Positions 1 through 64,000 of a stretch of 64,000 nt of DNA are shown here, one piece after another. A model generated the notes under the pieces. That model saw only the letters and a list, made by a program, of their open reading frames with translations, was not told where the DNA came from and made no database searches. The DNA lies in contig NZ_BONW01000013.1 in the NCBI RefSeq assembly GCF_016862915.1, positions 1 to 64,000 on the forward strand. Direction: 5' to 3'. Position 1 is the first letter of the stretch, and each line of letters opens with the position of its first letter. Position numbers and translations under genes: made by a program. This stretch comes from Plantactinospora endophytica (GTDB lineage Bacteria; Actinomycetota; Actinomycetes; Mycobacteriales; Micromonosporaceae).

Positions 1-43
1 GGGCGGGACGGCTGAGCATTCAGGATGCGGGGGCGGTAAAGAC

Positions 44-976
44 ATGACGGACCTCAGCGGCGACGGCGTCGACGTTCCGCCCTTGCGGATTGTGACGCTG
101 CATGCTTTGACATGTGGGGCGGTCTCGGTCGCGGCCGTGGTGGCTGTCGGGCTGTGGACGGCAGACCAGGACTGGACCACGTCGATGGGTCCGGTGTTCA
201 TCTCCCTCGCCGTGGCACTCTGCGCTGTATGTGTCATCGCCGCGTTGTCACCGCTGCTGTGGATGTTGATGATGCGACGAAGGGAACCGGGAGCCTATCT
301 GACGCATGCCTTGGCGCCGATCCTGCTGGTGGTGCTGATTCCGGTTGGGGTGGCCATCGGCGGGCCGGTACGCGACCGCTGGGAAACCACCGGGTACTGG
401 GCCGTGGTCACGTTGTGTGTGCACCTCGCGTTGGCGTTGGCGACTCGTCGGCGGCTGCCTGGACTGGCCCGAATGGGCGCGATCCTCTCCGTGACTGCCA
501 TGATCGTCGCCGTCGTCGGCATCGAGCGAGCCAGTCAACTGCGGTGGCGAGTCGACGATTTTCGCGCTCTCGGCGTGCCGCTGGTCGTTCCGGAGATCCC
601 CGGCTTCGAACTGACGTACGCGTATCCTGGCCAGCCGGGCCATCCGGACCTCTTCCTCGAACTCTCCGAACGACCAGCCAGGCCGTACGGCCGCACGGTC
701 ACCGTACTCGTCCGGAGGACGGCAGGCGCTGGCTATCCGACCTCCGGGAGAGTCTCCTGCTGGGGGCGCGCGGACGACCGACTCGTGTCCAGTGACGGGA
801 GCCTGGTCTATTGCTTGGCGGAGAATGGGTTTGAGATGCACATACGCTCTGACCCACAAATGCCGAGCCTCGCACCGCTGGCACCGCGGGTCACCCTTCG
901 ACGGGTACCGGCACAGCAACTTGCCGAACTGCCCGGAACCGACTGGCAGCGCTCAGTCGGTTGGACGACCGACTGA
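44..976 (+). CDS. hypothetical membrane protein
   Basis: A 310-residue protein of unknown function. The first half carries about five hydrophobic segments (roughly residues 17-40, 48-75, 88-108, 115-135 and 143-160). They are followed by a soluble C-terminal half of about 145 residues with no motif I recognise. The topology suggests an integral membrane protein with an extracytoplasmic or cytoplasmic tail. The ATG at 44 is preceded by a purine-rich stretch (GGGGCGGTAAAG). The start of any operon lies outside the window, so context is not informative. Confidence 0.65.
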   Translation: MTDLSGDGVDVPPLRIVTLHALTCGAVSVAAVVAVGLWTADQDWTTSMGPVFISLAVALCAVCVIAALSPLLWMLMMRRREPGAYLTHALAPILLVVLIPVGVAIGGPVRDRWETTGYWAVVTLCVHLALALATRRRLPGLARMGAILSVTAMIVAVVGIERASQLRWRVDDFRALGVPLVVPEIPGFELTYAYPGQPGHPDLFLELSERPARPYGRTVTVLVRRTAGAGYPTSGRVSCWGRADDRLVSSDGSLVYCLAENGFEMHIRSDPQMPSLAPLAPRVTLRRVPAQQLAELPGTDWQRSVGWTTD

Positions 977-1443
977 AATCGGCTGGAGGGTCGTCAGGCA
1001 GCAGCAGCGCGATCGAGCGGAACTGGACGCGGTCGTCGTGGTCGATGAGCGACACGGGTCAGGCTGCCGAACGACAATCGAGGGTTCATCACCACGGCCG
1101 GGCATGGCGGAACCGGACGGTTCGGCGCCGGCGAGGATGGGCACTCCCCGTAGCCGGCCGTCAATGCACGCGCGTATCGCGCTGGCGCCCCCGGTATTCG
1201 CCCAGGGCTCCTCGATGCACCGGCGGCTACGTCGACAGGGCGCGCACTCACTGGCCGACCCAGAAATGGCGCCCTTGCAACTCACTTCCATCCCGCAGAG
1301 CGTGCGCGGCGGCTGGCGGCGCGGCGGTCACGGAGCCTGGCAACGTAGGTTGGCGCGCACCATCCGAGCATGCCGAGTTGAGTGCGTTGCCTGAGGTCGA
1401 TATAGGTGGCAGCTCGACTGAGCATGCATCGACGGCACCAGGC
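977..1443. other. gene-poor interval with one dispersed repeat copy
   Basis: No convincing gene lies between the membrane protein and the zinc-ribbon protein. Open frames here have mixed third-position composition and no recognisable family. The only structured element is the reverse-oriented copy of the 80-bp repeat at 1293-1372. Confidence 0.5.
1293..1372 (-). repeat. 80-bp dispersed intergenic repeat, copy 1
   Basis: Read on the minus strand this segment matches 33232-33311 at about 74 of 80 positions and also matches 13120-13200. Shared landmarks are TCGGATGGTGCGCGCCAACC near one end and GCCGCCAGCCGCCGCGCA near the other. Similarity stops abruptly on both sides in all three copies. No ORF is conserved through it. 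Confidence 0.8.
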
Positions 1444-1926
1444 ATGCTGGGCATTGTGAGCGACTTGTACATCCGCCTGATCCCGACGAACCCGGGCTGG
1501 CAGCCCACCCACGAGGCGGCCGTCGGCGCCGGTGCCTACGTGGCGAGCTTGTTCTCAGGCCCCGACGACTCTGTCGAGGAGGTGGAGTACAAGTTCTACG
1601 ACCGGGTGACCCTGGTCGACGCCGGCGAGAATACCAGCCAGATCACATGCTCGCGCTGCGGTCGGGATATCGGTCTCGACTGGCTCGGCGACCTGGTCAG
1701 GGGAAATGGCAGCCCGAGCTTCGACCACCTGGACGTGACGGTGCCCTGCTGCGGTGCCGTCGTACCGCTGAACGGCCTGCACTACGACTGGCCCATCGGT
1801 TTCGCGCGGTTCGAGGTGAGCGCCATGAACCCGACCCGAGCGCAATACGAACTCGACACAGAGGAACTCGCCCGGGTAGGTGATTTGCTCGGCCACCCTG
1901 TAGCGCAGATCCTCGCTCACTATTGA
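1444..1926 (+). CDS. small zinc-ribbon-like hypothetical protein
   Basis: A 160-residue acidic protein of unknown function. A CSRCG pair near residue 62 and a PCCG pair near residue 100 look like the two halves of a zinc ribbon. The rest is rich in aromatic and acidic residues, as in small cytoplasmic proteins of the immunity or SMI1-like kind, but I cannot assign a family. The ATG at 1444 is used; a GTG at 1456 is an equally plausible start. An upstream in-frame extension through the dispersed repeat is not believable coding sequence. Confidence 0.6.
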   Translation: MLGIVSDLYIRLIPTNPGWQPTHEAAVGAGAYVASLFSGPDDSVEEVEYKFYDRVTLVDAGENTSQITCSRCGRDIGLDWLGDLVRGNGSPSFDHLDVTVPCCGAVVPLNGLHYDWPIGFARFEVSAMNPTRAQYELDTEELARVGDLLGHPVAQILAHY

Positions 1927-2108
1927 CTACCAAGGCCGAAGAGGCAACAGGTGCCTGCCGCCGGACGGCCCGATGAGCGGATGCGCGGATCTGCCGCCGT
2001 CCGTGCGCGCCCTGTCTCTGGAGGCGCTACCGGACGACTGCCATGTCCCTGGATCTGAAGCGTGAGCTGCGCTGTTCGACAACCTAGCGCCGGTCGGGAG
2101 CGAGCATC

Positions 2109-2417
2109 CTACTTCACCATCGGCACCGGCTGACCGGTCAAGATGCCATAACCGACACCAACGAGGATCATGACGCCGACCACAGCCAAGGCCGCGCCAA
2201 TCAGCCGTTCCAGGAAGACGAAACGCGCCAGACGCTTCTCGTGCGGGCCACCCGATGACCAGCGCCACGGCGGAACTCGACGCAGCACGCGCGCCGTTGC
2301 CATCGACCGCCGCACGTGCCACGCCGTCACGCCACGGACGTTGGTAGCTAAGGCGAGGCCGACCAGAACCACGGCCAGGCTCATCGCGGCACCTGCCAGG
2401 AGACGCCACGTCTGCAT
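2109..2417 (-). CDS. small membrane protein
   Basis: A 102-residue protein with two hydrophobic helices (about residues 6-26 and 72-93) separated by a basic, arginine-rich loop. No family recognised. The ATG at 2417 is chosen because AAGGGAG lies just upstream of it; an in-frame GTG at 2441 would put that ribosome-binding site inside the coding region. It stands alone between a plus-strand gene and a convergently unrelated minus-strand gene. Confidence 0.6.
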   Translation of the reverse strand: MQTWRLLAGAAMSLAVVLVGLALATNVRGVTAWHVRRSMATARVLRRVPPWRWSSGGPHEKRLARFVFLERLIGAALAVVGVMILVGVGYGILTGQPVPMVK

Positions 2418-2646
2418 CTGACTCCCTTCTGGCGCGGTCACCGGATCATAGTCGGCGATTCCTACGTCGCAGATGTACCGCCGGCATCATCGAACCCGTG
2501 CGCCTGACAAGCTCGTGCGGCGACAACTCGAGCCGGTAATCTGCGTGCCGGGCGGCTCTGAGCCACAGCGGACTGCTTGACATCCGCATCTGCCGCAGAG
2601 AACGCAGCCTGGTCGTTAACGCTGATGTCAGCGGAGGTCTCGACTC

Positions 2647-2931
2647 TTACTCGCCGGCTGAGTCCCAGACACGCTCGAAGACGTCTCGCGCAATGGTGTA
2701 GTTCTTCCAGACCGCGGTCCCGTCATCGAGGCTCACCTGCCCCAAACCCCCGTACCGGTCCTCCTCATGTCCAGGTCCATAGCGGAGAACCGGCCCGTTG
2801 TCGTAGACCTCGACCTGCCGAACAGGCCAGCCATCCTCACCGACCTCGAAGTACCAGACGGAGCGTCCCCAACCGTCAAACTCGTCGCCTCGTGACTCAT
2901 CCCAGCGACGGCGGAGGAAGCGAGTTGGCAC
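2647..2931 (-). CDS. DUF6881-like small protein
   Basis: A short protein of about 94 residues with the pattern WYFEVGEDGWPVRQVEVYDN followed by GGLGQVSL. This resembles the small actinobacterial family I know as DUF6881, whose function is unknown. The GTG at 2931 is preferred because the family normally begins close to the first conserved W; the frame stays open to a GTG at 2952. No ribosome-binding site is obvious for either start. Confidence 0.6.
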   Translation of the reverse strand: MPTRFLRRRWDESRGDEFDGWGRSVWYFEVGEDGWPVRQVEVYDNGPVLRYGPGHEEDRYGGLGQVSLDDGTAVWKNYTIARDVFERVWDSAGE

Positions 2932-2952
2932 CGGCGGAAGTCTACGACGCAC

Positions 2953-3291
2953 TCAACTGCCGCCGGTCGTGCGCGCCGGTGATGGCACCTCCGTCACCTT
3001 CGGTAGCTGCCGACCTGGACGTGGACAGCTGCGAGGATGTCTGGACGTGCCGATGCGCGGATGCCGCTGCGGACGATCGTCCACTGTGGTAGTCCGACCA
3101 CCGTCGGTACGGTGACCGCGTGACGCTCGGGTAAGGCGCTCTTCACAATCCCAACTCAGGTCCGTTGCTGTCTGAAAGCGGATTCTCGCGGGGGCGAGAC
3201 CTCACATCGCCTTGACTTCGCGTGGGCGAGACTGGGCGGCGCCTGCGATGTTCGGCTATATCGATGTGGGCACGGCGGACGGAGACGGGGT
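2953..3291. other. intergenic region upstream of the kinase/antiporter operon
   Basis: About 340 bases with no credible gene. It holds two copies of a 15-bp direct repeat (annotated separately) and must contain the promoter of the large operon that starts at 3292. Confidence 0.5.
3186..3232. promoter_or_regulatory. pair of 15-bp direct repeats before the operon
   Basis: TCGCGGGGGCGAGAC at 3186-3200 and TCGCGTGGGCGAGAC at 3218-3232 match at 14 of 15 positions and start 32 bases apart, about three helical turns. Each is itself a short inverted repeat (CGC..GCG core). The location 60-100 bases before the first gene suggests a repeated operator. No regulator gene is adjacent, so the binding protein is unknown. 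Confidence 0.4.
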
Positions 3292-4830
3292 ATGCCGGAG
3301 CGGGAGCTACGAGATCGAGGCGATCTCACGCAAGCCTTGCTGGACAACGCGACCTGGCCAGACAGCCTCGTCGCGGAGGCCGGCATCCCGGTGTACGACG
3401 TGCCGCTGGTGACGGTGGGCGGCGGCATCGGCTCGTTCGTACTGGTCGACTACCTGCGCATCGCGGGGGTACCGACCGCGGACATCCGGGTGCTGTCCAC
3501 CATCGACAACCCGTGGCAGACATACGAGTACCTGACCCGCGTCTCGCAGATCCCCGGGCCGGAACGCATCCGGTCCGACTCGTCCTCACGGCCGGACAAC
3601 ATCTGGGGCTTTCCGTCGTACGCGTTGAGCGAGGCGTGGCGGGAGCGGACCCTCCGACCGCTGGTGCACGTGCTCGGTGAGCCGATCTTCGCGGACTACT
3701 GGACGCCGCGCGTGGCCGACGTGTTCAAGAGCATGGCCCGGGAGTCCGGGCGTATCGGGTACCCGACGATGCTCGTGAAAGGCGTCGTGCGGATGGTGCG
3801 GCGGCGGGCGGGCGGCGGCTACTTCACCGTGCTGACGCCACCGGTCGGCACCGGCCCGACCAAGCGGGTCGCCTACCGCTCGCGCTTCGTGCACCTGGCG
3901 GTCGGGTACCCCGGGCTACGGTTCCTGCCCGACCTACAGGAGTTCCGGGAGAAGTACGGTGACTTCACGCGCGTGGTCAACGCGTACGAGTCGCACGAGC
4001 ACGTGTACGAGGCGCTGCGCACCAGGCCGGGCACCGTGATGGTGCGTGGCGGCGGCATCGTCGCGTCCCGGGTGCTGCAGCGGTTGATGGACGACCGCGA
4101 GCGGTTCGGGCTACAGACGAAGATCGTGCACATCTTCCGCACGTTCGTCACCGGCGCGCACGGGCCGCACCTGTGGTCGCGGCGCAAGGGCGGCGACGGC
4201 TGGGCGTACCAGGGATTCAACTATCCGAAGTCGGTGTGGGGCGGGCAGCTGAAGGCGAAGATGCGGCGGCTCGACGGCGCCGAGCGGGCGACCGAGTACA
4301 AGCGGATGGGCGGCACCAACACGCCTAAGCGCCGCCGCTGGCAGCAGCAGATGCGCGCCGGCCGCGAGGGCGGGTGGTACGAGGCGAGCCAGGGTCTCGT
4401 GGAACGGGTCGAGCCGGCCGCCGACGGCACGCTCGTCAGCCTGGTCACCGGCGACGCGGGCACGCGGAAGATCGGCGCCGACTACATCATCGACTGCACC
4501 GGCCTTGAGGCCGACATCGCCGAGCACCGCGTCCTCGCCGACCTGCTCGCGCACGGCGGCGCCGGCCGCAACCCGCTGGGCCGGTTGGAGGTCGAGCGCC
4601 ACTTCGAGGTCAAGGGGACGGCCAGCGGCGACGGTGCCCTGTACGCCACCGGCGCGGCCACGCTCGGCGGGTACTTCCCGGGCGTGGACACGTTCCTCGG
4701 GCTGCAGATCGGTGCGCAGGAAATCACCGACGACCTCGCCCGCCGTGGCTTCGGCCGCCGCATCGGGTCGGTCCGCTCCACCACGCAGTGGGTGCGCTGG
4801 GCGTTCGGCCGGCCGGTCCGGGAGGGATGA
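3292..4830 (+). CDS. FAD/NAD(P)-binding oxidoreductase
   Basis: A 512-residue flavoprotein-like enzyme. A dinucleotide-binding GGGIGS motif lies at residues 43-48. A second glycine cluster (RGGGIVAS) lies near residue 251, and a DYIIDCTG motif near residue 398 is typical of FAD/NAD(P) two-domain oxidoreductases and N-hydroxylating monooxygenases. A GATLGGYFPG-like stretch near the C terminus fits the second half of an FAD site. The substrate is unknown. A GGAG sits about 10 bases before the ATG. It opens a six-gene operon with a membrane protein, FHA protein, two kinases and an antiporter, which suggests a redox role under phospho-signalling control (inference). Confidence 0.75.
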   Translation: MPERELRDRGDLTQALLDNATWPDSLVAEAGIPVYDVPLVTVGGGIGSFVLVDYLRIAGVPTADIRVLSTIDNPWQTYEYLTRVSQIPGPERIRSDSSSRPDNIWGFPSYALSEAWRERTLRPLVHVLGEPIFADYWTPRVADVFKSMARESGRIGYPTMLVKGVVRMVRRRAGGGYFTVLTPPVGTGPTKRVAYRSRFVHLAVGYPGLRFLPDLQEFREKYGDFTRVVNAYESHEHVYEALRTRPGTVMVRGGGIVASRVLQRLMDDRERFGLQTKIVHIFRTFVTGAHGPHLWSRRKGGDGWAYQGFNYPKSVWGGQLKAKMRRLDGAERATEYKRMGGTNTPKRRRWQQQMRAGREGGWYEASQGLVERVEPAADGTLVSLVTGDAGTRKIGADYIIDCTGLEADIAEHRVLADLLAHGGAGRNPLGRLEVERHFEVKGTASGDGALYATGAATLGGYFPGVDTFLGLQIGAQEITDDLARRGFGRRIGSVRSTTQWVRWAFGRPVREG

Positions 4831-4833
4831 GAC

Positions 4834-5250
4834 GTGGTGCCCGTGCTGTCCGGCCGGATCCAGACCCGGCTGGTCCTCCTCCTGGTAGTGGGCTCGGTTG
4901 TCACCGCGGTCGTCACGCCCCTCGTGGGTGCCGACTACCGGACCACGTTCGCGGTGCTCGCCGCCGTGGCGGTGCTCGGGGTCGGCTGGGAGCTGCTGTA
5001 CCACCTGCTCATGCAGTTCCGCTGGGAGAAGGACTGGCCGTCGCTCTTCGGCCTGCTGACGGCGGTGCCCGAGGGCCTGCTGCTCTGGCTGCTGCTCGAC
5101 GCCGGCCTGCTGCCCACAGTGGACACCGTGCCGCTCGCCGCGTACGTCGTACACTTCGCCGCCGTGTGGCTGGCAGTCTGGCTCGTCGCGAACGGGCCGA
5201 TGCGGGTGCCGTTCCTGCGCTGGCGCTTTCGCGGAGGGCGGCTGACATGA
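4834..5250 (+). CDS. four-helix integral membrane protein
   Basis: A 138-residue protein with four predicted transmembrane segments (about residues 12-32, 38-60, 70-92 and 98-120) and a short basic C-terminal tail. No family recognised. It begins with GTG only three bases after the preceding stop and its own stop overlaps the next start (ATGA), so it is translationally coupled on both sides. The position between an oxidoreductase and an FHA adaptor suggests a membrane anchor or sensor subunit of the same complex (inference). Confidence 0.7.
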   Translation: MVPVLSGRIQTRLVLLLVVGSVVTAVVTPLVGADYRTTFAVLAAVAVLGVGWELLYHLLMQFRWEKDWPSLFGLLTAVPEGLLLWLLLDAGLLPTVDTVPLAAYVVHFAAVWLAVWLVANGPMRVPFLRWRFRGGRLT

Positions 5251-5816
5251 GGCAACCCGACCGCAACGCGCCCTTCGAGGCGGTCCTGCTCGTTCCCGGA
5301 GCGGCGGACGCGCCGACGGAGGTGGCACCGCGCAACGAGCCGACGCGGCTGCTTGTCGAGGGTGTGCACTGCGCCAACGGCCACTTCAACGACCCGGCCG
5401 TGCCGTACTGCCAGCTGTGTGGCATTTCGATGGCGCAGCGTACGCACGTCACCGTCCTCGGCCCGCGGCCGCCGCTCGGCGTGCTGCTTGTCGACGACGG
5501 CGCCACGTTCCGGCTGGACGCCGACTACGTGGTGGGGCGTGAGCCGCACCGCGACCCCGCGGTGGCGCACGGGGCGCGGCCGTTGCGCATCGCCGGGCCG
5601 GCGAGCGGCGTGTCGCGGCAGCACCTGCGGATGACGCTCGCCGGCTGGACCGTTCGCGCCGTCGACCTGGGATCGGCCAACGGCACGGTCGTCGAACCGC
5701 CCGGCGACCCGCACCCCTGGCGGCTCCAGCCGGGTGTACCGGTGGAGATCCGGCCCGGCACCCGGCTCGTGTTCGGGCTGCGCTGGCTGCGCTACGAGTC
5801 CCACCGAAACCCGTGA
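5247..5816 (+). CDS. zinc-ribbon FHA-domain protein
   Basis: A 189-residue adaptor. A putative zinc site uses C42, H46, C55 and C58. It is followed by a forkhead-associated (FHA) domain with the phosphothreonine-binding signature GR (97-98), SRQH (123-126) and LGSANGT (141-147). FHA domains bind phosphothreonine, typically on or near Ser/Thr kinases. Two kinase genes follow in the same operon, so it is probably their reader or substrate. It overlaps the upstream stop by four bases, supporting co-translation. Confidence 0.85.
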   Translation: MRQPDRNAPFEAVLLVPGAADAPTEVAPRNEPTRLLVEGVHCANGHFNDPAVPYCQLCGISMAQRTHVTVLGPRPPLGVLLVDDGATFRLDADYVVGREPHRDPAVAHGARPLRIAGPASGVSRQHLRMTLAGWTVRAVDLGSANGTVVEPPGDPHPWRLQPGVPVEIRPGTRLVFGLRWLRYESHRNP

Positions 5817-5833
5817 ACATCCCAGGGGAGCAG

Positions 5834-6634
5834 ATGCGCGGCATCGCCGACTACGAGTTCATCCGGCCGCTCGGCTCGGGCAACCACGGCCAGTACTTTC
5901 TCGCCCGCCGGCCGGCCCGACTGCCCGTCGAGGCCGCCGAGGTGGCGGTGAAGGTGCTGGCCGCCGAGTCGACCGAGGTGGCGTTCCGCCGGGCTACCCG
6001 CGAGCTGCGCGCGTTCGCGGCGGTACGTTCGCCGTACCTCGTCGCTCCGTACGACGCCGGGCAGCAGGACGGCATCTTCTACTACTCGACCGAGTACCTG
6101 CCGGGCGGTTCGCTGGCCGTGCCGGCCGCGCCTCTGGACCGGCCCGCCGCGCTGCGGGCGGTGGCACACGCCGCGCGGGCGGTCGCCGCGCTACACGCCG
6201 CCGGGGTCGTGCATCGGGACGTCAAGCCCGGCAACGTGCTCCTGCACGAGGGCGGCGCGCGACTGTCCGACCTCGGGCTGGCGCACGTCTTCGCCGAGGG
6301 CGTCACGATCACCGGCATGGGGGCGCTCGACTCGGTGGAGTACGTCGACCCCGCGCTGCTGCTGGGGGAGCGGCCGCAGCCGTCGCACGACGTCTGGTCG
6401 CTGGGCGTGCTGCTGCACCGCGTGGTGGCCGGCACCGGCATCTACGGCACGCTGCCGGAGGGCGATGGCCTGCTGGTGCTGCGCCGCGTGGTCTCCATGC
6501 CGCCCAAGCTGAGCGCGGAGCTGCCGGAGGCACTGGCTGCCCTGGTACGCGAATGCCTCGCGCCAGCCGCCGACCGGCCCGCCGCGCCGGCGCTGGCCGA
6601 CCGCGTCGACCGGTTCGCGGAGGGTGCCTCATGA
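5834..6634 (+). CDS. soluble Ser/Thr protein kinase
   Basis: A compact 266-residue kinase made of the catalytic domain only, without a membrane segment. Visible elements are the P-loop GSGNHG (14-19), invariant Lys (K40, VAVKVL) and the catalytic loop HRDVKPGN (127-134). The magnesium motif reads DLG (146-148) instead of DFG, and the usual APE is replaced by a divergent sequence after SVEY. It is therefore probably active but atypical. The ATG at 5834 follows AGGGGAG closely; an upstream GTG at 5813 lacks a ribosome-binding site. Its stop overlaps the antiporter start. Confidence 0.85.
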   Translation: MRGIADYEFIRPLGSGNHGQYFLARRPARLPVEAAEVAVKVLAAESTEVAFRRATRELRAFAAVRSPYLVAPYDAGQQDGIFYYSTEYLPGGSLAVPAAPLDRPAALRAVAHAARAVAALHAAGVVHRDVKPGNVLLHEGGARLSDLGLAHVFAEGVTITGMGALDSVEYVDPALLLGERPQPSHDVWSLGVLLHRVVAGTGIYGTLPEGDGLLVLRRVVSMPPKLSAELPEALAALVRECLAPAADRPAAPALADRVDRFAEGAS

Positions 6635-8406
6635 GCGCGCACGCCCTCGTCAGCTTTCTGCTCGCGGTCGCGGCGATCATCGTGCTGGCCCGGGCCTTCG
6701 GCTGGCTGGCCCGGCTCGTCGGCCAGCCACCCGTGATCGGCGAGCTCGTCGCCGGTGTCCTCATCGGACCGACGCTCTTCGGCACGGCGGTCAGCGACTG
6801 GCTGCTGCCCGCCGAGATCCGGCCCGTGATGTCCGGCCTGGCCAACCTCGGCCTGGTGCTGTTCATGTTCATCGTCGGCTACGAACTCGACCACGCCTCG
6901 CTGCGCGGCCGCGGTCGCACCGCCACCTCGGTGTCCATCGGGTCGATCGTGGCGCCGCTCGGGCTCGGCGTGCTGCTCGCCGGGTGGCTCGCCGGCCGGC
7001 ACGACGTCTCCGACCCGCTGCCGTTCGCTCTCTTCATCGGCGCGGCGATGGCGGTCACGGCGTTCCCGGTGCTGGCCCGCATTCTCACCGACCGCGGCAT
7101 GGTACGCACGCCCGTCGGCGGGCTCGCCCTCGCCAGCGCCGCCGTGGACGACGTCGTCGCGTGGTCGCTGCTCGCCGTCGTGGTCGCCGTCGCCGGGGCG
7201 GACGGCGCCAATCCGTGGCTGCCGCTGCTCTGCGTACCGTACACGCTGCTGATGCTGCTCGTGGTGCGGCCGCTGCTGGCCCGCGTCGACACGGCGCGGG
7301 CGCGTGCCGGGCGACTCACGCCCGACATCCTGGCCGTGGTGCTCGTGGGCCTGCTGCTGTCCAGCCTCGCCACCGAGTGGCTGGGACTGCACGCGATCTT
7401 CGGCGCGTTCCTCTTCGGCGCGGTCATGCCCCGGACGCGCGCCGGTGCGGCGGAGCCGAGCGGCGCGGACAAGCTCCGGGTCGAGACCCTCGAACGGCTC
7501 GAACAGGTCAGCGTGCTGCTCCTGCTGCCGGCGTTCTTCGTCCTTTCCGGGCTGCGGGTCGACCTCTCCACGCTCGGCGGGACGGGGCTGCTGGAACTCG
7601 CCGCGATCCTCGTCGTGGCGATCGGCGGCAAGTTCGCCGGGGCGTACGTGGCCGCCCGTCTGAACAAGGTGGCGACCCGCCCGGCCGGCGCGCTGGCCAT
7701 CCTCATGAACACAAGAGGGCTCACCGAGATCGTGATCCTGACGGTCGGGCTGGAGCTGGGGATCATCGACGAACGCGTGTTCTCGATGATGGTGGTGATG
7801 GCGCTGGTCACCACCGTCATGGCCGGCCCGCTGCTCAGCCTCGTCTACCCACGACGGATGGTCGAGCGGGACGCACTGGCGGTGCAGCGGCCCGAGGTAC
7901 CGCCGGCCGGCTACCGCGTGCTCGTCTCGCTGCCCGGGGGTCTGGCGCCCGCGCCGGCCCTTGTCGACCTCGCCGCCGACCTAGCCGAGCGGGGCGCCGC
8001 CGCTGCGGGACACAGCAGCGCAGAGGTGGTGCTGAGCCGGCTCGTGCCGTACCCGGCGCGGCCGCTTGACGTGGGCAGCGGCCTGTCGGAAGAACTGCTC
8101 GGCATGACCACCGCGATGGGGGAGCTGGCCGGCCTCGCCGACTCGGTACGGGCCCGCGGGCTCGGCGCGCCGGTGCTCGCCCGGTTCAGCCGCGACCCCG
8201 AGGCCGACCTCGCCGCCCAACTCGCGGCCGTCGAGCCCGACGTGCTGATTCGCGGCGGCGAGCCTGCGGTCGTCGTAGCACTGGGATCCGGCGCGGAGGC
8301 CGTGCGGCGCGAGGCGGCCGAGTTCGCGGCCAGTCGCGGGTTCGATGTCGTCATCGCGTCCGGAGAGCCAGCGGAGTCCCGGACGAGCGGGGTGACGGGC
8401 GGATGA
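6631..8406 (+). CDS. CPA2-type cation/proton antiporter with cytosolic tail
   Basis: A 591-residue transporter of the monovalent cation:proton antiporter-2 (Kef/NapA-like) family. About 12-13 hydrophobic helices fill residues 1-400, including the paired aspartates in AAVDDVVAW expected at the ion site. After an RRM basic stretch there is a cytosolic domain of about 170 residues with alternating beta/alpha character, like a universal-stress-protein module. It probably exchanges Na+ or K+ for protons. It starts with ATG overlapping the previous stop and overlaps the next kinase by four bases. Control by the flanking kinases is an inference. Confidence 0.85.
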   Translation: MSAHALVSFLLAVAAIIVLARAFGWLARLVGQPPVIGELVAGVLIGPTLFGTAVSDWLLPAEIRPVMSGLANLGLVLFMFIVGYELDHASLRGRGRTATSVSIGSIVAPLGLGVLLAGWLAGRHDVSDPLPFALFIGAAMAVTAFPVLARILTDRGMVRTPVGGLALASAAVDDVVAWSLLAVVVAVAGADGANPWLPLLCVPYTLLMLLVVRPLLARVDTARARAGRLTPDILAVVLVGLLLSSLATEWLGLHAIFGAFLFGAVMPRTRAGAAEPSGADKLRVETLERLEQVSVLLLLPAFFVLSGLRVDLSTLGGTGLLELAAILVVAIGGKFAGAYVAARLNKVATRPAGALAILMNTRGLTEIVILTVGLELGIIDERVFSMMVVMALVTTVMAGPLLSLVYPRRMVERDALAVQRPEVPPAGYRVLVSLPGGLAPAPALVDLAADLAERGAAAAGHSSAEVVLSRLVPYPARPLDVGSGLSEELLGMTTAMGELAGLADSVRARGLGAPVLARFSRDPEADLAAQLAAVEPDVLIRGGEPAVVVALGSGAEAVRREAAEFAASRGFDVVIASGEPAESRTSGVTGG

Positions 8407-10226
8407 CCGGCGAGGAAGAGCGGCGGTCGGCGGCGCTGCAGCCCGGCGACCCACGGCGGCTCGGCCGGTACGAGCTGGTGGGGCGGCTCGGCCAGGGCGG
8501 CATGGGCACCGTCTATTTGGCCCGCGACGCCGGCCGACCGGTCGCCGTCAAGGTCATCCGGGCCGACGTCGCCGCGCACGAGGAGTTCCGGCGTCGCTTT
8601 CGCGGCGAGGTCGAGCGGGCGCGGCAGGTACCGCCGTTCTGCACGGCCGAGGTGCTCGACGCCGACCCCGACCACGACCCGCCCTACCTCGTGGTGGAGT
8701 ACGTCGACGGCCCCAGCCTTTCCGACGTCGTGGCTGAGCGTGGCCCGCTCAGCCCGGCCAACCTGCACGCGCTCGCGATCGGCGTGGCGACCGCGCTGAC
8801 CGTGATCCACGGTGCCGGCGTCATCCACCGGGACCTCAAGCCCAGCAACGTCCTGCTCGCGCCCGGCAGCCCGAAGGTGATCGACTTCGGCATCGCGCGC
8901 GCGGTCGAGGCGACGAGCCACCACACCCGCACCAACCAGATGCTCGGCACCGTCGGATACATGGCACCCGAGCGCTTCGGCTCCGACGCCGCCAGAGTGA
9001 TCAGCCCGGCGGCGGACGTCTTTGCCTGGGGTGCGGTGCTCGCGTACGCCGGCACCGGCCGCCAACCGTTCGGTGTGGACACTCCACCGGTCGTGGCCGC
9101 ACGCATCGTCACCCAACCACCCGACCTGGCCGGGCTGGTACCCCCGCTGCGCGACCTTGTCGAACGCGCCCTGGCCAAGGACCCGGCCGCCCGCCCCACG
9201 TCGCGCGAGCTGCTCGACATGTTGCTCGCCCCCGGCCAGGTACGCCCGCCCGCCGTCCAGGCCGCCCTGGCGGAGCAGCCCGCCCTGCTCGCCGCCGCAG
9301 CCGAGGCCAAGGCGGCCACGGAACACTTCGCCATCCGCCCCGCCGGCCATGACACCACCCGCCTGGCGGGCGGGACTCCGGGGGCCGCGCCCGCGCCACC
9401 GCCGCCGGCCCCGCCCGCGCGTACCGGCGGGCGCTGGGGAAGGGTCGCGAGCGTGGCGCTGGCGGTGGCGGTGCTTGTCACGTCGCTGACCGTCGCGGGC
9501 ATCGCCAGCGGTGTGCTCCCATTCGGCGACGACGGCGACGGGTCGGATGGTGCGACCCCGACACCCACGGCGACCTCGCAGGCCACCACGGCGGCGACGA
9601 ACTCGCCGCCCACCCCGCCGGCCACGAACTCGGCCCCGCCCACCCCGCCGGCCACGAACTCGGCCGCGCCCGGGCCGCCGGTCGTGCGCGACCCGCTGAC
9701 CGCGCCCGGGCTGTGGAAGGTCCGCGAGGACGAAGCACAAGGCACCACCTGCACGTTCGACCGGGCGCTGGTGGTCGCCCGCGACAGCACCGGCCCGTAC
9801 CGCTGCCCGGGCCCGACCGACGCCTACACCGACGTCTCCGCCGCCGTCGACGTACGGCTTGAGACACCGGGTAGCTGCGCGGCGCTGTGGTTCCGCTTCG
9901 CCGGCAATGCCGGCTACCTCGTGCGCGTCTGTGCCGACTCGGTCGAGCTCGCCACCCACGGCGTCGGCGACGGCGCGAGCGTGACGGTGCTGCGGACCAT
10001 GGCCCTCGACGACCCGATCCCACCCGACACCACAACCCGCATCGCGGTTTCCGCCCGTCGCACCACCATCAGCATCGACCGCGACGGCCAACGCGTCGGC
10101 ACCGTCGACGACGCCACCTTCACCCGGGGCCGCGTCGTACTGGGCACCTTCCCCGCCACCACCGAGGAGCAGCCACCGTTCCGAGTTGCCTTTACCAACG
10201 TCGAGATCCGCTCCCTCGGCGGGTAA
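8403..10226 (+). CDS. transmembrane Ser/Thr kinase with extracellular sensor-like domain
   Basis: A 607-residue PknB-like kinase. P-loop GQGGMG (30-35), Lys50, HRDLKPSN (142-149), DFG (161-163) and APE (188-190) are all canonical. One hydrophobic helix lies at about 348-372. It is followed by a Thr/Pro/Ala-rich linker containing a DNA tandem repeat and then an exported domain (about 430-607). That domain is beta-rich and resembles concanavalin/LamG-like domains of sugar-binding proteins. The kinase end is cytoplasmic and the sensor outside. It is the last gene of the operon and the only one with an extracellular domain, so it is the likely signal input. Confidence 0.85.
   Translation: MTGEEERRSAALQPGDPRRLGRYELVGRLGQGGMGTVYLARDAGRPVAVKVIRADVAAHEEFRRRFRGEVERARQVPPFCTAEVLDADPDHDPPYLVVEYVDGPSLSDVVAERGPLSPANLHALAIGVATALTVIHGAGVIHRDLKPSNVLLAPGSPKVIDFGIARAVEATSHHTRTNQMLGTVGYMAPERFGSDAARVISPAADVFAWGAVLAYAGTGRQPFGVDTPPVVAARIVTQPPDLAGLVPPLRDLVERALAKDPAARPTSRELLDMLLAPGQVRPPAVQAALAEQPALLAAAAEAKAATEHFAIRPAGHDTTRLAGGTPGAAPAPPPPAPPARTGGRWGRVASVALAVAVLVTSLTVAGIASGVLPFGDDGDGSDGATPTPTATSQATTAATNSPPTPPATNSAPPTPPATNSAAPGPPVVRDPLTAPGLWKVREDEAQGTTCTFDRALVVARDSTGPYRCPGPTDAYTDVSAAVDVRLETPGSCAALWFRFAGNAGYLVRVCADSVELATHGVGDGASVTVLRTMALDDPIPPDTTTRIAVSARRTTISIDRDGQRVGTVDDATFTRGRVVLGTFPATTEEQPPFRVAFTNVEIRSLGG
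9601..9660 (+). repeat. 30-bp tandem repeat in kinase linker
   Basis: Two consecutive 30-base units share CACCCCGCCGGCCACGAACT exactly (9611-9630 and 9641-9660), with near-identical remainders. They encode a Pro/Thr/Asn-rich repeat in the linker between the membrane helix and the exported domain. Length variation here would change the stalk length without altering frame. Confidence 0.8.
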
Positions 10227-10243
10227 CGGCACATGGCCTTTCG

Positions 10244-10261
10244 GGACGGATTGATTCGTCC
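10244..10261 (+). terminator. weak stem-loop after the operon
   Basis: GGACGGA and TTCGTCC flank a TTGA loop 17 bases after the kinase stop. The stem is seven pairs including one G-T wobble. There is no T-run. It could be a terminator between convergent genes, but the evidence is thin. Confidence 0.3.
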
Positions 10262-10468
10262 GCGTCAATCTTCTCTGGCCGCGAGCCTCGTCGCCATCCG
10301 GATCTGCCGCAATCAGAGCGCGTCGGTGCTGGCGCGCCCGTCGCTCTCGGTAGGCGTTGATCCTGGTACGCCGAGCCAGAGAGGTCCGGGCATGCCGAAC
10401 TGCCTAGGTCTGGATCTGCCGACGGACCGCTGTGAACGCGAGTACGGTCTCGACTCTTCGGGCATGAC

Positions 10469-12265
10469 TCAGGCGGAAGCGGAAAATTGGTGGGTTGCTC
10501 GGCGGGTACGCCGGAAGTACGACCAGCCGGCGACGGGAAGCGCCACCGTCCACGCCAGGAAGATGGGCAGGCCGACCAGCGCACCGGTGATCGTGAACGG
10601 ATCAGCGGGGCTCGCCTCGGCGATGGCACGGGGAATCTTGAGGGGAAGGGTGAGTGCATAGCCGATCATCAGCGCGGAACCGAGCACGGTAGGCGTAAGC
10701 GGGATCCATGCCGGGACCCGGCGTCCACGTAGCAATGGCATCCAGCGTGGATAGACCAGTCCCCAGGGGCGTATGAGGCCCAGTGAGAGTATTCCGCCGA
10801 GAATGGCGAGCAGTGTCAGCCCGGCAAGGTAGAACCCTCCGGCGGGTATACCCAAGATGCCGTCCGGAAGACTTTCCGTGCCGTTGCTGCGGCCGTGGTA
10901 CCAGGCGTCGAAGCTCTCCGGGTGAGCGAGGAAGGGTATGGCGAAGATCCAGGGTAGATGTAGGGGGACGAAGCCGAGGATGGGTGCCATCCAGCCGACC
11001 GTTCCAGCGATTCGCGCCCACCGGGGCGGGCCGGCAACGTCAATGTCGTCCGTGGACGTGAGTCTTCGCGTAGTCGGTTGTGAACTGCCTGAGGGATACT
11101 GACATGGTTCGGCGCTGGGAACATCGCGTGGGACGGGTTGATCGGTGAATCGACGAATCGACTGCCTCATGCGTACCGCACTGTAGACGTCCATCGGGCC
11201 CATCAGCCCCGATCGGGTGTCCATCTGCGGGCACGGCGGCCGGGTCAGCGCGAAGTACGACGCGGCGGCCACCAGCAGCCCAACACCCCAGAGCGTGTAG
11301 CCGCCCATCTCCAGCGCCAAGCGCAGGAACGGGCCGCCGAACTCACCGCGGATCCAGGCGGTCATCCCGGCGATGCCGAAGTATGCGGTCAGGCTCGCCC
11401 CCACGAACAGGCCAGGGCCGAGCACCAGCCATCGAGGCACCGCCCGACCGCGCAGTGGCCCCGACCAGGCCGGCCAGAGCCGGCCCCAGCGGTGCGCCAG
11501 GGCCAGCGGTAACAGCGTGCCGGCCAGGGTCATCAGCACCATGAACACCACGATCGCGGTCCACGATATGCCGTTCGCCCGGCTCGCCACGGACGGCCAC
11601 CGCCCGGCGATCGTGTCGTTGAGCCACACGCTCATCCGGGCCACGAAACCGACGACGGCGAGGTAGGCGCCGGTGAAGGCCCAGACGGGCGCCTGCTCCG
11701 CCCGGCTTTCCGGTGACCTTCCGTGGGCGCGCCCGCAAGCCGCGCAAGGATGCGCGGCCAGCCGCCGCTCGCCTGCGGCGATGATCAGGCAGAGGGTTCC
11801 GCCGATGATGCCGCTGCCGGTCGCCAGCAGACTGGCGAGGCTGCCGGGTCGGGCGCCTTCGAACAGCAGTGATACCACGATCACCGGGAACAGGAACGAA
11901 TACACGCACAAGGCAGCGCCCGCGACGGCGTTGAACCCGGCGAGCACGTAGCGGCCGGTGTCGCCCATCTCGCGGCGGGCGGTCACCGCGGCGCAGAGGC
12001 ATCCGACCGCCGCGAGGACGCCGAGGACCACGGGAACCCATCCGCCGGGGAAGTACGATTCCCGGCCATTCAGAAAACGTGGCCCAGCGCTGGTAGCCCA
12101 CGACATGTGGACCAAGGCGTATGCGATCTGCCACACCGCAGCGACAATCCGGACCTGCCTGTTGACCATCACGGCTCGGGCACCATGGTCGCGGGTCTCC
12201 GTATCGTTTCTCGCGGTCATCGCGAGTGACGGCGCAATGGCGTCAAGCGGTCCGTACCTCTTCAT
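10469..12265 (-). CDS. multi-pass membrane protein with internal duplication
   Basis: About 598 residues with roughly ten to eleven hydrophobic segments. Two halves share the motif W-G-x-x-x-P-x-W-x-x-(P)-L-R-G-R-x-V-P: WPAWSGPLRGRAVPRWL in the first half and YPRWMPLLRGRRVPAWI in the second. A hydrophilic insert separates them, so it looks like a duplicated unit. Function unknown. The ATG at 12265 is used, although ATGs at 12220 and 12169 are alternatives. The frame continues upstream through an operator-like promoter region (12303-12345) that should not be coding. Confidence 0.65.
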   Translation of the reverse strand: MKRYGPLDAIAPSLAMTARNDTETRDHGARAVMVNRQVRIVAAVWQIAYALVHMSWATSAGPRFLNGRESYFPGGWVPVVLGVLAAVGCLCAAVTARREMGDTGRYVLAGFNAVAGAALCVYSFLFPVIVVSLLFEGARPGSLASLLATGSGIIGGTLCLIIAAGERRLAAHPCAACGRAHGRSPESRAEQAPVWAFTGAYLAVVGFVARMSVWLNDTIAGRWPSVASRANGISWTAIVVFMVLMTLAGTLLPLALAHRWGRLWPAWSGPLRGRAVPRWLVLGPGLFVGASLTAYFGIAGMTAWIRGEFGGPFLRLALEMGGYTLWGVGLLVAAASYFALTRPPCPQMDTRSGLMGPMDVYSAVRMRQSIRRFTDQPVPRDVPSAEPCQYPSGSSQPTTRRLTSTDDIDVAGPPRWARIAGTVGWMAPILGFVPLHLPWIFAIPFLAHPESFDAWYHGRSNGTESLPDGILGIPAGGFYLAGLTLLAILGGILSLGLIRPWGLVYPRWMPLLRGRRVPAWIPLTPTVLGSALMIGYALTLPLKIPRAIAEASPADPFTITGALVGLPIFLAWTVALPVAGWSYFRRTRRATHQFSASA

Positions 12266-12302
12266 GCCGCTCACGGTAGGAACGAGCAGCGCCGGGCCAC
12301 CT

Positions 12303-12345
12303 CCCCCTGAGGAGGGAGCGTCCTCCCCTGGGGGTGGTGATTCAG
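12303..12345. promoter_or_regulatory. imperfect inverted repeat, probable operator/promoter
   Basis: CCCCCTGAGGAGGGA and TCCTCCCCTGGGGG lie back to back around AGCG. They form an imperfect inverted repeat built from CCCCTGAGG/CCTCCCCTGGGG-type half-sites about 40-80 bases upstream of the membrane protein gene on the minus strand. This spacing and symmetry fit a response-regulator or LuxR-type operator. The regulator is not adjacent. Confidence 0.4.
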
Positions 12346-12577
12346 TGGCTGACCGGCCGGGAGGGCTGGATCGACCCGCTGCTGTGTCCGCAGGTACCAG
12401 CGCACCTTCTACGGCAACATCACGTGCACTCCTCTGCCGTCGGCCGACCGCGCCGAGGCCGAGGTCGACTGCGAGGGCGGTCCGTTCGCCTGGCGGGCCA
12501 GCGGGCCAGCGGGCCCGCTGGCTGGTGGCGGAGTGCGACTGGTCGAGGGGTCGCGGTGTCCGGCGCTGATGCAATGA
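12334..12577 (+). pseudogene. frameshifted remnant of a small unknown gene
   Basis: From the GTG at 12334 one frame encodes WLTGREGWIDPLLCP. Near 12390 coding character jumps to another frame that runs to a TGA at 12575-12577 (YQRTFYGNITCTPLPSADRA, then an Ala/Gly-rich end). The second frame has strongly G/C-biased third positions for about 60 codons but no start codon of its own. It reads as a short gene broken by one frameshift or missing its 5' end. No family recognised. Confidence 0.35.
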
Positions 12578-12614
12578 TCGTCAGGTCATCGTCGCGAGAC
12601 GCCGGAGGGCAAAG

Positions 12615-13070
12615 ATGGGCACGTGGGACGTCGGGCCGTTCGACAACGACACCGCAGCCGACTGGTGCGGGAATCTGCACGATGCCGCCGAGCACCAGCG
12701 GCTGCCCCTTGTACGGGCCACGTTGAGCGCCGTGGTGGGCAACACGGATACATACCTTTCCCGCCGGCTCGCGGACCGAGCGATCGCTGCGGTCGCCGTG
12801 GTCGCCTCGCAACTGCCGGGCGGGGAACCGCTGGTCACGCCATACGCGCCGGACTTCCTGCTGAAGGGCGGCACGCTCGACATTCCCGGCGACATCCCTC
12901 CTCTGGCTTTGCGTGCGCTGGCCCGAATCCTCGGTGCTGATTCGGAATGGCGAGACCTGTGGGTAGACGCCGGCACCCGCGCCGAGGCGATGGGGGCACT
13001 GCAGACAATTCGCGCGACGCTGGAGTTAACACATCCCGACAGGTTGCACCGGGCCGACGGCACCCTCTAG
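12615..13070 (+). CDS. DUF4259 family protein
   Basis: A 151-residue cytoplasmic protein starting with MGTWDVGPFDNDTAADW, the hallmark N terminus of the DUF4259 family. The family is widespread in actinobacteria and its biochemical role is unknown. Length matches the family. GGAGGGCAAAG precedes the ATG. It is followed by a copy of the dispersed repeat and a convergent hydrolase gene, so it appears to be a single-gene unit. Confidence 0.8.
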   Translation: MGTWDVGPFDNDTAADWCGNLHDAAEHQRLPLVRATLSAVVGNTDTYLSRRLADRAIAAVAVVASQLPGGEPLVTPYAPDFLLKGGTLDIPGDIPPLALRALARILGADSEWRDLWVDAGTRAEAMGALQTIRATLELTHPDRLHRADGTL

Positions 13071-13119
13071 AAGCTCCCGTAGTCGTTTCAAGCTCCATGA
13101 TCGAACGTACTGCTTTCGG

Positions 13120-13202
13120 CATGATCGGATGGTGCCGCGCCAACCTACGTTGCCGCGCTCTGTGAACAGTGCGCCGCCAGCCGCCGCGCATGCTCTGCGG
13201 CA
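13120..13202 (+). repeat. 80-bp dispersed intergenic repeat, copy 2
   Basis: Matches 33232-33313 with three substitutions in the centre and one extra C (GGTGCCGCGCC against GGTGCGCGCC). It sits in the gap between convergent DUF4259 and hydrolase genes. Confidence 0.8.
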
Positions 13203-13248
13203 TAAGCGGATGCGCCACGCGCCTCTTGTCGGGCGGGCTAGGTTCGAC

Positions 13249-14124
13249 TCAGGTCTGTTGGAGAAATTGCATGAGCTGCGCGGTGAGTTCGGCCGGCTGT
13301 TCCTCGAAGATCCAGTGGCCAGAGTCCTCGATAACGCCCCCAGTTACCGTCGTGGCGTACTGCGCGACCTGGGTAGGTACCGCCTCCCCGAGGCTGGCCC
13401 GGGCGCCGAGTGCGAGAACCGGCATGGTCAGCTTCGTCTTGCCGTACTCGGCGTTGTCGGCAACATCTTGGGGCAGTGCTCGGAAGTAGTCGAAGCTGGC
13501 CCGCAGGTGATCGTCGTCTTGTAGGTACCGGGCGTACTCGCGGACATCGTCATCGCCGATGCCGGTCTTCTGGACTTCCATCGAATCGGTGAACCGATCC
13601 ACCCACAGGGCCTCGCGACCGTCCACGATCTGCTCCGGCAGGCCATTTGGGAGGCTGAAGAAGCCGAAGTTCCAGAAGCCGGGTCCCTTCGGGGTCAGTG
13701 ACGGGACCTGGTACAGGCTCTGATCAGGGATAGGCGCTTCCGTGAGCACGAGATTGCGCACGTGATCGCGGTGAGCGGCGGCATACGCGTACGCGACCAT
13801 GGTCCCAATGTCGTGCCCGACGATGCTGACGTCGTCATCAAGGCCGAGTTGGGTGAGCAGGCCGTACACGTCGCCGGCGAGGGTCTTCTTGTCGTAGCCT
13901 CCTGCCGGGGCGTCGCTGCCGCCGGCTCCCCGAAGGTCAGGCGCGATGACCGTGTGGTGCTTGGCAAGCTCCGGCAGAACCTTGCGCCACATGTACCACG
14001 TCTGGGGATAGCCGTGCAGCAGGACCAGGGTGCTGCCCCGGCCGCCCCGAACGTAGTTGATCGTGACGTCGCCGACCCGCGCCGTCTGCTCCGTGAAGGA
14101 ATCCGGAATCCGCCCGCCGCCCAT
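13249..14124 (-). CDS. alpha/beta hydrolase, epoxide hydrolase/dehalogenase-like
   Basis: A 291-residue alpha/beta hydrolase. It shows the oxyanion motif HGYP (37-40), an aspartate nucleophile in VGHDIG (D105), and a catalytic histidine in DSGHW (H270). An Asp nucleophile instead of Ser points to the epoxide hydrolase/haloalkane dehalogenase branch, which opens epoxides or removes halide through an ester intermediate. The ATG at 14124 follows GAGGGAG; the longer open frame to 14235 lacks such a site. It appears to be monocistronic. Confidence 0.85.
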   Translation of the reverse strand: MGGGRIPDSFTEQTARVGDVTINYVRGGRGSTLVLLHGYPQTWYMWRKVLPELAKHHTVIAPDLRGAGGSDAPAGGYDKKTLAGDVYGLLTQLGLDDDVSIVGHDIGTMVAYAYAAAHRDHVRNLVLTEAPIPDQSLYQVPSLTPKGPGFWNFGFFSLPNGLPEQIVDGREALWVDRFTDSMEVQKTGIGDDDVREYARYLQDDDHLRASFDYFRALPQDVADNAEYGKTKLTMPVLALGARASLGEAVPTQVAQYATTVTGGVIEDSGHWIFEEQPAELTAQLMQFLQQT

Positions 14125-14936
14125 TGTCACTCCCTCTGATGACACACGCGGTCCGTGGGCTACCCAACCCCGGGACTCGTACACCTTCCAAGCGCCGGTG
14201 TACACCAGCATGGTCCGACCTGACCGGCTGGGCAACGCGATGCCCCGGAAGCGGCGTGGCGGGGCCGCGCGGAACGGGCAGCCGCCCTCTCATCGGCTAT
14301 GCCCGTACGTCGGCGAGCGGTGCCTGGCCGGCACCTTCGGTGACAAGCGCAGCGCGGTAGAAGCGGACGGCTGACCCTGCGGCCAGGAAGGGCTGGATTA
14401 GGAACCATGAGGGCGACGTAGCCGATCAGCACCGGGTCAGCGAAGCTCCCGAGGGACCTCGCTATTTGATGGAGGTTCACCCTGGACGCATGCAGACTCC
14501 ACGGCATGCGTACCTCGGATGCGGACCTGGCCGTGCAGTGGCTTGCCGGGGCGGGGATAACATCGGTCGGCCCCGGTCGCTGGCTGGACAGCGAACCGCC
14601 CGGCGGCAAGGGCTGTCGGGCGACGACGCCCGAGGAGGCCACCGCCGCCCTGCATGACCGAGATGTCGAACGACGGCGTCGCTTTCGCCTGCGCGTACAC
14701 GATGGTCTCCGACGACGAATCGGACCCGATACGGCGTGTTTAAACTGCGATGGGCCTGCTGGATCTGACCGGCGAGTTCGAGGTGATGACCCATTTGAAC
14801 GCATACGTCGTCGACCATGACGATCCGACGGTTGTCGACGCTTCTGGGCCGGCTGCCGTACCCCATGGTTCGTCCCAGACCGGCGCTCCGCGCGTGCCAA
14901 GCCGGTCGCCGACCGGCTTGAGCTTGTCGTCAGCGC
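14125..14936. other. 812-bp interval with no assured gene
   Basis: Several short frames have partly coding-like composition but no family match. A plus-strand frame at 14506-14820 begins MRTSDADLAVQWLAGAG. A frame from 14654 reads MTEMSNDGVAFACAYTMVSD. A frame at 14750-14962 begins MGLLDLTGEFEVMTHL. Their succession in different frames looks like decayed coding sequence rather than three genes. No promoter, repeat or RNA was recognised. Confidence 0.35.
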
Positions 14937-15863
14937 TTAGGAAACATGTTCGGTCAGGCTGACGGCGGTGAGCCGCTCGGATTCGGTCCAGAGCCGGGCG
15001 TTGGCGGCATCGTCGAGGGCACGGCGGGTCGGGCGGACCTTCGTCGTCGGGCCGACCAGGCCGAACCGGCGGGACGGGCCGAAGTAATCGCCGGCGGCGA
15101 CGTCCAGGGCGGTCGCCGCGTACAGCAGCGGCTCGGCGCCCTGTTCGACGTCCTGGGACGGGAGAATGTCGAAGCGCGACACCCAGGAGCGGGTGGTCTT
15201 GTCGCGGCCGAGGCTGGCCCCGGCGGTCTGCAGGTTGGTCCGCGTGTAGCCGGGGTGGGCGCCGGTGCTGAGGACCTTCCAGCCGCGCTCGGCCGCAATC
15301 GTCGCGAGCTGCCGGGTGAACATCAGGTCGGCCAGCTTCGACTGGGCGTAGGACAGCATGGGGCTGTAGCGGCGGCGTTGCCACTGTAGGTCGTCGAAGT
15401 GGATGCGGCCGAAGTTGGCTGTGCCGCTGCTCATCGTCGCCACTCTCGGCTGGTCGGCTGCGAGCAGGAGCGGCAGCAGGCGCAGGGTCAGGGCGAACGG
15501 GCCGAGGTAGTTGCTGCCCAGTTGCAGCTCGAAGCCGTCGGCGGTGGTCATCCGCTGCGGCGGGGCCATCACGCCGGCGTTGTTCACCAGCAGGTCCAGC
15601 GGGGTGCCGTCGGCGATGAGGCCGTCGGCGAACTCGTGCACGGATGCGAGGTCGGCGAGGTCGATGCGGCGGACTTCGAGCGTTGCCGAAGGGTGGCGCG
15701 CCAGGATGTCTGCCTTGGCCTGCTCGCCCTTGGCGGGCGTGCGCACCGCGAGGACGACATGCGCGCCGGCCTCGGCGAGGCGACGGGCCGTCTCCTTACC
15801 GGTGCCGCTGTTCGCGCCGGTCACCACGGCGAACTTCCCGGACTGGTCGGGCACGGAGTACAT
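14937..15863 (-). CDS. short-chain dehydrogenase/reductase
   Basis: A 308-residue SDR oxidoreductase using NAD(P). The cofactor motif TGANSGTG is at 15-22, NNAG at 94-97, Ser at 145-146 and the catalytic YxxxK pair at Y172/K176. It resembles the retinol-dehydrogenase-like or protochlorophyllide-reductase-like SDR branch; the substrate is unknown. AGGGAG lies five bases before the ATG. It is divergent from a TetR gene across three copies of a shared operator, so it is very likely repressed by that protein and induced by its ligand. Confidence 0.9.
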
Positions 15864-15876
15864 CGCAACTCCCTAA

Positions 15877-15945
15877 AGACTGTCGGTCTGTTATCGCCTC
15901 GACGCTAACAGACCGACAGTCTCTACGGCAAGAGACCGTCGGTCT
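15877..15945. promoter_or_regulatory. three TetR-type operator sites
   Basis: AGACTGTCGGTCT (15877-15889), its exact reverse complement AGACCGACAGTCT (15910-15922) and the perfect 13-bp palindrome AGACCGTCGGTCT (15933-15945) fill the gap between the divergent SDR and TetR genes. The first two together form a long inverted repeat with arms extending to TGTTA/TAACA. Paired and single sites allow separate control of both promoters. Confidence 0.8.
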
Positions 15946-15958
15946 GTAGACTCGGCGC

Positions 15959-16648
15959 ATGACGTCCTTCAGGCGGGCCCGGAGCGAGGAGCAGCGCGCC
16001 GAGCGGCGGCGGGACATCCTCGAGACCGCCGCCGCGATGCTGGACGAACTGCCGGTGGCGAAGATCAGTCTCAACGAGCTGAGCCGCCGCGTGTGCCTGG
16101 CGAAGTCGAACGTGCTGCGCTACTTCGAATCCCGCGAGGCCGTGCTGCTCGAACTGCTCGACGCGAAGATCCGCGAATGGCTGGGGCAGCTGGGCGCCGA
16201 GCTCGACAACGGCATCGACGCAGCCGCGACGGCACAGCAGCGAGCTGATCGGCTCGCCGCGGTGCTCTCGGCGTCATGCGCCGCGCGGCCGGTGCTGTGC
16301 GACCTGATGGGCAACCAGGCCGCGGTGCTGGAACACAACATCTCGACGCGGGTCGCAGCCGACTACAAGCGGGCCGCCATCGAGCACGTGCAGGTCCTCG
16401 CACGGCATATGCGCACCTACGTGCCCGAGTTCGGCGAACACGACGCGGAGCGCTTCGCCGCCGCCACGATGTTGCTGGTCGGCGCGACCTGGACGCATTC
16501 CCGCCCCGCGCCCGCGATGAGGATGGTGTACGAGGAGCATCCGGAGCTGGCGGTACTGCGGATCGAATTCGCTGACGTCCTGCGTCAGCTACTCGAAGTG
16601 CTCGCCTCCGGCCTGCTGAGCCGGCAGGGCCCGTCGACTATTCGATGA
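15959..16648 (+). CDS. TetR family transcriptional regulator
   Basis: A 229-residue TetR repressor. The N-terminal helix-turn-helix spans about residues 15-62 (ISLNELSRRVCLAKSNVLRY followed by FESREAVL). The C-terminal all-helical ligand domain is unassigned. It starts 14 bases after the last operator site, implying autoregulation. The neighbouring SDR gene, transcribed away from it, is the expected target. Confidence 0.9.
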   Translation: MTSFRRARSEEQRAERRRDILETAAAMLDELPVAKISLNELSRRVCLAKSNVLRYFESREAVLLELLDAKIREWLGQLGAELDNGIDAAATAQQRADRLAAVLSASCAARPVLCDLMGNQAAVLEHNISTRVAADYKRAAIEHVQVLARHMRTYVPEFGEHDAERFAAATMLLVGATWTHSRPAPAMRMVYEEHPELAVLRIEFADVLRQLLEVLASGLLSRQGPSTIR

Positions 16649-17316
16649 CGAGCGTCGTGGCGGCACTGTCGAGCTGAGTCATCAGGCCGTCATCCACGCG
16701 GCGCCGTACGCCGAGCCGTGCACTGGGAGGTCGGTACGCCGACGAGCGCAGGGCGGCGACGGCGCACCCATTCCAGCCAACCCTGCTACATGGGCAGCAG
16801 CGACTCTCCCTCAACACACCCCGGCACCGGCCCCACCTGCCAGACCCCGCGCGGCGCAAGCCTGCCCCTCGTGCCTGAGCCCTACCGTCTGACGCGGATT
16901 CGGACAGTCAAGTAGCGCGGGGGACTCAGCCGGCATTTCTCCGGGTCCTGCCTGGTCGCCGCATTGCGGAGGTCCCTTCCCGCCGCTACGTTCGCTGTTC
17001 GAACGTGAGTACGAGTCGCTTCCCCTGTTCGCTGACAGAAGGACCGGCTCGCGTGGGGGAGATGCTGTGGGGGAAGCGGCCAGAACAGGACGATGGCGCA
17101 CCGGATCAGCCGACCATGACGAGGTCGAGCGGATCCTGGTGGAGGTGTCGGCCGGCCGTGCACGGCGGGCCGCGCCTGGCGCGGCGGTCCGCCGTGCGGG
17201 CAACCCGGCAGTCGCGGACCGGTCCGCCGCATGAGGGTCAGACCCGGCGGCAGGTGAATCGGCCGGATGTGAGCGCCGGCATGAGCCGATGCCGTGTGCC
17301 GGTTGTGGTGCGCTGA
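16649..17316. other. 668-bp interval without a supported gene
   Basis: Convergent ends of the TetR gene and the oxidoreductase operon enclose this stretch. Overlapping frames on both strands are Arg/Ala-rich shadows of G+C-rich DNA. A plus-strand frame ending near 17233 (DEVERILVEVSAGRARRA) has some coding bias but no start or family. I see no RNA gene or strong terminator. Confidence 0.4.
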
Positions 17317-19533
17317 TCATTCGAACAGCTTGTCCGGAGTGATCGGAAGGTCGCGGATCCGCTTGCCCGTCGCGTTGCAGACCGCGTTGACCACGGCAGC
17401 GGCGGATCCGATAGTGCCGAGTTCGCCGAGGCCACGGGCCCCCACCGGGCTCACGTTGGGATCCGGATGGTCAAGAAACACCACGTCGATGTCGGGGACG
17501 TCGGTGTTGACGGGAATCAGGTAGTCGGCGAGGTTGGCGTTGTCGATCCGCCCGGTGCTCGCCTCGACGTGGCCGCCCTCGAACAGTGCCGGACCGATCC
17601 CGAAGATGACGCCGCCGGTGATCTGGTTGCGGGCGGTCTTCTCGTTGAGGATGGTGCCGGCGTCCACCACGGTCGTCATCCGGGACAGCAGCGCCTCGCC
17701 GGTGAAGCGGTTCACCCGGACCTCGCAGAAGTGCGCCGCGTACGAACCGAACACGTACTCCGTGCTCTCCTTTACCTCGTTGGTGGTGGTCGCGCCGTGT
17801 TCCCTGGTCCGGGTCGTGGTCAGCAGTTCACCGAACCCGATCGTCGTCCCGCCGCCGCTCAGTTTTCCGTCCCGGTAGCGCACCTGCTCCACGCTCAGCC
17901 CGCGCAACGGTGAGCGCCGGTGGGTGACCCCGTGCTGGATCAGCGCCGCGATGGCGTTGTCGGCCGCGTCCCGCACCGCCGGCATGACGGTGGCGGTCGC
18001 GGCGGACCCGATGGCCCCGTACGGGGCGCTTCCGGGGCCGACCGGCAGCCGGGAGTCGCCGATCGAGGGCCTGATCCGGTCGACCGGGATGCCCAGGCTC
18101 TCGGCGCCCATCATGGCCAGGATGGTCCACATCCCGGTGCCCAGGTCAGCCGTTGCGGTGGCGACGGCGGCCGTGCCGTCGGCCCGGAACAGCACCCGGA
18201 CCGTGGTGGCGGCCCGCCCTGCGGCGAGGACGGCGCTGGCCATGCCCATTCCGACCAGCCAGTCCCCGTCGCTGACCGAGCGGGGGGCGGCGCGGCGGCG
18301 GGACCAGCCGAACCGCGCGGCCCCGACCCGATAGCACTCGTCCAGATGCTTGCTGGAGTAGGGCAGCCCCGTTTGCAGGCTGGTCCTGAGGTAGTTCTTC
18401 AGGCGCAGGTCGATCGGGTCCATCTGGAGCCGGATCGCCAGCTCGTCCATGGCGCACTCCAGTGCGAAGGAGCCGGTCTCGTCGCCGGGCGCCCGCAGAA
18501 TCGTCGGCGTCGGGAGGTTCATGCCGGGTGGGCACAGCAACCGGAGCTGGAGGTTGGGGGTGGCGTAGAAGCTCAGTGTCGTACGGACGCCCGGGTCCTC
18601 GACCAGGGCTTCGGTGAAGGAGTGGTGCTTGATGGCGTTGAGCGTGCCGTCCTCGCGCGCGCCCAGGGTCATCGTCTGCACCACTGCGGACCGGTGCCCG
18701 GTCACGGTGTAGAGCTGCTCGCGAGTGGTCACGATCTTGACCGGCCGGCCGAGGCTTCGGGCCGCCGCCGCGGCGAGCAGCGTAGGCGCCCAGGTGAACG
18801 CCTTCCCGCCGAAACCACCGCCCACGTGCGGGCTCACCACGTGGACCTTTGTCTTGTCGACGGCGAGCGCCACGGCGAGTTCCTCGGCGTGCGCCGCCGG
18901 CCCCTGCGTCCCGCTGTAGATGGTCAGCTCGTCGCCCTTCCACACGGCCACGGCCGAGTGCGGTTCCATCGCGTTGTGGTGCCGGGGCGGATGGCGGTAG
19001 GTGGTTGCCTGGGTGACCTGGCTCGCGGCCAGGGCGTCGTCGATGGAGGCAACTCCGATGTCGACCGGCACCCCGAGCGGCAGGCCCACGAAGGGCGGTT
19101 GTTCCCCCCTGTCCAGGTTCTCCTCGAACGAGGAGTTCGGCGGCAGTTCGCGGTAGGCCACCCGGATCAGCGCGGCCGCGTCCCGCGCCTGTTCGAAGGT
19201 GTCCGCGACGACCACGCCGATGATCTGCCCGTGGTAGCGCACCTCGTGGTCGCTCAGCGGGCGCCTCCGCTCGCCGAGGACGTTGGGCAGGAAGGGCGGC
19301 TCGCCGTGCAGCGGCAGCCGATTGTCGGGGGTGTAGATCGCGATCACCCCACCGGACTGCTCGGCGGCACCGAGGTCCATCGACAGCACCATGCCGTTGG
19401 CGATCGTGCTGGTCAGCAGATAGCCGTGGCAGAGGTCAGGTGGGTTGTTGTCGGCGGCGTACCGGGCCTGGCCGGTGACCTTCACCGGGCCGTCGACGCG
19501 GTTCACCGGATTGCCGAGTAGAGACCTGGCCAT
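17317..19533 (-). CDS. molybdopterin-binding subunit of aldehyde oxidoreductase (PaoC-like)
   Basis: A 738-residue large subunit of the xanthine dehydrogenase/aldehyde oxidase family. It binds the molybdenum cofactor and oxidises the substrate by hydroxylation. The C terminus carries the catalytic Glu in RGLGELGT (E704), followed by NATGKRIRDLPI as in PaoC/YagR. The start at 19533 is two bases after the stop of the FAD subunit. With a Tat-signal FeS subunit and an FAD subunit bearing an extra iron-sulfur loop, it matches the periplasmic PaoABC aldehyde oxidase, here expected outside the membrane. No PaoD/XdhC-type insertion chaperone is next to it. Confidence 0.88.
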   Translation of the reverse strand: MARSLLGNPVNRVDGPVKVTGQARYAADNNPPDLCHGYLLTSTIANGMVLSMDLGAAEQSGGVIAIYTPDNRLPLHGEPPFLPNVLGERRRPLSDHEVRYHGQIIGVVVADTFEQARDAAALIRVAYRELPPNSSFEENLDRGEQPPFVGLPLGVPVDIGVASIDDALAASQVTQATTYRHPPRHHNAMEPHSAVAVWKGDELTIYSGTQGPAAHAEELAVALAVDKTKVHVVSPHVGGGFGGKAFTWAPTLLAAAAARSLGRPVKIVTTREQLYTVTGHRSAVVQTMTLGAREDGTLNAIKHHSFTEALVEDPGVRTTLSFYATPNLQLRLLCPPGMNLPTPTILRAPGDETGSFALECAMDELAIRLQMDPIDLRLKNYLRTSLQTGLPYSSKHLDECYRVGAARFGWSRRRAAPRSVSDGDWLVGMGMASAVLAAGRAATTVRVLFRADGTAAVATATADLGTGMWTILAMMGAESLGIPVDRIRPSIGDSRLPVGPGSAPYGAIGSAATATVMPAVRDAADNAIAALIQHGVTHRRSPLRGLSVEQVRYRDGKLSGGGTTIGFGELLTTTRTREHGATTTNEVKESTEYVFGSYAAHFCEVRVNRFTGEALLSRMTTVVDAGTILNEKTARNQITGGVIFGIGPALFEGGHVEASTGRIDNANLADYLIPVNTDVPDIDVVFLDHPDPNVSPVGARGLGELGTIGSAAAVVNAVCNATGKRIRDLPITPDKLFE

Positions 19534-19535
19534 GG

Positions 19536-20507
19536 TCAGTCCTCCAGTCCGGTGAGGGCGCGGACGATGGTGCGGCGCAGCAGTGCGGGCTTGAAGCGGT
19601 TGTGTGCCAGTGGTCGGGCGCCGTCGGCCGCGTGCGCCACGGCCGACTCGAAGGTGTCCAGCCGCATCGGCCGGCCGGTGAGGGCCCGCTCGACGGCGGG
19701 CAGCCGCCATGGCTTGGTGCCGACGCCGCCGGCCGCGACCCGCGCGTTGCGGATCATCCCGCCCCGTACGTCGAGGGCCACGGCCGCGGAGGTGAGCGCG
19801 AACTCGTACGACTGCCGGTCGCGGACCTTTACGTACGTCGACCGTCGGGCCCAGTCGAGCGCGGGGATCGACACCTCGGTGAGGAGTTCGCCCGGATGGA
19901 GCTGGTTCTCCAGGTGCGGCGTGTTCTCCGGTAGCCGGTAGATGTCATCGAGCCGGACGATCCGCTCTCCGGTCCGGTTCCGGAGCAGCACCGAGGCGTC
20001 GAGCGCGACCAGCGCCACGGCCAGGTCGCTCGGGTGGGTGGCTACGCAGTCGTTGCTGGTCCCCAGGATCGCGTGTGCCCGGTTGTGGCCGTCCCGGGCC
20101 GGGCAACCGGTGCCGGGTGCCCGCTTGTTGCAGGGTGTGTCCGGGTCGCGGAAATAGCCGCACCGGGTCCGCTGCAACAGGTTGCCCCCGATGCTGGCCA
20201 TGTTTCGCACCTGTGGCGACGCGCTGCGCAGCAACGCCTCGGCGACCACCGGGTAGCGGGCCCGGACCATCGGGTGGTCTGCGACGTCGCTCATCCGTTC
20301 GAGGGCGCCGACGGACAGTCGGGCGCCTTCGAGCCGGATGCCGCGCATCGGCAACCGGTTGATGTCCAGCACCCGGGTGGGCGTCATGGCGTCGAGCTTC
20401 ATGAGGTCGACGAGGGTGGTCCCGCCGGCCAGGTACGCGGAGCCGTCCCCGGCCTGGGCCACCGCGTCGGCCACGGTCGCCGGGGTGTCGAAGGTGAAGG
20501 CTCGCAT
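19536..20507 (-). CDS. FAD-binding subunit of aldehyde oxidoreductase (PaoB-like)
   Basis: A 323-residue FAD subunit of the molybdenum hydroxylase family. FAD-contacting AGGTTLVDLM lies at 27-36 and NMASIGGNLLQ at 102-112. An insertion with C116, C126, C135 and C154 corresponds to the extra [4Fe-4S] loop that distinguishes PaoB/YagS from ordinary xanthine dehydrogenase FAD subunits. It passes electrons from the [2Fe-2S] subunit to an acceptor. The ATG overlaps the upstream subunit's stop, so the three subunits are co-translated. Confidence 0.88.
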   Translation of the reverse strand: MRAFTFDTPATVADAVAQAGDGSAYLAGGTTLVDLMKLDAMTPTRVLDINRLPMRGIRLEGARLSVGALERMSDVADHPMVRARYPVVAEALLRSASPQVRNMASIGGNLLQRTRCGYFRDPDTPCNKRAPGTGCPARDGHNRAHAILGTSNDCVATHPSDLAVALVALDASVLLRNRTGERIVRLDDIYRLPENTPHLENQLHPGELLTEVSIPALDWARRSTYVKVRDRQSYEFALTSAAVALDVRGGMIRNARVAAGGVGTKPWRLPAVERALTGRPMRLDTFESAVAHAADGARPLAHNRFKPALLRRTIVRALTGLED

Positions 20508-21127
20508 CAGTTCGATCCGCCCCTCGGGCCGACGGCCTTGACCGCGTCGACAATGGTCGGGTACGCGCCGCACCGGCACAGGTTGCCGGACATGAACTCC
20601 CGGATCTCATCGTCGGAACCCGCGTGCCCCTCCCGGAGCAGCGCCACCGCCGACATGATCTGCCCCGGCGTGCAGAATCCGCACTGGAAACCGTCGTGGT
20701 CGATGAACGCCTGTTGCATCGGGTGCAGGTCGCCTCCCGGGGCGAGCCCTTCGATTGTGGTGACCGCCCTGTCCCGCAGGCTGGCGGCGAGGGTCAGGCA
20801 GGCCAGGACCCGCCGCCCGTCGACGTGCACGGTGCACGCGCCGCACTGGCCCCGGTCGCAGCCCTTCTTTGTACCGGTCAGGTGGAGCCGTTCCCGGAGC
20901 GTGTCCAGCAGCGTCGTCCGCGGATCGAGGCGGAGTTGGTGCGGGCGTCCGTTCACCCGCAGGGTGACGTCGACCAGGTTGTTGGCCGGCGGTGCGGGCC
21001 CGGCGGCGGCCGCCGGGCCGGCCGGCCAGACCCCAACCGCGACGGTGGCCGCCGACATGGCGGCGGAGCGCGCCAGGAAGTCGCGGCGGGACAGGTCTGA
21101 CCGGTCGGGTTCGGGAACGTGGGCCAT
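20507..21127 (-). CDS. Tat-exported [2Fe-2S] subunit of aldehyde oxidoreductase (PaoA-like)
   Basis: A 206-residue small subunit. It begins with a twin-arginine signal (SRRDFLARS at 13-21, hydrophobic core to about 43). A plant-type [2Fe-2S] domain follows (C90, C95, C98, C110), then the helical second cluster domain (C149, C152, C184, C186). The Tat signal indicates the folded three-subunit enzyme is exported, presumably piggy-backed on this subunit. GGAG lies nine bases before the ATG at 21127. It is the first gene of the operon. Confidence 0.9.
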   Translation of the reverse strand: MAHVPEPDRSDLSRRDFLARSAAMSAATVAVGVWPAGPAAAAGPAPPANNLVDVTLRVNGRPHQLRLDPRTTLLDTLRERLHLTGTKKGCDRGQCGACTVHVDGRRVLACLTLAASLRDRAVTTIEGLAPGGDLHPMQQAFIDHDGFQCGFCTPGQIMSAVALLREGHAGSDDEIREFMSGNLCRCGAYPTIVDAVKAVGPRGGSN

Positions 21128-21211
21128 GGAGAGTTCTCCGTTCTTTCGTTGGGGTTGCCGGTCTTCTCGTTCGACGGTTACCGGTATCGGGCTCGAACGT
21201 TGGGTCGTCCG

Positions 21212-23380
21212 CTACACCGACATGGATGCCAGCTGGGGCTGGTTTGGCTCCTGGTCCCGGTCCCGCAGCGCCGCCCGGCGGGTGAGCCGCTCGCCTTCGA
21301 CGTCCACGTTCGGCAGGCTCCGGTCGAGCCACCGCGGCAGCCACCAGGCGCGGCGACCGAGCAGTGTCATCGCGGCGGGGACGATCGTCATCCGTACGAC
21401 GAACGCGTCGAATACCACGGCGGCGGCCAGTGCGAACCCGATCGACTTGACCAACGGGTCGGGTGAAAGCAGGAATCCGGAGAAGACGGCGACCATGATG
21501 ACCGCGGCGGCGGTGACGACCCGGGCCCCGTGCGCGAATCCGGCGACGACGGCCTGGGTGGGTGCGGCGCCGTGCACGTGCTCCTCACGCATCCGGCTGA
21601 CCAGGAAGACCTGGTAGTCCATGGCCAGCCCGAACACCAGGCCGACCATCAGGGTCGGCAGCATGCTCATGATGGGTCCGGGTTCGTCCACGCCGAACAC
21701 CTCGGCGAGCCATCCCCACTGGAAGATCGCGACGCCCGCGCCGAACGTGGCGGCGACGCTGAGCAGGAAGCCCAGGGTGGCCTTCAGCGGCACCAGGATC
21801 GACCGGAACACGATCGTGAGCAGGACGAACGCCAGACCCACCACGACCGCCAGGTACGGCAGCAGGGCGTCGCCGAGCTTGTCGGACATGTCGATGTCGA
21901 TGGCGGTCTGCCCGGTCACCGCGACGTCCGGGCCGGTGGCGGCGCGGATCGTGGCGACGAGTTCCTCGGTGGCCTGGCTACTCGGCCCACTCGTCGGTAT
22001 CACGGTCAGCACCGCGGCGTCGCCGGTCCGGTTGACGGTGGGCGGGGTGACCGACGCGACGCCCGGCAGTCGCCGGATGGTGTCCGCGGTCCGCCCCGCC
22101 GCGGTCTCGGCGCCGTCCGGCGCGTCGACGGCCACCACGAGCGGCCCGTTGAACCCGGCGCCGAAGCCCTCGCTGAGCAGGTCGTAGGCCTTGCGCTGAG
22201 TGGTGTCCGAGGCTGCGGCTCCGTCGTCGGGCAGGCCGAGGCGCAGATCCAGGGCCGGAATGGCGAGTACCGCGAGACCGGCGACCGCGAGAAGCAGGAT
22301 CGGCACCGGGCGGCGGGCGACGAGCCGGGCCCAGCGCGGCCCGAGGGCGCGCTCCGGGTTGACGACGCGGCGTCCCGTCGACACCCGGCGACCGGCGAAG
22401 CCGAGCAGGGCCGGCAGCAGCGTCAATGCGATCAGTACGGCCATCACCACGGTGCCGGCGGCGGCCAGTCCCATCTCGGTCAGGATCGGAATCCCCACCA
22501 CCGACAGGCCGACCAGCGCGATCACGACGGTCAGGCCGGCGAACACCACGGCCGACCCGGCGGTGCCCACCGCGCGGCCGGCCGCCTCCGCGCGGTCCGG
22601 GGTGTTGGCCAGTTCGTGGCGGTAGCGAAAGACGATGAACAGCGCGTAGTCGATCGCCACGGCCAGCCCGAGCATGATCGCCATCATCGGGGTGGCCTCG
22701 CTGAGGTCGACGAACCCGGTCATCGCGGTGATCGCGGCAATGCTGATCGCGATGCCGAGGATGGCGGTCAGCAGCGGCAGGCCGGCGGCGACCAGCGACC
22801 CGAACGTGACGACCAGGACCACCGCAGCGACCGCGATGCCGACGATCTCGGCAAGGTGCTGCCCCGACGACTCCTCGGCGGCGTCGCCGCCCATCTCGAC
22901 GGTCAGCCCGGCGTCGCGCCCGGTGGTCGCCGCCGCGGCCAGCGCGGCACGAGCCTCGGCGGTGAGGTCCAGGGCCTCGACCCGGTATTGAACCTGGGCG
23001 AAGGCGACCGTACCGGTCGGATTGACCGTTCCGCCGGCGAACGGATCGGAGACGCCTGCCACCTGGGGGCCGGCCCGCAGCGCGGCCACCACTCGGTCCG
23101 CCGCCGCCCGGTTCGCCGGGTCGGTCAACGTCTGCCCCAGCGGGGCGGCGATGACCACCCGCGCGGAAGCGCCGCCGGCAGCGGCATCCGGGAAGCGCTC
23201 GGCCAGCAGGTCCATCGCTCGTTGCGCTTCGGTGCCCGGAACGGAGAACGCGTTCGAGGTAGGCCCGGAGATGGTCGCGGCGCCGAGGCCGGTGAGTGCC
23301 AGCAAGCCCAGCCACAGCACGGCGACCAGCCCACGGCGGCGGAATGCGAACCGCCCGAGCCGGCAGAGGTATTCGGCCAC
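21212..23380 (-). CDS. MMPL/RND family transporter
   Basis: A 722-residue transporter with two repeated halves, each with one helix, a large extracytoplasmic loop and five helices, as in the MMPL (mycobacterial membrane protein large) branch of RND exporters. Motifs such as GLAVAIDYALFIVFRYRHEL and GLAMDYQVFLVSRMREE are the conserved TM4/TM10 proton-relay regions. It probably exports lipids or drugs. The GTG at 23380 follows AGGAG at a good distance. The longer frame would start inside the operator at 23441-23460. It is divergent from a TetR gene. Confidence 0.88.
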   Translation of the reverse strand: MAEYLCRLGRFAFRRRGLVAVLWLGLLALTGLGAATISGPTSNAFSVPGTEAQRAMDLLAERFPDAAAGGASARVVIAAPLGQTLTDPANRAAADRVVAALRAGPQVAGVSDPFAGGTVNPTGTVAFAQVQYRVEALDLTAEARAALAAAATTGRDAGLTVEMGGDAAEESSGQHLAEIVGIAVAAVVLVVTFGSLVAAGLPLLTAILGIAISIAAITAMTGFVDLSEATPMMAIMLGLAVAIDYALFIVFRYRHELANTPDRAEAAGRAVGTAGSAVVFAGLTVVIALVGLSVVGIPILTEMGLAAAGTVVMAVLIALTLLPALLGFAGRRVSTGRRVVNPERALGPRWARLVARRPVPILLLAVAGLAVLAIPALDLRLGLPDDGAAASDTTQRKAYDLLSEGFGAGFNGPLVVAVDAPDGAETAAGRTADTIRRLPGVASVTPPTVNRTGDAAVLTVIPTSGPSSQATEELVATIRAATGPDVAVTGQTAIDIDMSDKLGDALLPYLAVVVGLAFVLLTIVFRSILVPLKATLGFLLSVAATFGAGVAIFQWGWLAEVFGVDEPGPIMSMLPTLMVGLVFGLAMDYQVFLVSRMREEHVHGAAPTQAVVAGFAHGARVVTAAAVIMVAVFSGFLLSPDPLVKSIGFALAAAVVFDAFVVRMTIVPAAMTLLGRRAWWLPRWLDRSLPNVDVEGERLTRRAALRDRDQEPNQPQLASMSV

Positions 23381-23440
23381 GAGGAAAACTCCTGTCACGG
23401 GATCGAGCCGGGAACCGAAATCGAGACTGCATGTCGTTGG

Positions 23441-23460
23441 TTGAGACATGACTGTCTCAA
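23441..23460. promoter_or_regulatory. TetR operator between MMPL and TetR genes
   Basis: TTGAGACATGACTGTCTCAA is an inverted repeat with perfect 8-bp arms (TTGAGACA/TGTCTCAA) around TGAC. It lies in the 120-bp divergent gap, 61 bases before the MMPL start and about 40 before the TetR start. It is the expected binding site of the adjacent TetR protein. Confidence 0.75.
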
Positions 23461-23500
23461 GATGGGTCATGCTTGTCAAGACGCTGCGCGCGACCGTACG

Positions 23501-24082
23501 ATGTCACTGATGACCAGAAGCCCAGCTCTCCGCGACCACATCGCGGCCGGCATCCTGAGCAGCGCCGCTGCGGTCCTCGGCGAGCGCGGCGAGGCGGCCA
23601 GCATGGCCGACATCGCGGAGGCCGCTGGCGTGTCCCGCGCCACCCTCTACCGCTACTTCCCCAACCGGGATGCGCTGCTCGACGCCCTCACCGACGCGGC
23701 GTTCACCGACCTGTCCGAGAAGATCGCGGATGCCAAACTGGACACGGTCCCCGTCGAGGAGGCGATCGCCCGGCTGACCCGCGCGATGATCGCCGCGACC
23801 AGCAAATACCGGGCGCTCGGGCTGCTGGAGAAGAGTCCGGAGCAGCACGCCCAGGCGAAGTCGCGACTTGTCGACCCGTTCTACGCCCTATTCCAGCGGG
23901 GGATCAACGACGGCACCCTCCGTACCGACCTGCCCGCCCACACGCTGATCGCGGCCTACCAGGGACTCTTCCAGGGCGCTGCCAGCCAGGTGAACCAGGG
24001 CCGGCTCGGCGTCGAGGAGGCGAGCGCCGCGATCACCACGATCTTCCTCGACGGGGCGCTCGGCCGGCAGAAGCACCGATAG
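23501..24082 (+). CDS. TetR family transcriptional regulator
   Basis: A 193-residue TetR repressor. The helix-turn-helix is clear at about residues 25-60 (MADIAEAAGVSRATLYRYF). The C-terminal ligand domain is unassigned. Either the ATG at 23501 or the one at 23510 could be used; neither has a strong ribosome-binding site. Divergence from the MMPL gene around a palindrome suggests it represses that exporter and itself. Confidence 0.9.
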   Translation: MSLMTRSPALRDHIAAGILSSAAAVLGERGEAASMADIAEAAGVSRATLYRYFPNRDALLDALTDAAFTDLSEKIADAKLDTVPVEEAIARLTRAMIAATSKYRALGLLEKSPEQHAQAKSRLVDPFYALFQRGINDGTLRTDLPAHTLIAAYQGLFQGAASQVNQGRLGVEEASAAITTIFLDGALGRQKHR

Positions 24083-25096
24083 CGCCACGGCAGCGGCTCC
24101 AGCTCGGACTTCCAGAGCATGGCCCACATCCCCGGCCTCGGCATCAGCGGCCGCCTCCGGCTGATGTTCGTTGTTGGGCAGCCGACTGGAGCATCGGCAC
24201 CGCGATCGCGGGCGGCGGCGGCGAGACTTCGACAAGCCGACACCGCTTGCCGAGGACAGCAACCCGGAGACGCAAGCCCGCTACCCCGTCGCTGAGGGCA
24301 GCACTCTTCCGTCCTCCGAGAGTTCTTCCACAACCTGTGGATTCTTCGCTCTGACGCGGCCCCAGAGCGACTTCATCATGCCGTTGTTCCGGGTCGTCAA
24401 CTACACCTCGTCGCCACGATCCGCGCCACCGCCGGCCCGGACGTCGCGGTGACCGGGCCCAGCGCAGCCCGAGGGCGTGCTCCGGGTTGACGACGCGCGC
24501 AGCGGCGCAGCAGCACCGGATCGTGAGTCGGCGCCTTTCCTGACATTCGCAGGCTCTACGTCGTCCGAATCAGTGAGCGACCAACAGGCGCGAGCGGGGG
24601 ACCCGGCCATGGCATGCAAAGTGACGGAGAGGTCCGATGACGACGACCAATGATCCAACCAGGCGGTCTACCAGCGGCTCCGCGACGCGATCAACGGCCG
24701 TGATTTCGGCTTGATCGCCGCCGTGAGCAGCAGCAACCCGAGAACGCAATGACCCTGGGTGATCGATGCTAGCGAACACAACATCGAGATCAGTAGTTGT
24801 TCCGCAGGGGTGACCACGCAGGCATAGCGTGCTCTCCACGCCGACGAGACCCCCGGGGGCTGCGTCCCACGGCGTGCGGACGCGGCCCCCGCGCCACAGC
24901 ATCGAGTCCACGTCCACGAACATCAACGTCCCGCCGCCGGGACATCAGCCCGGCGATGACCACGCCGATCAGTGAGAAGGCAGCGGTCAGCCCGCCGAAC
25001 CCGCTGACCGGGAGCGGGCTACGAAGAGCAGACATTCGACCCGGTGTACGACCAGGCGGTTTCCCGGCAATAATGGATGAACGGGACAATATGTTC
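24083..25096. other. 1-kb gene-poor interval with scrambled transporter fragments
   Basis: No intact gene is apparent. At 24408-24458 and 24454-24497 two short segments match the MMPL gene (near 21913-21962 and 22325-22370 respectively) but in opposite relative orientations, joined at CCGGG. The rest contains only short frames without family signals. The stretch looks like rearrangement debris. Confidence 0.5.
24408..24497. repeat. chimeric duplicate of two MMPL gene segments
   Basis: The first half (about 50 bp) equals the coding strand of the MMPL gene at 21913-21962, shown here on the plus strand with few mismatches. The second half (about 44 bp) equals the plus strand at 22325-22370 with two mismatches. 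The two source segments are about 370 bp apart and are fused here in inverted orientation, so a simple duplication cannot explain it. Confidence 0.7.
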
Positions 25097-25127
25097 TTGA
25101 CGTTGACACTGTGACAAGGTCTTCACT
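25097..25127 (+). promoter_or_regulatory. MerR-type promoter with operator in the spacer
   Basis: TTGACG (25097-25102) and TTCACT (25122-25127) would be -35 and -10 boxes with a 19-bp spacer, the overlong spacing typical of MerR-activated promoters. The spacer holds the near-palindrome TTGACACTGTGACAA (25103-25117, one mismatched pair). It lies directly before the HEAT/MerR gene pair, so autoregulation by the MerR protein is likely. Confidence 0.45.
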
Positions 25128-25129
25128 GG

Positions 25130-25825
25130 GTGCAGGAGGTGGTCCCCGTCAACGTCACACACAGGAATTCACCGGACATCCGCCTGCTCGACGCGTTGAG
25201 CGCCGGAAACCCGTCGACGCGACTGCAGGCTGCTCTGGCCGTTGGCACGCACGCCGACCCCGGCCACGTCGAGGCGCTCGTGGCACGGTGCGCAATCGAG
25301 CCGAGCTTCTTCGTACGCGACATGCTCACCTGGGCGTTGACCCGCCTCCCGTCGGAAATCACGGTGCCCCGACTCCGCGCGGAGCTCCGTTCCGAACGTG
25401 CTCAGGCCCGAAGCCAGGCGTTGCATACGCTGTCCAAGATCGGTGACAGCGGTGCGTACCCCGCGATCACGCGGTCGTTGCTGCACGACGCCGACGACGA
25501 GGTTGCGCGAAGCGCTTGGCGGGCCGCCGTGGTCCTGGTGCCCGACGGCGAACAGACAGCGCTGGCCGCGGAGTTGGCCGCGCAACTCGGTCGTGGTGAT
25601 CGGAATGTAAGGCTGAGTCTCAGCCGGGCACTCGTCGCGCTCGGGGACGTGATCGAGCCGGCCCTGCGGGCGGGAAGGGCGAGCGACGACCCGACGGTGA
25701 GTGCACATGCCCGCGCCACGGAACTGCTCCTGCACGACCCGGATATCGAGTTCGACGCAGCCGTCGACGAGGCGAAACGGATCGTCGCGCTCGGCCCGGA
25801 GCGGGTCGAGGGAACCGGGTGCTGA
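25130..25825 (+). CDS. HEAT-repeat protein
   Basis: About 231 residues composed of repeated helical pairs of HEAT type (for example RLQAALAVGTHADPGHVEAL, ARSQALHTLSKIGDSGAYPA, VARSAWRAAVVLVPDGEQTA). HEAT arrays are protein-binding scaffolds; no enzymatic motif is present. The start is uncertain: GTG at 25130 or 25139, with AGGAGGT overlapping both. The stop overlaps the MerR gene by seven bases, so the two are translationally coupled and their products probably interact. Confidence 0.75.
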   Translation: MQEVVPVNVTHRNSPDIRLLDALSAGNPSTRLQAALAVGTHADPGHVEALVARCAIEPSFFVRDMLTWALTRLPSEITVPRLRAELRSERAQARSQALHTLSKIGDSGAYPAITRSLLHDADDEVARSAWRAAVVLVPDGEQTALAAELAAQLGRGDRNVRLSLSRALVALGDVIEPALRAGRASDDPTVSAHARATELLLHDPDIEFDAAVDEAKRIVALGPERVEGTGC

Positions 25826-26832
25826 TCGGCGAGGTGGCACGCCGCTCAGGGGTGAGCACCCGCATGCTCAGGCACTACGACTCCCTTGGGCTGGTACGAC
25901 CAACGGGTCGCACCCTGGGCGGCTACCGCGAATACTCGGCCGAGGACATTCGCCGGATCTTCCAGATCGAGAGTCTGCGGTCCCTGGGACTGTCGCTGCG
26001 ACAAATCGCACGTGCGCTGGAGGATCCTGCCTTCGCGCCGTCCGCACTCGTCGGGGCCCTCATCCGACGGACCGAAGACCGGCTGAAGCGGGAGCAGGAG
26101 CTACTCGAGCGACTCCGTACGGTCGACGCCTCGGCGCCCTCCGGCTGGCAGGACGTCCTACGCATCGTCGCGCTCCTGCACGGGCTCAACTCGCCGAGTG
26201 CCGCGCGCCGACAGCAGGCCGTCCTGGCCCCGGCCGAGGACGTGCCGCTTCCCGTCGAAGTGCTGGCCAAGGCGGTCCTCGCCGAAGCTGATCCGAACGT
26301 CGCCGGCGCCCTACGGTGGGCCCTCGCGCGGGCAGGCGGTGACGGGGTGGCGAGCGTGGCGTCCGGGCTGTACTCCGAGGACGTCGACATCCGGCGGCGT
26401 GCGGTGCTGGCAATCGCCGAGCTGCCCGGTGTCGAGGCGACCGCATTGCTCGCGGACGCGCTCGGGGACTCGGACCCGACGGTGCGCAGGCAGGCTGCTC
26501 TGTCATCAGGTGCGCGTGGCGTGATCGCAGCCGTGCCGACACTCGTCGATATGGTGGTCGGAGGCACGAACGACGTCGAGGCGGCCGAGGTCCTGGGGTC
26601 TTTGTCACGCGACCCCGGGTACGCGGACCGGGTCATGACTGCACTGGTCGACGAACTCGCCGCCCACCCTGCGAACGCCACGGTGCGGATCCGCCTGACC
26701 CAGGCGCTCGCCGAGATGCCGGCGACCATCACGCACGGCATCCTGCGGCAGTTGACTCACGACGATGATCGGACTGTCGCCCTTATCGCCTCGGCCCTCG
26801 TGGCAGTGCTCGAAGAGCGTTCCGACGGCTGA
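25819..26832 (+). CDS. MerR regulator with C-terminal HEAT domain
   Basis: A 337-residue protein. Residues 1-70 are a MerR winged helix (LIGEVARRSGVSTRMLRHYD, then GYREYSAEDI), followed by the dimerisation helix at about 75-105. The remaining 230 residues are HEAT-like repeats rather than a metal or drug pocket. It is thus a MerR-type DNA-binding protein whose effector is probably a protein or conformational signal (inference). The GTG at 25819 is preceded by GAGGGAA and lies within the end of the HEAT gene. Confidence 0.85.
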   Translation: MLIGEVARRSGVSTRMLRHYDSLGLVRPTGRTLGGYREYSAEDIRRIFQIESLRSLGLSLRQIARALEDPAFAPSALVGALIRRTEDRLKREQELLERLRTVDASAPSGWQDVLRIVALLHGLNSPSAARRQQAVLAPAEDVPLPVEVLAKAVLAEADPNVAGALRWALARAGGDGVASVASGLYSEDVDIRRRAVLAIAELPGVEATALLADALGDSDPTVRRQAALSSGARGVIAAVPTLVDMVVGGTNDVEAAEVLGSLSRDPGYADRVMTALVDELAAHPANATVRIRLTQALAEMPATITHGILRQLTHDDDRTVALIASALVAVLEERSDG

Positions 26833-26996
26833 CGGTCCTGCGAGGAGGATCAAGCCTCAGCGCCAGGTCACGTTCCCGGGGCGGGCCATACGCCGAGCGG
26901 GTCGTCGGGCGGCTGTACCGAGGCGGAACTAGCGGTATCACATGGCGACCGAGGCCGTATTGGACGTATCTGCCCTGGTCACCTACTGGTCGGCAG

Positions 26997-27296
26997 ATGA
27001 CCGAGCGACGTGCGGTCCTCAGCGGCTCGACCTTCGAGGAGCAGATCGGCTATGCCCGTGCCGTAGTCGACGGCGACTGGGTACAGGTGCCGGGGGCGAC
27101 CGGTTTCGACTGCACCACCATGACGATCTCCGACGACGTGGTCGAGCAGGCCGAGCAGTGCGTGGGCTGTCTTATGTGGAATTCGGCCTCCGAGCTCGGG
27201 TTGGCCGCTCGGGCGGCAGAGATGATCTCACCAGTTGCCGGAGCGATCGTCGCTCCCCACCTCGCGTTCACGGTAGGTGTCGTACCCATCGCCTAG
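26997..27296 (+). pseudogene. truncated RidA-family gene
   Basis: The first 55 codons match the N terminus of a RidA/YjgF-family enamine deaminase (RAVVDGDWVQVPGATGFD and TMTISDDVVEQAEQC). After about 27161 the family similarity ends, and the frame continues into unrelated sequence to a stop at 27294-27296. The normal protein is about 125-130 residues and would include the conserved C-terminal arginine region, which is missing. It is a remnant cut by deletion or rearrangement. Confidence 0.65.
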
Positions 27297-27306
27297 GTTC
27301 TGTCTG

Positions 27307-28419
27307 GTGGATCTTGGTTCTCGCTCGTCGGAACCGTTGTGCACGGGTGAAAGGGGTAGTGCCATCAGCGGCATCGGAGCGGACTCGGGCGGATCCGAGC
27401 GGAGCATCGGCGTCGACGCCGTACGGGCGGGCGACGAACTGGCGTTCACCGAGCTCAGCGAGCGCTACCGACGCGAGTTGCAGGTTCACTGCTATCGGAT
27501 GCTCGGTTCGTTCGACGACTCGGAGGACCTGGTCCAGGAGACGTTCCTGCGCGCGTGGCGCGGGCGGGAGAGCTTCCAGGGGCGCTCCACCTTCCGGGCC
27601 TGGCTGTACCGGATCGCCACGAACGCCTGTCTGGACTTCCTCGACCGCCACCCCCGCCAGCCGCGCCAACCGTTCGCCCCGGTCGGCGGCGACCTCGCCG
27701 TCGCTGCCCGTACGCCGTTGCCGCAGGTCGAAGTGGCCTGGTTGCAGCCGTACCCGGACCGGCTGCTCGAACCGGTCGCCCCGTCCGAGGGCCAGCCGGA
27801 GGCGGCGGTCGTCGCCAAGGAGACGATCGAACTGGCCTTCCTCGCCGCCATCCAGCACCTGCCGCCCAAACAGCGGGCGGTCCTGATCATGCGGGACGTG
27901 CTCGGCTGGTCGGCCAACGACACCGCGGCGTTGCTGGACGGCACCGTCGCGGCGGTCAACAGCGCGTTGCAACGGGCTCGGGCCACGCTCAAGCTCCACC
28001 TGCCGGAGCGGCGGATCGACTGGACGCCGGCCACCGATCCGAGCGAGGAGGAACGGGCGGTGTTGCGGCGTTACGTCGAGGCGACCGAGCGGGCCGATCT
28101 GGCCGGGCTGGCGGCGCTGCTGCGGGAGGACGCCCGCTTCACGATGCCGCCCACGCCGGCCTGGTTCACGGGACGGACGGCCATTATGGAGATCTGGGCG
28201 CCGATGTTGCTCGGTCCCGAGGCATGGCCGGACTGGCGGCACGTGTTCACCGAGGCCAACCGGCAGCCGGCGGTCGCCGGCTACGTACGCCGGCCGGGAG
28301 AATCCGCGTACCGGGCACTGGGCCTCGACGTACTGCGGATCGAGGGTGGCGCGGTAGCGGAGATCACCAGCTTCCCGCCGCAGGTCTTCGCCGCCTTCGG
28401 GCTGCCGCTGACGCTCTGA
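27307..28419 (+). CDS. ECF sigma factor with SnoaL-like C-terminal domain
   Basis: A sigma-70 family factor of about 370 residues. Region 2 is VHCYRMLGSFDDSEDLVQET with TFRAWLYRIATNACLDFLDR; region 4 is HLPPKQRAVLIMRDVLGWSA and onward. The last 120 residues form a SnoaL/NTF2-like domain, as in the TIGR02960 (SigX5-like) group, where the extension replaces a separate anti-sigma factor as the control element. No anti-sigma gene is nearby, in agreement. The start is unsure: GTG at 27307 or 27277. An AAAGGGG at 27350 has no suitable start after it. Confidence 0.85.
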   Translation: MDLGSRSSEPLCTGERGSAISGIGADSGGSERSIGVDAVRAGDELAFTELSERYRRELQVHCYRMLGSFDDSEDLVQETFLRAWRGRESFQGRSTFRAWLYRIATNACLDFLDRHPRQPRQPFAPVGGDLAVAARTPLPQVEVAWLQPYPDRLLEPVAPSEGQPEAAVVAKETIELAFLAAIQHLPPKQRAVLIMRDVLGWSANDTAALLDGTVAAVNSALQRARATLKLHLPERRIDWTPATDPSEEERAVLRRYVEATERADLAGLAALLREDARFTMPPTPAWFTGRTAIMEIWAPMLLGPEAWPDWRHVFTEANRQPAVAGYVRRPGESAYRALGLDVLRIEGGAVAEITSFPPQVFAAFGLPLTL

Positions 28420-29086
28420 CGGACAGCGGCCGGCTGACCGGCACCGCGGACGACCGGCACCGCGGACGACCGGCACCGCCGTTGCGGGTACCGGGGACGT
28501 GCGGTGCCGGGACGGGGCGGCACCGTTCGTGCTCCCTGACCAGGCGCGGGAGCCTGGGGTGTCGACGGCCGGCTCCCGCCGCGACCTGCCGGACGACCGG
28601 CGCTGGAGCCTGCCCGGGTGACCGGGCCCCTGCTCGGCCGAGGCGCCGCGCTCCGTCCTCCCGGGCCCGTCGGATGCCGTTTCCGATCGTCCTCGGTCGG
28701 GGCGATGAGTTTTTCCGGCCGTGACCGTCTCAAGTAGGGCCATGCCGAGCGATGGCCCGGATCGAGATGACGCCGCATGCCCGACGAGTGGTCGGGCGTC
28801 GTCAGCCTGTGCCCGTTCCAGAGCGACCTTCGGTGGGTCCGGCGGCGACGATGCCGAGCAGGATCCGGGCTACGGAAACGATATCTGCGGAAGAGACACG
28901 GATGGCCTTGTTGAAAACAGACGAGTGGGCCCCCGCCCGCGCGGAACTGCTGGTCAAGAAAAGGGGACGGCAGGAGGAGGAATTGAGATACCCGCAGCGG
29001 TGGTGGCGCCACCTCGACCGGTACGACGGATGACACCGCTCGCGCCCGTACCTACTGACTTAGCTATCTGCACAGAAAGGTCTTCC
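28420..29086. other. 667-bp interval without a supported gene
   Basis: After the sigma factor there is a short tandem repeat (annotated separately) and then G+C-rich sequence with overlapping Arg/Pro-rich shadow frames. A 93-codon frame at 28752-29033 has no family match, no ribosome-binding site and weak codon bias. The promoter of the MFS gene should lie in the A+T-richer end (about 29040-29080). Confidence 0.4.
28436..28480 (+). repeat. 16-bp tandem repeat
   Basis: Two full copies of GACCGGCACCGCGGAC (28436-28451 and 28452-28467) are followed by a partial third (28468-28480), immediately after the sigma factor stop codon. Confidence 0.85.
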
Positions 29087-30682
29087 ATGGACGCGAATAC
29101 GGCAACTCCGCGAGCCGGCCAACGGGCCGGTCGACGGGAGTGGCTGGGTCTGACGGTGCTGGCGCTGCCCACGCTGCTGCTGTCACTCGACCTCAGCGTG
29201 TTGCACCTGGCACTTCCCCAACTGAGCGCCGATCTTGGTGCCGGCAGCATCCAGCAGTTGTGGATCATCGACATCTACGGCTTCATGATCGCCGGCTTTC
29301 TGATTACGATGGGCAGCCTCGGCGACCGGATCGGCCGCCGGAAACTGCTGTTGGTCGGCGCGGCACTCTTCGCCGTCGCCTCGGTACTGGCGGCCTTCTC
29401 CACCTCGCCCGAGATGCTGATCGTGACCCGGGCGCTGATGGGCATCGCCGGCGCCACCCTGATGCCGTCCACCCTGGCATTGATCAGCAACATGTTCCAC
29501 GACCCCGCGCAGCGGGGAGCGGCCATCGGTGTGTGGGTGAGCTGCTTCATGGGCGGAATGGCCCTCGGCCCGCTGATCGGCGGGATCGTCCTGCAGTTCT
29601 TCTGGTGGGGCGCGGTGTTCCTGCTGGCGGTCCCGGTGATGGCACTGCTGCTGGTGGCGGGCCCGGTGCTGCTGCCGGAGTTCCGTGACGCCACCTCGGC
29701 CAGCCGGCTCGACCCGCTCAGCGTGGCTTTGTCCCTGGCCACGATCCTGTCGACGGTGTACGGCATCAAGGAGTTGGCGAAGGACGGTTGGCAGCCGTTC
29801 CCGGTGGCGGCCATCGTGGTCGGCCTGCTCCTCGGCGCGCTGTTCGTGTTCCAGCAGCGCCGGCTGGCCGAGCCGCTGATCGACCTACGCCTGTTCGGGA
29901 GTCGGTCCTTCAGCGGAGCCCTGGTGATCGCGCTGTTCGGGGCGGCCGTCGGTGGCGGGACCATCCTGGTCGTCAACCTCTACCTGCAGATGGTCGAGGG
30001 CCTCACCCCGCTGCGGGCCGGTCTGCTGATGCTGCCCTCCGGTATCGCCATGGTGGCCGCCGCCATGATCGCGCCGGCGATCGCCCGTACGGTCCGTCCG
30101 GCCTACGTGGTCGCGGTCGGACTGCTCGTGGCGGCCAGCGGGTACCTGCTGTTGACGCAGCTGGACAGTACCGGTGGAATCACCCTCCTGATCATCGGCG
30201 TCATCCTGAACAGCGCCGGCAGCGGTCCGCAGGCCGCGCTGAGCACCGAACTCGTGCTCAGGTCGGCACCGCCGGAGAGGGCCGGGTCGGCCGCCTCGCT
30301 GTCCGAGACCGCCGGTGAACTCGGCATGGCCCTCGGCTTCGCCGTGATGGGCAGTATCGCCACCGCCGTGTACAGCGGTGCGGTGAGCGGGACCATCCCG
30401 GCCGCCGCCGGCGAGGAGGCGACGCGGAGCGCACAGGAGAGCATCGTCGGCGCCGTCACCGCTGCCGGGCAAATTCCCGACCAGGTCGGCGCGGAACTGC
30501 TGGAGAACGCTCGTACCGCGTTCGCCAGCGGCCTCCACGTCGTCGCCGGGGTCAGCGCGATCCTGCTCATCAGTCTGGCCCTGATCGCGATCGCCACCCT
30601 GCGGCAGGCACCGCCGACCGGTGCGGCGCCAGCCGCGGACGAGGCCGACGCGGACGATCCGGCGGTCCAGGTCGGCGGCTGA
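29087..30682 (+). CDS. MFS drug-type exporter (DHA2, 14 TM)
   Basis: A 531-residue major facilitator with about 14 hydrophobic helices. It resembles the QacA/SmvA-type DHA2 subfamily: LDLSVLHLALPQLSADL in TM1, GSLGDRIGRRKLLLVG as motif A, and an LSETAGELGMALGFAVMG region in TM13. It probably extrudes cationic drugs or metabolites with proton antiport. The ATG at 29087 follows AGAAAGG. No regulator is adjacent, unlike most relatives. Confidence 0.88.
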   Translation: MDANTATPRAGQRAGRREWLGLTVLALPTLLLSLDLSVLHLALPQLSADLGAGSIQQLWIIDIYGFMIAGFLITMGSLGDRIGRRKLLLVGAALFAVASVLAAFSTSPEMLIVTRALMGIAGATLMPSTLALISNMFHDPAQRGAAIGVWVSCFMGGMALGPLIGGIVLQFFWWGAVFLLAVPVMALLLVAGPVLLPEFRDATSASRLDPLSVALSLATILSTVYGIKELAKDGWQPFPVAAIVVGLLLGALFVFQQRRLAEPLIDLRLFGSRSFSGALVIALFGAAVGGGTILVVNLYLQMVEGLTPLRAGLLMLPSGIAMVAAAMIAPAIARTVRPAYVVAVGLLVAASGYLLLTQLDSTGGITLLIIGVILNSAGSGPQAALSTELVLRSAPPERAGSAASLSETAGELGMALGFAVMGSIATAVYSGAVSGTIPAAAGEEATRSAQESIVGAVTAAGQIPDQVGAELLENARTAFASGLHVVAGVSAILLISLALIAIATLRQAPPTGAAPAADEADADDPAVQVGG

Positions 30683-30930
30683 TCCGCCGGCGGGAGCCCG
30701 GACCCGATCCCGTGCTGCCGGGAGGCCATTTCCGAGATGCACATCGACCCGTTGGGACCGCAGATTCGGTAATCAGGGCCAGGTGGGCCACGCCTTGGCC
30801 GACCCCGAAGGGTGGCGGTTCGGGTTGCTGGTGGAGCGCACGGTCGGCGGCAGTTGAGTGCGTGTCTGCGGCGCCTGCGCGGGCCGTTGGACTGCGGCGT
30901 GTATCCGTAGCTGGCGGCTTGTGGTCGCCC

Positions 30931-31764
30931 TCATCGGACGGGCAGCGCGTAATAGTCCTCGGTGATCACCTGCCGGAAGCCGAGGGAGGTGTAGAGGTTC
31001 AGGGCCCGGTCGTTGTCGGTGGCCACCTCCAGGTCGACGGCAGTGGCGCCGCCGGCGAGGGCCGTGCGGCACATGCGGTGCAGTACGTCCCGCCCGATGC
31101 CGCGTCCTTGGTGGTCAGGGTGGATGACGAAGCCGTAGACGCCGGCCCGGTCGCCCTCGCGGATCAACCGGGCGGTACCGATCAGCTGGCCGCCTCGTTC
31201 GACGACGAGGGTGTTCGGGTCGCGGCCGGCGGCCTCGGGTGGCTCCCCGCCGAATCCCAGGCGTAGGAGTTCCCGCACCGCCGGCTGGTCGACCGGCGAT
31301 GCGGTGCGGACGGTGACGCGAGGATCGGCGGGCACCTCGACGGGATCGCCGAGCAACTGGAGGGCATGCTCGGAGTGGTCGAGGCTGCCGTCGCGCCGCT
31401 GTGCGAGCGTCCTTCCCGACACCGACTTTCGGGGTACGACCAGCAGAACCGAGGCGTGCTCGCGCTGCTGACACAAACGGAGCCCGGCATCCAGCAGCGC
31501 GGCACCGATCCCGCGCCGCCGGGCGGCGGGATCGACCATGCCGGCCAGTTCGATGGTGGGCGCGCTGTGGGCGTAGATGCCCAGGAATCCGAGCAGCCGC
31601 TCGCCGTCCCACCACAGGACATCCTCGACGTCCTGCCCCGAACGGTGGCGCAGTGCGTTCCACTCCAGTTTCAGCCGCCCGCCGTCGGCCGCGACCACAC
31701 GGCGCTCCAGGTCCCCGATAGCGCTGAGGGCGGCTGGGGACAGACCAGCAGAGAGGTTGATCAC
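30931..31764 (-). CDS. tandem GNAT acetyltransferase, MshD-like
   Basis: A 277-residue protein with two GNAT folds. The first holds an acetyl-CoA loop ARRRGIGAAL at about 83-92; the second holds HPDHQGRGIGRDVLHRM at about 217-233 and ends with DNDRALNLYTSLGF. Length and duplication match mycothiol synthase (MshD), which acetylates Cys-GlcN-Ins in the last step of mycothiol synthesis. Sequence features alone do not prove that role; a generic tandem GNAT is possible. No other msh gene is nearby. Confidence 0.75.
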   Translation of the reverse strand: MINLSAGLSPAALSAIGDLERRVVAADGGRLKLEWNALRHRSGQDVEDVLWWDGERLLGFLGIYAHSAPTIELAGMVDPAARRRGIGAALLDAGLRLCQQREHASVLLVVPRKSVSGRTLAQRRDGSLDHSEHALQLLGDPVEVPADPRVTVRTASPVDQPAVRELLRLGFGGEPPEAAGRDPNTLVVERGGQLIGTARLIREGDRAGVYGFVIHPDHQGRGIGRDVLHRMCRTALAGGATAVDLEVATDNDRALNLYTSLGFRQVITEDYYALPVR

Positions 31765-31792
31765 GGTGCAACCCCATCACGCTGGTCAAGCG

Positions 31793-31867
31793 ATTTCAGT
31801 CCTTCGCGTCGGTGGCGTCGATCTCGGCGAGCCCCGTCACCACGCCGGACTGCGGACGGAAGCGGAA
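31793..31867 (-). pseudogene. orphan 3' fragment of a minus-strand gene
   Basis: The minus strand encodes MFRFRPQSGVVTGLAEIDAT and a few more residues to a stop at 31793. Third positions are almost all G or C. It directly abuts the IS110 relic, so it looks like the tail of a gene cut off by the element. It may belong to the interrupted gene whose 5' part is at 32538-33188. Confidence 0.35.
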
Positions 31868-31902
31868 CATGGGAGGTCTTGCGGACTCGGCGCCTACTAC
31901 CT

Positions 31903-32566
31903 GGGGTGGCACGTGCGTTGGTCGCGACCATCAGACCCAGGGACATCGTGGGCAAGACCAGACGCCGCCTCGCCGTCGAGCTGATCGGGGAACTCGAGAG
32001 CATCGACAAGAAGATTAAGACTGCGGAGAAGGACCTCAGTGAGCTGATGGTCGCCCGCGGGTCCACCCTGATGGAACTGCACGGCATCGGCCCCTCAGGC
32101 GCGGCCCGGCGGCTCGCCGACGTCGGTGACATCCGCCGCTTCGCCGACCGTGACCGGTTCGCTTCCTGGAACGGGACCGCCCCGCCGGACGCGTCCTCCG
32201 GTGACCAGAAGCATCATCGGCTCTTCCGTGTCGGGCAACCGGCGGATCAACCGAACGCTGCACATCATGGCCGTGGTCCAGCTCCGCAACCGCACCGAGG
32301 GCCGCGCGTACTTCGACGCGAAGATAACCTCCGAGAAGACGAGCATGGAGGCCATGCGCGCGCCGAAACGGCGACTGTCCAACGTTGTTCACGCTCGCAT
32401 GGTCGCCGACCAGAGACGCAGACAGGCGGCGGATCCGGGAGGGCACTCGGGGACGACTCTGCTATCCGGCGTGACCGACCTGACCCCGGACATCGGCCCG
32501 TCGGACAAGCCAGTCCCCGGACCCGCCAGCAGCAAGCCTAAACCCGTTCTCGAAGCGGTGCCTTGA
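31903..32566 (+). pseudogene. IS110-family transposase remnant, truncated and frameshifted
   Basis: The C-terminal two thirds of an IS110-type transposase. The segment GKTRRRLAVELIGELESIDK, then LMELHGIGPSGAARRLADVG and FADRDRFASWNGTAP are characteristic of the transposase_20 (PF02371) region. A one-base insertion near 32231 moves the rest (GNRRINRTLHIMAVVQLRNR, then FDAKITSEKTSMEAMRAPKR) into another frame. The N-terminal DEDD (RuvC-like) domain is missing. No terminal structures are visible, so the element is dead. Confidence 0.85.
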
Positions 32567-33188
32567 CAAAAAGGGGCGCCATGAGCGGATGCCGTTCTCG
32601 GGAGCCAGCCCGATGCTGCCAGCACAACCCGCCGCGCATTCGTCGGCGGACCTCCGTGCGCGTCTCGCCCAACCGAACAGCGTCAAGCCCGCGACCACTG
32701 GACAGGACCCGGTACCGGTTCGCAGGGCCTACGGCCATGTCGCCGATGGCTATGGGGACAAGCTCAGCGCCCAACTCGTGGCCTGGCCCGAATGCTGTCA
32801 CGCCCTCCACCATGGCGCCGGGCTCGGTCGAGGAGGTGTAGAGGGCGACAGCGCCATCAGCGAAATACCATCCAGAGTCGTCAGCGATCGACTGCACACC
32901 TGCGGCCCGCAACCCGGCGAGGACGCTCTTGACCTCGCCGGCGAGATGCACACCCTCGTACCGGACACCGTCCGGGTCGGAAATCTCGATCAGATACAGA
33001 CCCTCAGCCGAAGAGCAAGTCAGCATTAACCCGGCGTCAGCGTACTGATCGGTCAGATCGGCGGAGTGGGCGCCGCGCCGAAACGCTCCGCAGGACCCCC
33101 ACACCGTACGTAATGCCTCTCGGGCCGTCCCGAACCGCAGGGGACCGACACCGACGCCCGGCACAACATCCCACACACGCCCTTGCAC
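32538..33188 (-). CDS. hypothetical protein, probably 3'-disrupted
   Basis: Up to 216 residues beginning VWDVVPGVGVGPLRFGTARE, with a second similar motif GLDAVRLGETRTEVRRRMRG. The repeated G-[V/L]-x-x-[L/V]-[R]-x-G pattern occurs in small immunity-like or SMI1-like proteins, but I cannot name the family. GTG at 33188 or 33176 starts it. The last 30 or so codons run into the IS110 relic and end inside it, so the natural C terminus is probably lost. Confidence 0.5.
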   Translation of the reverse strand: MQGRVWDVVPGVGVGPLRFGTAREALRTVWGSCGAFRRGAHSADLTDQYADAGLMLTCSSAEGLYLIEISDPDGVRYEGVHLAGEVKSVLAGLRAAGVQSIADDSGWYFADGAVALYTSSTEPGAMVEGVTAFGPGHELGAELVPIAIGDMAVGPANRYRVLSSGRGLDAVRLGETRTEVRRRMRGGLCWQHRAGSRERHPLMAPLFVKAPLRERV

Positions 33189-33231
33189 GCCCGCACTTTA
33201 TTCTGCCCAGACAGCGACGTCCGCGCATTGA

Positions 33232-33313
33232 CATGATCGGATGGTGCGCGCCAACCTACGTTGCCACGCTCTGTGACCGGTGCGCCGCCAGCCGCCGCGC
33301 ATGCTCTGCGGCA
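33232..33313 (+). repeat. 80-bp dispersed intergenic repeat, copy 3
   Basis: The copy closest to an apparent consensus: 74 of 80 bases match copy 1, and three substitutions plus one indel separate it from copy 2. It lies between the start of the minus-strand hypothetical gene and the start of a plus-strand gene, so it may overlap their promoters. Confidence 0.8.
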
Positions 33314-33445
33314 GACGAGGATGCCGGGGGGCGATCGGAGATCATGCAGTACCCAGCGAAGAGCATCCGCTCGCCGGCCAGGGCGATGCGCGAGTTGGGT
33401 CGCGGCCTTCGTGGGGTGGTTGACGCTCTCGGTGACTCTGGATCC

Positions 33446-34000
33446 ATGACTCAGGTGGTCCTCGCAGTCCTTTCGGTGACTGGCGCGTTGGTCGGTGTGA
33501 CGCTGGGTTCGCTGCTCAACGCGCGGGTGCAGCGCGCCTCCTGGGAGCATCAGGAGAGCACGATGTCGATACGGGACCGGCGCGCGACGTATGCCGCGTT
33601 CGTCGCCGCCTGCCGGGAGTGGCGGGCGACGGTACTGGGCTCGGACGTACCGATCCTCCTGGCGTCATCGGTCTCCCGCCAACCGCACGCCGACGGCGGC
33701 CAGGCGCGCACCCAGGTTGTCCGGTACCGAGCCGAAATCGGCCTGATCGCGCACACCACGGCCACGGTCCATGCCGCTGCCGCTCTCATGCTCGCGGTGG
33801 GACAACTTTCCGAGGTGAGGGCCGCTTACGGGGCCGGGCAGGTTCCCGAGCCCTTCGTTCAGGCATGTCGAGACGCAGAACGCGAGTTCAACCGGGTCGC
33901 TCGTGCCGAGCTAGGCGGCCCGGAGATCGATCTGGAGACCCCCACCGGTCTCCCGCCGGCCGCTCTCCCCCCGGCCACCACGCCCGGGGAGCACAAATAG
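33446..34000 (+). CDS. hypothetical protein with N-terminal membrane anchor
   Basis: A 184-residue protein. A single hydrophobic helix (VVLAVLSVTGALVGVTLGSL) at the N terminus is followed by a helical, Arg/Ala/Glu-rich region that could form a coiled coil, then a Pro-rich end. It resembles small one-helix actinobacterial membrane proteins of unknown function. The ATG at 33446 is chosen because the helix begins just after it; the longer frame runs through the dispersed repeat. Confidence 0.6.
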   Translation: MTQVVLAVLSVTGALVGVTLGSLLNARVQRASWEHQESTMSIRDRRATYAAFVAACREWRATVLGSDVPILLASSVSRQPHADGGQARTQVVRYRAEIGLIAHTTATVHAAAALMLAVGQLSEVRAAYGAGQVPEPFVQACRDAEREFNRVARAELGGPEIDLETPTGLPPAALPPATTPGEHK

Positions 34001-34129
34001 GCGATGTGACCGCAGCGGTGTTCATGATGCGTCACACAACCGGCAGGACGGCGACAGCGACCCGATACATCCCCTCTCGGCGGCAGATCCGGATGCCCGG
34101 GAGTTGCCGATGCGTCGGAAGATGGACGC

Positions 34130-34630
34130 ATGTTGGGTGACCGGTGGGGCGTGACTAACAGCGAGACGCTGCGTTCCTATCCGTGCGACGCCTTCGTCGT
34201 CTCTCCCGCGCTACAGGCGTGGCGGGGGGTGCGGGTCGAGGCGCCCGCCGCAGCGGTGTGGCCGTGGGTAGCCCAATTAAGGCTTGCGCCGTACTCCTAT
34301 GACTGGATCGACAACCTCGGCCACCGCTCACCACAAGAGTTGGTGGGCCTACCCGAGCCTCAAGTCGGAGAGGCATTTACCAGTACCGGCGGACGGAAGT
34401 TGGGCAGGATCGTCTCGATCGACCCCGGCGAACAGTTGACGAGCACCATCATGGGTGCCTTCATGTCCTACGTCCTCGTGCCCCAGGAGCACGACACGAC
34501 GCGCTTGCTGCTCAAGGTCGTCATGCAGGGGCCCCGCTGGGCCGCCCTCGGGCTCTCCGTCGGCGACCTGGTCATGGCTCGACGGCAGTTGCTGAACCTG
34601 AAGCAACTCGCCGAGCGCCGCCAGCGCTAG
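34130..34630 (+). CDS. SRPBCC-fold protein
   Basis: A 166-residue protein with the START/SRPBCC pattern: VEAPAAAVWPWVAQL near the N terminus, followed by DWIDNLG and a hydrophobic C-terminal helix. The fold encloses a pocket for hydrophobic ligands and occurs in polyketide cyclases and lipid-binding proteins. The substrate is unknown. It is not obviously in an operon with the preceding gene, which ends 129 bases upstream. Confidence 0.7.
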   Translation: MLGDRWGVTNSETLRSYPCDAFVVSPALQAWRGVRVEAPAAAVWPWVAQLRLAPYSYDWIDNLGHRSPQELVGLPEPQVGEAFTSTGGRKLGRIVSIDPGEQLTSTIMGAFMSYVLVPQEHDTTRLLLKVVMQGPRWAALGLSVGDLVMARRQLLNLKQLAERRQR

Positions 34631-35076
34631 GACCCGGCCACGGAACGAAGATCAGGCGCGCGCTCATCGACAGTTCCGGGTACCCGGACGGCCTGAAGAG
34701 CCGCACCCGTCTGACGGCCCAGAATTACTGAGACCTTCTCATCGTGGCGGCGCTGGTCACGACGGGTGCGGAAAGCTGGTGTCGAGATAGGACGAGGCTC
34801 CCGCCATCCTGCTCGCGGCGCAGGCAGCGGACCTGAACGCCGCCATCCGCTCATCGGCCGGCTCAGATTGGCCTGGTGCCGAACGCGTACCGTCGGCCAC
34901 GAGTAGGTGCCGTTGTACTGGTAACCCGGGGAGTTGGAACTTGCGGAGTTCGCCGTGAGCTACGTCGCCGCCCTTGTCTCGCCTCCCCGGCCGAACGACC
35001 CGTATCGCATCGGATCGGCGTTGCGCCTCGCCCGGTAAGCTGGTTCCGTGGGCATCTGCTTGGCGCCAGCGTCGTG
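34631..35076. other. 446-bp interval without a supported gene
   Basis: Short overlapping frames on both strands show no family signal and no consistent codon bias. No repeat, hairpin or RNA was recognised. Confidence 0.4.
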
Positions 35077-35504
35077 ATGGCGTCGACACCGGCTCAGGTA
35101 CGCAGAGTTGTTAAGACCGCGTTGCAAGATTTCGGCAGCACCAGCGGTCATCGCACCTTCGAACAGTTGTGTGTGGATCTTGTTCGGTGGCTCGTAAGCT
35201 CGCGCGTTGTACTCGCGACTGGCCGGTGGCGTCTGGCGGTGACCAAGGACGCGATGCCGAAACAATTCGGACGAGCACCGCGGACGAGCCTCAGGTCGCG
35301 CTCGCCTACACCCTTCAGCACCCGAGGCTACCGGCGAAAATCGAGCGGGACGTGGTCGCAGTCTGCGCCCGCAGGCCGGCGGTCGACCGCGCCATCGCAT
35401 GCACGGCTGCGGACATTGAAACAGCTGTCCAACATCGGTACCCGTACGAACCGGTGACGAATCGCGATCTTGGCTTAGCGGTCGGCGTGGTCGTCGGCGA
35501 GTGA
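35077..35504 (+). pseudogene. frameshifted N-terminal fragment of a nuclease-like protein
   Basis: From ATG 35077 the frame reads STPAQVRRVVKTALQDFGST and FEQLCVDLVRWLVSSRVVLATG. A one-base loss near 35223 shifts coding to another frame: PVASGGDQGRDAETIRT, then KIERDVVAVCARRPAVDRAI and IETAVQHRY, with a stop at 35502-35504. The FEQLC..L and GGDQGRDAET arrangement resembles Mrr/PD-(D/E)xK restriction-like domains that head large defence or NTPase proteins. Only about 140 residues survive and no partner gene follows, so it is a relic. Confidence 0.55.
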
Positions 35505-35644
35505 GGGGGATACGCAGGGCCACCCATCGACCTATGTCACCATGTGGGTGGTTGGCGGCAGACGTCAGGTGCTGATGCCGAGCCGTATGGACCGACCCCG
35601 ACACGACAAACTCGACGCCGAACTCCTTCCGGTAGGCGGACAAA

Positions 35645-36754
35645 ATGATCGACTTCGAGTTCAACAGCACGGATCTGCCGGGTCGCGACCGATTCGACTA
35701 CTGGCGCAAGCTGATGTCGGTCTCCCCGTCACCCATGCGAGCGGCCAGTGACCACAGCACCGCCTTCCGGGTACACCAGCACGATATTCACCTCGACGCG
35801 CTGCGAGTTTGGAGGATGGCCTTCGAGCCGGTGATCTTCCGCCGGACGACGCAACTGATCCGGGCATCCGATCCCGAGACGTACAACCTCTGTCTCCTGC
35901 TGGACGGGACGCTTGGCCGCATATGGGATAGACGCGAGGCCACCTACGGCCCGGCCGATCTACACACGATCGACTCGTCACAGCCCTTCGAGCTCCACGG
36001 GCGCGGAGCCGGGGGTCTGATTTCGTGTATAGGTATCGAGATACCCAAAAAGCTGGTAGCCCTGCCGCAGGAACGGACCGACCGGTTGGCCGGACTACGG
36101 TTGCCGACCAAGGAAGGATTCGGCGCACTGCTCGCCGGAACCCTCACCCAACTGACGGCAGCGGGTATCGACTCCTATCTGCCCTCGGACGGCCCTCGGC
36201 TCCGCAACATCCTGGTCGAACTGGTATCGGCGCTGTTCGCCAACGCGCTGGAGACGGCCGACGTCCTCACACCGCAAACCCGGCCGCAGGCGATGACCCT
36301 GCGGATCCGAGCCTTCATCCAACAGCACCTGCACGACCCCTGCCTGAACACGGACGCCATCGCCATCGCGCACCACATCTCCACGAGCTACCTACACCGC
36401 CTCTTCCAACAGGACGGCACCACCCTCGCCGCCTGGATCCGTGAACAGCGCCTCGAACGCGCCCGCCGCGACCTGACCGATCCGGCGTTCTCTACGACGC
36501 CGATTCATCACATAGCCGCCCGGCGCGGCTTCAGCCATGCCGCTGCCTTCAGCCGCGTCTTCCGGACGAGATTCGGCATCGCGCCGAGCGACTACCGGCA
36601 ACGAGCACTCGACACATTGGCACGCGGCGGTCGCGGATCACCGCCAGATGGCGTGAACCCCGGAGCCGGTCGTCAACCACACGGGCCGGACCTGTGGCTA
36701 CGCACGACATCGGGGCCGGTCAGCATGTCCGCTGAACGGCCCCGATGTGACTGA
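35645..36754 (+). CDS. AraC family transcriptional regulator
   Basis: A 369-residue regulator. Residues 1-190 form the AraC-binding-like N-terminal domain. Residues about 215-325 hold the two helix-turn-helix motifs: IAHHISTSYLHRLFQQDGTT and IAARRGFSHAAAFSRVFRTR, ending FGIAPSDYR. The final 45 residues are a low-complexity tail. The ligand and target are unknown; no metabolic operon is adjacent. The ATG at 35645 has only a weak purine stretch upstream. Confidence 0.88.
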   Translation: MIDFEFNSTDLPGRDRFDYWRKLMSVSPSPMRAASDHSTAFRVHQHDIHLDALRVWRMAFEPVIFRRTTQLIRASDPETYNLCLLLDGTLGRIWDRREATYGPADLHTIDSSQPFELHGRGAGGLISCIGIEIPKKLVALPQERTDRLAGLRLPTKEGFGALLAGTLTQLTAAGIDSYLPSDGPRLRNILVELVSALFANALETADVLTPQTRPQAMTLRIRAFIQQHLHDPCLNTDAIAIAHHISTSYLHRLFQQDGTTLAAWIREQRLERARRDLTDPAFSTTPIHHIAARRGFSHAAAFSRVFRTRFGIAPSDYRQRALDTLARGGRGSPPDGVNPGAGRQPHGPDLWLRTTSGPVSMSAERPRCD

Positions 36755-36788
36755 AGCTGGTGATGAAGGGCGGCCTTCGGTTGTTGGC

Positions 36789-37370
36789 CTACTGCAGAAT
36801 CACCATCTCGAACTTGTTGTTGTAGCTTCCGCTACACACTGGGCGTTGCAACAGGCTGAGCTCGGGATGCCCGGTACCCGGACCGGCGCGGAGGCGGTCG
36901 TCGCCACAGTCCAGATCGATCATCGTCGCCGTGTACGGCCCATTGTTGAGGACGCTGTTGGCCCGGTCGTTGAAGCCAATGGCCGACAGACTATGCAAGC
37001 CAGCGCTTCTCCCCTCGACACGTCGTCCAGCGTAGTCCCGGTTGTCCCAGAGGCAGAAAACCCTTGCCGGGCAATCGGTTAAGGCTCTGCGGCCGACGCC
37101 GGTCGCCCTACTGTCGACCCCTTCCGCTTCGCGGTAGGCCGCGTCATCCTCGTAGCAGCGGAAGCCGGTGCCGCTCTGCTCCACGCAGATGGTTGCTCCT
37201 TCCCAGTTCACTGACAGGTCGATGGTACGTCCGTGGTACTCGGCCAAGACTCCGCCCGTCTCGGGGCTGGTTGCGGGTTCCGCCGCTGCTGCCGACGCCG
37301 GTCCGATGATGACCAGAGTGGCGATTCCGAGCAACGCGGTGCCGATCGAGCGCCCCAGTTGTCGCTGCAT
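36789..37370 (-). CDS. secreted peptidase-inhibitor I36-like protein
   Basis: A 193-residue exported protein. The signal peptide covers about residues 1-29 with an Ala-rich cleavage region. The mature part contains CLWDNRDYAGRRVEG, the usual signature of the actinobacterial peptidase inhibitor family I36 / beta-gamma-crystallin-like fold, and several Cys for disulfides (two pairs likely). It probably inhibits or stabilises extracellular proteases. The ATG at 37370 is selected because the signal peptide starts there; the frame stays open far upstream through IS debris. Confidence 0.75.
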   Translation of the reverse strand: MQRQLGRSIGTALLGIATLVIIGPASAAAAEPATSPETGGVLAEYHGRTIDLSVNWEGATICVEQSGTGFRCYEDDAAYREAEGVDSRATGVGRRALTDCPARVFCLWDNRDYAGRRVEGRSAGLHSLSAIGFNDRANSVLNNGPYTATMIDLDCGDDRLRAGPGTGHPELSLLQRPVCSGSYNNKFEMVILQ

Positions 37371-37585
37371 TCTGTGCTCGCATCCTTCCCTATGACTGCC
37401 GCTCCGGCAGTGTCCTTTTCGGTCGTCACCGAGAGCCGTATCGCCTTGACCGACCTGGCATAAGCCTGCCGATGCGTCGCCGAGATGTCGTTGGCAGTGT
37501 CTACACAGTTCTTTGGCCACGCATCTACAAGAGGCAAACGCCGTGCAACATCGGTGTTTGGGCTGGCCAGACAGGATGGGCCAGT

Positions 37586-37857
37586 TCATCGTGGGTGACG
37601 GGCGTCCTGGCCGGCTTGGAGAACGACGATGGCCTGGACGACCGGGGTGGCGCGGCGTGGACAGCAGCGGAGCCTGGTCAGGACTTTCCAGGTCTTGAGC
37701 GTGGAGGCGGCGCGTTTGGCGAAGGCTCGGATCTTGGGGTGGTGCCGGTTGACGGACTTCTGTCGACGGGATGGGCGGGTGCGGCGACGTGCGAACGGGG
37801 TCAAGACGGTGCCGCGGGTGCCCTGGTAGCTGTTGTCCGCCTCGCGCAGGTACCGCC
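37586..37857 (-). pseudogene. IS5-type transposase C-terminal remnant
   Basis: The minus strand encodes LREADNSYQGTRGTVLTPFA, then KSVNRHHPKIRAFAKRAAST and LKTWKVLTRLRCCPRR. These match the C-terminal end of DDE transposases of the IS5-like group (SYQG, N-x-x-x-[AS]KIR, LK[TW]WK). The N-terminal catalytic Asp residues are absent. No terminal inverted repeats were found. Confidence 0.75.
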
Positions 37858-37928
37858 CACGGTGGCCACGGAAGCCTCGAAGCCGGCCGCGAGGCGGGCG
37901 AGGGTGTCGCCGAAGCCCCCATGTGATG

Positions 37929-38098
37929 TCAAGTCGCGGGCGTGAGTGCCGCGTGGATGATTCGGCACAGTTGACGGGCGGCGCAGCGCTCGAGGCAGCG
38001 GATGATCTCGCGTTCGGTGCGGCCTTCGGCGGTTCGGCTGGCGACGTACTCCTTGTTTCGTTGTTTCGCTCGAAGCCGGGTCAGGATGACACTGTGAA
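37929..38098 (-). pseudogene. IS110-type transposase C-terminal remnant
   Basis: The minus strand encodes HSVILTRLRAKQRNKEYVAS, then RTAEGRTEREIIRCLERCAA and RQLCRII. This is the typical C-terminal end of IS110 transposases (R-L-R.. Y-V..R..EG...REIIRCLKR). Only about 55 codons remain. Its upstream end coincides with the start of the first SARP gene, so the SARP promoter lies in IS-derived DNA. Confidence 0.7.
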
Positions 38099-41033
38099 TC
38101 TTCGCTACGCCCTGCTGGGCCCGCTGGTGGTGGCAAGCGACGACGGGCACGCCGTCCCGCTGGGTTCGGTCAAGCAGCGTCTGCTGCTCGCCGCCCTGCT
38201 ACTGCGCCCGAACGAGGTCGTCGGTGTCGACGATCTGTTCTCCGTACTCTGGGCCGACACACCACCGGCGTCGGCCGCCGCCAACCTGCGCGGCTACGTA
38301 CTGGGCCTGCGTCGGCGGCTGGACGACGACGGCGGCCCGTCCCGGCTGCCTGCGGTGACGGGCGGATACCTGCTGCGGGTCGAGCCGGGGGAGCGGGACC
38401 TGGACCGCTTCGACGCGGCGGCGTCGCGCGCCCGGCGCGCGCTCGCCGCGAACGACCCCGCCGACGCGGCCCTCGAACTCGGAACGGCCGTCGGCACCTG
38501 GCGGGGGGCGCTGCTGGCCGACCTTCCGCTGCCGGAGCCGCTGGTTCACGTCGCCGCCCAGTGGGAGGAGCGGCGCGCGCTCGCCGAGGAGGACTACGCC
38601 GACGCGTTGCTGGCCACCGGTGCCCCCGACGCGGCGCTGCCCCGCCTGCGGGCTCTTCTGGATCGGCATCCGCTCCGGCAACGGGCCTGGGGCCAGTTGA
38701 TGGTGGCCCTCCACCAGACCGGCGACGTGGCGGGCGCGATCGAGGCGTTCCAGCGGGCCCGGCGGATGCTGGCCGAGCAGACCGGCCTGGATCCCGCGCC
38801 GGCGCTCCGCAAGATCCACGCCGAGATCCTGCGCCACGGCGAGATTTCCCGGCGGGGACAAGCCCCGGCCTCCATCGGGCTGCCAGGGCCGACACCGGTG
38901 GCCACGGCTGGAGACCGCTCGGCCAGCGGGTCGGAGATGGCGGTCCACCCCGGCACGCCCGGCCGGACGGCGATGTCCAGGCACGGCCAGGGCGGCGGTC
39001 CGGCCGTCCTGGTGCCCCGGCAGCTTCCGCCCGAGACCGCGGAGTTCGTGGGACGCTCCGCGCAACTGCGCCGGCTGTCCGAACTGGCGGACAACCCGGG
39101 CCGGACCGGGGTGGTCATATCGATGATCACGGGCGCGGGTGGGGTGGGCAAGACGGCATTGGCGTTGCACTGGGCCCACGCCGTCGCGTACCGCTTCGTC
39201 GACGGTCAGCTGTACCTGAACCTTCGCGGGTTCGGTCCGAGCGGTTCGGTGATGAGCCCGAACGAAGCGGTCCGCGGCTTCCTCGAGGCGTTCGGCGTCC
39301 CGGCCACCCGCATTCCGGTCAGCCTCGAAGCACAGGTGGGTCTCTACCGCAGCCTGCTCGCCAGCCGACGCGTGCTGGTCGTGCTCGACAACGCGCTCGA
39401 CGCGGAGCAGGTCCGACCACTGTTGCCGGGCGTGCCGGGCAGCGTCGTCGTGATCACGAGCCGCAACCGGCTGTCGGAGCTGGTCGTGGTCGAGGGCGCC
39501 CATCCTCTGCCGACGGCCGTGCCACCCCGTGCCGAGGCACGACAACTCCTCGCACAACGGCTGGGCGACGAACGTACGGACGCCGAGCCGGATGCGGTCG
39601 ACGAGGTGATCGAACGGTGCGGCGGACTACCGCTGGCCCTCGCGATCGTCGCAGCCCGGGGCGTCGCCGCGCCTCGGCTGCCTCTCGCCCACCTGGCTGC
39701 GGAACTGCGCGATTCCCGGGCGGTCCTGGACATGGTCACCGGCGACGACAGAACCCGGGATCTCCGAGCGGTCCTCTCCTGGTCGTACCAGGCGCAACCG
39801 GCGCCGGTCGCGCGGCTGTTCCGTCTGCTCGGCCTGCACTTCGGCGTCGATGTCGGCGTGGAGGCGGTGGCCAGCCTGGTCGGCCTCCCCGTCGGCGAGG
39901 TACGACGTGCCCTGGCCGAACTCGCCAGTGCCAATCTCGTCGACGAGCACCGCCCCGGCCGATACACCCTGCACGACCTCATGCGCGCGTACGCGGCCGA
40001 ACTCGTCACGAAGACGGAAACCCAGGAGGAGCGCAGGGCGGCCCTACGTCGGTTGTTCGACCACTACCTCTTCTCGTCCCGTCTCGCGGACCAGCAGATC
40101 GCACCACAGATCGATCATCGCCTGGAACCGCAGGTCCCCGGCGTCACCACCGTCGCGAGCCCCGACCACGAACGAGCGGTCACCTGGTTCAACACCGAAC
40201 ACCAGGCCCTGCTCGCCGCGAACGAGCGCGCCGCCGATCTGGGAATGCCGGAACTCGTCGCACCGTTGACCTCGACCCTCGAGTCCTACCTGCACATGTC
40301 CGGTCGACTCCAGGACTGGGTCACCATCCGGGAGTTTGCCCTGAGGACCACCCGCTCCCTGGGGGATCTCGCCGGTCAGGCGGCGGCACACCTGGGCCTC
40401 GGCCGTGCCCACAGCAAGCTCGGCCGGTTCGCCGACGCGGAGTCCCAGCTCCGAGAAGCGCTCCACCTCTACCGTACGGTCGGCAACCCCAGCGCCCTGG
40501 CGTACACACACCTCGCGCTCAGCCACACCCTCGAGCGCGGCGGCCGGATACCCGAGGCCCTGGAACACGCCCACAGCGCGCTCGACCGGTTCGTGGCAGA
40601 GGCGCACCGGGCCGGTACGGCCCGTGCCCTGAACGCGGCAGGCTGGTGTCACGCGCTACTCGACGAGTACCGCCGTGCCCTTCCCCTGTGTGAGCAGGCA
40701 CTCGTGCTCTACCAGGAGTTGCACCTCATTCTCGGCGAGGCGAACACCTGGGACAGCCTCGGGTACATCCATCACCACCTGGGCGACACGACCCGGGCGG
40801 TTCACTGCTACCAGCAGGCTCTGGGACTGTCCCGCCGCGCGGACAGCCGTTTCTACGAGGCCGAAACCCTGTTCCGGTTGGGTGACGCCTACCAGAGCGA
40901 CGGGAGACTCGCAGACGCCCACGACGCCTGGCGACAAGCGTTGGAGATTTTTGACCTGACCAGCCACCCGGACGCCGGCAGGGTTCGCGCGAGGCTCTCC
41001 GGAGCGGTCGACCTGTCGGTGCTCCCGACCTGA
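38094..41033 (+). CDS. AfsR/SARP-type regulator with NB-ARC and TPR domains (1)
   Basis: A 979-residue transcriptional activator. Domains in order: OmpR-like DNA-binding winged helix (about 1-95), BTAD (about 100-245), a linker, NB-ARC/AAA-like NTPase (Walker A GAGGVGKT near 346-353, Walker B RVLVVLDNA, GLPLAL motif) and a C-terminal TPR array (about 700-970). Such AfsR-type proteins integrate NTP state with phosphorylation or ligand binding to switch on secondary metabolism or secreted proteins. The GTG at 38094 may be leaderless (CAGGAT 7 bases before). It is followed after 105 bp by a paralogue. Confidence 0.9.
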   Translation: MNLRYALLGPLVVASDDGHAVPLGSVKQRLLLAALLLRPNEVVGVDDLFSVLWADTPPASAAANLRGYVLGLRRRLDDDGGPSRLPAVTGGYLLRVEPGERDLDRFDAAASRARRALAANDPADAALELGTAVGTWRGALLADLPLPEPLVHVAAQWEERRALAEEDYADALLATGAPDAALPRLRALLDRHPLRQRAWGQLMVALHQTGDVAGAIEAFQRARRMLAEQTGLDPAPALRKIHAEILRHGEISRRGQAPASIGLPGPTPVATAGDRSASGSEMAVHPGTPGRTAMSRHGQGGGPAVLVPRQLPPETAEFVGRSAQLRRLSELADNPGRTGVVISMITGAGGVGKTALALHWAHAVAYRFVDGQLYLNLRGFGPSGSVMSPNEAVRGFLEAFGVPATRIPVSLEAQVGLYRSLLASRRVLVVLDNALDAEQVRPLLPGVPGSVVVITSRNRLSELVVVEGAHPLPTAVPPRAEARQLLAQRLGDERTDAEPDAVDEVIERCGGLPLALAIVAARGVAAPRLPLAHLAAELRDSRAVLDMVTGDDRTRDLRAVLSWSYQAQPAPVARLFRLLGLHFGVDVGVEAVASLVGLPVGEVRRALAELASANLVDEHRPGRYTLHDLMRAYAAELVTKTETQEERRAALRRLFDHYLFSSRLADQQIAPQIDHRLEPQVPGVTTVASPDHERAVTWFNTEHQALLAANERAADLGMPELVAPLTSTLESYLHMSGRLQDWVTIREFALRTTRSLGDLAGQAAAHLGLGRAHSKLGRFADAESQLREALHLYRTVGNPSALAYTHLALSHTLERGGRIPEALEHAHSALDRFVAEAHRAGTARALNAAGWCHALLDEYRRALPLCEQALVLYQELHLILGEANTWDSLGYIHHHLGDTTRAVHCYQQALGLSRRADSRFYEAETLFRLGDAYQSDGRLADAHDAWRQALEIFDLTSHPDAGRVRARLSGAVDLSVLPT

Positions 41034-41138
41034 CCCGCCGGGCGTCGCGCCTGGCGGGGCGTTCCGGCCGGTCCGGGTCGCCCAGCCCGGTGCCCGTGCC
41101 GGGTGCCACGCCTGTCCGGTACAACTGGACGGGTGCTT

Positions 41139-43949
41139 ATGCGTTTCGACCTTCTTGGTCCGCTGGTGGTCCGGCGCGAGGGCCGACCGGTCGCGCTGGG
41201 CACGGTGAAGCAGCGTCTGCTGTTGGCGGCGCTGCTGATGCGACCGAACGAGGTCGTCGGCACGGAGGAACTGGCCGCAGTGCTGTGGGCCGACGACTCG
41301 CCTCCGTCAGCGGCGGCCAACCTGCGTACCTACGTGCGGGGACTGCGGCGGTCGCTGGGGGGCGACGGCGAGTCGTGGGAGGGGATCTCCGCCTCGGCCG
41401 GTGGGTACCGGCTCCAGGTGGGGCCCGACGAGCGGGATCTGGACCGGTTCGACGCGGCCGCGGCCCGGGGCAGGGACGCGCTCGCGGCCGGAGACACGGC
41501 CCGGGCCGGAAGTGAGCTCGCCACCGCCGTCGCCATCTGGCGTGGAGCGGCGCTGTCGGATCTGCCGCCACACCCGCTGCTGGCCCGGCGGGTGCGGCAG
41601 TGGGAGGAACGGCGCATGGTCGCCGAGGAGGACCTGGCCGACGCGATGTTGGCGGTCGGCTCGTCGGCCGAGGTGGTCCAACGACTACGGGCCCTGCTCG
41701 ATCGGCATCCACTGCGGCAACGGGCGTGGGGTCAGTTGATGCTCGGTCTCTACCGCATCGGCGATGTGGCGGCCGCGCTCGACGCCTTTCGACAGGCGCG
41801 ACAGGTACTGGCCGAGCAGACCGGTCTGGACCCGGCGCCGCAGCTCACCCGGTTGCACAACGACATCCTGCACCACCACCCGAACCTGGCGGCGGGGCCG
41901 GCCACCGGCGCGGGCGGTTCGGTGCCCGACGTCGTACTGCCGGATCCGCTCGGTGGGCGTCCCGAGCAACTGCCGCTCGCGGTGTCCGGATTCGTGGGCC
42001 GGAACGCCGAGCTCGCCAGCCTCCACCGGCTCCTGCGCACCGAGGCGCAGGAGCCGAGGGTGGCCATTTCCACGGTGTCGGGCATGGCCGGAGTCGGCAA
42101 GACCGCTCTGGCGCTGCACTGGGCACACCGGGTGGCCGGGCACTTCCCGGACGGTCAGCTCTACGTGAACCTTCGCGGGTACGACGATGCCGACGTGGTG
42201 TCCCCAGCCGACGCCCTGCTCGGCTTCCTCGAGGCGCTCGGTGTGCCCCACGCGCGGATTCCGTCCAGCATGGAGGCACGGAGCGGGCTCTACCGCAGCC
42301 TGCTGGCCTCCCGCCGGATGCTCGTGGTACTCGACAACGCACGCGACTCCGCCCAGGTACGCCCCCTGTTGCCCGGTGCCGGTGGGTGTCTGGTCGTGGT
42401 CACCAGCCGCGACCAGCTCAGCGGCCTGGTCGCCGTCGAGTGCGCCGTACCCCTGACGTTGGACGTACTTACCGACGAGGAGTCGCTGAGCCTGCTGGGC
42501 AGTCGGCTCGGCTCGCACCGCCTCGTCGCCGAGCCGACCGCGGCCGCCGACATCATCGCCGCCACCGGTCGGCTTCCGCTCGCCCTGTCGATGGTGGCGG
42601 CCCGGATCGCCACGCACCCCTCGTTCCCACTCGACGCGTTCGCCGCCGAGCTGCACGCGGCCGAGGCGAGACTGGACGCCCTGGCGAACGGGGACGCCCG
42701 GCGCGTCTTCTCGTGGTCCTATCTGGCGCTGGGCCGGGAGTCGGCACGACTGTTCAGGCTGCTGGGGCTGCATCCAGGGCCAGATCTGACGACCGACAGC
42801 GCTGCGGCACTCGCCGGAGTCTCCGTACCGGCCGTCGTACCGCCGCTGCGTGAGCTGACCCGGCTGCACCTGCTGACCGAACACCTGCCCGGCCGGTACG
42901 CCTTCCACGATCTCCTGCGGGGATACGCTGCCGAGCTGGTGGAGTCGGCGGAGCACACCGACGAACAGGTGGCCACCAGGCGCCGGCTGTACGACCACTA
43001 CCTGCACAACGCCTATCCCGCCGCCCTGTTGCTCCAGCCGCAGTGGGCGCCCATCGACCCGGTGCCGCCGCTGCCGACGCAGGCGAGGAGGGCGGCGACC
43101 GATCACGACACCGCGCTCGCCTGGTTCGCGGCGGAGCGGCGCGTGCTGCTGCGCCTGGTCGTCCAGGCCGCCGAGACGGGATTCGAGGCGTACGCCTGGC
43201 AGATCGCCTGGACGTTGAACACGTTCCTCGCGCCGCGCGGTCTCTGGCAGGAGCAACTCGCCAGCCAGCAGGTCGCGCTCGCGGCCGCCGAGAAGATCGA
43301 CGACGTCGCCGGGCAGGCCGCGACGAACCGGCTGCTGGCCCGCGCGTTCACCCGACTCGGCCAGCACGACACTGCCGAGTACCGGCTGAGGCGCGCACTC
43401 GAGTTCCACGAGCGCCTCGGCGATCCGACCGGCCAGGCGCAGACCCTGCACAACTACTGCGAGCTCAGCTACCTGCTCGGCCGGCCGGACGAGGCGCTCG
43501 CGCACGCCCGGGAAGCGCTGCGGCTCTACCGGCTGGCCGGCAACGGCTCCGGGGAGGCGCGAACGCTGAACGCGATCGGCTGGTTGTACGCCAGCACGGG
43601 CGACTACACCCAGGCCATCGCGAGCTGCACCGAGGCACTCGCCCAGCAGCGACACAGTGGTGACCGCAACGGCCAGGCGGCGACGCTGGACAGTCTCGGC
43701 TTCGCGTACGACCGTCTCGGCGATCACGACCGGGCGCTGCGCTGCTACGAACAGGCGATCGGGCTGTTCCGTGACTCCGCGGACCGGTACCACGAGGCCG
43801 AGACCCTCATCCGGCTCGGCGACACCCGGGAGGCGATCGCCGACCTGCCCGGGGCGGCGAACGCGTGGCGGCGAGCGGCGCAGATCTACGACGAACTGGG
43901 CGACCGGACAGCCGAGGACGCCCGCCGCCGGCTGCAACGTCTGGGCTGA
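41139..43949 (+). CDS. AfsR/SARP-type regulator with NB-ARC and TPR domains (2)
   Basis: A 936-residue paralogue of the preceding gene with the same order: winged helix (RFDLLGPLVVRREGRPVALG), BTAD, NB-ARC with Walker A GMAGVGKT near 315-322 and RMLVVLDNA, and C-terminal TPRs. Long stretches such as RPNEVVG, LWADD and LLDRHPLRQRAWGQLM are shared with the first copy, so they arose by tandem duplication. The ATG at 41139 is used; a GTG at 41133 seven bases after TACAAC could be a leaderless start. The nearest downstream gene encodes a secreted protein and may be a target (inference). Confidence 0.9.
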   Translation: MRFDLLGPLVVRREGRPVALGTVKQRLLLAALLMRPNEVVGTEELAAVLWADDSPPSAAANLRTYVRGLRRSLGGDGESWEGISASAGGYRLQVGPDERDLDRFDAAAARGRDALAAGDTARAGSELATAVAIWRGAALSDLPPHPLLARRVRQWEERRMVAEEDLADAMLAVGSSAEVVQRLRALLDRHPLRQRAWGQLMLGLYRIGDVAAALDAFRQARQVLAEQTGLDPAPQLTRLHNDILHHHPNLAAGPATGAGGSVPDVVLPDPLGGRPEQLPLAVSGFVGRNAELASLHRLLRTEAQEPRVAISTVSGMAGVGKTALALHWAHRVAGHFPDGQLYVNLRGYDDADVVSPADALLGFLEALGVPHARIPSSMEARSGLYRSLLASRRMLVVLDNARDSAQVRPLLPGAGGCLVVVTSRDQLSGLVAVECAVPLTLDVLTDEESLSLLGSRLGSHRLVAEPTAAADIIAATGRLPLALSMVAARIATHPSFPLDAFAAELHAAEARLDALANGDARRVFSWSYLALGRESARLFRLLGLHPGPDLTTDSAAALAGVSVPAVVPPLRELTRLHLLTEHLPGRYAFHDLLRGYAAELVESAEHTDEQVATRRRLYDHYLHNAYPAALLLQPQWAPIDPVPPLPTQARRAATDHDTALAWFAAERRVLLRLVVQAAETGFEAYAWQIAWTLNTFLAPRGLWQEQLASQQVALAAAEKIDDVAGQAATNRLLARAFTRLGQHDTAEYRLRRALEFHERLGDPTGQAQTLHNYCELSYLLGRPDEALAHAREALRLYRLAGNGSGEARTLNAIGWLYASTGDYTQAIASCTEALAQQRHSGDRNGQAATLDSLGFAYDRLGDHDRALRCYEQAIGLFRDSADRYHEAETLIRLGDTREAIADLPGAANAWRRAAQIYDELGDRTAEDARRRLQRLG

Positions 43950-44232
43950 TCCTCGGGTCCGTCGTCGACGGCGGGCGTGACCTGCGGCGAGGCGCTGCCG
44001 GCCGAGGGTTTCGGGTGAGCCACATCCGGTGGGGCCGGGGTGGGCGGTCGGCCTGTACGCCAGTTGTGCCCGGGTTGTACGCACCCCGCCGTACGGTTCT
44101 ACCGTCCGCACCGGCTCGACGGAGCACACCTGTGCCCTGGATGCGTGACGACGCACAAGACCCGGACGACGCGACGGCCGACGTTCCGAAACTGGCCACG
44201 CCAGTCCTGCCCTACCTGGAGGATCTTCCCGC

Positions 44233-45129
44233 ATGCGTAAAACCATCGCGATCGCCGCGACGGCGCTGACCGTCGCCGCGACCGGTATCGCCGTGACCGG
44301 AGTCATCGTGCCCGCCGGGCCGGCGACCGCGGCGCTCAGTGACGTTCCTGCGGACTGCGGCGTTTCCACTGCGGCCTACCGTTCCGATGGGCAGCGCCTC
44401 AGCTACGTGTACGCCGACAGAGCGACCAGCACCAAGGCGTACGTCAACGACAACCTCGGCTGGGTGCCCTCGGCGCACCAGCAGATCGGCGGCTCCGGCG
44501 ACGACACCAGCTTCCGCAGCACCGAGTACGCCGCCCATCCGACCGACGGCTGGCTCTACAAGGTGAGCCGTCAGGGCCAGTTGGTCGACGGCACCTGGAG
44601 CGTGACGGCGCAGAGCGCCAGCCGCCTCAAGAACGGGTTCGCCGATACCCGCATCCTCGCAACGGCCTCGCCGTACCTCTACCGAGTGGCCGGCACTTCG
44701 CTGTACCGCTACACGGAAACCTACGTGGACGACGTGTTCACGCTGTCGGCGCCGGTCCGGCTGGCCAGTTCCGGCTGGGACGGAGTCAACACACTCACCT
44801 ACGAGCGCAGCGGCGGGACGGGCAGCGCCGCCGTGGACGTGCTGATCGGTACCAAGGCCAACGGGGAGCTCAAGGAGTGGCGAGTCAACCGGGCCACCCC
44901 GACGACGATCAGCTCGAAGGTGTTGCGGGCGAGCGGGTGGGGGCTCTTCACCAGCCTCAGCACCGGCTACTGTGACGCGCACCCGAACGGCCGGCCGCTG
45001 CTCGGGATCAAGGCCGACGGCACGGCCTCCGTGCACTTCGACGCCAGTAAGACGGACGGAGTCGGCACGGACATCAAGGGCGGCACCCTCGGCGCGCTCG
45101 GTTGGACCGCGAAGGCGTACGGTCAGTAG
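44233..45129 (+). CDS. secreted tachylectin/propeller-like protein
   Basis: A 298-residue exported protein with a typical signal peptide (MRKTIAIAATALTVAATGIA, cleavage after ATAAL-type sequence near 34). The mature protein has repeated short beta-strand units with YRV..TSLYRYTET and DVLIGTKANGELKEWRVN, as in tachylectin-2-type five-bladed propellers, which bind amino sugars. GGAGG precedes the ATG at 44233. The tandem SARP regulators lie immediately upstream. Confidence 0.75.
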   Translation: MRKTIAIAATALTVAATGIAVTGVIVPAGPATAALSDVPADCGVSTAAYRSDGQRLSYVYADRATSTKAYVNDNLGWVPSAHQQIGGSGDDTSFRSTEYAAHPTDGWLYKVSRQGQLVDGTWSVTAQSASRLKNGFADTRILATASPYLYRVAGTSLYRYTETYVDDVFTLSAPVRLASSGWDGVNTLTYERSGGTGSAAVDVLIGTKANGELKEWRVNRATPTTISSKVLRASGWGLFTSLSTGYCDAHPNGRPLLGIKADGTASVHFDASKTDGVGTDIKGGTLGALGWTAKAYGQ

Positions 45130-45189
45130 CGGGAGGACGCCCCGGGTCCGGCCGAGCCTGTCGGTCCATGGATCCCTCGCGAGCCTGGT

Positions 45190-45218
45190 GCCGACGATCC
45201 CTTTCCGGGATCGTCGGC
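45190..45218. terminator. strong bidirectional hairpin between convergent genes
   Basis: A perfect 12-bp stem, GCCGACGATCCC with GGGATCGTCGGC, encloses TTTCC. It lies 60 bases after the secreted protein stop and about 220 before the LacI stop on the other strand. There is no T-tract, which is common for actinobacterial terminators. Confidence 0.7.
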
Positions 45219-45440
45219 GCGGCGCTCTCCGGTCGTACCTGGTGGTCCGATGATCGTCACCGCCTCGGGGCCGGCCATGAGCTGGCTTGCGCGGTTCCTC
45301 GCCGGAAGCGGCGGATCCGGGGGTGACGGCAGTGGTGGTCTTGGCTGGTCACGCCGAGGTGGGCCAGTCGAAACAGCACGACAGGCCATCCTCGCGCGCC
45401 GTCCAACGTCGACCACCCGCCGCGCCCGGGCCGGGCGGGA

Positions 45441-46505
45441 TCAAGGCTGCGGGCGAGCTCTGATCTCAGTGGTCAAGGAGGTCGCGGGACGGACGAGGTT
45501 TTCGGCACCCGCAGGGTTCAGGGCAGTCGCCGAGTCTCGGATTACCAGTTCGGGTTCGGGGTCGGTGATGAGACCACCCGTGCCTGACCGTCCTGCGATC
45601 AGGTCGTAAAGCGCCTCGACGCCGGCCCAGCCGAGTTGGTACATGGGCATCCGGACCGCGGTCACGGCCGGGCGCAGGTGTTGCATCAGGTCGACGTCGT
45701 GGATGCCGACCACCGACAGTTGGTCGGGGATGGCGATGCCGAGGTCGTGTGCGGCGGCCAGGACCCCGACCGCGCTCATGATGTTGTTGACGACGATGGC
45801 GGTGGGTGCGGTTGCCGCCTGCATGGCCTGCCGGAGCCCGTCGGCGCCGGCCTGCTCGCCGAACCCGGTGGCCAGGTGTGGGGCCGGTGCCAGCCCGGCG
45901 GAGTCCATCGCCTGCTGGTAGCCCAGGTAGCGCTGCTGGGAGATGTATCCCGATCCCCCGACGAAGACGATGTGGCGGTGGCGGAGGTTGACCAGGAACC
46001 GGGTCGCGATCTCGCCTGCGCGGCGATCGTCGATGTCGATCCAGGGATGGTCCGGTGCGTGTTCCAGGATGAGGATCGGCTTGGGGTGGGAGTGGAGTTC
46101 GGCCATTACGTCGTCGTCCAGCAGCCCTTCGCCGCGGACCAGGATGCCGTCGACCGTGCCCTGGCTGAGTAGTCGGGTCAGGAACTGGCTGCCGGAGCGC
46201 ATCGTCTCGGCATCGCCCAGCAGGACCGTCGCGCCGTGCTCCGCCGCCGCCTCGTAGACGCCTTGCCGCAGAGGTCCGTAGACCGGGTTGTCGAGCTTGT
46301 TGAGGATCATCGCGATCATGCCGGTCTGGTTGAGTCGAAGCGAGCGCGCCGCATGGTTCGGCTGGTAGCCCAGTTGCTGCATCGCCCGGAGCACCCGGGT
46401 GCGGGTGGATTCCCTCATCCGGGTGTGGCTCGTGCCGTTGACCACCGCCGACACCACCGCTAGCGACACCCCGGCAGCTCGTGCGACGTCACGTTGCGTT
46501 GCCAC
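45441..46505 (-). CDS. LacI family transcriptional regulator
   Basis: A 354-residue LacI/GalR repressor. The helix-turn-helix and hinge occupy residues 1-60 (TQRDVARAAGVSLAVVSAVV), followed by the periplasmic-binding-protein-like sugar domain. The GTG start at 46505 follows GAGGAGG. It is divergent from a sugar-type ABC/lyase operon across a palindromic region and presumably represses it until a degradation product binds. The operon's encoded lyase makes an unsaturated uronide-type oligosaccharide the most likely inducer (inference). Confidence 0.92.
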   Translation of the reverse strand: MATQRDVARAAGVSLAVVSAVVNGTSHTRMRESTRTRVLRAMQQLGYQPNHAARSLRLNQTGMIAMILNKLDNPVYGPLRQGVYEAAAEHGATVLLGDAETMRSGSQFLTRLLSQGTVDGILVRGEGLLDDDVMAELHSHPKPILILEHAPDHPWIDIDDRRAGEIATRFLVNLRHRHIVFVGGSGYISQQRYLGYQQAMDSAGLAPAPHLATGFGEQAGADGLRQAMQAATAPTAIVVNNIMSAVGVLAAAHDLGIAIPDQLSVVGIHDVDLMQHLRPAVTAVRMPMYQLGWAGVEALYDLIAGRSGTGGLITDPEPELVIRDSATALNPAGAENLVRPATSLTTEIRARPQP

Positions 46506-46526
46506 GTTGAAAGCCTCCTCGGATCT

Positions 46527-46571
46527 TGACGTAACGTCTAACCAAGCCTACGTTGAATTAACGATACGTCA
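46527..46571. promoter_or_regulatory. palindromic operators between LacI and the ABC/lyase operon
   Basis: Two symmetrical elements occur: GACGTAACGTC (46528-46538, perfect odd palindrome) and CGTTGAATTAACG (46551-46563, one mismatched pair). TGACGTA (46527-46533) and TACGTCA (46565-46571) also form a larger inverted repeat. The stretch is A+T-richer than its surroundings. These are probable LacI operators controlling both directions. Confidence 0.6.
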
Positions 46572-46585
46572 CCGAAGGAGCATGC

Positions 46586-47875
46586 ATGACATCGACCCGT
46601 CACACCGTCCTCCTGCGGTCGTCCTGGGCGACGGTGAACATCGGCGACGTGGCTCACTCTCCTGGTGTCGTGCGGGCGTTCCAGCGGTTCGCCCCCGAGG
46701 TCGAGGTCATCCTCTGGCCGGTGCGGCTGGAGGAGCGCGAGCGATCCATGCTGCGAGACGCGTTGCCCGATCTGCGCGTCGTCGACGGCACGCTCGGCGC
46801 CGACGGGCCGAGCACGCCGGAGTTGGCCGCCGCCATCGACGGCGCGGACGTCCTGATGCACGGATCGGGTGCCGACGCCTTCCAGAGCACCGAGATCGAC
46901 TGGTGGCGCCGGCACGTGGGCCGCCCGTACGGGTACTTCGGGGTCACCGTGGATCCGCTGTGCCCACCGACCGTGGCGACGTTGCCGGAACTGGCCCAGA
47001 TGGTCGATCTGCTCCCACCGTCCTACCTCGACGACGACGTCAAGGACCGCCTCGACAGCGCCGACTTCGTCTACTGCCGCGAAACGTTGACCCTCACGAC
47101 CCTGCGCAGCCAGAAGATAACCAGGCCCGACCTCGCCTTCGGGCCGGACGGCACGTTCGCGTTCGACCACACTGACGCCGTCGCGGCTGCCCGCCTGCTG
47201 GAGCGTCTCGGCCTACAGCCTGGTCGGTTCGCCTGCTTTGTCCCGCGACTGCGTTACAGCCCCTACGCGAAGATCTACGGCACGGATCCGACCCGCGAGC
47301 AGATGCGGCGCGACGCGGTCAACCGGGCGACCGTGACGCCCGACCTGGCAGTGCTGGCGGCGGCGATCGAGACCTGGGTACGCGTCAGCGGCCTGCCGGC
47401 CATCGTGGTGCCCGAGATGAGCTACGCCGTTGAGTTGGCGCACGAGCACCTTCCCAGCCTGGTCAGTCCACAGACGCTCGGGCAGGTCCGGCTCCTGGAC
47501 CGGTACTGGCCGCTGGAGGAGGCGACCGGCGTCTACGCCGTCTCGTCGCTGGTGGTCAGCATGGAGTGCCATTCGCCGATCCTGGCCGCACGGCACGCGA
47601 TCCCGACCATCTACCTTCGACAGCCGACCGAGACGACCAAGTCCCAGATGTTCGCCGACCTCGGCGCCCCGGACCTGGTGATCGAGCTCGACCATCGCGC
47701 CGCGGCGACGGTGGTCGCGGCGGTCACCGACATCGCCACCGATCCGGCGCCTGCGGTTGCCCGCAGCAGGAGGGTCGCGGCGAACGCCGACGACGCGCTG
47801 CGGGCGGCGGTGCGGGCCTGCGTCGCGGGCCAACCCATCGGCTCGGGTACGCCGGTGGGGAGCGACGATGCATAG
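46586..47875 (+). CDS. polysaccharide pyruvyl transferase family protein
   Basis: A 429-residue protein of the PS_pyruv_trans (PF04230) fold, which transfers pyruvate from phosphoenolpyruvate onto polysaccharides as a ketal. Supporting features are NIGDVAHSPG at the N terminus (residues about 18-27), the repeated beta/alpha pattern and CHSPILAARHAIPTIYLRQP near the C terminus. It is unusual as the first gene of an uptake/lyase operon. It may act on, or remodel, pyruvylated sugars. AAGGAG lies six bases before the ATG at 46586. It overlaps the next gene by 8 bp. Confidence 0.8.
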   Translation: MTSTRHTVLLRSSWATVNIGDVAHSPGVVRAFQRFAPEVEVILWPVRLEERERSMLRDALPDLRVVDGTLGADGPSTPELAAAIDGADVLMHGSGADAFQSTEIDWWRRHVGRPYGYFGVTVDPLCPPTVATLPELAQMVDLLPPSYLDDDVKDRLDSADFVYCRETLTLTTLRSQKITRPDLAFGPDGTFAFDHTDAVAAARLLERLGLQPGRFACFVPRLRYSPYAKIYGTDPTREQMRRDAVNRATVTPDLAVLAAAIETWVRVSGLPAIVVPEMSYAVELAHEHLPSLVSPQTLGQVRLLDRYWPLEEATGVYAVSSLVVSMECHSPILAARHAIPTIYLRQPTETTKSQMFADLGAPDLVIELDHRAAATVVAAVTDIATDPAPAVARSRRVAANADDALRAAVRACVAGQPIGSGTPVGSDDA

Positions 47876-48779
47876 CCAGCGCAACCGCTGGCGGCGCGAC
47901 CGGGTCCTGCTGCTGCTCGCGCTTCCCGGGGTCACGGCGCTGCTGCTGTTCCACTATCTGCCGCTTGGCGGGAACATCATCGCGTTCCAGGACTTCCAGC
48001 CGTTCCTGGGAATCTGGCACAGCCCGTACGTCGGGCTGGACAACTTCGAGCCCGTGCTCACCGGCGACCCGGTGTTCCTCAACGCACTCGTCAACACGTT
48101 GATCATCACGCTGATCCAGGTCGTCTTCGTGTTCCCGCTGCCGATCTGCCTCGCGTTGATCCTGAACGCGACGATCAGCGAACGTCTCAAACGCCTCACC
48201 CAGTCGATCCTCTACATGCCGCACTTCCTGTCCTGGGTGATCGTGGTCGCACTGTTCCAGCAGATGTTCGGCAACGGCGGGATGCTCAACGGCTGGCTGC
48301 GCTCGGCCGACCTGTCGACATTCCACATCGTCGGCGTGCCCGAGCTGTTCAAGCTCATGATCACATCACAGGTGATCTGGAAGGACACCGGCTGGTCGAC
48401 GATCATCTTCCTCGCCGCACTGTCCCGAGTAGATCCGGCGCAGATGGAGGCCGCGGTGGTGGACGGCGCCTCGGCGGTTCGCCGCCTGTGGCACGTGACC
48501 CTGCCGTCCATCCGCGCGGTGATCGTCCTGCTGCTGATCCTGCGGCTCGGTGACTCGCTGTCCGTCGGGTTCGAGCAGATCATCCTGCAACAGGCCCAGG
48601 TCGGCGCCGGTGCCAGCGAGGTGCTCGACACATACGTCTACAACCACGGGATCGTCGGCGGGGACTGGGGCACCGCGGCCGCCGTGGGGCTGATCAAGGG
48701 CATTGTCGGTGTCGCGCTCGTGCTCGGCGCGAACCGCGCGGCCCACGCGCTGGGCGAGCAGGGGGTGTACACCAAGTGA
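47868..48779 (+). CDS. ABC sugar permease, LplB type
   Basis: A 303-residue inner membrane permease with six predicted helices and the EAA loop (EAAVVDGASAVRRLWHVTLP). It resembles LplB/YtcP-type components of oligosaccharide importers (LPGVTALLLFHYLPLGGNII at the N terminus). It starts inside the end of the previous gene and overlaps the next by four bases. Such systems normally borrow a shared ATPase (MsiK-like), consistent with the lack of an ATPase gene here. Confidence 0.88.
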   Translation: MHSQRNRWRRDRVLLLLALPGVTALLLFHYLPLGGNIIAFQDFQPFLGIWHSPYVGLDNFEPVLTGDPVFLNALVNTLIITLIQVVFVFPLPICLALILNATISERLKRLTQSILYMPHFLSWVIVVALFQQMFGNGGMLNGWLRSADLSTFHIVGVPELFKLMITSQVIWKDTGWSTIIFLAALSRVDPAQMEAAVVDGASAVRRLWHVTLPSIRAVIVLLLILRLGDSLSVGFEQIILQQAQVGAGASEVLDTYVYNHGIVGGDWGTAAAVGLIKGIVGVALVLGANRAAHALGEQGVYTK

Positions 48780-49747
48780 CGAGCGGACCTGTGTCGCCTG
48801 CGGTCTCCGTGGAGCGCCCCGCCGGCGGCGCGCGGTCGCGGCGGCCACGCTCGGGCCGTGGCCAGCGCCCGGCCTGGATGGGCGAGCCCAGCAGGCTGGC
48901 GATCGGTGCGCGGGGACTCGTGCTCGGTCTTGGCTGCCTGGCGGTGGTGGTTCCGTTCTGGGCCGTGCTGACGACCAGCATCGCCTCCCCGGAGGAGATC
49001 AGCAGGGCGGGCGGCTTCGTGCTGTGGACGCGCGAACCGACGCTGGACGCCTACCGGGCCGTCCTGTCCGGCGGAATCGTCACCCGTGCCCTGATGGTGA
49101 GCGCCGGCATCACCGTGGTCGGCACGGCACTCAGCCTCGTCGCGACGATCACCCTGGCGTACGCGCTGTCGCGGCCGGGTTCGTTGCTGCACAAGCCGAT
49201 CCTGCTGATGACGGTGTTCACTCTGCTGTTCAACCCGGGCATCATCCCGATGTACCTCACGGTCAAGCAGCTGGGCCTACTGGACAACTACCTGGCCCTG
49301 ATCCTGCCGGTGCTGGTGAACGCGTTCAACGTCATCGTCATGCGCGCGTTCTTCCTGGAAATCCCCGGCGAGCTGTTGGAAAGCGCCTTCATGGACGGTG
49401 CGGGGGAGGTGCGCATCCTGCTGCGGATCGTGCTGCCGCTGTCCAAGGCGGTCGTCGCCGTGATCGGACTGTTCTACGCGGTGGCGTACTGGAACGCGTT
49501 CTTCTCCGCGATGTTGTACCTGCAGTCGCCGGAGAAGTGGCCGCTGCAACTGGTGCTGCGCACCTACGTCGTCAACGACACCCCGATCGGGTCCGATCAG
49601 CTCAGCTCCAACCTGGAGAATCTGCCACCGCAAATCTCGGTCCAGATGGCGATTCTTGTCATCTCCATCCTGCCCATCCTGCTCATCTACCCGTTCATCC
49701 AGAAGCACTTTGCCAAGGGACTGATGGTCGGCGCCGTCAAGGGCTGA
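48776..49747 (+). CDS. ABC sugar permease, LplC/YtcP type
   Basis: A 323-residue permease, partner of the previous one. An extended basic N terminus (about 50 residues) precedes the first helix; the EAA loop reads ESAFMDGAGEVRILLRIVLP. It ends with the typical YPFIQKHFAKGLMVGAVKG. The GTG at 48776 overlaps the upstream stop, supporting co-translation in a fixed stoichiometry. Confidence 0.88.
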   Translation: MTSGPVSPAVSVERPAGGARSRRPRSGRGQRPAWMGEPSRLAIGARGLVLGLGCLAVVVPFWAVLTTSIASPEEISRAGGFVLWTREPTLDAYRAVLSGGIVTRALMVSAGITVVGTALSLVATITLAYALSRPGSLLHKPILLMTVFTLLFNPGIIPMYLTVKQLGLLDNYLALILPVLVNAFNVIVMRAFFLEIPGELLESAFMDGAGEVRILLRIVLPLSKAVVAVIGLFYAVAYWNAFFSAMLYLQSPEKWPLQLVLRTYVVNDTPIGSDQLSSNLENLPPQISVQMAILVISILPILLIYPFIQKHFAKGLMVGAVKG

Positions 49748-49779
49748 CCGGTCGTCCACACAATGTGGAAGGAGACGTC

Positions 49780-51402
49780 ATGGCACCTACCCTCAGCCGC
49801 CGTCGCGTCCTGGCACTCGGCGCGGCGGCGGGGCTCGGCCCGCTGCTCGGGGCGTGCGGCGACGGCGGGTCGAGCTCGTCGAACGGCTCGACCGGGCCGG
49901 TCAAGCTGCCCACCTACAAGCCCGTCACCGCGGCCACGCCCGACCTGGCGGCCGAGCCGGCCGGGGTGTCGCCGGGATACTTCACCTACCCGACCGCCTC
50001 CAGCGCCGCATCGCAGCCGGTGCAGGGCGAGGCCGTCACGGCGCTGACGTACACGTACGACCCGATCGCCCCCGCGCTTGGCTCGAACCCCTACTGGCAG
50101 AACCTCAACGACAAGCTCGGCACCGAACTGAAGATCACGTACGTCGCGTCGGCGGACTACAAGAGCAGGGTCGCCACCACCATCGCCGGTGGTGACCTGC
50201 CGGACATGGTCGCTATCCAGGGTGTCGTCCAACAGATGCCGGCCATGCTGAAGACGACGTTCACCGACCTGACCGAATACCTGTCCGGGGACGCGGTCCT
50301 TGCCTACCCGAACCTCGCCGGCCTGCCCACCGATGCCTGGCGCAGCGTCGTCTACGACCAACGGATCTGGGGCATCCCGGTGCCGCGGGCACGGATCGGC
50401 ACCGTGCTGTACACCAGGGCCGACCTGCTGGCCAAGGCCGGACTCAGCCTCCAACCCACGTCGTGGGACGAGTTCAAGCAGATGGCGGCCGCGTTGACCG
50501 ACGAACGGGCCGGCCGCTGGGCGTTCGGGCAGATCCCGTTCAACACGATCCTGGAGATGAACGGGATCACCGGAAACTGGCCCGGCGGCGCCGGCGCCTG
50601 GCAGGCCAAGGACGGCGTCTTCACCCACACCGGGACCACACCGCAGTTCACGCAGGCCCTCCAGGACACCGTCGAGCTGGTGAAGTCCGGGGTGATACAT
50701 CCCGACCAGGCGGGCGCGCCCAACACCAAGCGCAACCAGTGGATGCTGGCCGGCACGACCTCGTTCACCATCGGTCTGTACGCCGGCTGGGGCAAGTTCT
50801 ACGGCCAGGCCAAAGACGTGCCCGGCTTCCGTCTGACCGGCATGCTCTCGCCCACCCGGGATGGCACGGGGACCCGGGTACGCACGCCCGGTCCGACGCT
50901 GTCCAGCTTCACCGCCATCGCCAAGACCGACGACGCAAACCGGATCAAGCAGATCCTCCAGGTCCTCAACTGGTTGTGCTCACCCTTCGGCAGCAGCGAG
51001 TACCTGGCCCTGCGGTACGGCGTCGAGGGCCAGACGTTCAACCGCAACGGCTCCGACCCGACCCTCACCGAGGGCGGGCGCAGCCAGACACTCCTGCCCG
51101 TGCGGTACCTCGCCGAGGCATCGCCCGTCATCTACGAGCCCGGTAACCGCCAGGCCGTGCAGGACCAGTACGACCACCAGGTCGCCGGCGTCCCGCTCGC
51201 CGTCCCGGACCCGACCCTCGGGCTCTACTCGGAGACCGTCGCCAGCAAGGCGGCCAGCGAGCAGCAGGAACTGGACTCGGTCCTGCTGGAGATCCAGCTG
51301 GGCAACAAACCCGTCTCGGCGTGGCAGCCGGCCATCAAGCAGTTCATGGACCGGGTGGGCAACAAGATCAAGGCGGAGTACGAGGAGCAGGCGGGTCGCT
51401 GA
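49780..51402 (+). CDS. ABC substrate-binding lipoprotein (LipO/YtcQ type)
   Basis: A 540-residue extracytoplasmic binding protein. The N terminus combines a twin-arginine motif (SRRRVLALG) with a lipobox (LLGAC, Cys at about 27), so it is likely exported by Tat and anchored by lipid. The fold and length match the large type-1 solute-binding proteins used for oligosaccharides by Lpl-type importers. GGAAGGAGAC precedes the ATG at 49780. It is directly after both permease genes. Confidence 0.88.
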   Translation: MAPTLSRRRVLALGAAAGLGPLLGACGDGGSSSSNGSTGPVKLPTYKPVTAATPDLAAEPAGVSPGYFTYPTASSAASQPVQGEAVTALTYTYDPIAPALGSNPYWQNLNDKLGTELKITYVASADYKSRVATTIAGGDLPDMVAIQGVVQQMPAMLKTTFTDLTEYLSGDAVLAYPNLAGLPTDAWRSVVYDQRIWGIPVPRARIGTVLYTRADLLAKAGLSLQPTSWDEFKQMAAALTDERAGRWAFGQIPFNTILEMNGITGNWPGGAGAWQAKDGVFTHTGTTPQFTQALQDTVELVKSGVIHPDQAGAPNTKRNQWMLAGTTSFTIGLYAGWGKFYGQAKDVPGFRLTGMLSPTRDGTGTRVRTPGPTLSSFTAIAKTDDANRIKQILQVLNWLCSPFGSSEYLALRYGVEGQTFNRNGSDPTLTEGGRSQTLLPVRYLAEASPVIYEPGNRQAVQDQYDHQVAGVPLAVPDPTLGLYSETVASKAASEQQELDSVLLEIQLGNKPVSAWQPAIKQFMDRVGNKIKAEYEEQAGR

Positions 51403-51533
51403 CGAGCCGGACACCCATCCAGGTTGAGTAACACCAGCCGGGCCGCGAACTTCCGCGGACTCTTTCGGCGCTCCCGGGCGCGGTCGAAGGACTCAGCTAA
51501 CACCGAACCTCACGGGTAAGGGAGAAGACCGTA

Positions 51534-54500
51534 GTGAGACGAAGCTATTTTCCCTGGTACACGCATCGTCGAGCCCGTGCGGGTGCCGCTGCGGCGCTCG
51601 TGCTGACTCTGGTGGCGACGGTCCTGTCGCCCGGCAGGGCCGCCGCGGCCGACATGTCGGACCTCGGCGAACTGCTCGACCTGACGCGTCCGGAACTCGC
51701 CGCGGTGGCGGCAAAGCTCGCCGCCGGTGACGAAGCGGGCGCCGCGGGCGAGCTCAAGGTGTTCTACGCGGGCCGCACCGACGTCCAGTACCTGCCTCCG
51801 AGCGCGGACGCGGGCGGCGGCGACGCGAGCGCCGACGAACTCGCGGCGGGGATCTTCCGGTTCGGCGCCGAGACCCGCGACTTCTACGACGACGCCCAGC
51901 AGCGGATCGACGTCAACTGGCAGGACGCCTGGGGTGGGACGCAGACCACCCCGGGCGGCGCGCAGACCTTGATGAGCGACCTCGCGTTCATGCCCAGACT
52001 GATCAGCGCTTACGCGTACGAGAGCGACCCGGTAAAGCGTGCGGCGTACGCGGCGGCGTGGATGGACATCTCGCTCGACTTCTTCGCCGACAACCAGAGC
52101 TGGCCGCAGGGCCGCAACCTGTCGGCCGCCAAGCGGCTTTCACAGCTCGTCAGTGCGTTTTCAGTGTTCCGGACCGACCCGGGCATCGCTGCGAGTGATC
52201 TCGTGGCGTACCTGTCCGGCTTGCACGCCACGATGAAGTTCCTCGCTGGCGTGATGCAGATACATGTCGGGAACAACTGGTACGTCTCCATGGCCCGTTC
52301 GGTCTACGCGGCAGCCGTATTCCTGCCCGAGTTCTCGGCGTCGCCCGGCTGGGAGTGGTTCGCGGTGCGCTCGTTGGAACGGTTCCTGCGCGCGCACGTG
52401 AAAGGCGACGGTGTGTACCGCGAGCCGGCGTTCAACTACCAGGCATACGTGGCGGATCTGTTCAACACCGTCATCAGATTGGCGGATGCCAACGGGCGGA
52501 CCCTTCCTGATTCGATCGTCCAGGCGGCGGACTGGATCGCGGATGCGCTGTTCGCGACCCGTCAGCCGAATCTTGAGGTCGCGATGGTGGGCGACTCGCC
52601 GAACGCCGATGCCGGTACGGCCGCCATCGGCAGAACCGGCGCACGCAACTCCTGGCCCGATTTCACCTGGGTCGCCTCCGGTCGAACGGAGGGGACCGCC
52701 CCGACGCTGCCGTCCACGGTGTTTCCGATCAGCTTCGCGGTACAGCGTTCCGGGTGGGACGCCGACGCGCGGTACATGCTGATCAACAACCAGAATTCCA
52801 GCTACACCGCCTCGCATCGGCATCCGGACGACCTCAGCCTGGTGATGGCGGCGTACGGGCGTCCGCTGATCGTCGACTCCGGAGTGGGGGACTACAGCGC
52901 GACTCCGACGAACAACTGGATGCGCCGCACCACCGAGGCGCACAACACCATCGAGGTCGACGGACTCCCGCAGACCGCCGGCGTCCCCCGCACGACGTCG
53001 CTGTGGCGCTCCAACGCGGGCCTCGACATCTACCGTGGTACGACGAAGGGCTACCAGCCGGTCGTGCACGATCGCACCGTCTACTTCATCAAGCCCGGCT
53101 ACTGGGTCGTCTCCGACGACCTGACCGGTGACACCGCCGCGCACGACTACCGGCAACTCTGGCACTTCCCCGGAGACCCGGTCACCGTCAACCCGAATAC
53201 GAAGGTCGCCACGGTCGGCTTTGACACCGTGCCCGGAGCCGCACCGGTTGCCGGCGTGCGGCTCGTCCCGGTGCCCCCGGCCGGCGCCGCACTCACCCCC
53301 ACCGTCCACGACGACGGCGCCGTGCGCGTCGGCGATCAGCTACTCACGGACGTCGACTACCTGTCGTACGACTGGCGCGCCACTGGGTCGACGGGACTGG
53401 ACACGGTGGTGGTTCCCGGCAGGGCCGGCGCGGCGCCCACGGTGACGGCGAGGCGCATCGTCATGTCCGGGGTGGGTCACTCCGTGGCGACCGCGATGGA
53501 AATCGGCCTGCCGGACGCGACGGGACGCTTCTACCTTTCGCGGGAGGCGAATCCCTCGTCCAGGGCGTTCGGGGCCGCCACGACCAACGCCGAGACCGCT
53601 TACCTCGAGCGTGCTTCGGGCGGCGGGCTTACCCGGTACGCGTTGACCCGCGGGTCGTCGCTGGTCGACCAGGGTGCCACCGTTGTCGCCGCATCCGCGC
53701 CGGTGTCCGACGTCAGTGTGGAACTGCGAGGCGCGACCGCCCAGATCTCGCTTGGGGACCCGTTCACCGGCACGCTCTCCGTCACCGCGCCCAACGTCAA
53801 CGCGGTGACGGTGAACGGGACCCCGACCGCGTTCACCCGCACGGGCGACCTCGTCACCGTGTCGGTCCAGGCGTCGTTTTCCCCGACACCCGTACTCGAC
53901 GACGAGTTCGTCGATGCCAGCCTGGACCGCACCGTCTACGACTTCAACGGATCCTTCGACGGCTGGACGCCGGTGCAGGGCACCTGGGCGCTGACCGGTG
54001 CCGGTCAGGACACGCAGTTGGCACAGACCTCGACCGCGGACATTGTGTCGTTCGCGGCGCTGCAAGATGTACCGGATGACGTGGTTATGGCCGCGGACAT
54101 CGTTCCTGGGGCACGCGGCCAGACGACGGCCCGTACCGGTCTCGCGTTTCGCTACCACGATCCCCGGAACTACTACCGGGCCAACGTACTCAACTCCTCG
54201 TCCGGGGCGACGCTGCAGCTCGTGAAGATATACGACGGGACGACCACGATTCTCGCGGAGACCGCACTGCCCGTCGGCGCCAATATCCCGCACAAGCTGA
54301 TCGTTTCCGCGATCGGGAAGCATCTGACCGCCAAAGTCGGCGACACGTCGATCTCCGCGGACGACTCACAGCTACCGACGGGTGGTGCCGCCGCCTTCAC
54401 GCATCGGCGGGCCGCGACCTTCGACAACATCGTGATCAGGGAAGGGATCGATCAGGCCAATTGGCGAGCAATAGCCGGGGGTGTGTCCGTCGCCTCGGGA

Positions 54501-55028
54501 CAGTTGCACCTCACGCCTCCTGCCGGTGGCCGGGCACACGTCCTCGCCGATTCGACACTGCCGTCGCGCTTCTCCGAGGCGTGCGACTATGTCGCGGAGA
54601 CCACGGTCACGATCAACGGATCCGTCGGTAACGCGGGAATATCGCTGCGAGACACCACGGACTCGTACGGGTACCGGATCCACATCGGCAAGACGAGCGA
54701 AGGAACCCGGTACGCGAACATCGTCCGCGAGGCTCACGCGTCGGGTCCGGTCGGGGTGGGCTCGGCATCGATCAGCAACCCGTTGACAGGCCCCGTTCGA
54801 CTGGGGGCCGCGATTCACGGCGACCGCATCACCGTGACGTTGAACGGCGTTCAGGTCCTGACGGCTCGGGACACCGTTGTCCGCAGCGGCGGCGTCGGGC
54901 TCTACGCATCCACGCCGAGCACCTTCGAGAACATCACTGTCGCTCAGTCCTGCCAGCGGGAACGCCTCCGGCCAAGCGCGCCCGGCGCCAGCAAGCGCCC
55001 GGACCGCAACGACGGAGCTGGCGGGTAG
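51534..55028 (+). CDS. secreted heparinase II/III-type polysaccharide lyase with two C-terminal modules
   Basis: A 1164-residue exported enzyme. The signal peptide ends near residue 39. An alpha/alpha toroid-like region (about 40-390) leads to the heparinase II/III beta-sandwich (about 400-640), with YTASHRHPDDLSLVMAAYGR and a VDSGVGDY segment as in polysaccharide lyases that cleave uronate-containing chains. Two concanavalin/LamG-like modules (about 780-960 and 965-1145) probably bind the substrate. The GTG at 51534 follows AAGGGAG. It is the probable enzyme feeding oligosaccharides to the adjacent importer. Confidence 0.8.
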   Translation: MRRSYFPWYTHRRARAGAAAALVLTLVATVLSPGRAAAADMSDLGELLDLTRPELAAVAAKLAAGDEAGAAGELKVFYAGRTDVQYLPPSADAGGGDASADELAAGIFRFGAETRDFYDDAQQRIDVNWQDAWGGTQTTPGGAQTLMSDLAFMPRLISAYAYESDPVKRAAYAAAWMDISLDFFADNQSWPQGRNLSAAKRLSQLVSAFSVFRTDPGIAASDLVAYLSGLHATMKFLAGVMQIHVGNNWYVSMARSVYAAAVFLPEFSASPGWEWFAVRSLERFLRAHVKGDGVYREPAFNYQAYVADLFNTVIRLADANGRTLPDSIVQAADWIADALFATRQPNLEVAMVGDSPNADAGTAAIGRTGARNSWPDFTWVASGRTEGTAPTLPSTVFPISFAVQRSGWDADARYMLINNQNSSYTASHRHPDDLSLVMAAYGRPLIVDSGVGDYSATPTNNWMRRTTEAHNTIEVDGLPQTAGVPRTTSLWRSNAGLDIYRGTTKGYQPVVHDRTVYFIKPGYWVVSDDLTGDTAAHDYRQLWHFPGDPVTVNPNTKVATVGFDTVPGAAPVAGVRLVPVPPAGAALTPTVHDDGAVRVGDQLLTDVDYLSYDWRATGSTGLDTVVVPGRAGAAPTVTARRIVMSGVGHSVATAMEIGLPDATGRFYLSREANPSSRAFGAATTNAETAYLERASGGGLTRYALTRGSSLVDQGATVVAASAPVSDVSVELRGATAQISLGDPFTGTLSVTAPNVNAVTVNGTPTAFTRTGDLVTVSVQASFSPTPVLDDEFVDASLDRTVYDFNGSFDGWTPVQGTWALTGAGQDTQLAQTSTADIVSFAALQDVPDDVVMAADIVPGARGQTTARTGLAFRYHDPRNYYRANVLNSSSGATLQLVKIYDGTTTILAETALPVGANIPHKLIVSAIGKHLTAKVGDTSISADDSQLPTGGAAAFTHRRAATFDNIVIREGIDQANWRAIAGGVSVASGQLHLTPPAGGRAHVLADSTLPSRFSEACDYVAETTVTINGSVGNAGISLRDTTDSYGYRIHIGKTSEGTRYANIVREAHASGPVGVGSASISNPLTGPVRLGAAIHGDRITVTLNGVQVLTARDTVVRSGGVGLYASTPSTFENITVAQSCQRERLRPSAPGASKRPDRNDGAGG

Positions 55029-55248
55029 CGGCGTTGCCGGCAGCGCGACCGGTGCGGATGGGAGAGCCGCTGCCCCGTCGCGCTCGACTCGATCGCCGGC
55101 TGTTTCTGCACAGAGCACGAGGGTTGGTGCGCCGCTCACACATACGGCGGCGCACCACACCGTGGTGCCGGCACGCCGGCGATGACTCGCGTCGGGTACC
55201 TGCTGGTCCTTCCCCACTCAGCGTGGCCGGTTACGAAGGAGCTGTGCG

Positions 55249-56292
55249 TTGTCCCCATCACCCCGGGCCTCGTCGCCGGTGCTCGCCGACGCGGCGCACC
55301 GTCCGTCGGCCCTGCTGGTCATGCCGCGCGACCTGGTCGACGACGTATACGGACCGGAGGAACGTGCCCACCTGGACCGCCTGGTCCGCTGGGCCGGCCC
55401 GGACGCGACGGTTGAGCAGGTCAGCACGCGACCGGCGCTACTGGCCGACGTCGAGCTGCTCGTCACCGGTTGGGGCGGCCCCCGGCTGGACCGCACTCTG
55501 CTCTCCCACGCGACCAGGCTCCGTGCGGTCTTCTACGGCGGTGGATCGGTGCGGCCGATCGTCACCGACGAGTTCTGGGCCACCGGCATCCAGATCGTGT
55601 CGGCCGCCGCCGCCAACGCGGTACCAGTCGCCGAGTTCACATTCGCGCAGGTGACGCTGGCGCTCAAGCACGCCCACCGCTTCGAACGCGCGGTACGCCG
55701 GCTCAACCGGTTCCCATCCCGGCCGGCGGCGCCCGGCACGTTCGGCTCGACGGTCGGCATACTGTCACTGGGCCTGATCGGCCGCCTGGTGGCCCAACGG
55801 CTGTCCACACTCGACGTTCATGTGCTTGCCGCCGACCCGTACGTAGACGCCGCGAGTGCGGCCGTTCTCGGCGTCGAGCTCGTGGGAATCGACGAGCTGT
55901 TCCGCCGCGCCGACGTGATCACTGTGCACACGCCCTCTCTGCCACAGACCTCGGGGCTGATCACCGAGGAACTGCTCGCCTCGATGCGTGAGGGTGCCAC
56001 GATCATCAACACCGCACGCGGTGCGGTGCTGGACGAACCCGCGCTGATCCGGGTCCTGCACCGGCGTCAGGACGTATTCGCGCTCCTCGACGTGACCCAT
56101 CCCGAGCCACCCGAACCGGGCTCGCCGGTCTATACGCTGCCCAACGTGGTGCTCACCCCACACATCGCCGGCAGTATCGGACTCGAGCGGCGCCGCGTCG
56201 GTCGGCTGGTAGTAGACGAGGTCGGTCGCTTCGTCGCGGGCCAGCCGCTGCTACATCAGGTCCGCGCCGCCGATACGGCGCTACGCGCATGA
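55249..56292 (+). CDS. D-2-hydroxyacid dehydrogenase
   Basis: A 347-residue NAD-dependent dehydrogenase of the D-isomer 2-hydroxyacid (phosphoglycerate dehydrogenase-like) family. The cofactor loop is GILSLGLIGR, and catalytic residues are Arg in NTARGAVLDEPAL, Glu in HPEPPEPGSP and His in PHIAGS. The start is a TTG at 55249 preceded by GAAGGAG; a weak start may reduce its level. Given the operon, it may oxidise or reduce a hydroxyacid derived from a uronate or ketal sugar. A 220-bp gap before it leaves room for a separate promoter. Confidence 0.85.
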   Translation: MSPSPRASSPVLADAAHRPSALLVMPRDLVDDVYGPEERAHLDRLVRWAGPDATVEQVSTRPALLADVELLVTGWGGPRLDRTLLSHATRLRAVFYGGGSVRPIVTDEFWATGIQIVSAAAANAVPVAEFTFAQVTLALKHAHRFERAVRRLNRFPSRPAAPGTFGSTVGILSLGLIGRLVAQRLSTLDVHVLAADPYVDAASAAVLGVELVGIDELFRRADVITVHTPSLPQTSGLITEELLASMREGATIINTARGAVLDEPALIRVLHRRQDVFALLDVTHPEPPEPGSPVYTLPNVVLTPHIAGSIGLERRRVGRLVVDEVGRFVAGQPLLHQVRAADTALRA

Positions 56293-56294
56293 GG

Positions 56295-56744
56295 TCAGCG
56301 ATCGACATACGCGCCTCGACTACGGCCATGCGCGTCAAGCCGGACCACGAGCGTGTCCGAGTCGCCGAAGTCGAAGCTGACCTCCATCTCGGTGGACGCG
56401 GTCACCGTGAAGCCTTCGAGGAACAGGCGTTCCTCCAGCGGAGTCTTCGAGACCTCCGGGTAGTCGTAGTGCAACTCGCTGGGTACATGCGCGACAGCGA
56501 ATGACTTGATCGACTCCAGGTCGGCCAGAGCGGCCCGGATGCCTTCCGCCGCTTGTGTCAATAAGGCGTCGAATGCGTAGCCGTCCAGGGCCGGCCCTGC
56601 CGCGATGAGTACCTCAGCATCGGTTTGGCCGTTCAACCTAGCTGGTCGAACCGCAGGATCGATGTCGATCGTGGCGAGCAACTGGTTCTCGTCATAACGA
56701 CGTACCTCGCCTAGCCAGGAGTGACGCGCTACTACCTCCACCAC
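56295..56744 (-). CDS. hypothetical protein, DUF2004-like
   Basis: A 149-residue acidic protein with a YDENQLLATIDID start and an LEERLFLEGFTVTASTEMEV strand-rich end. It resembles small cytoplasmic DUF2004-type or immunity-like proteins, without a known activity. It ends two bases from the convergent dehydrogenase stop. The GTG at 56744 has no strong ribosome-binding site, so the true start may be a little downstream. Confidence 0.6.
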   Translation of the reverse strand: MVEVVARHSWLGEVRRYDENQLLATIDIDPAVRPARLNGQTDAEVLIAAGPALDGYAFDALLTQAAEGIRAALADLESIKSFAVAHVPSELHYDYPEVSKTPLEERLFLEGFTVTASTEMEVSFDFGDSDTLVVRLDAHGRSRGAYVDR

Positions 56745-57014
56745 CCGCTCCTTCGCAACGTCCTAGATCGCTTCGACAGTGGGCCCGATCGTCGATGCCA
56801 ATCCGTACACGGCTGCACGCCCTCAATAGCAGGTTCGGAGGCGCGCGGCGTGCAACAGGCCGCTGGCGGAGTTCCACCCCGGCGATGTCGTTCACCTGAC
56901 CAGGAGACCTGTTCACGGTCGATCAGGCGAAGACGCTCGCGCCACGCGGTGCGGTAGGCGTGGTGCGAGCGGCAGGCTCACCGTGGAGCGCGACGGCCGA
57001 GCTTTCGCTGCGGA

Positions 57015-57917
57015 TCAGGGGACGATCACCACGCCGCCGCGCACGCCGCCTTGGGCCAGCCGGTCGTGGGCGGCCGCCGCGTCGGCGAAGGGGTACACGT
57101 CAGCGACCCGGAGCGGCATGTTGCCGCTGGTGACGAGTTTGACCAGTTCGCCCAGCCGGGATCCGTCCGGTAGCACCTCCAGCGCGAAGGTCCGGATTCC
57201 CCGCACCGGCTCCGGGCGAAGCGGGGGTGACGCGGCCACGTAGCCGCCGCCGTCCCGGATGAGGTCCAGCAGCGAGGGGCCGATCACCGCCAGGTCGATG
57301 ACCGCGTCGAACGTCCCCGTCGGATCGTCGGCGCGCGACAGGAACGCCGCGTCCAGCGACTCGACGAACTCGCGGTCGTCGGCCCCGGCGAGTCCCGTGG
57401 CGTGCAGACCGGTCGCCCGGGCCAGCGCCAGAACGAACCCACCAACCTGACCGGCGGCGCCGGTGACGAGCACGGCCGAACCCGCCGGGAGCGCGAGCAG
57501 GTCGAGGGCCTGGGCAGCGGCGAGGCCGTTGGTCGGCAGGGTCGCCGTCTCGATGGCGGGGATGCCGGTGGGCGCGGAGGTCAGCCAGGCGGCGTCGAGG
57601 ACTACGTACTCGGCGTGGGCACCGACCGTGGTTTGTAGCCACGGCGAGAAGCCGATGACCTCGTCGCCGACCGTAAACTCCTCGACCGATGGGCCGACCG
57701 CGTCGACGCTGCCGGCAACGTCCCAGCCGGGCGTGTACGGCAGACCGGTCGGCAACGGGGCCGGGAACCGGCCGGAGCGGATCATCAGATCGACCGGATG
57801 TACTACTGACGCCGCGACCCGCACCCGCACCTGCCCCGGCCGGGGCTCGGGCACCGGCACGTCGGCCACGTGCAGGACCTCCGGCCCTCCGAACTGTTCA
57901 TAGCTGACTGCGCGCAT
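57015..57917 (-). CDS. quinone oxidoreductase-like MDR enzyme
   Basis: A 300-residue medium-chain dehydrogenase/reductase without zinc-binding cysteines. The N-terminal pattern MRAVSYEQFGGPEVLHV and the NADPH loop TGAAGQVGGFVLALA (about 148-162) fit the quinone oxidoreductase (QOR) group, which reduces quinones or enones with NADPH. It is divergent from an HxlR-family regulator, a common pairing in electrophile or redox stress response. Confidence 0.88.
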   Translation of the reverse strand: MRAVSYEQFGGPEVLHVADVPVPEPRPGQVRVRVAASVVHPVDLMIRSGRFPAPLPTGLPYTPGWDVAGSVDAVGPSVEEFTVGDEVIGFSPWLQTTVGAHAEYVVLDAAWLTSAPTGIPAIETATLPTNGLAAAQALDLLALPAGSAVLVTGAAGQVGGFVLALARATGLHATGLAGADDREFVESLDAAFLSRADDPTGTFDAVIDLAVIGPSLLDLIRDGGGYVAASPPLRPEPVRGIRTFALEVLPDGSRLGELVKLVTSGNMPLRVADVYPFADAAAAHDRLAQGGVRGGVVIVP

Positions 57918-58021
57918 CGCCGTCTCCTCCGTGGGATCTCGTGATCACCATGACCGTACGAATCATCGGCACTGTGAGAAAGTAGGTACCGTGGAGTGCC
58001 TAGGGCACCGGAGGAGGCAAG

Positions 58022-58420
58022 ATGGCGACGACGACCGCGGCACAACGCCGCGAACAGGCCAAACGGGACTACGACGCGTTCCTGGAAGGTTGCCCGACCC
58101 GTGAGCTGCTGAGCAGGCTCACCGACAAGTGGGTCGCGCTGGTGATCCCGGCGCTCGCCAACGGCCCGCAGCGGCACGGCGAGCTCGCCCAGCGCATCGC
58201 CGGCGTCAGCCAGAAGATGCTTACCCAGACCCTGCGGACGCTGGAGCGCGACGGCCTGGTCACCCGCACGGTCACTGCCTCGGTGCCGGTCCGCGTCGAC
58301 TACGCGCTCACCCCGCTCGGCCATGAACTGTTCCCGGTCATGATCGCGATCAAGAGCTGGGCGGAGACGCACATGGACCGTGTCTTCGAAGCCCGGGTCC
58401 AATTCGACGCACGCCCCTGA
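58022..58420 (+). CDS. HxlR family transcriptional regulator
   Basis: A 132-residue winged-helix regulator (about residues 20-120): LLSRLTDKWVALVIPALANG, HGELAQRIAGVSQKMLTQTL and DGLVTRTVTASVPVRVDYAL are the classic HxlR elements. A Cys at residue 24 (EGCPTR) precedes the helix-turn-helix, as in redox- or electrophile-sensing members. GGAGGCAAG lies just before the ATG. It probably controls the divergent quinone oxidoreductase. Confidence 0.9.
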   Translation: MATTTAAQRREQAKRDYDAFLEGCPTRELLSRLTDKWVALVIPALANGPQRHGELAQRIAGVSQKMLTQTLRTLERDGLVTRTVTASVPVRVDYALTPLGHELFPVMIAIKSWAETHMDRVFEARVQFDARP

Positions 58421-58889
58421 AACATCCGACGGTGATCACCTGAGGGAACCATTCCCGAACGGGGTGTCTCCTGGACCGTCGGCCCGGCCCGGGGCCCGAG
58501 GCCGCGCCCGTCACCGCCGACGTGGTGAGGATGAGGGTCGCGGCACGGCGCATCCACCAATGGCAAAATCCTTCTCTCGTACTTTTCCCGCGCCCATGAC
58601 GCTAGCCCGCCCAGGAGTGGACATCGATAAGCAGTGACCCCGATCCGACAGCCTTCGGAGCCACATATCCACAGCTCAGGGCGGTTGTCTGGCCCCCAGG
58701 GAGCCGCCTTCCGGCCATGTCGATACGGCGGTGATCTGGAGCGTTCGTCAATGAGTTGACGAGTTCCACCGACTTCACGAGCACGATCCATAATTCGATG
58801 GAACCTTCATCGTTGATTGCACGACAACGAACTGCGGTACCGGAGGAAACCCTCTCCAAGGCGCCGTCGGCCAGCCGCCGCCTCGTCGC
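58421..58889. other. intergenic interval after the HxlR gene
   Basis: About 470 bases with short, inconsistent frames on both strands and no recognisable gene, repeat or RNA. The stretch around 58740-58830 is A+T-richer than average and may hold a promoter. Confidence 0.4.
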
Positions 58890-59005
58890 GGTCCGCAGTG
58901 GTCCGCGCCACCGTGATGGCCAGCCTTACCGGCGGAACAGCCTCCGACGATGTCGCCGTGCTGGCGGTCGGCGCCGCCGTGGGCAACGCTGCGACCGGGT
59001 CCTGA
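58890..59005 (+). pseudogene. C-terminal fragment of a SpoIIE/PP2C-type phosphatase gene
   Basis: The plus strand encodes AVVRATVMASLTGGTASDDV followed by AVLAV and a stop. The TGGTASDDVAVLAV ending is the characteristic C terminus of SpoIIE/RsbU-type PP2C phosphatases, where the DD pair binds metal. Nothing upstream continues the fold. The fragment is about 35 codons and looks like a deletion scar. Confidence 0.5.
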
Positions 59006-59026
59006 TCGCAGCGCTCGCCGGGGCTG

Positions 59027-60292
59027 TCAGCCGGTCTCGCGGTTCCGCTCCGGCTCAGAGTTGTCTCTGCCTGGTGACCTGGGCTCGTCGCTCGGTCGCG
59101 GTCCGGCCCCGTCGGTCGGGTCCGGTCCATGCTGCTCGCCGGCCAGCTCCCCGTCGGGCTGATAGCGGTACGCCGCCTCCCGTACCGCCGAGTCGGACTC
59201 TAGTCCGGCACCGAGCGCGCCGCCGACTGTCGCCAGCGAGCTGGCCAGCCAGCCCAGCTTGATCTGGTGGGCGACGCCGGCCCGTTGGCCGGTGGATTCG
59301 GCGAGCAGATCCCAGGGGACGAGGGCGATCGTCCCGATGATGGTCAGCGCGGCGAGTGCGGCGTACAGCGCGAGAACGCCGATCACGACGGTGAGCAGGG
59401 TGACCACGTTGAAGAGGACGACCTGCTCCCGGGCACCCGGGCCGTGCGGAACCCGTTCCCAGAGGCGCGCGCCAAGCACCATGGTCAGCACCACCGCCAG
59501 GACGGAGCCGGCCGCGAGCAGGGCGAGCCGCAGGTTGCCCAGGGTCGCCGACAGCTGCCAAATATCGGCGCTCACCAGGGCGAGGACAGCGGTCGCGAAG
59601 GCGCCGACCAGTACCCGGGAGAGCCGGACGGCCAGTCGCCACGGCCGGTTCGCCCGGAGCATGCCTAGTAGCAGCCGCAGGTTGCCGCCGATTACTCCAG
59701 TCAGCAGGCCGATGCCGGACGCCTGGGGGTTCACGCGCGCGCCGAGTTCCCGGGCCCGCCGTCCGGTGGCCACGCGCCGACGGTGCGGGCCGGCCTGCGC
59801 CGGGTCGCCGACCGCGTCGGTATCGCCGAGCAGTGCCGCGAGGAGCCGGTCTCCGGCCTCGGCCATCCGCCGGGCCGCAGCGACGGGACCGAGTGCGGGC
59901 ATGGAAAGGACCGCGACGCCGTGGGTGGTGCTGGCGTGCGCGACCACGGGTCGCCGCGCGGTCTGCAATGGCAGGTCCGTCACGCAGAGGACCAGCTTCC
60001 AGCCCTCGGTCAGCATCCGGCGCCGGGTTGCCTGGATGAGCTGGCCGAGGTCGGCGGGCCCTTCGACGAGCCGCGCCACCTGCAGGCGTACCGCCCAGTC
60101 GACCTGCGGGACCCGGCTGCGGAGCCGGTCGGCGAGCTCCGTGACGGCCTCCCGTGCCAGGTCGGCCGCGGCCCCAGGGGCAGCCACGACGCCCACGACG
60201 ATGGACCCGCGCCCGGTCACCATGCTGTCGCCACCGGCCCGGCCGCTCATCCGGGCGCGGCGCCGGTCTGTGGCGCCGTCGTCAACACTCAA
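59027..60292 (-). CDS. multi-pass membrane protein of unknown function
   Basis: A 421-residue protein. The N-terminal 170 residues are soluble with alternating beta/alpha character (GSIVVGVVAAPGAAADLARE, KLVLCVTDLPLQ). Residues about 195-360 contain four or five hydrophobic helices and the C-terminal tail is Pro/Arg-rich. I cannot name the family. It follows the PfpI gene on the same strand after 201 bases, so the two may share a transcript. Confidence 0.65.
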   Translation of the reverse strand: MSVDDGATDRRRARMSGRAGGDSMVTGRGSIVVGVVAAPGAAADLAREAVTELADRLRSRVPQVDWAVRLQVARLVEGPADLGQLIQATRRRMLTEGWKLVLCVTDLPLQTARRPVVAHASTTHGVAVLSMPALGPVAAARRMAEAGDRLLAALLGDTDAVGDPAQAGPHRRRVATGRRARELGARVNPQASGIGLLTGVIGGNLRLLLGMLRANRPWRLAVRLSRVLVGAFATAVLALVSADIWQLSATLGNLRLALLAAGSVLAVVLTMVLGARLWERVPHGPGAREQVVLFNVVTLLTVVIGVLALYAALAALTIIGTIALVPWDLLAESTGQRAGVAHQIKLGWLASSLATVGGALGAGLESDSAVREAAYRYQPDGELAGEQHGPDPTDGAGPRPSDEPRSPGRDNSEPERNRETG

Positions 60293-60493
60293 GGCCGTCC
60301 TTCAGCTTGATCATTGCCGTCTTCAGCCGCCCGGTGTTGAGCGCCAGCCAGATTCCGGCCGGTGGTGACAGTGCTGAGCAGCCGCCGGGCGGCGGCACGC
60401 GTGCCGCAGCGGCTCCAGCGGCCACTTGTAGCGGCACCGGCAACCGGACGGACCAGCAGAGGGCCGATCCTCCCGGTTCTGGGTCCCACCGGG

Positions 60494-61075
60494 TCAGGCT
60501 GTCGCCATCTGGCGGGTGTGTTTGCCCTCGGCGAACTCCTCGATCATTTTGGCGCAGAAGGCTGGGAGGTCGCTGGGGCTGCGGCTGGTGACGAGGCCGT
60601 TGTCGACCTGCACCTGTTGATCTACCCAGTTTCCGCCCGCGTTGTGGATGTCGGTGCGCAGGCTGGGGAACGAGGTGACGGTGCGGCCGTTGACGGTCCC
60701 GGTCTCGACCAACGACCAGGGGCCGTGGCAGATCGCGGCTACCGGCTTTTGTTGTTGGAAGAACGCCCGGACGAAGTTCATCGCCTGCGGGTTCATGCGG
60801 AGCCGGTCGGGGTTGACCGTCCCGCCGGGCAGCAACAGGCCATCGTAGTCGGCCGCGTCGGCCTCGTTCACGGTCCGGTCGACCCGGTAGCGGTTGGCCG
60901 GATTGATGTCCTGGTTCATCGACTGGATCTCGCCGGGTTGCAGCGAGATCAGGTGGACCTCGGCGCCTGCCTGCTCCGCGGCGGTCCGGGATTGGGTGTA
61001 CTCCACGTCCTCGACCCCGTCGGCGGCGAGGCAAGCGACTCGTTTGCCGGTCAGTGGCTGCTGGCTCTGCGCCAT
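60494..61075 (-). CDS. DJ-1/PfpI family protein
   Basis: A 193-residue class-I glutamine amidotransferase-like protein. The nucleophile elbow AICHGP holds C116 followed by H117, and LLLPGGTVNPD is the neighbouring loop. Family members act as deglycases, chaperones or proteases, usually under stress. The ATG at 61075 follows GGGAGG; the longer frame to 61198 is not needed. A membrane protein gene follows on the same strand. Confidence 0.88.
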   Translation of the reverse strand: MAQSQQPLTGKRVACLAADGVEDVEYTQSRTAAEQAGAEVHLISLQPGEIQSMNQDINPANRYRVDRTVNEADAADYDGLLLPGGTVNPDRLRMNPQAMNFVRAFFQQQKPVAAICHGPWSLVETGTVNGRTVTSFPSLRTDIHNAGGNWVDQQVQVDNGLVTSRSPSDLPAFCAKMIEEFAEGKHTRQMATA

Positions 61076-61679
61076 GTTCTGCGGCCTCCCTTCGCGGCGC
61101 CGCCCCGTCGGCAGCGCATCGCCCGCTCGCGGTCGCCTTCCCGGCGCGGGCACCGGCAAACAGGCCAGCGAACGGCACTTTCGATCGAGGGCGGACAATC
61201 AGGTCACATGCCCGCAGCGGAGCGAGGGCCTGCGCGCGGAGGAACGTCCCGCTACGAGGGTGTGTTGCCTGTCGCAGCGGGTAACGCAGGCAACCGATCA
61301 TCGGACGACGCGCCGACGTCTTTCTGGTCGACAAGGTGCCGCCGTCCCCACACCCCCGCCGGGGGCGCGGCCAGCCGCTGCATCGTCTGCGGATCGTCGT
61401 GGCCCGTCATTCCGACAGGGGCCAGCAGGTCATGGGTTCCGCGCCCGACAGCAGCTCTTTCCACGAACCAACTCCGCCGCGGTCCGGCTCGGCTCGGCGC
61501 GAACCGGCACGCGACACGCGTCACCGCTTCGTCCAGGGAGCGGTCGGTTGACCCGCTGTCGGAACTCACCGAGTGCCGGAATCACACATGCGAAGCCCAC
61601 CCTATATGGGATGGTTTGCCTCTGAGGGACGCCGTTATCGACGGCGCCCGCACGAGCAGGTCAAGCGACGGGGGCGGAC
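61076..61679. other. 604-bp intergenic interval
   Basis: Between the divergent PfpI and 161-residue protein genes. A minus-strand frame at 61252-61569 has partial coding bias but no family or start signal. Promoters for both flanking genes are expected here; none is distinct. Confidence 0.4.
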
Positions 61680-62165
61680 ATGAGGTGGCTGATCGGCGGA
61701 GCGGTCGCGTTGGCCGGCGGGATGGTCGCCCGGCGGCTGTTCGGCGGGGCTGGCCGGGGCAGCGACCATTGGCAACGAGGTCAGGCACGGCCGCGCGGGC
61801 CGCGCTGGCATGTCGCGACGGTGAACCGGCCGGCCAGCGACGTCGCTCCGGGCGGACAGTTCCCCGAGCCGCTGGCCGGCCTTGGCGACGCCGTCGAGGT
61901 CCAGGTCCGGCCCGCCGCCGGCGACCGGGGCACCGAGATCGCCGTCCGGCTGCGCGACGGTGCCCGGCTTCCTGTTGCCGCCGCCCGGCGGGCCACCAGC
62001 CGGGATCCCGAGCAGGCGATCCGGGCCGCGTTGCGAGAGTCCAAGCAGCTCATCGAGACCAGTGAGGTTCTCCACCCGGACTATCCGCCCACCACCGAGT
62101 CGACTCCGTTGAACAAACCACTGCAGATGGCCACCCGACAGGGTCGACGGGAGGGACGGCTGTGA
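61680..62165 (+). CDS. hypothetical protein coupled to alcohol dehydrogenase
   Basis: A 161-residue protein. A hydrophobic N terminus (LIGGAVALAGGMVARRLFGG) may anchor it. The rest, with W-HVATVNRPASDVAPGG and VEVQVRPAAGDRGTEIAVRL, resembles a short SRPBCC/cyclase-like domain. Its stop overlaps the GTG of the zinc alcohol dehydrogenase by four bases. The same pairing would make it a membrane or substrate-binding partner of that enzyme (inference). Confidence 0.6.
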   Translation: MRWLIGGAVALAGGMVARRLFGGAGRGSDHWQRGQARPRGPRWHVATVNRPASDVAPGGQFPEPLAGLGDAVEVQVRPAAGDRGTEIAVRLRDGARLPVAAARRATSRDPEQAIRAALRESKQLIETSEVLHPDYPPTTESTPLNKPLQMATRQGRREGRL

Positions 62166-63337
62166 AGGCGCTCGTCTGGGAGGGAGCCAACGAACTCGCG
62201 GTACGGCAGGTTCCGGACCCGCAGATCCGCAACGAGCAGGACGCGATCGTACGGGTCCGTCGGACCGTGACCTGCGGGTCGGACCTGCACCTGCTCGGCG
62301 GGTACGTGCCGTTCATGGAACGCGGGGACGTCCTCGGGCACGAGTTCCTCGGCGACATCGTCGAGGTCGGCCCGCAGGTACGCAACCACAAGGTAGGCGA
62401 CCGGGTCGTCGTCTGCTCGTTCATCTCCTGCGGCAAGTGCTGGTACTGCCAGCAACAACAGTTCTCGCTGTGCGACAACGGAAACACGAACCCGATGATC
62501 ACCGAGAACGTGTGGGGTTCCGCGCCCGGAGGCTGCTACGGCTACTCGCACGCACTCGGCGGGTTCGCCGGCAGCCACGCCGAGTACATCCGCGTCCCCT
62601 ACGCCGACCAGGGCGCCTTCACCGTCCCCGACGCCGTGAGCGACGAGCGCGCGCTGTTCGCCTCCGACTCCGCCCCGACCGGCTGGATGGGTGCCGACCT
62701 CGCCGGGGTGAAACCGGGCGATGTCGTGGCGGTCTGGGGCGCCGGCGCGGTAGGGCAGATGGCGGCCCGGGCATCCGTGCTGCTCGGCGCCGATCGGGTG
62801 ATCGTGATCGACCGACTCGACAACCGCCTCGAGATGGCCCAGACGCATCTCGGCGTCGAGACGCTGAACTACGAGCAGCAGGACATCGGTGCCGAGTTGC
62901 TGGAGCGCAGTGGCGGTCGGGGCCCGGACGTCTGCATCGAGGCGGTCGGGATGGAGTCGCACAGCGGCGGCCCGCAACTCTGGTACGACCAGATCAAGCA
63001 GCAGTTGCGGATCGAGTCCGACCGTCCGGTCGCCGCCCGGGAGGCGATCTACAACTGTCGCAAGGGCGGCAGCGTGTTCGTCCTGGGCGTGTTCGCCGGG
63101 ATGGTGGACAAGTTCCCGCTCGGCGCGCTGATGAACAAGGGCCTGACCCTGCGCGGCGCGCAGCAGCACGGACAGCGCTACATTCCGATGCTGCTGGAGC
63201 GGATGGCCCGCGGCGAGCTGGTCACGGAGCATCTGGCGACGCACACCATGCCGTTGGACGAGGCTCCGCGCGGCTACGAGATGTTCAAACAGAAAATCGA
63301 CGGATGCGTACGGGCCGTCTTCCAGCCCACCAGCTGA
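62162..63337 (+). CDS. zinc-dependent alcohol dehydrogenase
   Basis: A 391-residue medium-chain dehydrogenase. Catalytic zinc ligands are C38, H60 and E61; structural zinc is held by C90, C93, C96 and C104. The cofactor loop is GAGAVGQMAA near 199-208. An insertion around 110-135 and the GFAGSHAEYIRVPYAD stretch match the formaldehyde- or S-adduct-type glutathione-independent ADH group found in actinobacteria. Substrate specificity cannot be read from sequence. The GTG start overlaps the upstream gene. Confidence 0.88.
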   Translation: MKALVWEGANELAVRQVPDPQIRNEQDAIVRVRRTVTCGSDLHLLGGYVPFMERGDVLGHEFLGDIVEVGPQVRNHKVGDRVVVCSFISCGKCWYCQQQQFSLCDNGNTNPMITENVWGSAPGGCYGYSHALGGFAGSHAEYIRVPYADQGAFTVPDAVSDERALFASDSAPTGWMGADLAGVKPGDVVAVWGAGAVGQMAARASVLLGADRVIVIDRLDNRLEMAQTHLGVETLNYEQQDIGAELLERSGGRGPDVCIEAVGMESHSGGPQLWYDQIKQQLRIESDRPVAAREAIYNCRKGGSVFVLGVFAGMVDKFPLGALMNKGLTLRGAQQHGQRYIPMLLERMARGELVTEHLATHTMPLDEAPRGYEMFKQKIDGCVRAVFQPTS

Positions 63338-63443
63338 CCGGCACCGCCGACGCCACCGTCACCCCTGCCCCGCACCGCCGGTAGCTCGACCTCAACGGGT
63401 CTCCCTCGCCCGGCCAGTCCGCTCGTCGATGGGATGAACAGCG

Positions 63444-64000
63444 ATGCGGAAGCAGGTGATCACTGAGCCCGGACGTGACCCAGGCCGGCTGATTCTGGCC
63501 CCCGCCCGATCCGGCGGGTACCCCGGGCCGATCCGCAAGGCCGTGCCCGGCAGCCAACTCCTGCGCCTACTGGGCACCACCGACGCCAAACAGATCGGAC
63601 TGTTGTATCTGACCACGTCCTTCGGCTTCTTCCTGGTGGCCGGACTCGAGGCGATGCTGATGCGCGCCGAACTCGGCCGCCCGGGGATGCAGTTCCTCTC
63701 CCCGGAGCAGTACAACCAGCTGTTCACCTCGCACGGCACCATCATGATGCTGCTGTTCGCCACCCCGCTCGCGTTCGCGTTCGGCAACTATCTGGTACCA
63801 CTGCAGATCGGCGCCCCGGACGTCTCCTTCCCCCGACTGAACGCGCTGGCGTACTGGCTGTATCTGTTCGGTGGCCTGATGGTGCTCGGCGCCTTCCTCA
63901 TCCCCGGCGGCGGACCCGATTTCGGTTGGACGGCCTACCCGACACTGAGCCGCTACGAACACACGCCCGGCATCGGCGGCAACCTGTGGGTCATCGGTCT
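63444..64000 (+). CDS. ctaD: cytochrome c oxidase subunit I, 5' part (window edge)
   Basis: Translation from the ATG at 63444 gives GTTDAKQIGLLYLTTSFGFF, then MRAELGRPGMQFLSPEQYNQ and LFTSHGTIMMLLFATP. This is the N-terminal portion of haem-copper oxidase subunit I (CtaD): the His of TSHGT is a haem a ligand, followed by GNYLVPLQIGAPDVSFPRLN. The gene continues past the window edge. It is the catalytic subunit of the aa3-type terminal oxidase in the plasma membrane. The upstream zinc ADH gene ends 106 bases before. Confidence 0.92.
   Translation, partial: MRKQVITEPGRDPGRLILAPARSGGYPGPIRKAVPGSQLLRLLGTTDAKQIGLLYLTTSFGFFLVAGLEAMLMRAELGRPGMQFLSPEQYNQLFTSHGTIMMLLFATPLAFAFGNYLVPLQIGAPDVSFPRLNALAYWLYLFGGLMVLGAFLIPGGGPDFGWTAYPTLSRYEHTPGIGGNLWVIG

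Follow-up and report, generated by a model that had tools for sequence, protein, structure and literature searches.

A conserved actinobacterial gene module of flavoprotein, membrane protein, FHA adaptor, kinase and NapA-like antiporter, and its probable role as a membrane signalling unit

Organization and products of the Plantactinospora endophytica locus

The window analysed is a 64,000-nucleotide stretch of Plantactinospora endophytica DNA, in which six tightly packed genes, g1 to g6, occupy positions 3292–10226, all on the plus strand. The first, g1 (3292..4830), encodes a 512-residue flavoprotein of an unnamed family, and is followed after a gap of three bases by g2 (4834..5250), encoding a membrane protein that is likewise of an unnamed family. 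Each remaining gene overlaps its upstream neighbour: g3 (5247..5816; a zinc-ribbon and FHA adaptor in a short form of 189 residues) at an ATGA, g4 (5813..6634; a Hanks-type kinase) at a GTG, and both g5 (6631..8406; a NapA-like cation/proton antiporter with a C-terminal tail) and g6 (8403..10226; a membrane Hanks-type kinase with one transmembrane segment and a C-terminal outer domain) at an ATGA again. The overlapping or near-overlapping contacts claimed in the first-pass annotation are thus borne out, and comparison with relatives points to ATG 5834 as the likely true start of g4 instead of the overlapping GTG. A scan of positions 2900–10700 with sigma-70 and stem-loop patterns found no promoter or terminator sites.

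The g1 protein has an FAD motif (GGGIGSF) and a second Rossmann motif (GGGIVA), and its G-x-G motifs are kept in 81 of 81 loci. The predicted model (pLDDT 82) has the two-dinucleotide-domain fold seen in the SidA family, and Foldseek comparison with known structures gave a best match at E 4e-19 with a probability of 1.00. Among the best 50 matches listed there are only N-hydroxylases of the SidA, PvdA, KtzI, DesB and DfoA kinds, with TMt of 0.61–0.73, TMq of 0.55–0.62, rmsd of 4.9–6.1 and identities of 11–16%. The model supports a predicted fold of the SidA-type FAD/NADPH N-hydroxylases, an FAD plus NADPH monooxygenase type, and backs the earlier description of g1 as an FAD protein. In Pfam the window copy matched EF-hand_13 alone (E 0.14, below its cut-off), and 34 g1 members gave no SidA-family model, with just Trp_halogenase in seven (best 0.001) and EF-hand_13 in one; in NCBIfam no model of that family was matched either at E≤0.1. 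We therefore regard g1 as a protein family without a clear Pfam or NCBIfam model; the sister flavoproteins at loci L123–L125 fall into no clear family either. When g1, g2 and the g3 N-terminal domain described below were compared by sequence with PDB entries, nothing convincing emerged.

Hydropathy gives g2 four membrane segments, in line with the four-helix protein first described, and the positive-inside rule would have its conserved motifs (GRxQTR, RWEKDWP and NGPxR..WR..GGR) facing the cytoplasm. It too is a family without a clear model: the window copy has no match in Pfam and no clear one in NCBIfam, and 33 members have scattered weak Pfam matches with nothing clear among them. The window g3 has an FHA domain (Pfam E 4e-7) with its motifs intact, and across the loci these are kept in 77/77 (GR), 76/77 (SRxH) and 77/77 (NG), as are the zinc-ribbon ligands C, H, C and C in 77/77, all of which agrees with the zinc-ribbon FHA adaptor proposed earlier. 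At L139 the zinc ligands are mostly lost.

Most g3 proteins (72 of 77) are longer than that of the window and carry an extra N-terminal domain without a clear Pfam model (30 members); a supposed separate gene between g2 and g3 in relatives was rejected, being the N-terminal part of this longer g3. The top Foldseek match of the domain is PppA (6jkv; E 7e-4, probability 1.00), the single match below 0.001 and one of a set in which all TM-scores are below 0.5, and most of the 50 matches listed are PP2C-type phosphatases or complexes containing one. Alignment of the domain to a PP2C alignment with hhalign gave nothing (E 0.34), and the conserved PP2C metal-binding aspartates were not found in it, the best column having Asp in 20 of 30 members and the next in 15 of 30. 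The moderate structural match suggests that the domain resembles a degenerate PP2C fold.

Both kinases are matched by Pfam Pkinase, g4 at E 5.5e-29 and g6 at E 1.8e-42. In the window g4 the K, HRD and N are intact and DLG replaces DFG, as it does in all 65 loci with g4, and hydropathy finds no membrane segment in g4 or in g3; the soluble kinase with DLG in the first-pass annotation is confirmed on each point. Judged by its residues (Lys, catalytic Asp, metal Asn and a DFG-type Asp), the window copy has what would be expected of an active Hanks-type kinase, and the catalytic Asp is lost in 9/65 loci and the metal Asn in 8/65. Hydropathy of g6 gives one segment at 349–367 and another within the kinase domain, and with a single transmembrane segment the C-terminal domain would lie outside. 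This part had been called concanavalin-like, a label that is not confirmed, no such Pfam match being found at E≤1. A defence system was also considered; the PADLOC matches of g4 and g6 are to kinase models such as PD-T4-6 and mad6 that we read as generic kinase-domain matches, and in the relatives listed the flanking genes seem, by eye, to be ordinary chromosomal ones, so this reading was set aside.

The g5 protein matches Na_H_Exchanger (PF00999; E 3e-51) and TIGR00932 (CPA2; E 5.7e-40, yet under the curated cut-off), and has eleven hydropathy segments. Its profile matches NapA (5bz2) at 7e-34 and KefC (8bxg) at 8e-8, and by sequence it is nearer to NapA than to KefC. The DD and Lys of the window copy align with those of NapA, a combination that we take to be the ion site signature of NapA-type Na+/H+ antiporters; across 62 loci with g5, DD is present in 40 and the second D and the Lys in all 62. 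Among 25 members, Pfam at E≤0.1 finds a KTN/RCK domain in none and Usp in the tails of five (best 1.2e-5), the window copy not being one of these; hhalign of the tail to a narrow Usp alignment gives E 0.004–0.02 at probabilities of 2–8%, compared with 0.09–0.75 for unrelated controls. Thus the CPA2-type antiporter domain of the original description holds, and its stress-protein-like tail is weakly supported: the tail may be Usp-like.

Conservation of the module among actinobacteria

In 61 of 81 loci, which come from several actinobacterial families, genes g1–g5 are all found inside 8.8 kb, arranged in six different orders, so the grouping is more than chance, and we regard it as secure that these five genes form a conserved module. 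Judged by record titles, the loci span Phytohabitans, Actinoplanes, Streptosporangium, Nocardioides, Geodermatophilus, Gordonia, Nocardia and Frankia. The outcome named beforehand as refuting, that the genes would not be kept together in relatives, did not arise for g1–g5, whereas g6 is found in just 7/81 loci; where a conserved gene order had been suggested as a check, it is the grouping that is kept while the order varies. More distant loci have the orders g5-g1-g2-g4-g3 (L139 and L141) and g5-g1-g2-g4 (L140, where the contig ends before g3), and g1 is often encoded on the strand opposite g5. Five locus groups (50 loci) have few gene clusters besides the module in common, and none outside it is present in all five. 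Because the set is kept together in many orders, g1–g5 are probably a real, still undescribed membrane signalling unit; the published excerpts returned by literature searches contained no description of this gene composition. The one match in a plasmid collection was to a Nonomuraea record of 11.85 Mb that has no annotated features at the site.

Within the module g1 and g2 form a pair that is its most constant part, with g2 12–111 bp downstream of g1 in 81/81 loci; the two are present in the identical 20 of 250 family genomes, and g2 occurs without g1 in none. At L134 (Nonomuraea) the pair is present and g3–g5 are absent within 9 kb, and 11/81 loci have only g1-g2-g3 within the stretch examined, among them L073, where the sequence ends 2.5 kb after g2. 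One more distant locus, L136, lacks g2. In three loci (L148, L178 and L180) g2 and g3 are fused, with FHA-site residues degenerate in all three. When 12 genomes were checked, a strong g4 match was found in two only (those of L039 and L095), each beside a full-length g5; the other ten have at best antiporters matching the g5 membrane domain (L059's own included; 427–458 bits in the L108 and L110 genomes), so that a tail-less g5 may exist there.

Other transporters are found in some loci. A TauE/SafE permease lies between g2 and g4 in L142 and L143, in stretches with no g5 match, and DUF305 and SulP are downstream of g3 in L068 and L076. The conservation of the antiporter and the TauE/SafE swaps would fit control of ion exchange.

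The g6 kinase is a lineage-specific accessory of the module; at L035 it directly follows g3, and g4 and g5 were not found there. An extracellular cue passing through two kinases had been proposed, but g6 is present in so few loci that its outer domain cannot serve as the usual source of input. Other kinases, below the threshold for the g6 type, occur in the stretch around about 16 of 80 loci, so that having a second kinase may nevertheless be widespread.

A possible redox-signalling complex and its rivals

We tentatively favour, as quite possible, a membrane-anchored redox-signalling complex that uses FHA and kinase chemistry to control ion transport. The g1 protein, binding FAD and NAD(P), would dock on the cytoplasmic face of g2, which would also hold the g3 adaptor, preceded in most relatives by the degenerate PP2C-like domain. 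Either the redox state of the g1 flavin or the ligand state of g1 would alter the g2–g3 assembly, g4 (plus g6 in this lineage) would supply the phosphothreonine read by the g3 FHA domain, and the outcome would switch g5, such that cation/proton balance follows redox state. What has been observed is the gene grouping, the g1–g2 pairing, the g2–g3 fusions, the predicted folds and the intact motifs; complex formation, the direction of signalling, the redox input, the antiporter output and all phosphorylation steps are inferred. We favour this complex because of the grouping of g1–g5 in six orders, the co-occurrence of g1 and g2, the fusions, the conserved FHA and zinc residues, the TauE/SafE swaps and the monooxygenase-type fold of g1, together with the precedent, in the available parts of one account, of the oxidoreductase KefF, which is encoded beside the CPA2 antiporter KefC and binds it (PMC10224563). 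Against it are the g1-g2-g3-only loci, the strong g4 matches in just two of the 12 genomes checked, L134 and L136, the loss of the g4 catalytic Asp, the degenerate FHA sites of the fusions and the lost zinc ligands of L139. If true, an FHA/kinase adaptor would couple redox state in actinobacteria to the exchange of ions across the membrane, and the fusions and transporter swaps predict binding partners.

A somewhat unlikely alternative is that the module is a flavin monooxygenase bound to the membrane and serving biosynthesis or detoxification, in which g1 hydroxylates or oxidizes a small or membrane substrate, g2 is an anchor or substrate tunnel, and the FHA protein, kinase and antiporter do no more than adjust its activity and keep protons in balance. 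The predicted g1 fold, shared overall with SidA, PvdA, KtzI, DesB and DfoA as the sole kinds among the matches listed, the constancy of g1–g2, and the loci without g4 or g5 nearby are all consistent with this. However, a fold match at such low identity does not establish activity, no non-module cluster is common to all five locus groups, and antiporter and kinase recur too frequently for mere extras. Compared with the SidA-type enzymes themselves, g1 differs in lacking a family-model match and in having a membrane-protein partner.

The loci in which g4 has lost its catalytic Asp, and the greater constancy of g1–g2, weaken a kinase-centred picture. An unlikely but distinct reading is that the module is a redox-gated transporter controller of a new class, with parts that would largely read signals rather than make them. 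The g1/four-helix pair would sense, at the membrane, the state of NAD(P)H or of quinones, and the pseudo-PP2C–zinc-ribbon–FHA adaptor would be attached to this pair by binding or by fusion. The g4 protein would be on its way to becoming a pseudokinase, and in some lineages the system would operate through ATP- and redox-driven assembly without g4 phosphotransfer. Interchangeable transporters (NapA-like, TauE/SafE and perhaps SulP) would be plugged in.

Less probable still is a Kef-like defence against oxidants or electrophiles, in which g1 detoxifies quinones or electrophiles and binds and opens the antiporter, acidifying the cytoplasm, with the kinase/FHA part as a second layer. KefF has a flavodoxin-like FMN fold. 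As in the KefF-KefC and KefG-KefB systems, so far as the available parts of their description go, a flavin oxidoreductase gene lies upstream of a CPA2-type antiporter gene in one operon, there just upstream with a few-base overlap (PMC10224563). However, g1 has a SidA-type fold and is far larger than the 20-kDa quinone reductase KefF, g5 is NapA-like without a KTN/RCK match, the two genes are often on opposite strands, and the module adds g2, an FHA adaptor and a kinase. That six unrelated genes share one operon by chance in this genome is scarcely credible, since the rarity of g6 would fit but conservation with rearrangement plus gene fusions refutes it for g1–g5.

Resemblances to known FHA systems

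The threonine phosphorylation pathway of the T6SS, in the published excerpts available, likewise places a kinase (PpkA) and an FHA adaptor (Fha) at a membrane machine together with the PP2C phosphatase PppA, the protein that the g3 N-terminal domain matches best in fold. It differs in that the PP2C-like domain of the module is without the conserved aspartates, lies within the FHA protein and is missing from the window copy, and in that the module core is a flavoprotein/membrane-protein pair. Within actinobacteria, the MviN pseudokinase with FhaA, and GarA/OdhI, are cases in which Hanks kinases act through an FHA protein to regulate a target in the membrane or in metabolism, but with other partners and domains and with no flavoprotein or antiporter. 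ArnA of Sulfolobus carries a zinc finger. Like g3 it is a zinc-binding and FHA adaptor under kinase control, but, in the excerpts describing it, one that represses motility in archaea and is partnered by a vWA protein.

The six-gene operon and its conservation in relatives

The window opens contig 13 of a genome of 9.7 Mb. Six of its plus-strand genes, at 3292-10226, follow one another with 4-base overlaps or a 3-base gap, just as the first-pass annotation observed. They encode a flavoprotein (g1, 3292..4830), a four-helix membrane protein (g2, 4834..5250), a zinc-ribbon FHA adaptor (g3, 5247..5816), a soluble kinase (g4, 5813..6634), an antiporter (g5, 6631..8406) and a membrane kinase (g6, 8403..10226). 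Pfam matches in the window are to FHA (g3), kinase (g4 and g6) and Na+/H+ exchanger (g5) families, and neither g1 nor g2 matches any curated family model, Pfam included, above cut-off. Downstream lies a convergent minus-strand open frame with membrane-protein-like stretches (10469-12574). The nearest named relative among those listed is Phytohabitans flavus (95% identity in g1); its g3 and g4 align to the window proteins over part of their length only (L031:10959-14054), which a frameshift or an error in the sequence might explain.

Scanning genome contigs for g1 yielded 119 relatives, a sample biased to close relatives because short exact g1 peptides were used, and per-gene profiles were run on the best 80 loci and the window. 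The resulting counts represent related genomes, not independent events, and absences are as seen in draft genomes at the score thresholds used: g1 and g2 are present in 81/81 loci, g3 in 77, g4 in 65, g5 in 62 and g6 in 7, and the four loci without g3 have contigs ending 160-1106 bases past g2. Conservation of the genes together thus holds for g1-g5 (the module), complete in 61 of the 81 loci, and fails for g6. None of the complete modules is longer than 8793 bases (median 6436), and their genes come in six orders: g1 g2 g3 with inverted g5 then g4 (29 of 61), g4 divergent upstream with g5 inverted (13), g5 g4 (11), g4 g5 g6 (6), g4 g5 (1) and g5 upstream (1). Eleven loci show g1 g2 g3 alone in the stretch covered, one of them truncated, and in the remaining nine at least one gene is missing, in some because the contig ends. 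When five locus groups defined by genus names (50/81 loci) were compared, module clusters were common to all five, and non-module clusters common to group pairs were few: four pairs have none, three have a single one and two have two. Seven are common to the Geodermatophilaceae and the Micromonosporaceae-type group, and L035 carries them; family names come from record titles and general knowledge.

Twelve genomes with loci lacking a nearby g4 or g5 were searched for both. Two (L039 and L095) have a strong g4 and a full-length g5 adjacent to each other; in the other ten, g4 matches (1e-28 to 1e-36) are on par with other kinases and antiporter matches are confined to the membrane part. The L108 and L110 genomes have antiporter matches of 427-458 bits, resembling the 456 bits of the tail-less g5 of L149, and on these scores they may hold a dispersed g5.

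The flavoprotein pair and the adaptor

Full-length g1 is found in 20/250 family genomes (the window genome included), besides two weak matches to part of it, and these 20 genomes are precisely the ones with g2. In two wider, overlapping draws g1 was found in 15/396 genomes of the phylum (three weak) and 24/394 of the class at 1e-30, a widespread, patchy distribution. A further 29 loci (L134-L150, L176-L187) include several cut at contig ends and at least four duplicate named records; g2 adjoins g1 in 27, the exceptions being L136 and L187 (whose contig ends inside g1), and g3 was seen in 19 and g5 in 12, while 15 have a g4-type kinase when the threshold is set low (three of these matches score under 100 bits). 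L134 has g1-g2 only. The g1-g2 pair looks like the core of the module. One genome (G774) has three g1-g2 copies, the first in a full module, the second with a g2-like-containing g3 and the third alone in the stretch covered (L176, L178, L184). L123, L124 and L125 encode a sister flavoprotein family resembling much of g1, with no Pfam family above cut-off, and a plasmid collection lists the 11.85-Mb NZ_LT559118.1 of Nonomuraea gerenzanensis as a plasmid.

The g1 structure model (pLDDT 82, pTM 0.82) resembles N-hydroxylases in all of the best 50 Foldseek matches listed (best E 4e-19, TMt 0.61-0.73, identity 11-16%), including SidA, PvdA, lysine 6-monooxygenase, KtzI, DesB, DfoA and putrescine N-hydroxylase, and G-x-G motifs occur in both Rossmann parts in 81/81 loci. 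g2 has four predicted membrane segments and an invariant RWEKDWP stretch. Zinc ligands are conserved in 77/77 g3 proteins and FHA motifs in 76-77/77; in the more distant L139 most zinc ligands are gone. Most g3 proteins (72/77) are at least 330 aa long, the short ones being those of the window, L031, L032, L035 and L057. The extra N-terminal domain of the long proteins (model pLDDT 94) has PppA as its best fold match (E 7e-4), with most matches listed of PP2C type and all TM-scores <0.5; as the conserved aspartates are missing in the alignment of relatives, it is probably a pseudophosphatase. A single frame in L148 combines g2 with a zinc ribbon and an FHA region that is degenerate. In L178 and L180 an ordinary g2 is accompanied by a long g3 whose N-terminal domain and zinc ribbon flank a second g2-like segment that has diverged (63 and 57 bits). 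These fusions argue that g2 and g3 act side by side at the membrane.

Kinases of the module

The Lys and DLG of g4 are present in 65/65 loci with g4, and the window protein has an intact catalytic motif set. The catalytic Asp of HRD is missing in nine, replaced by HAN (L072, L083, L084, L086, L088, L092, L105), HGN (L101) or HRA (L058), and these g4 proteins are apparently pseudokinases; the metal Asn is absent in 8/65 and the loop Lys in 26/65. g6 has a kinase domain, one transmembrane segment and a predicted outer domain with no Pfam family match in the window copy. The extracellular cue that the first-pass annotation took as input depends on this gene, which is local. About 16 of the 80 named loci contain a kinase-like match besides g4 and g6, none reaching g6 at the 250-bit assignment threshold, and L138 and L143 each have two g4-type matches; a second kinase is therefore not rare. 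The extra kinase lies within ~300 bases upstream of g1 in seven loci (L075, L080, L100 at 7980-8774, L102, L103, L104, L107). In Nocardioides a second phospho-signalling cluster is next to the module, with an FHA-trypsin protein, a kinase and a vWA protein (L085:1547-5512) and a PP2C phosphatase (L064:5336-6439, scanned in L064).

Antiporters, proposed working and transporter swaps

The nearest solved structure to g5 is NapA. The second Asp and the Lys of g5 are conserved in 62/62 loci with g5, and the DD motif is DD in 40, ID in 17 (L036-L038, L040-L042, L044-L049, L051, L053, L055, L056, L063), ND in two, GD in two and VD in one; Ile in the first position may alter ion stoichiometry. The tail has weak Usp likeness and is missing in L059. 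In the KefF-KefC system an oxidoreductase can serve as a CPA2 antiporter subunit (PMC10224563); the module, in contrast, has no KTN match in the 25 g5 members scanned, another flavoprotein and a NapA-like antiporter, and by these sequence features is not a Kef system.

Building on the grouping, pairing, fusions, motifs and predicted folds established here, we propose that g1, on g2, would sense or use redox equivalents, and that g2 would hold g3, which would read phosphothreonine written by g4 and, in the window lineage, also by g6. A degenerate g4 would instead be an ATP-bound scaffold, and the output would be g5 or a substitute transporter. In L142 and L143 a TauE/SafE permease lies between g2 and g4, with no g5 match across 18-19 kb, and L068 and L076 have DUF305 and SulP genes 3' of g3. 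L139 and L141 share the order g5-g1-g2-g4-g3 (g5-g1 spacing 1.4 kb in L141), and the L140 contig ends before g3, after g5-g1-g2-g4. L136, in which the search for g2 gave no match, encodes a protein with a DM13 electron-transfer domain between the antiporter and g1 (9905-10606).
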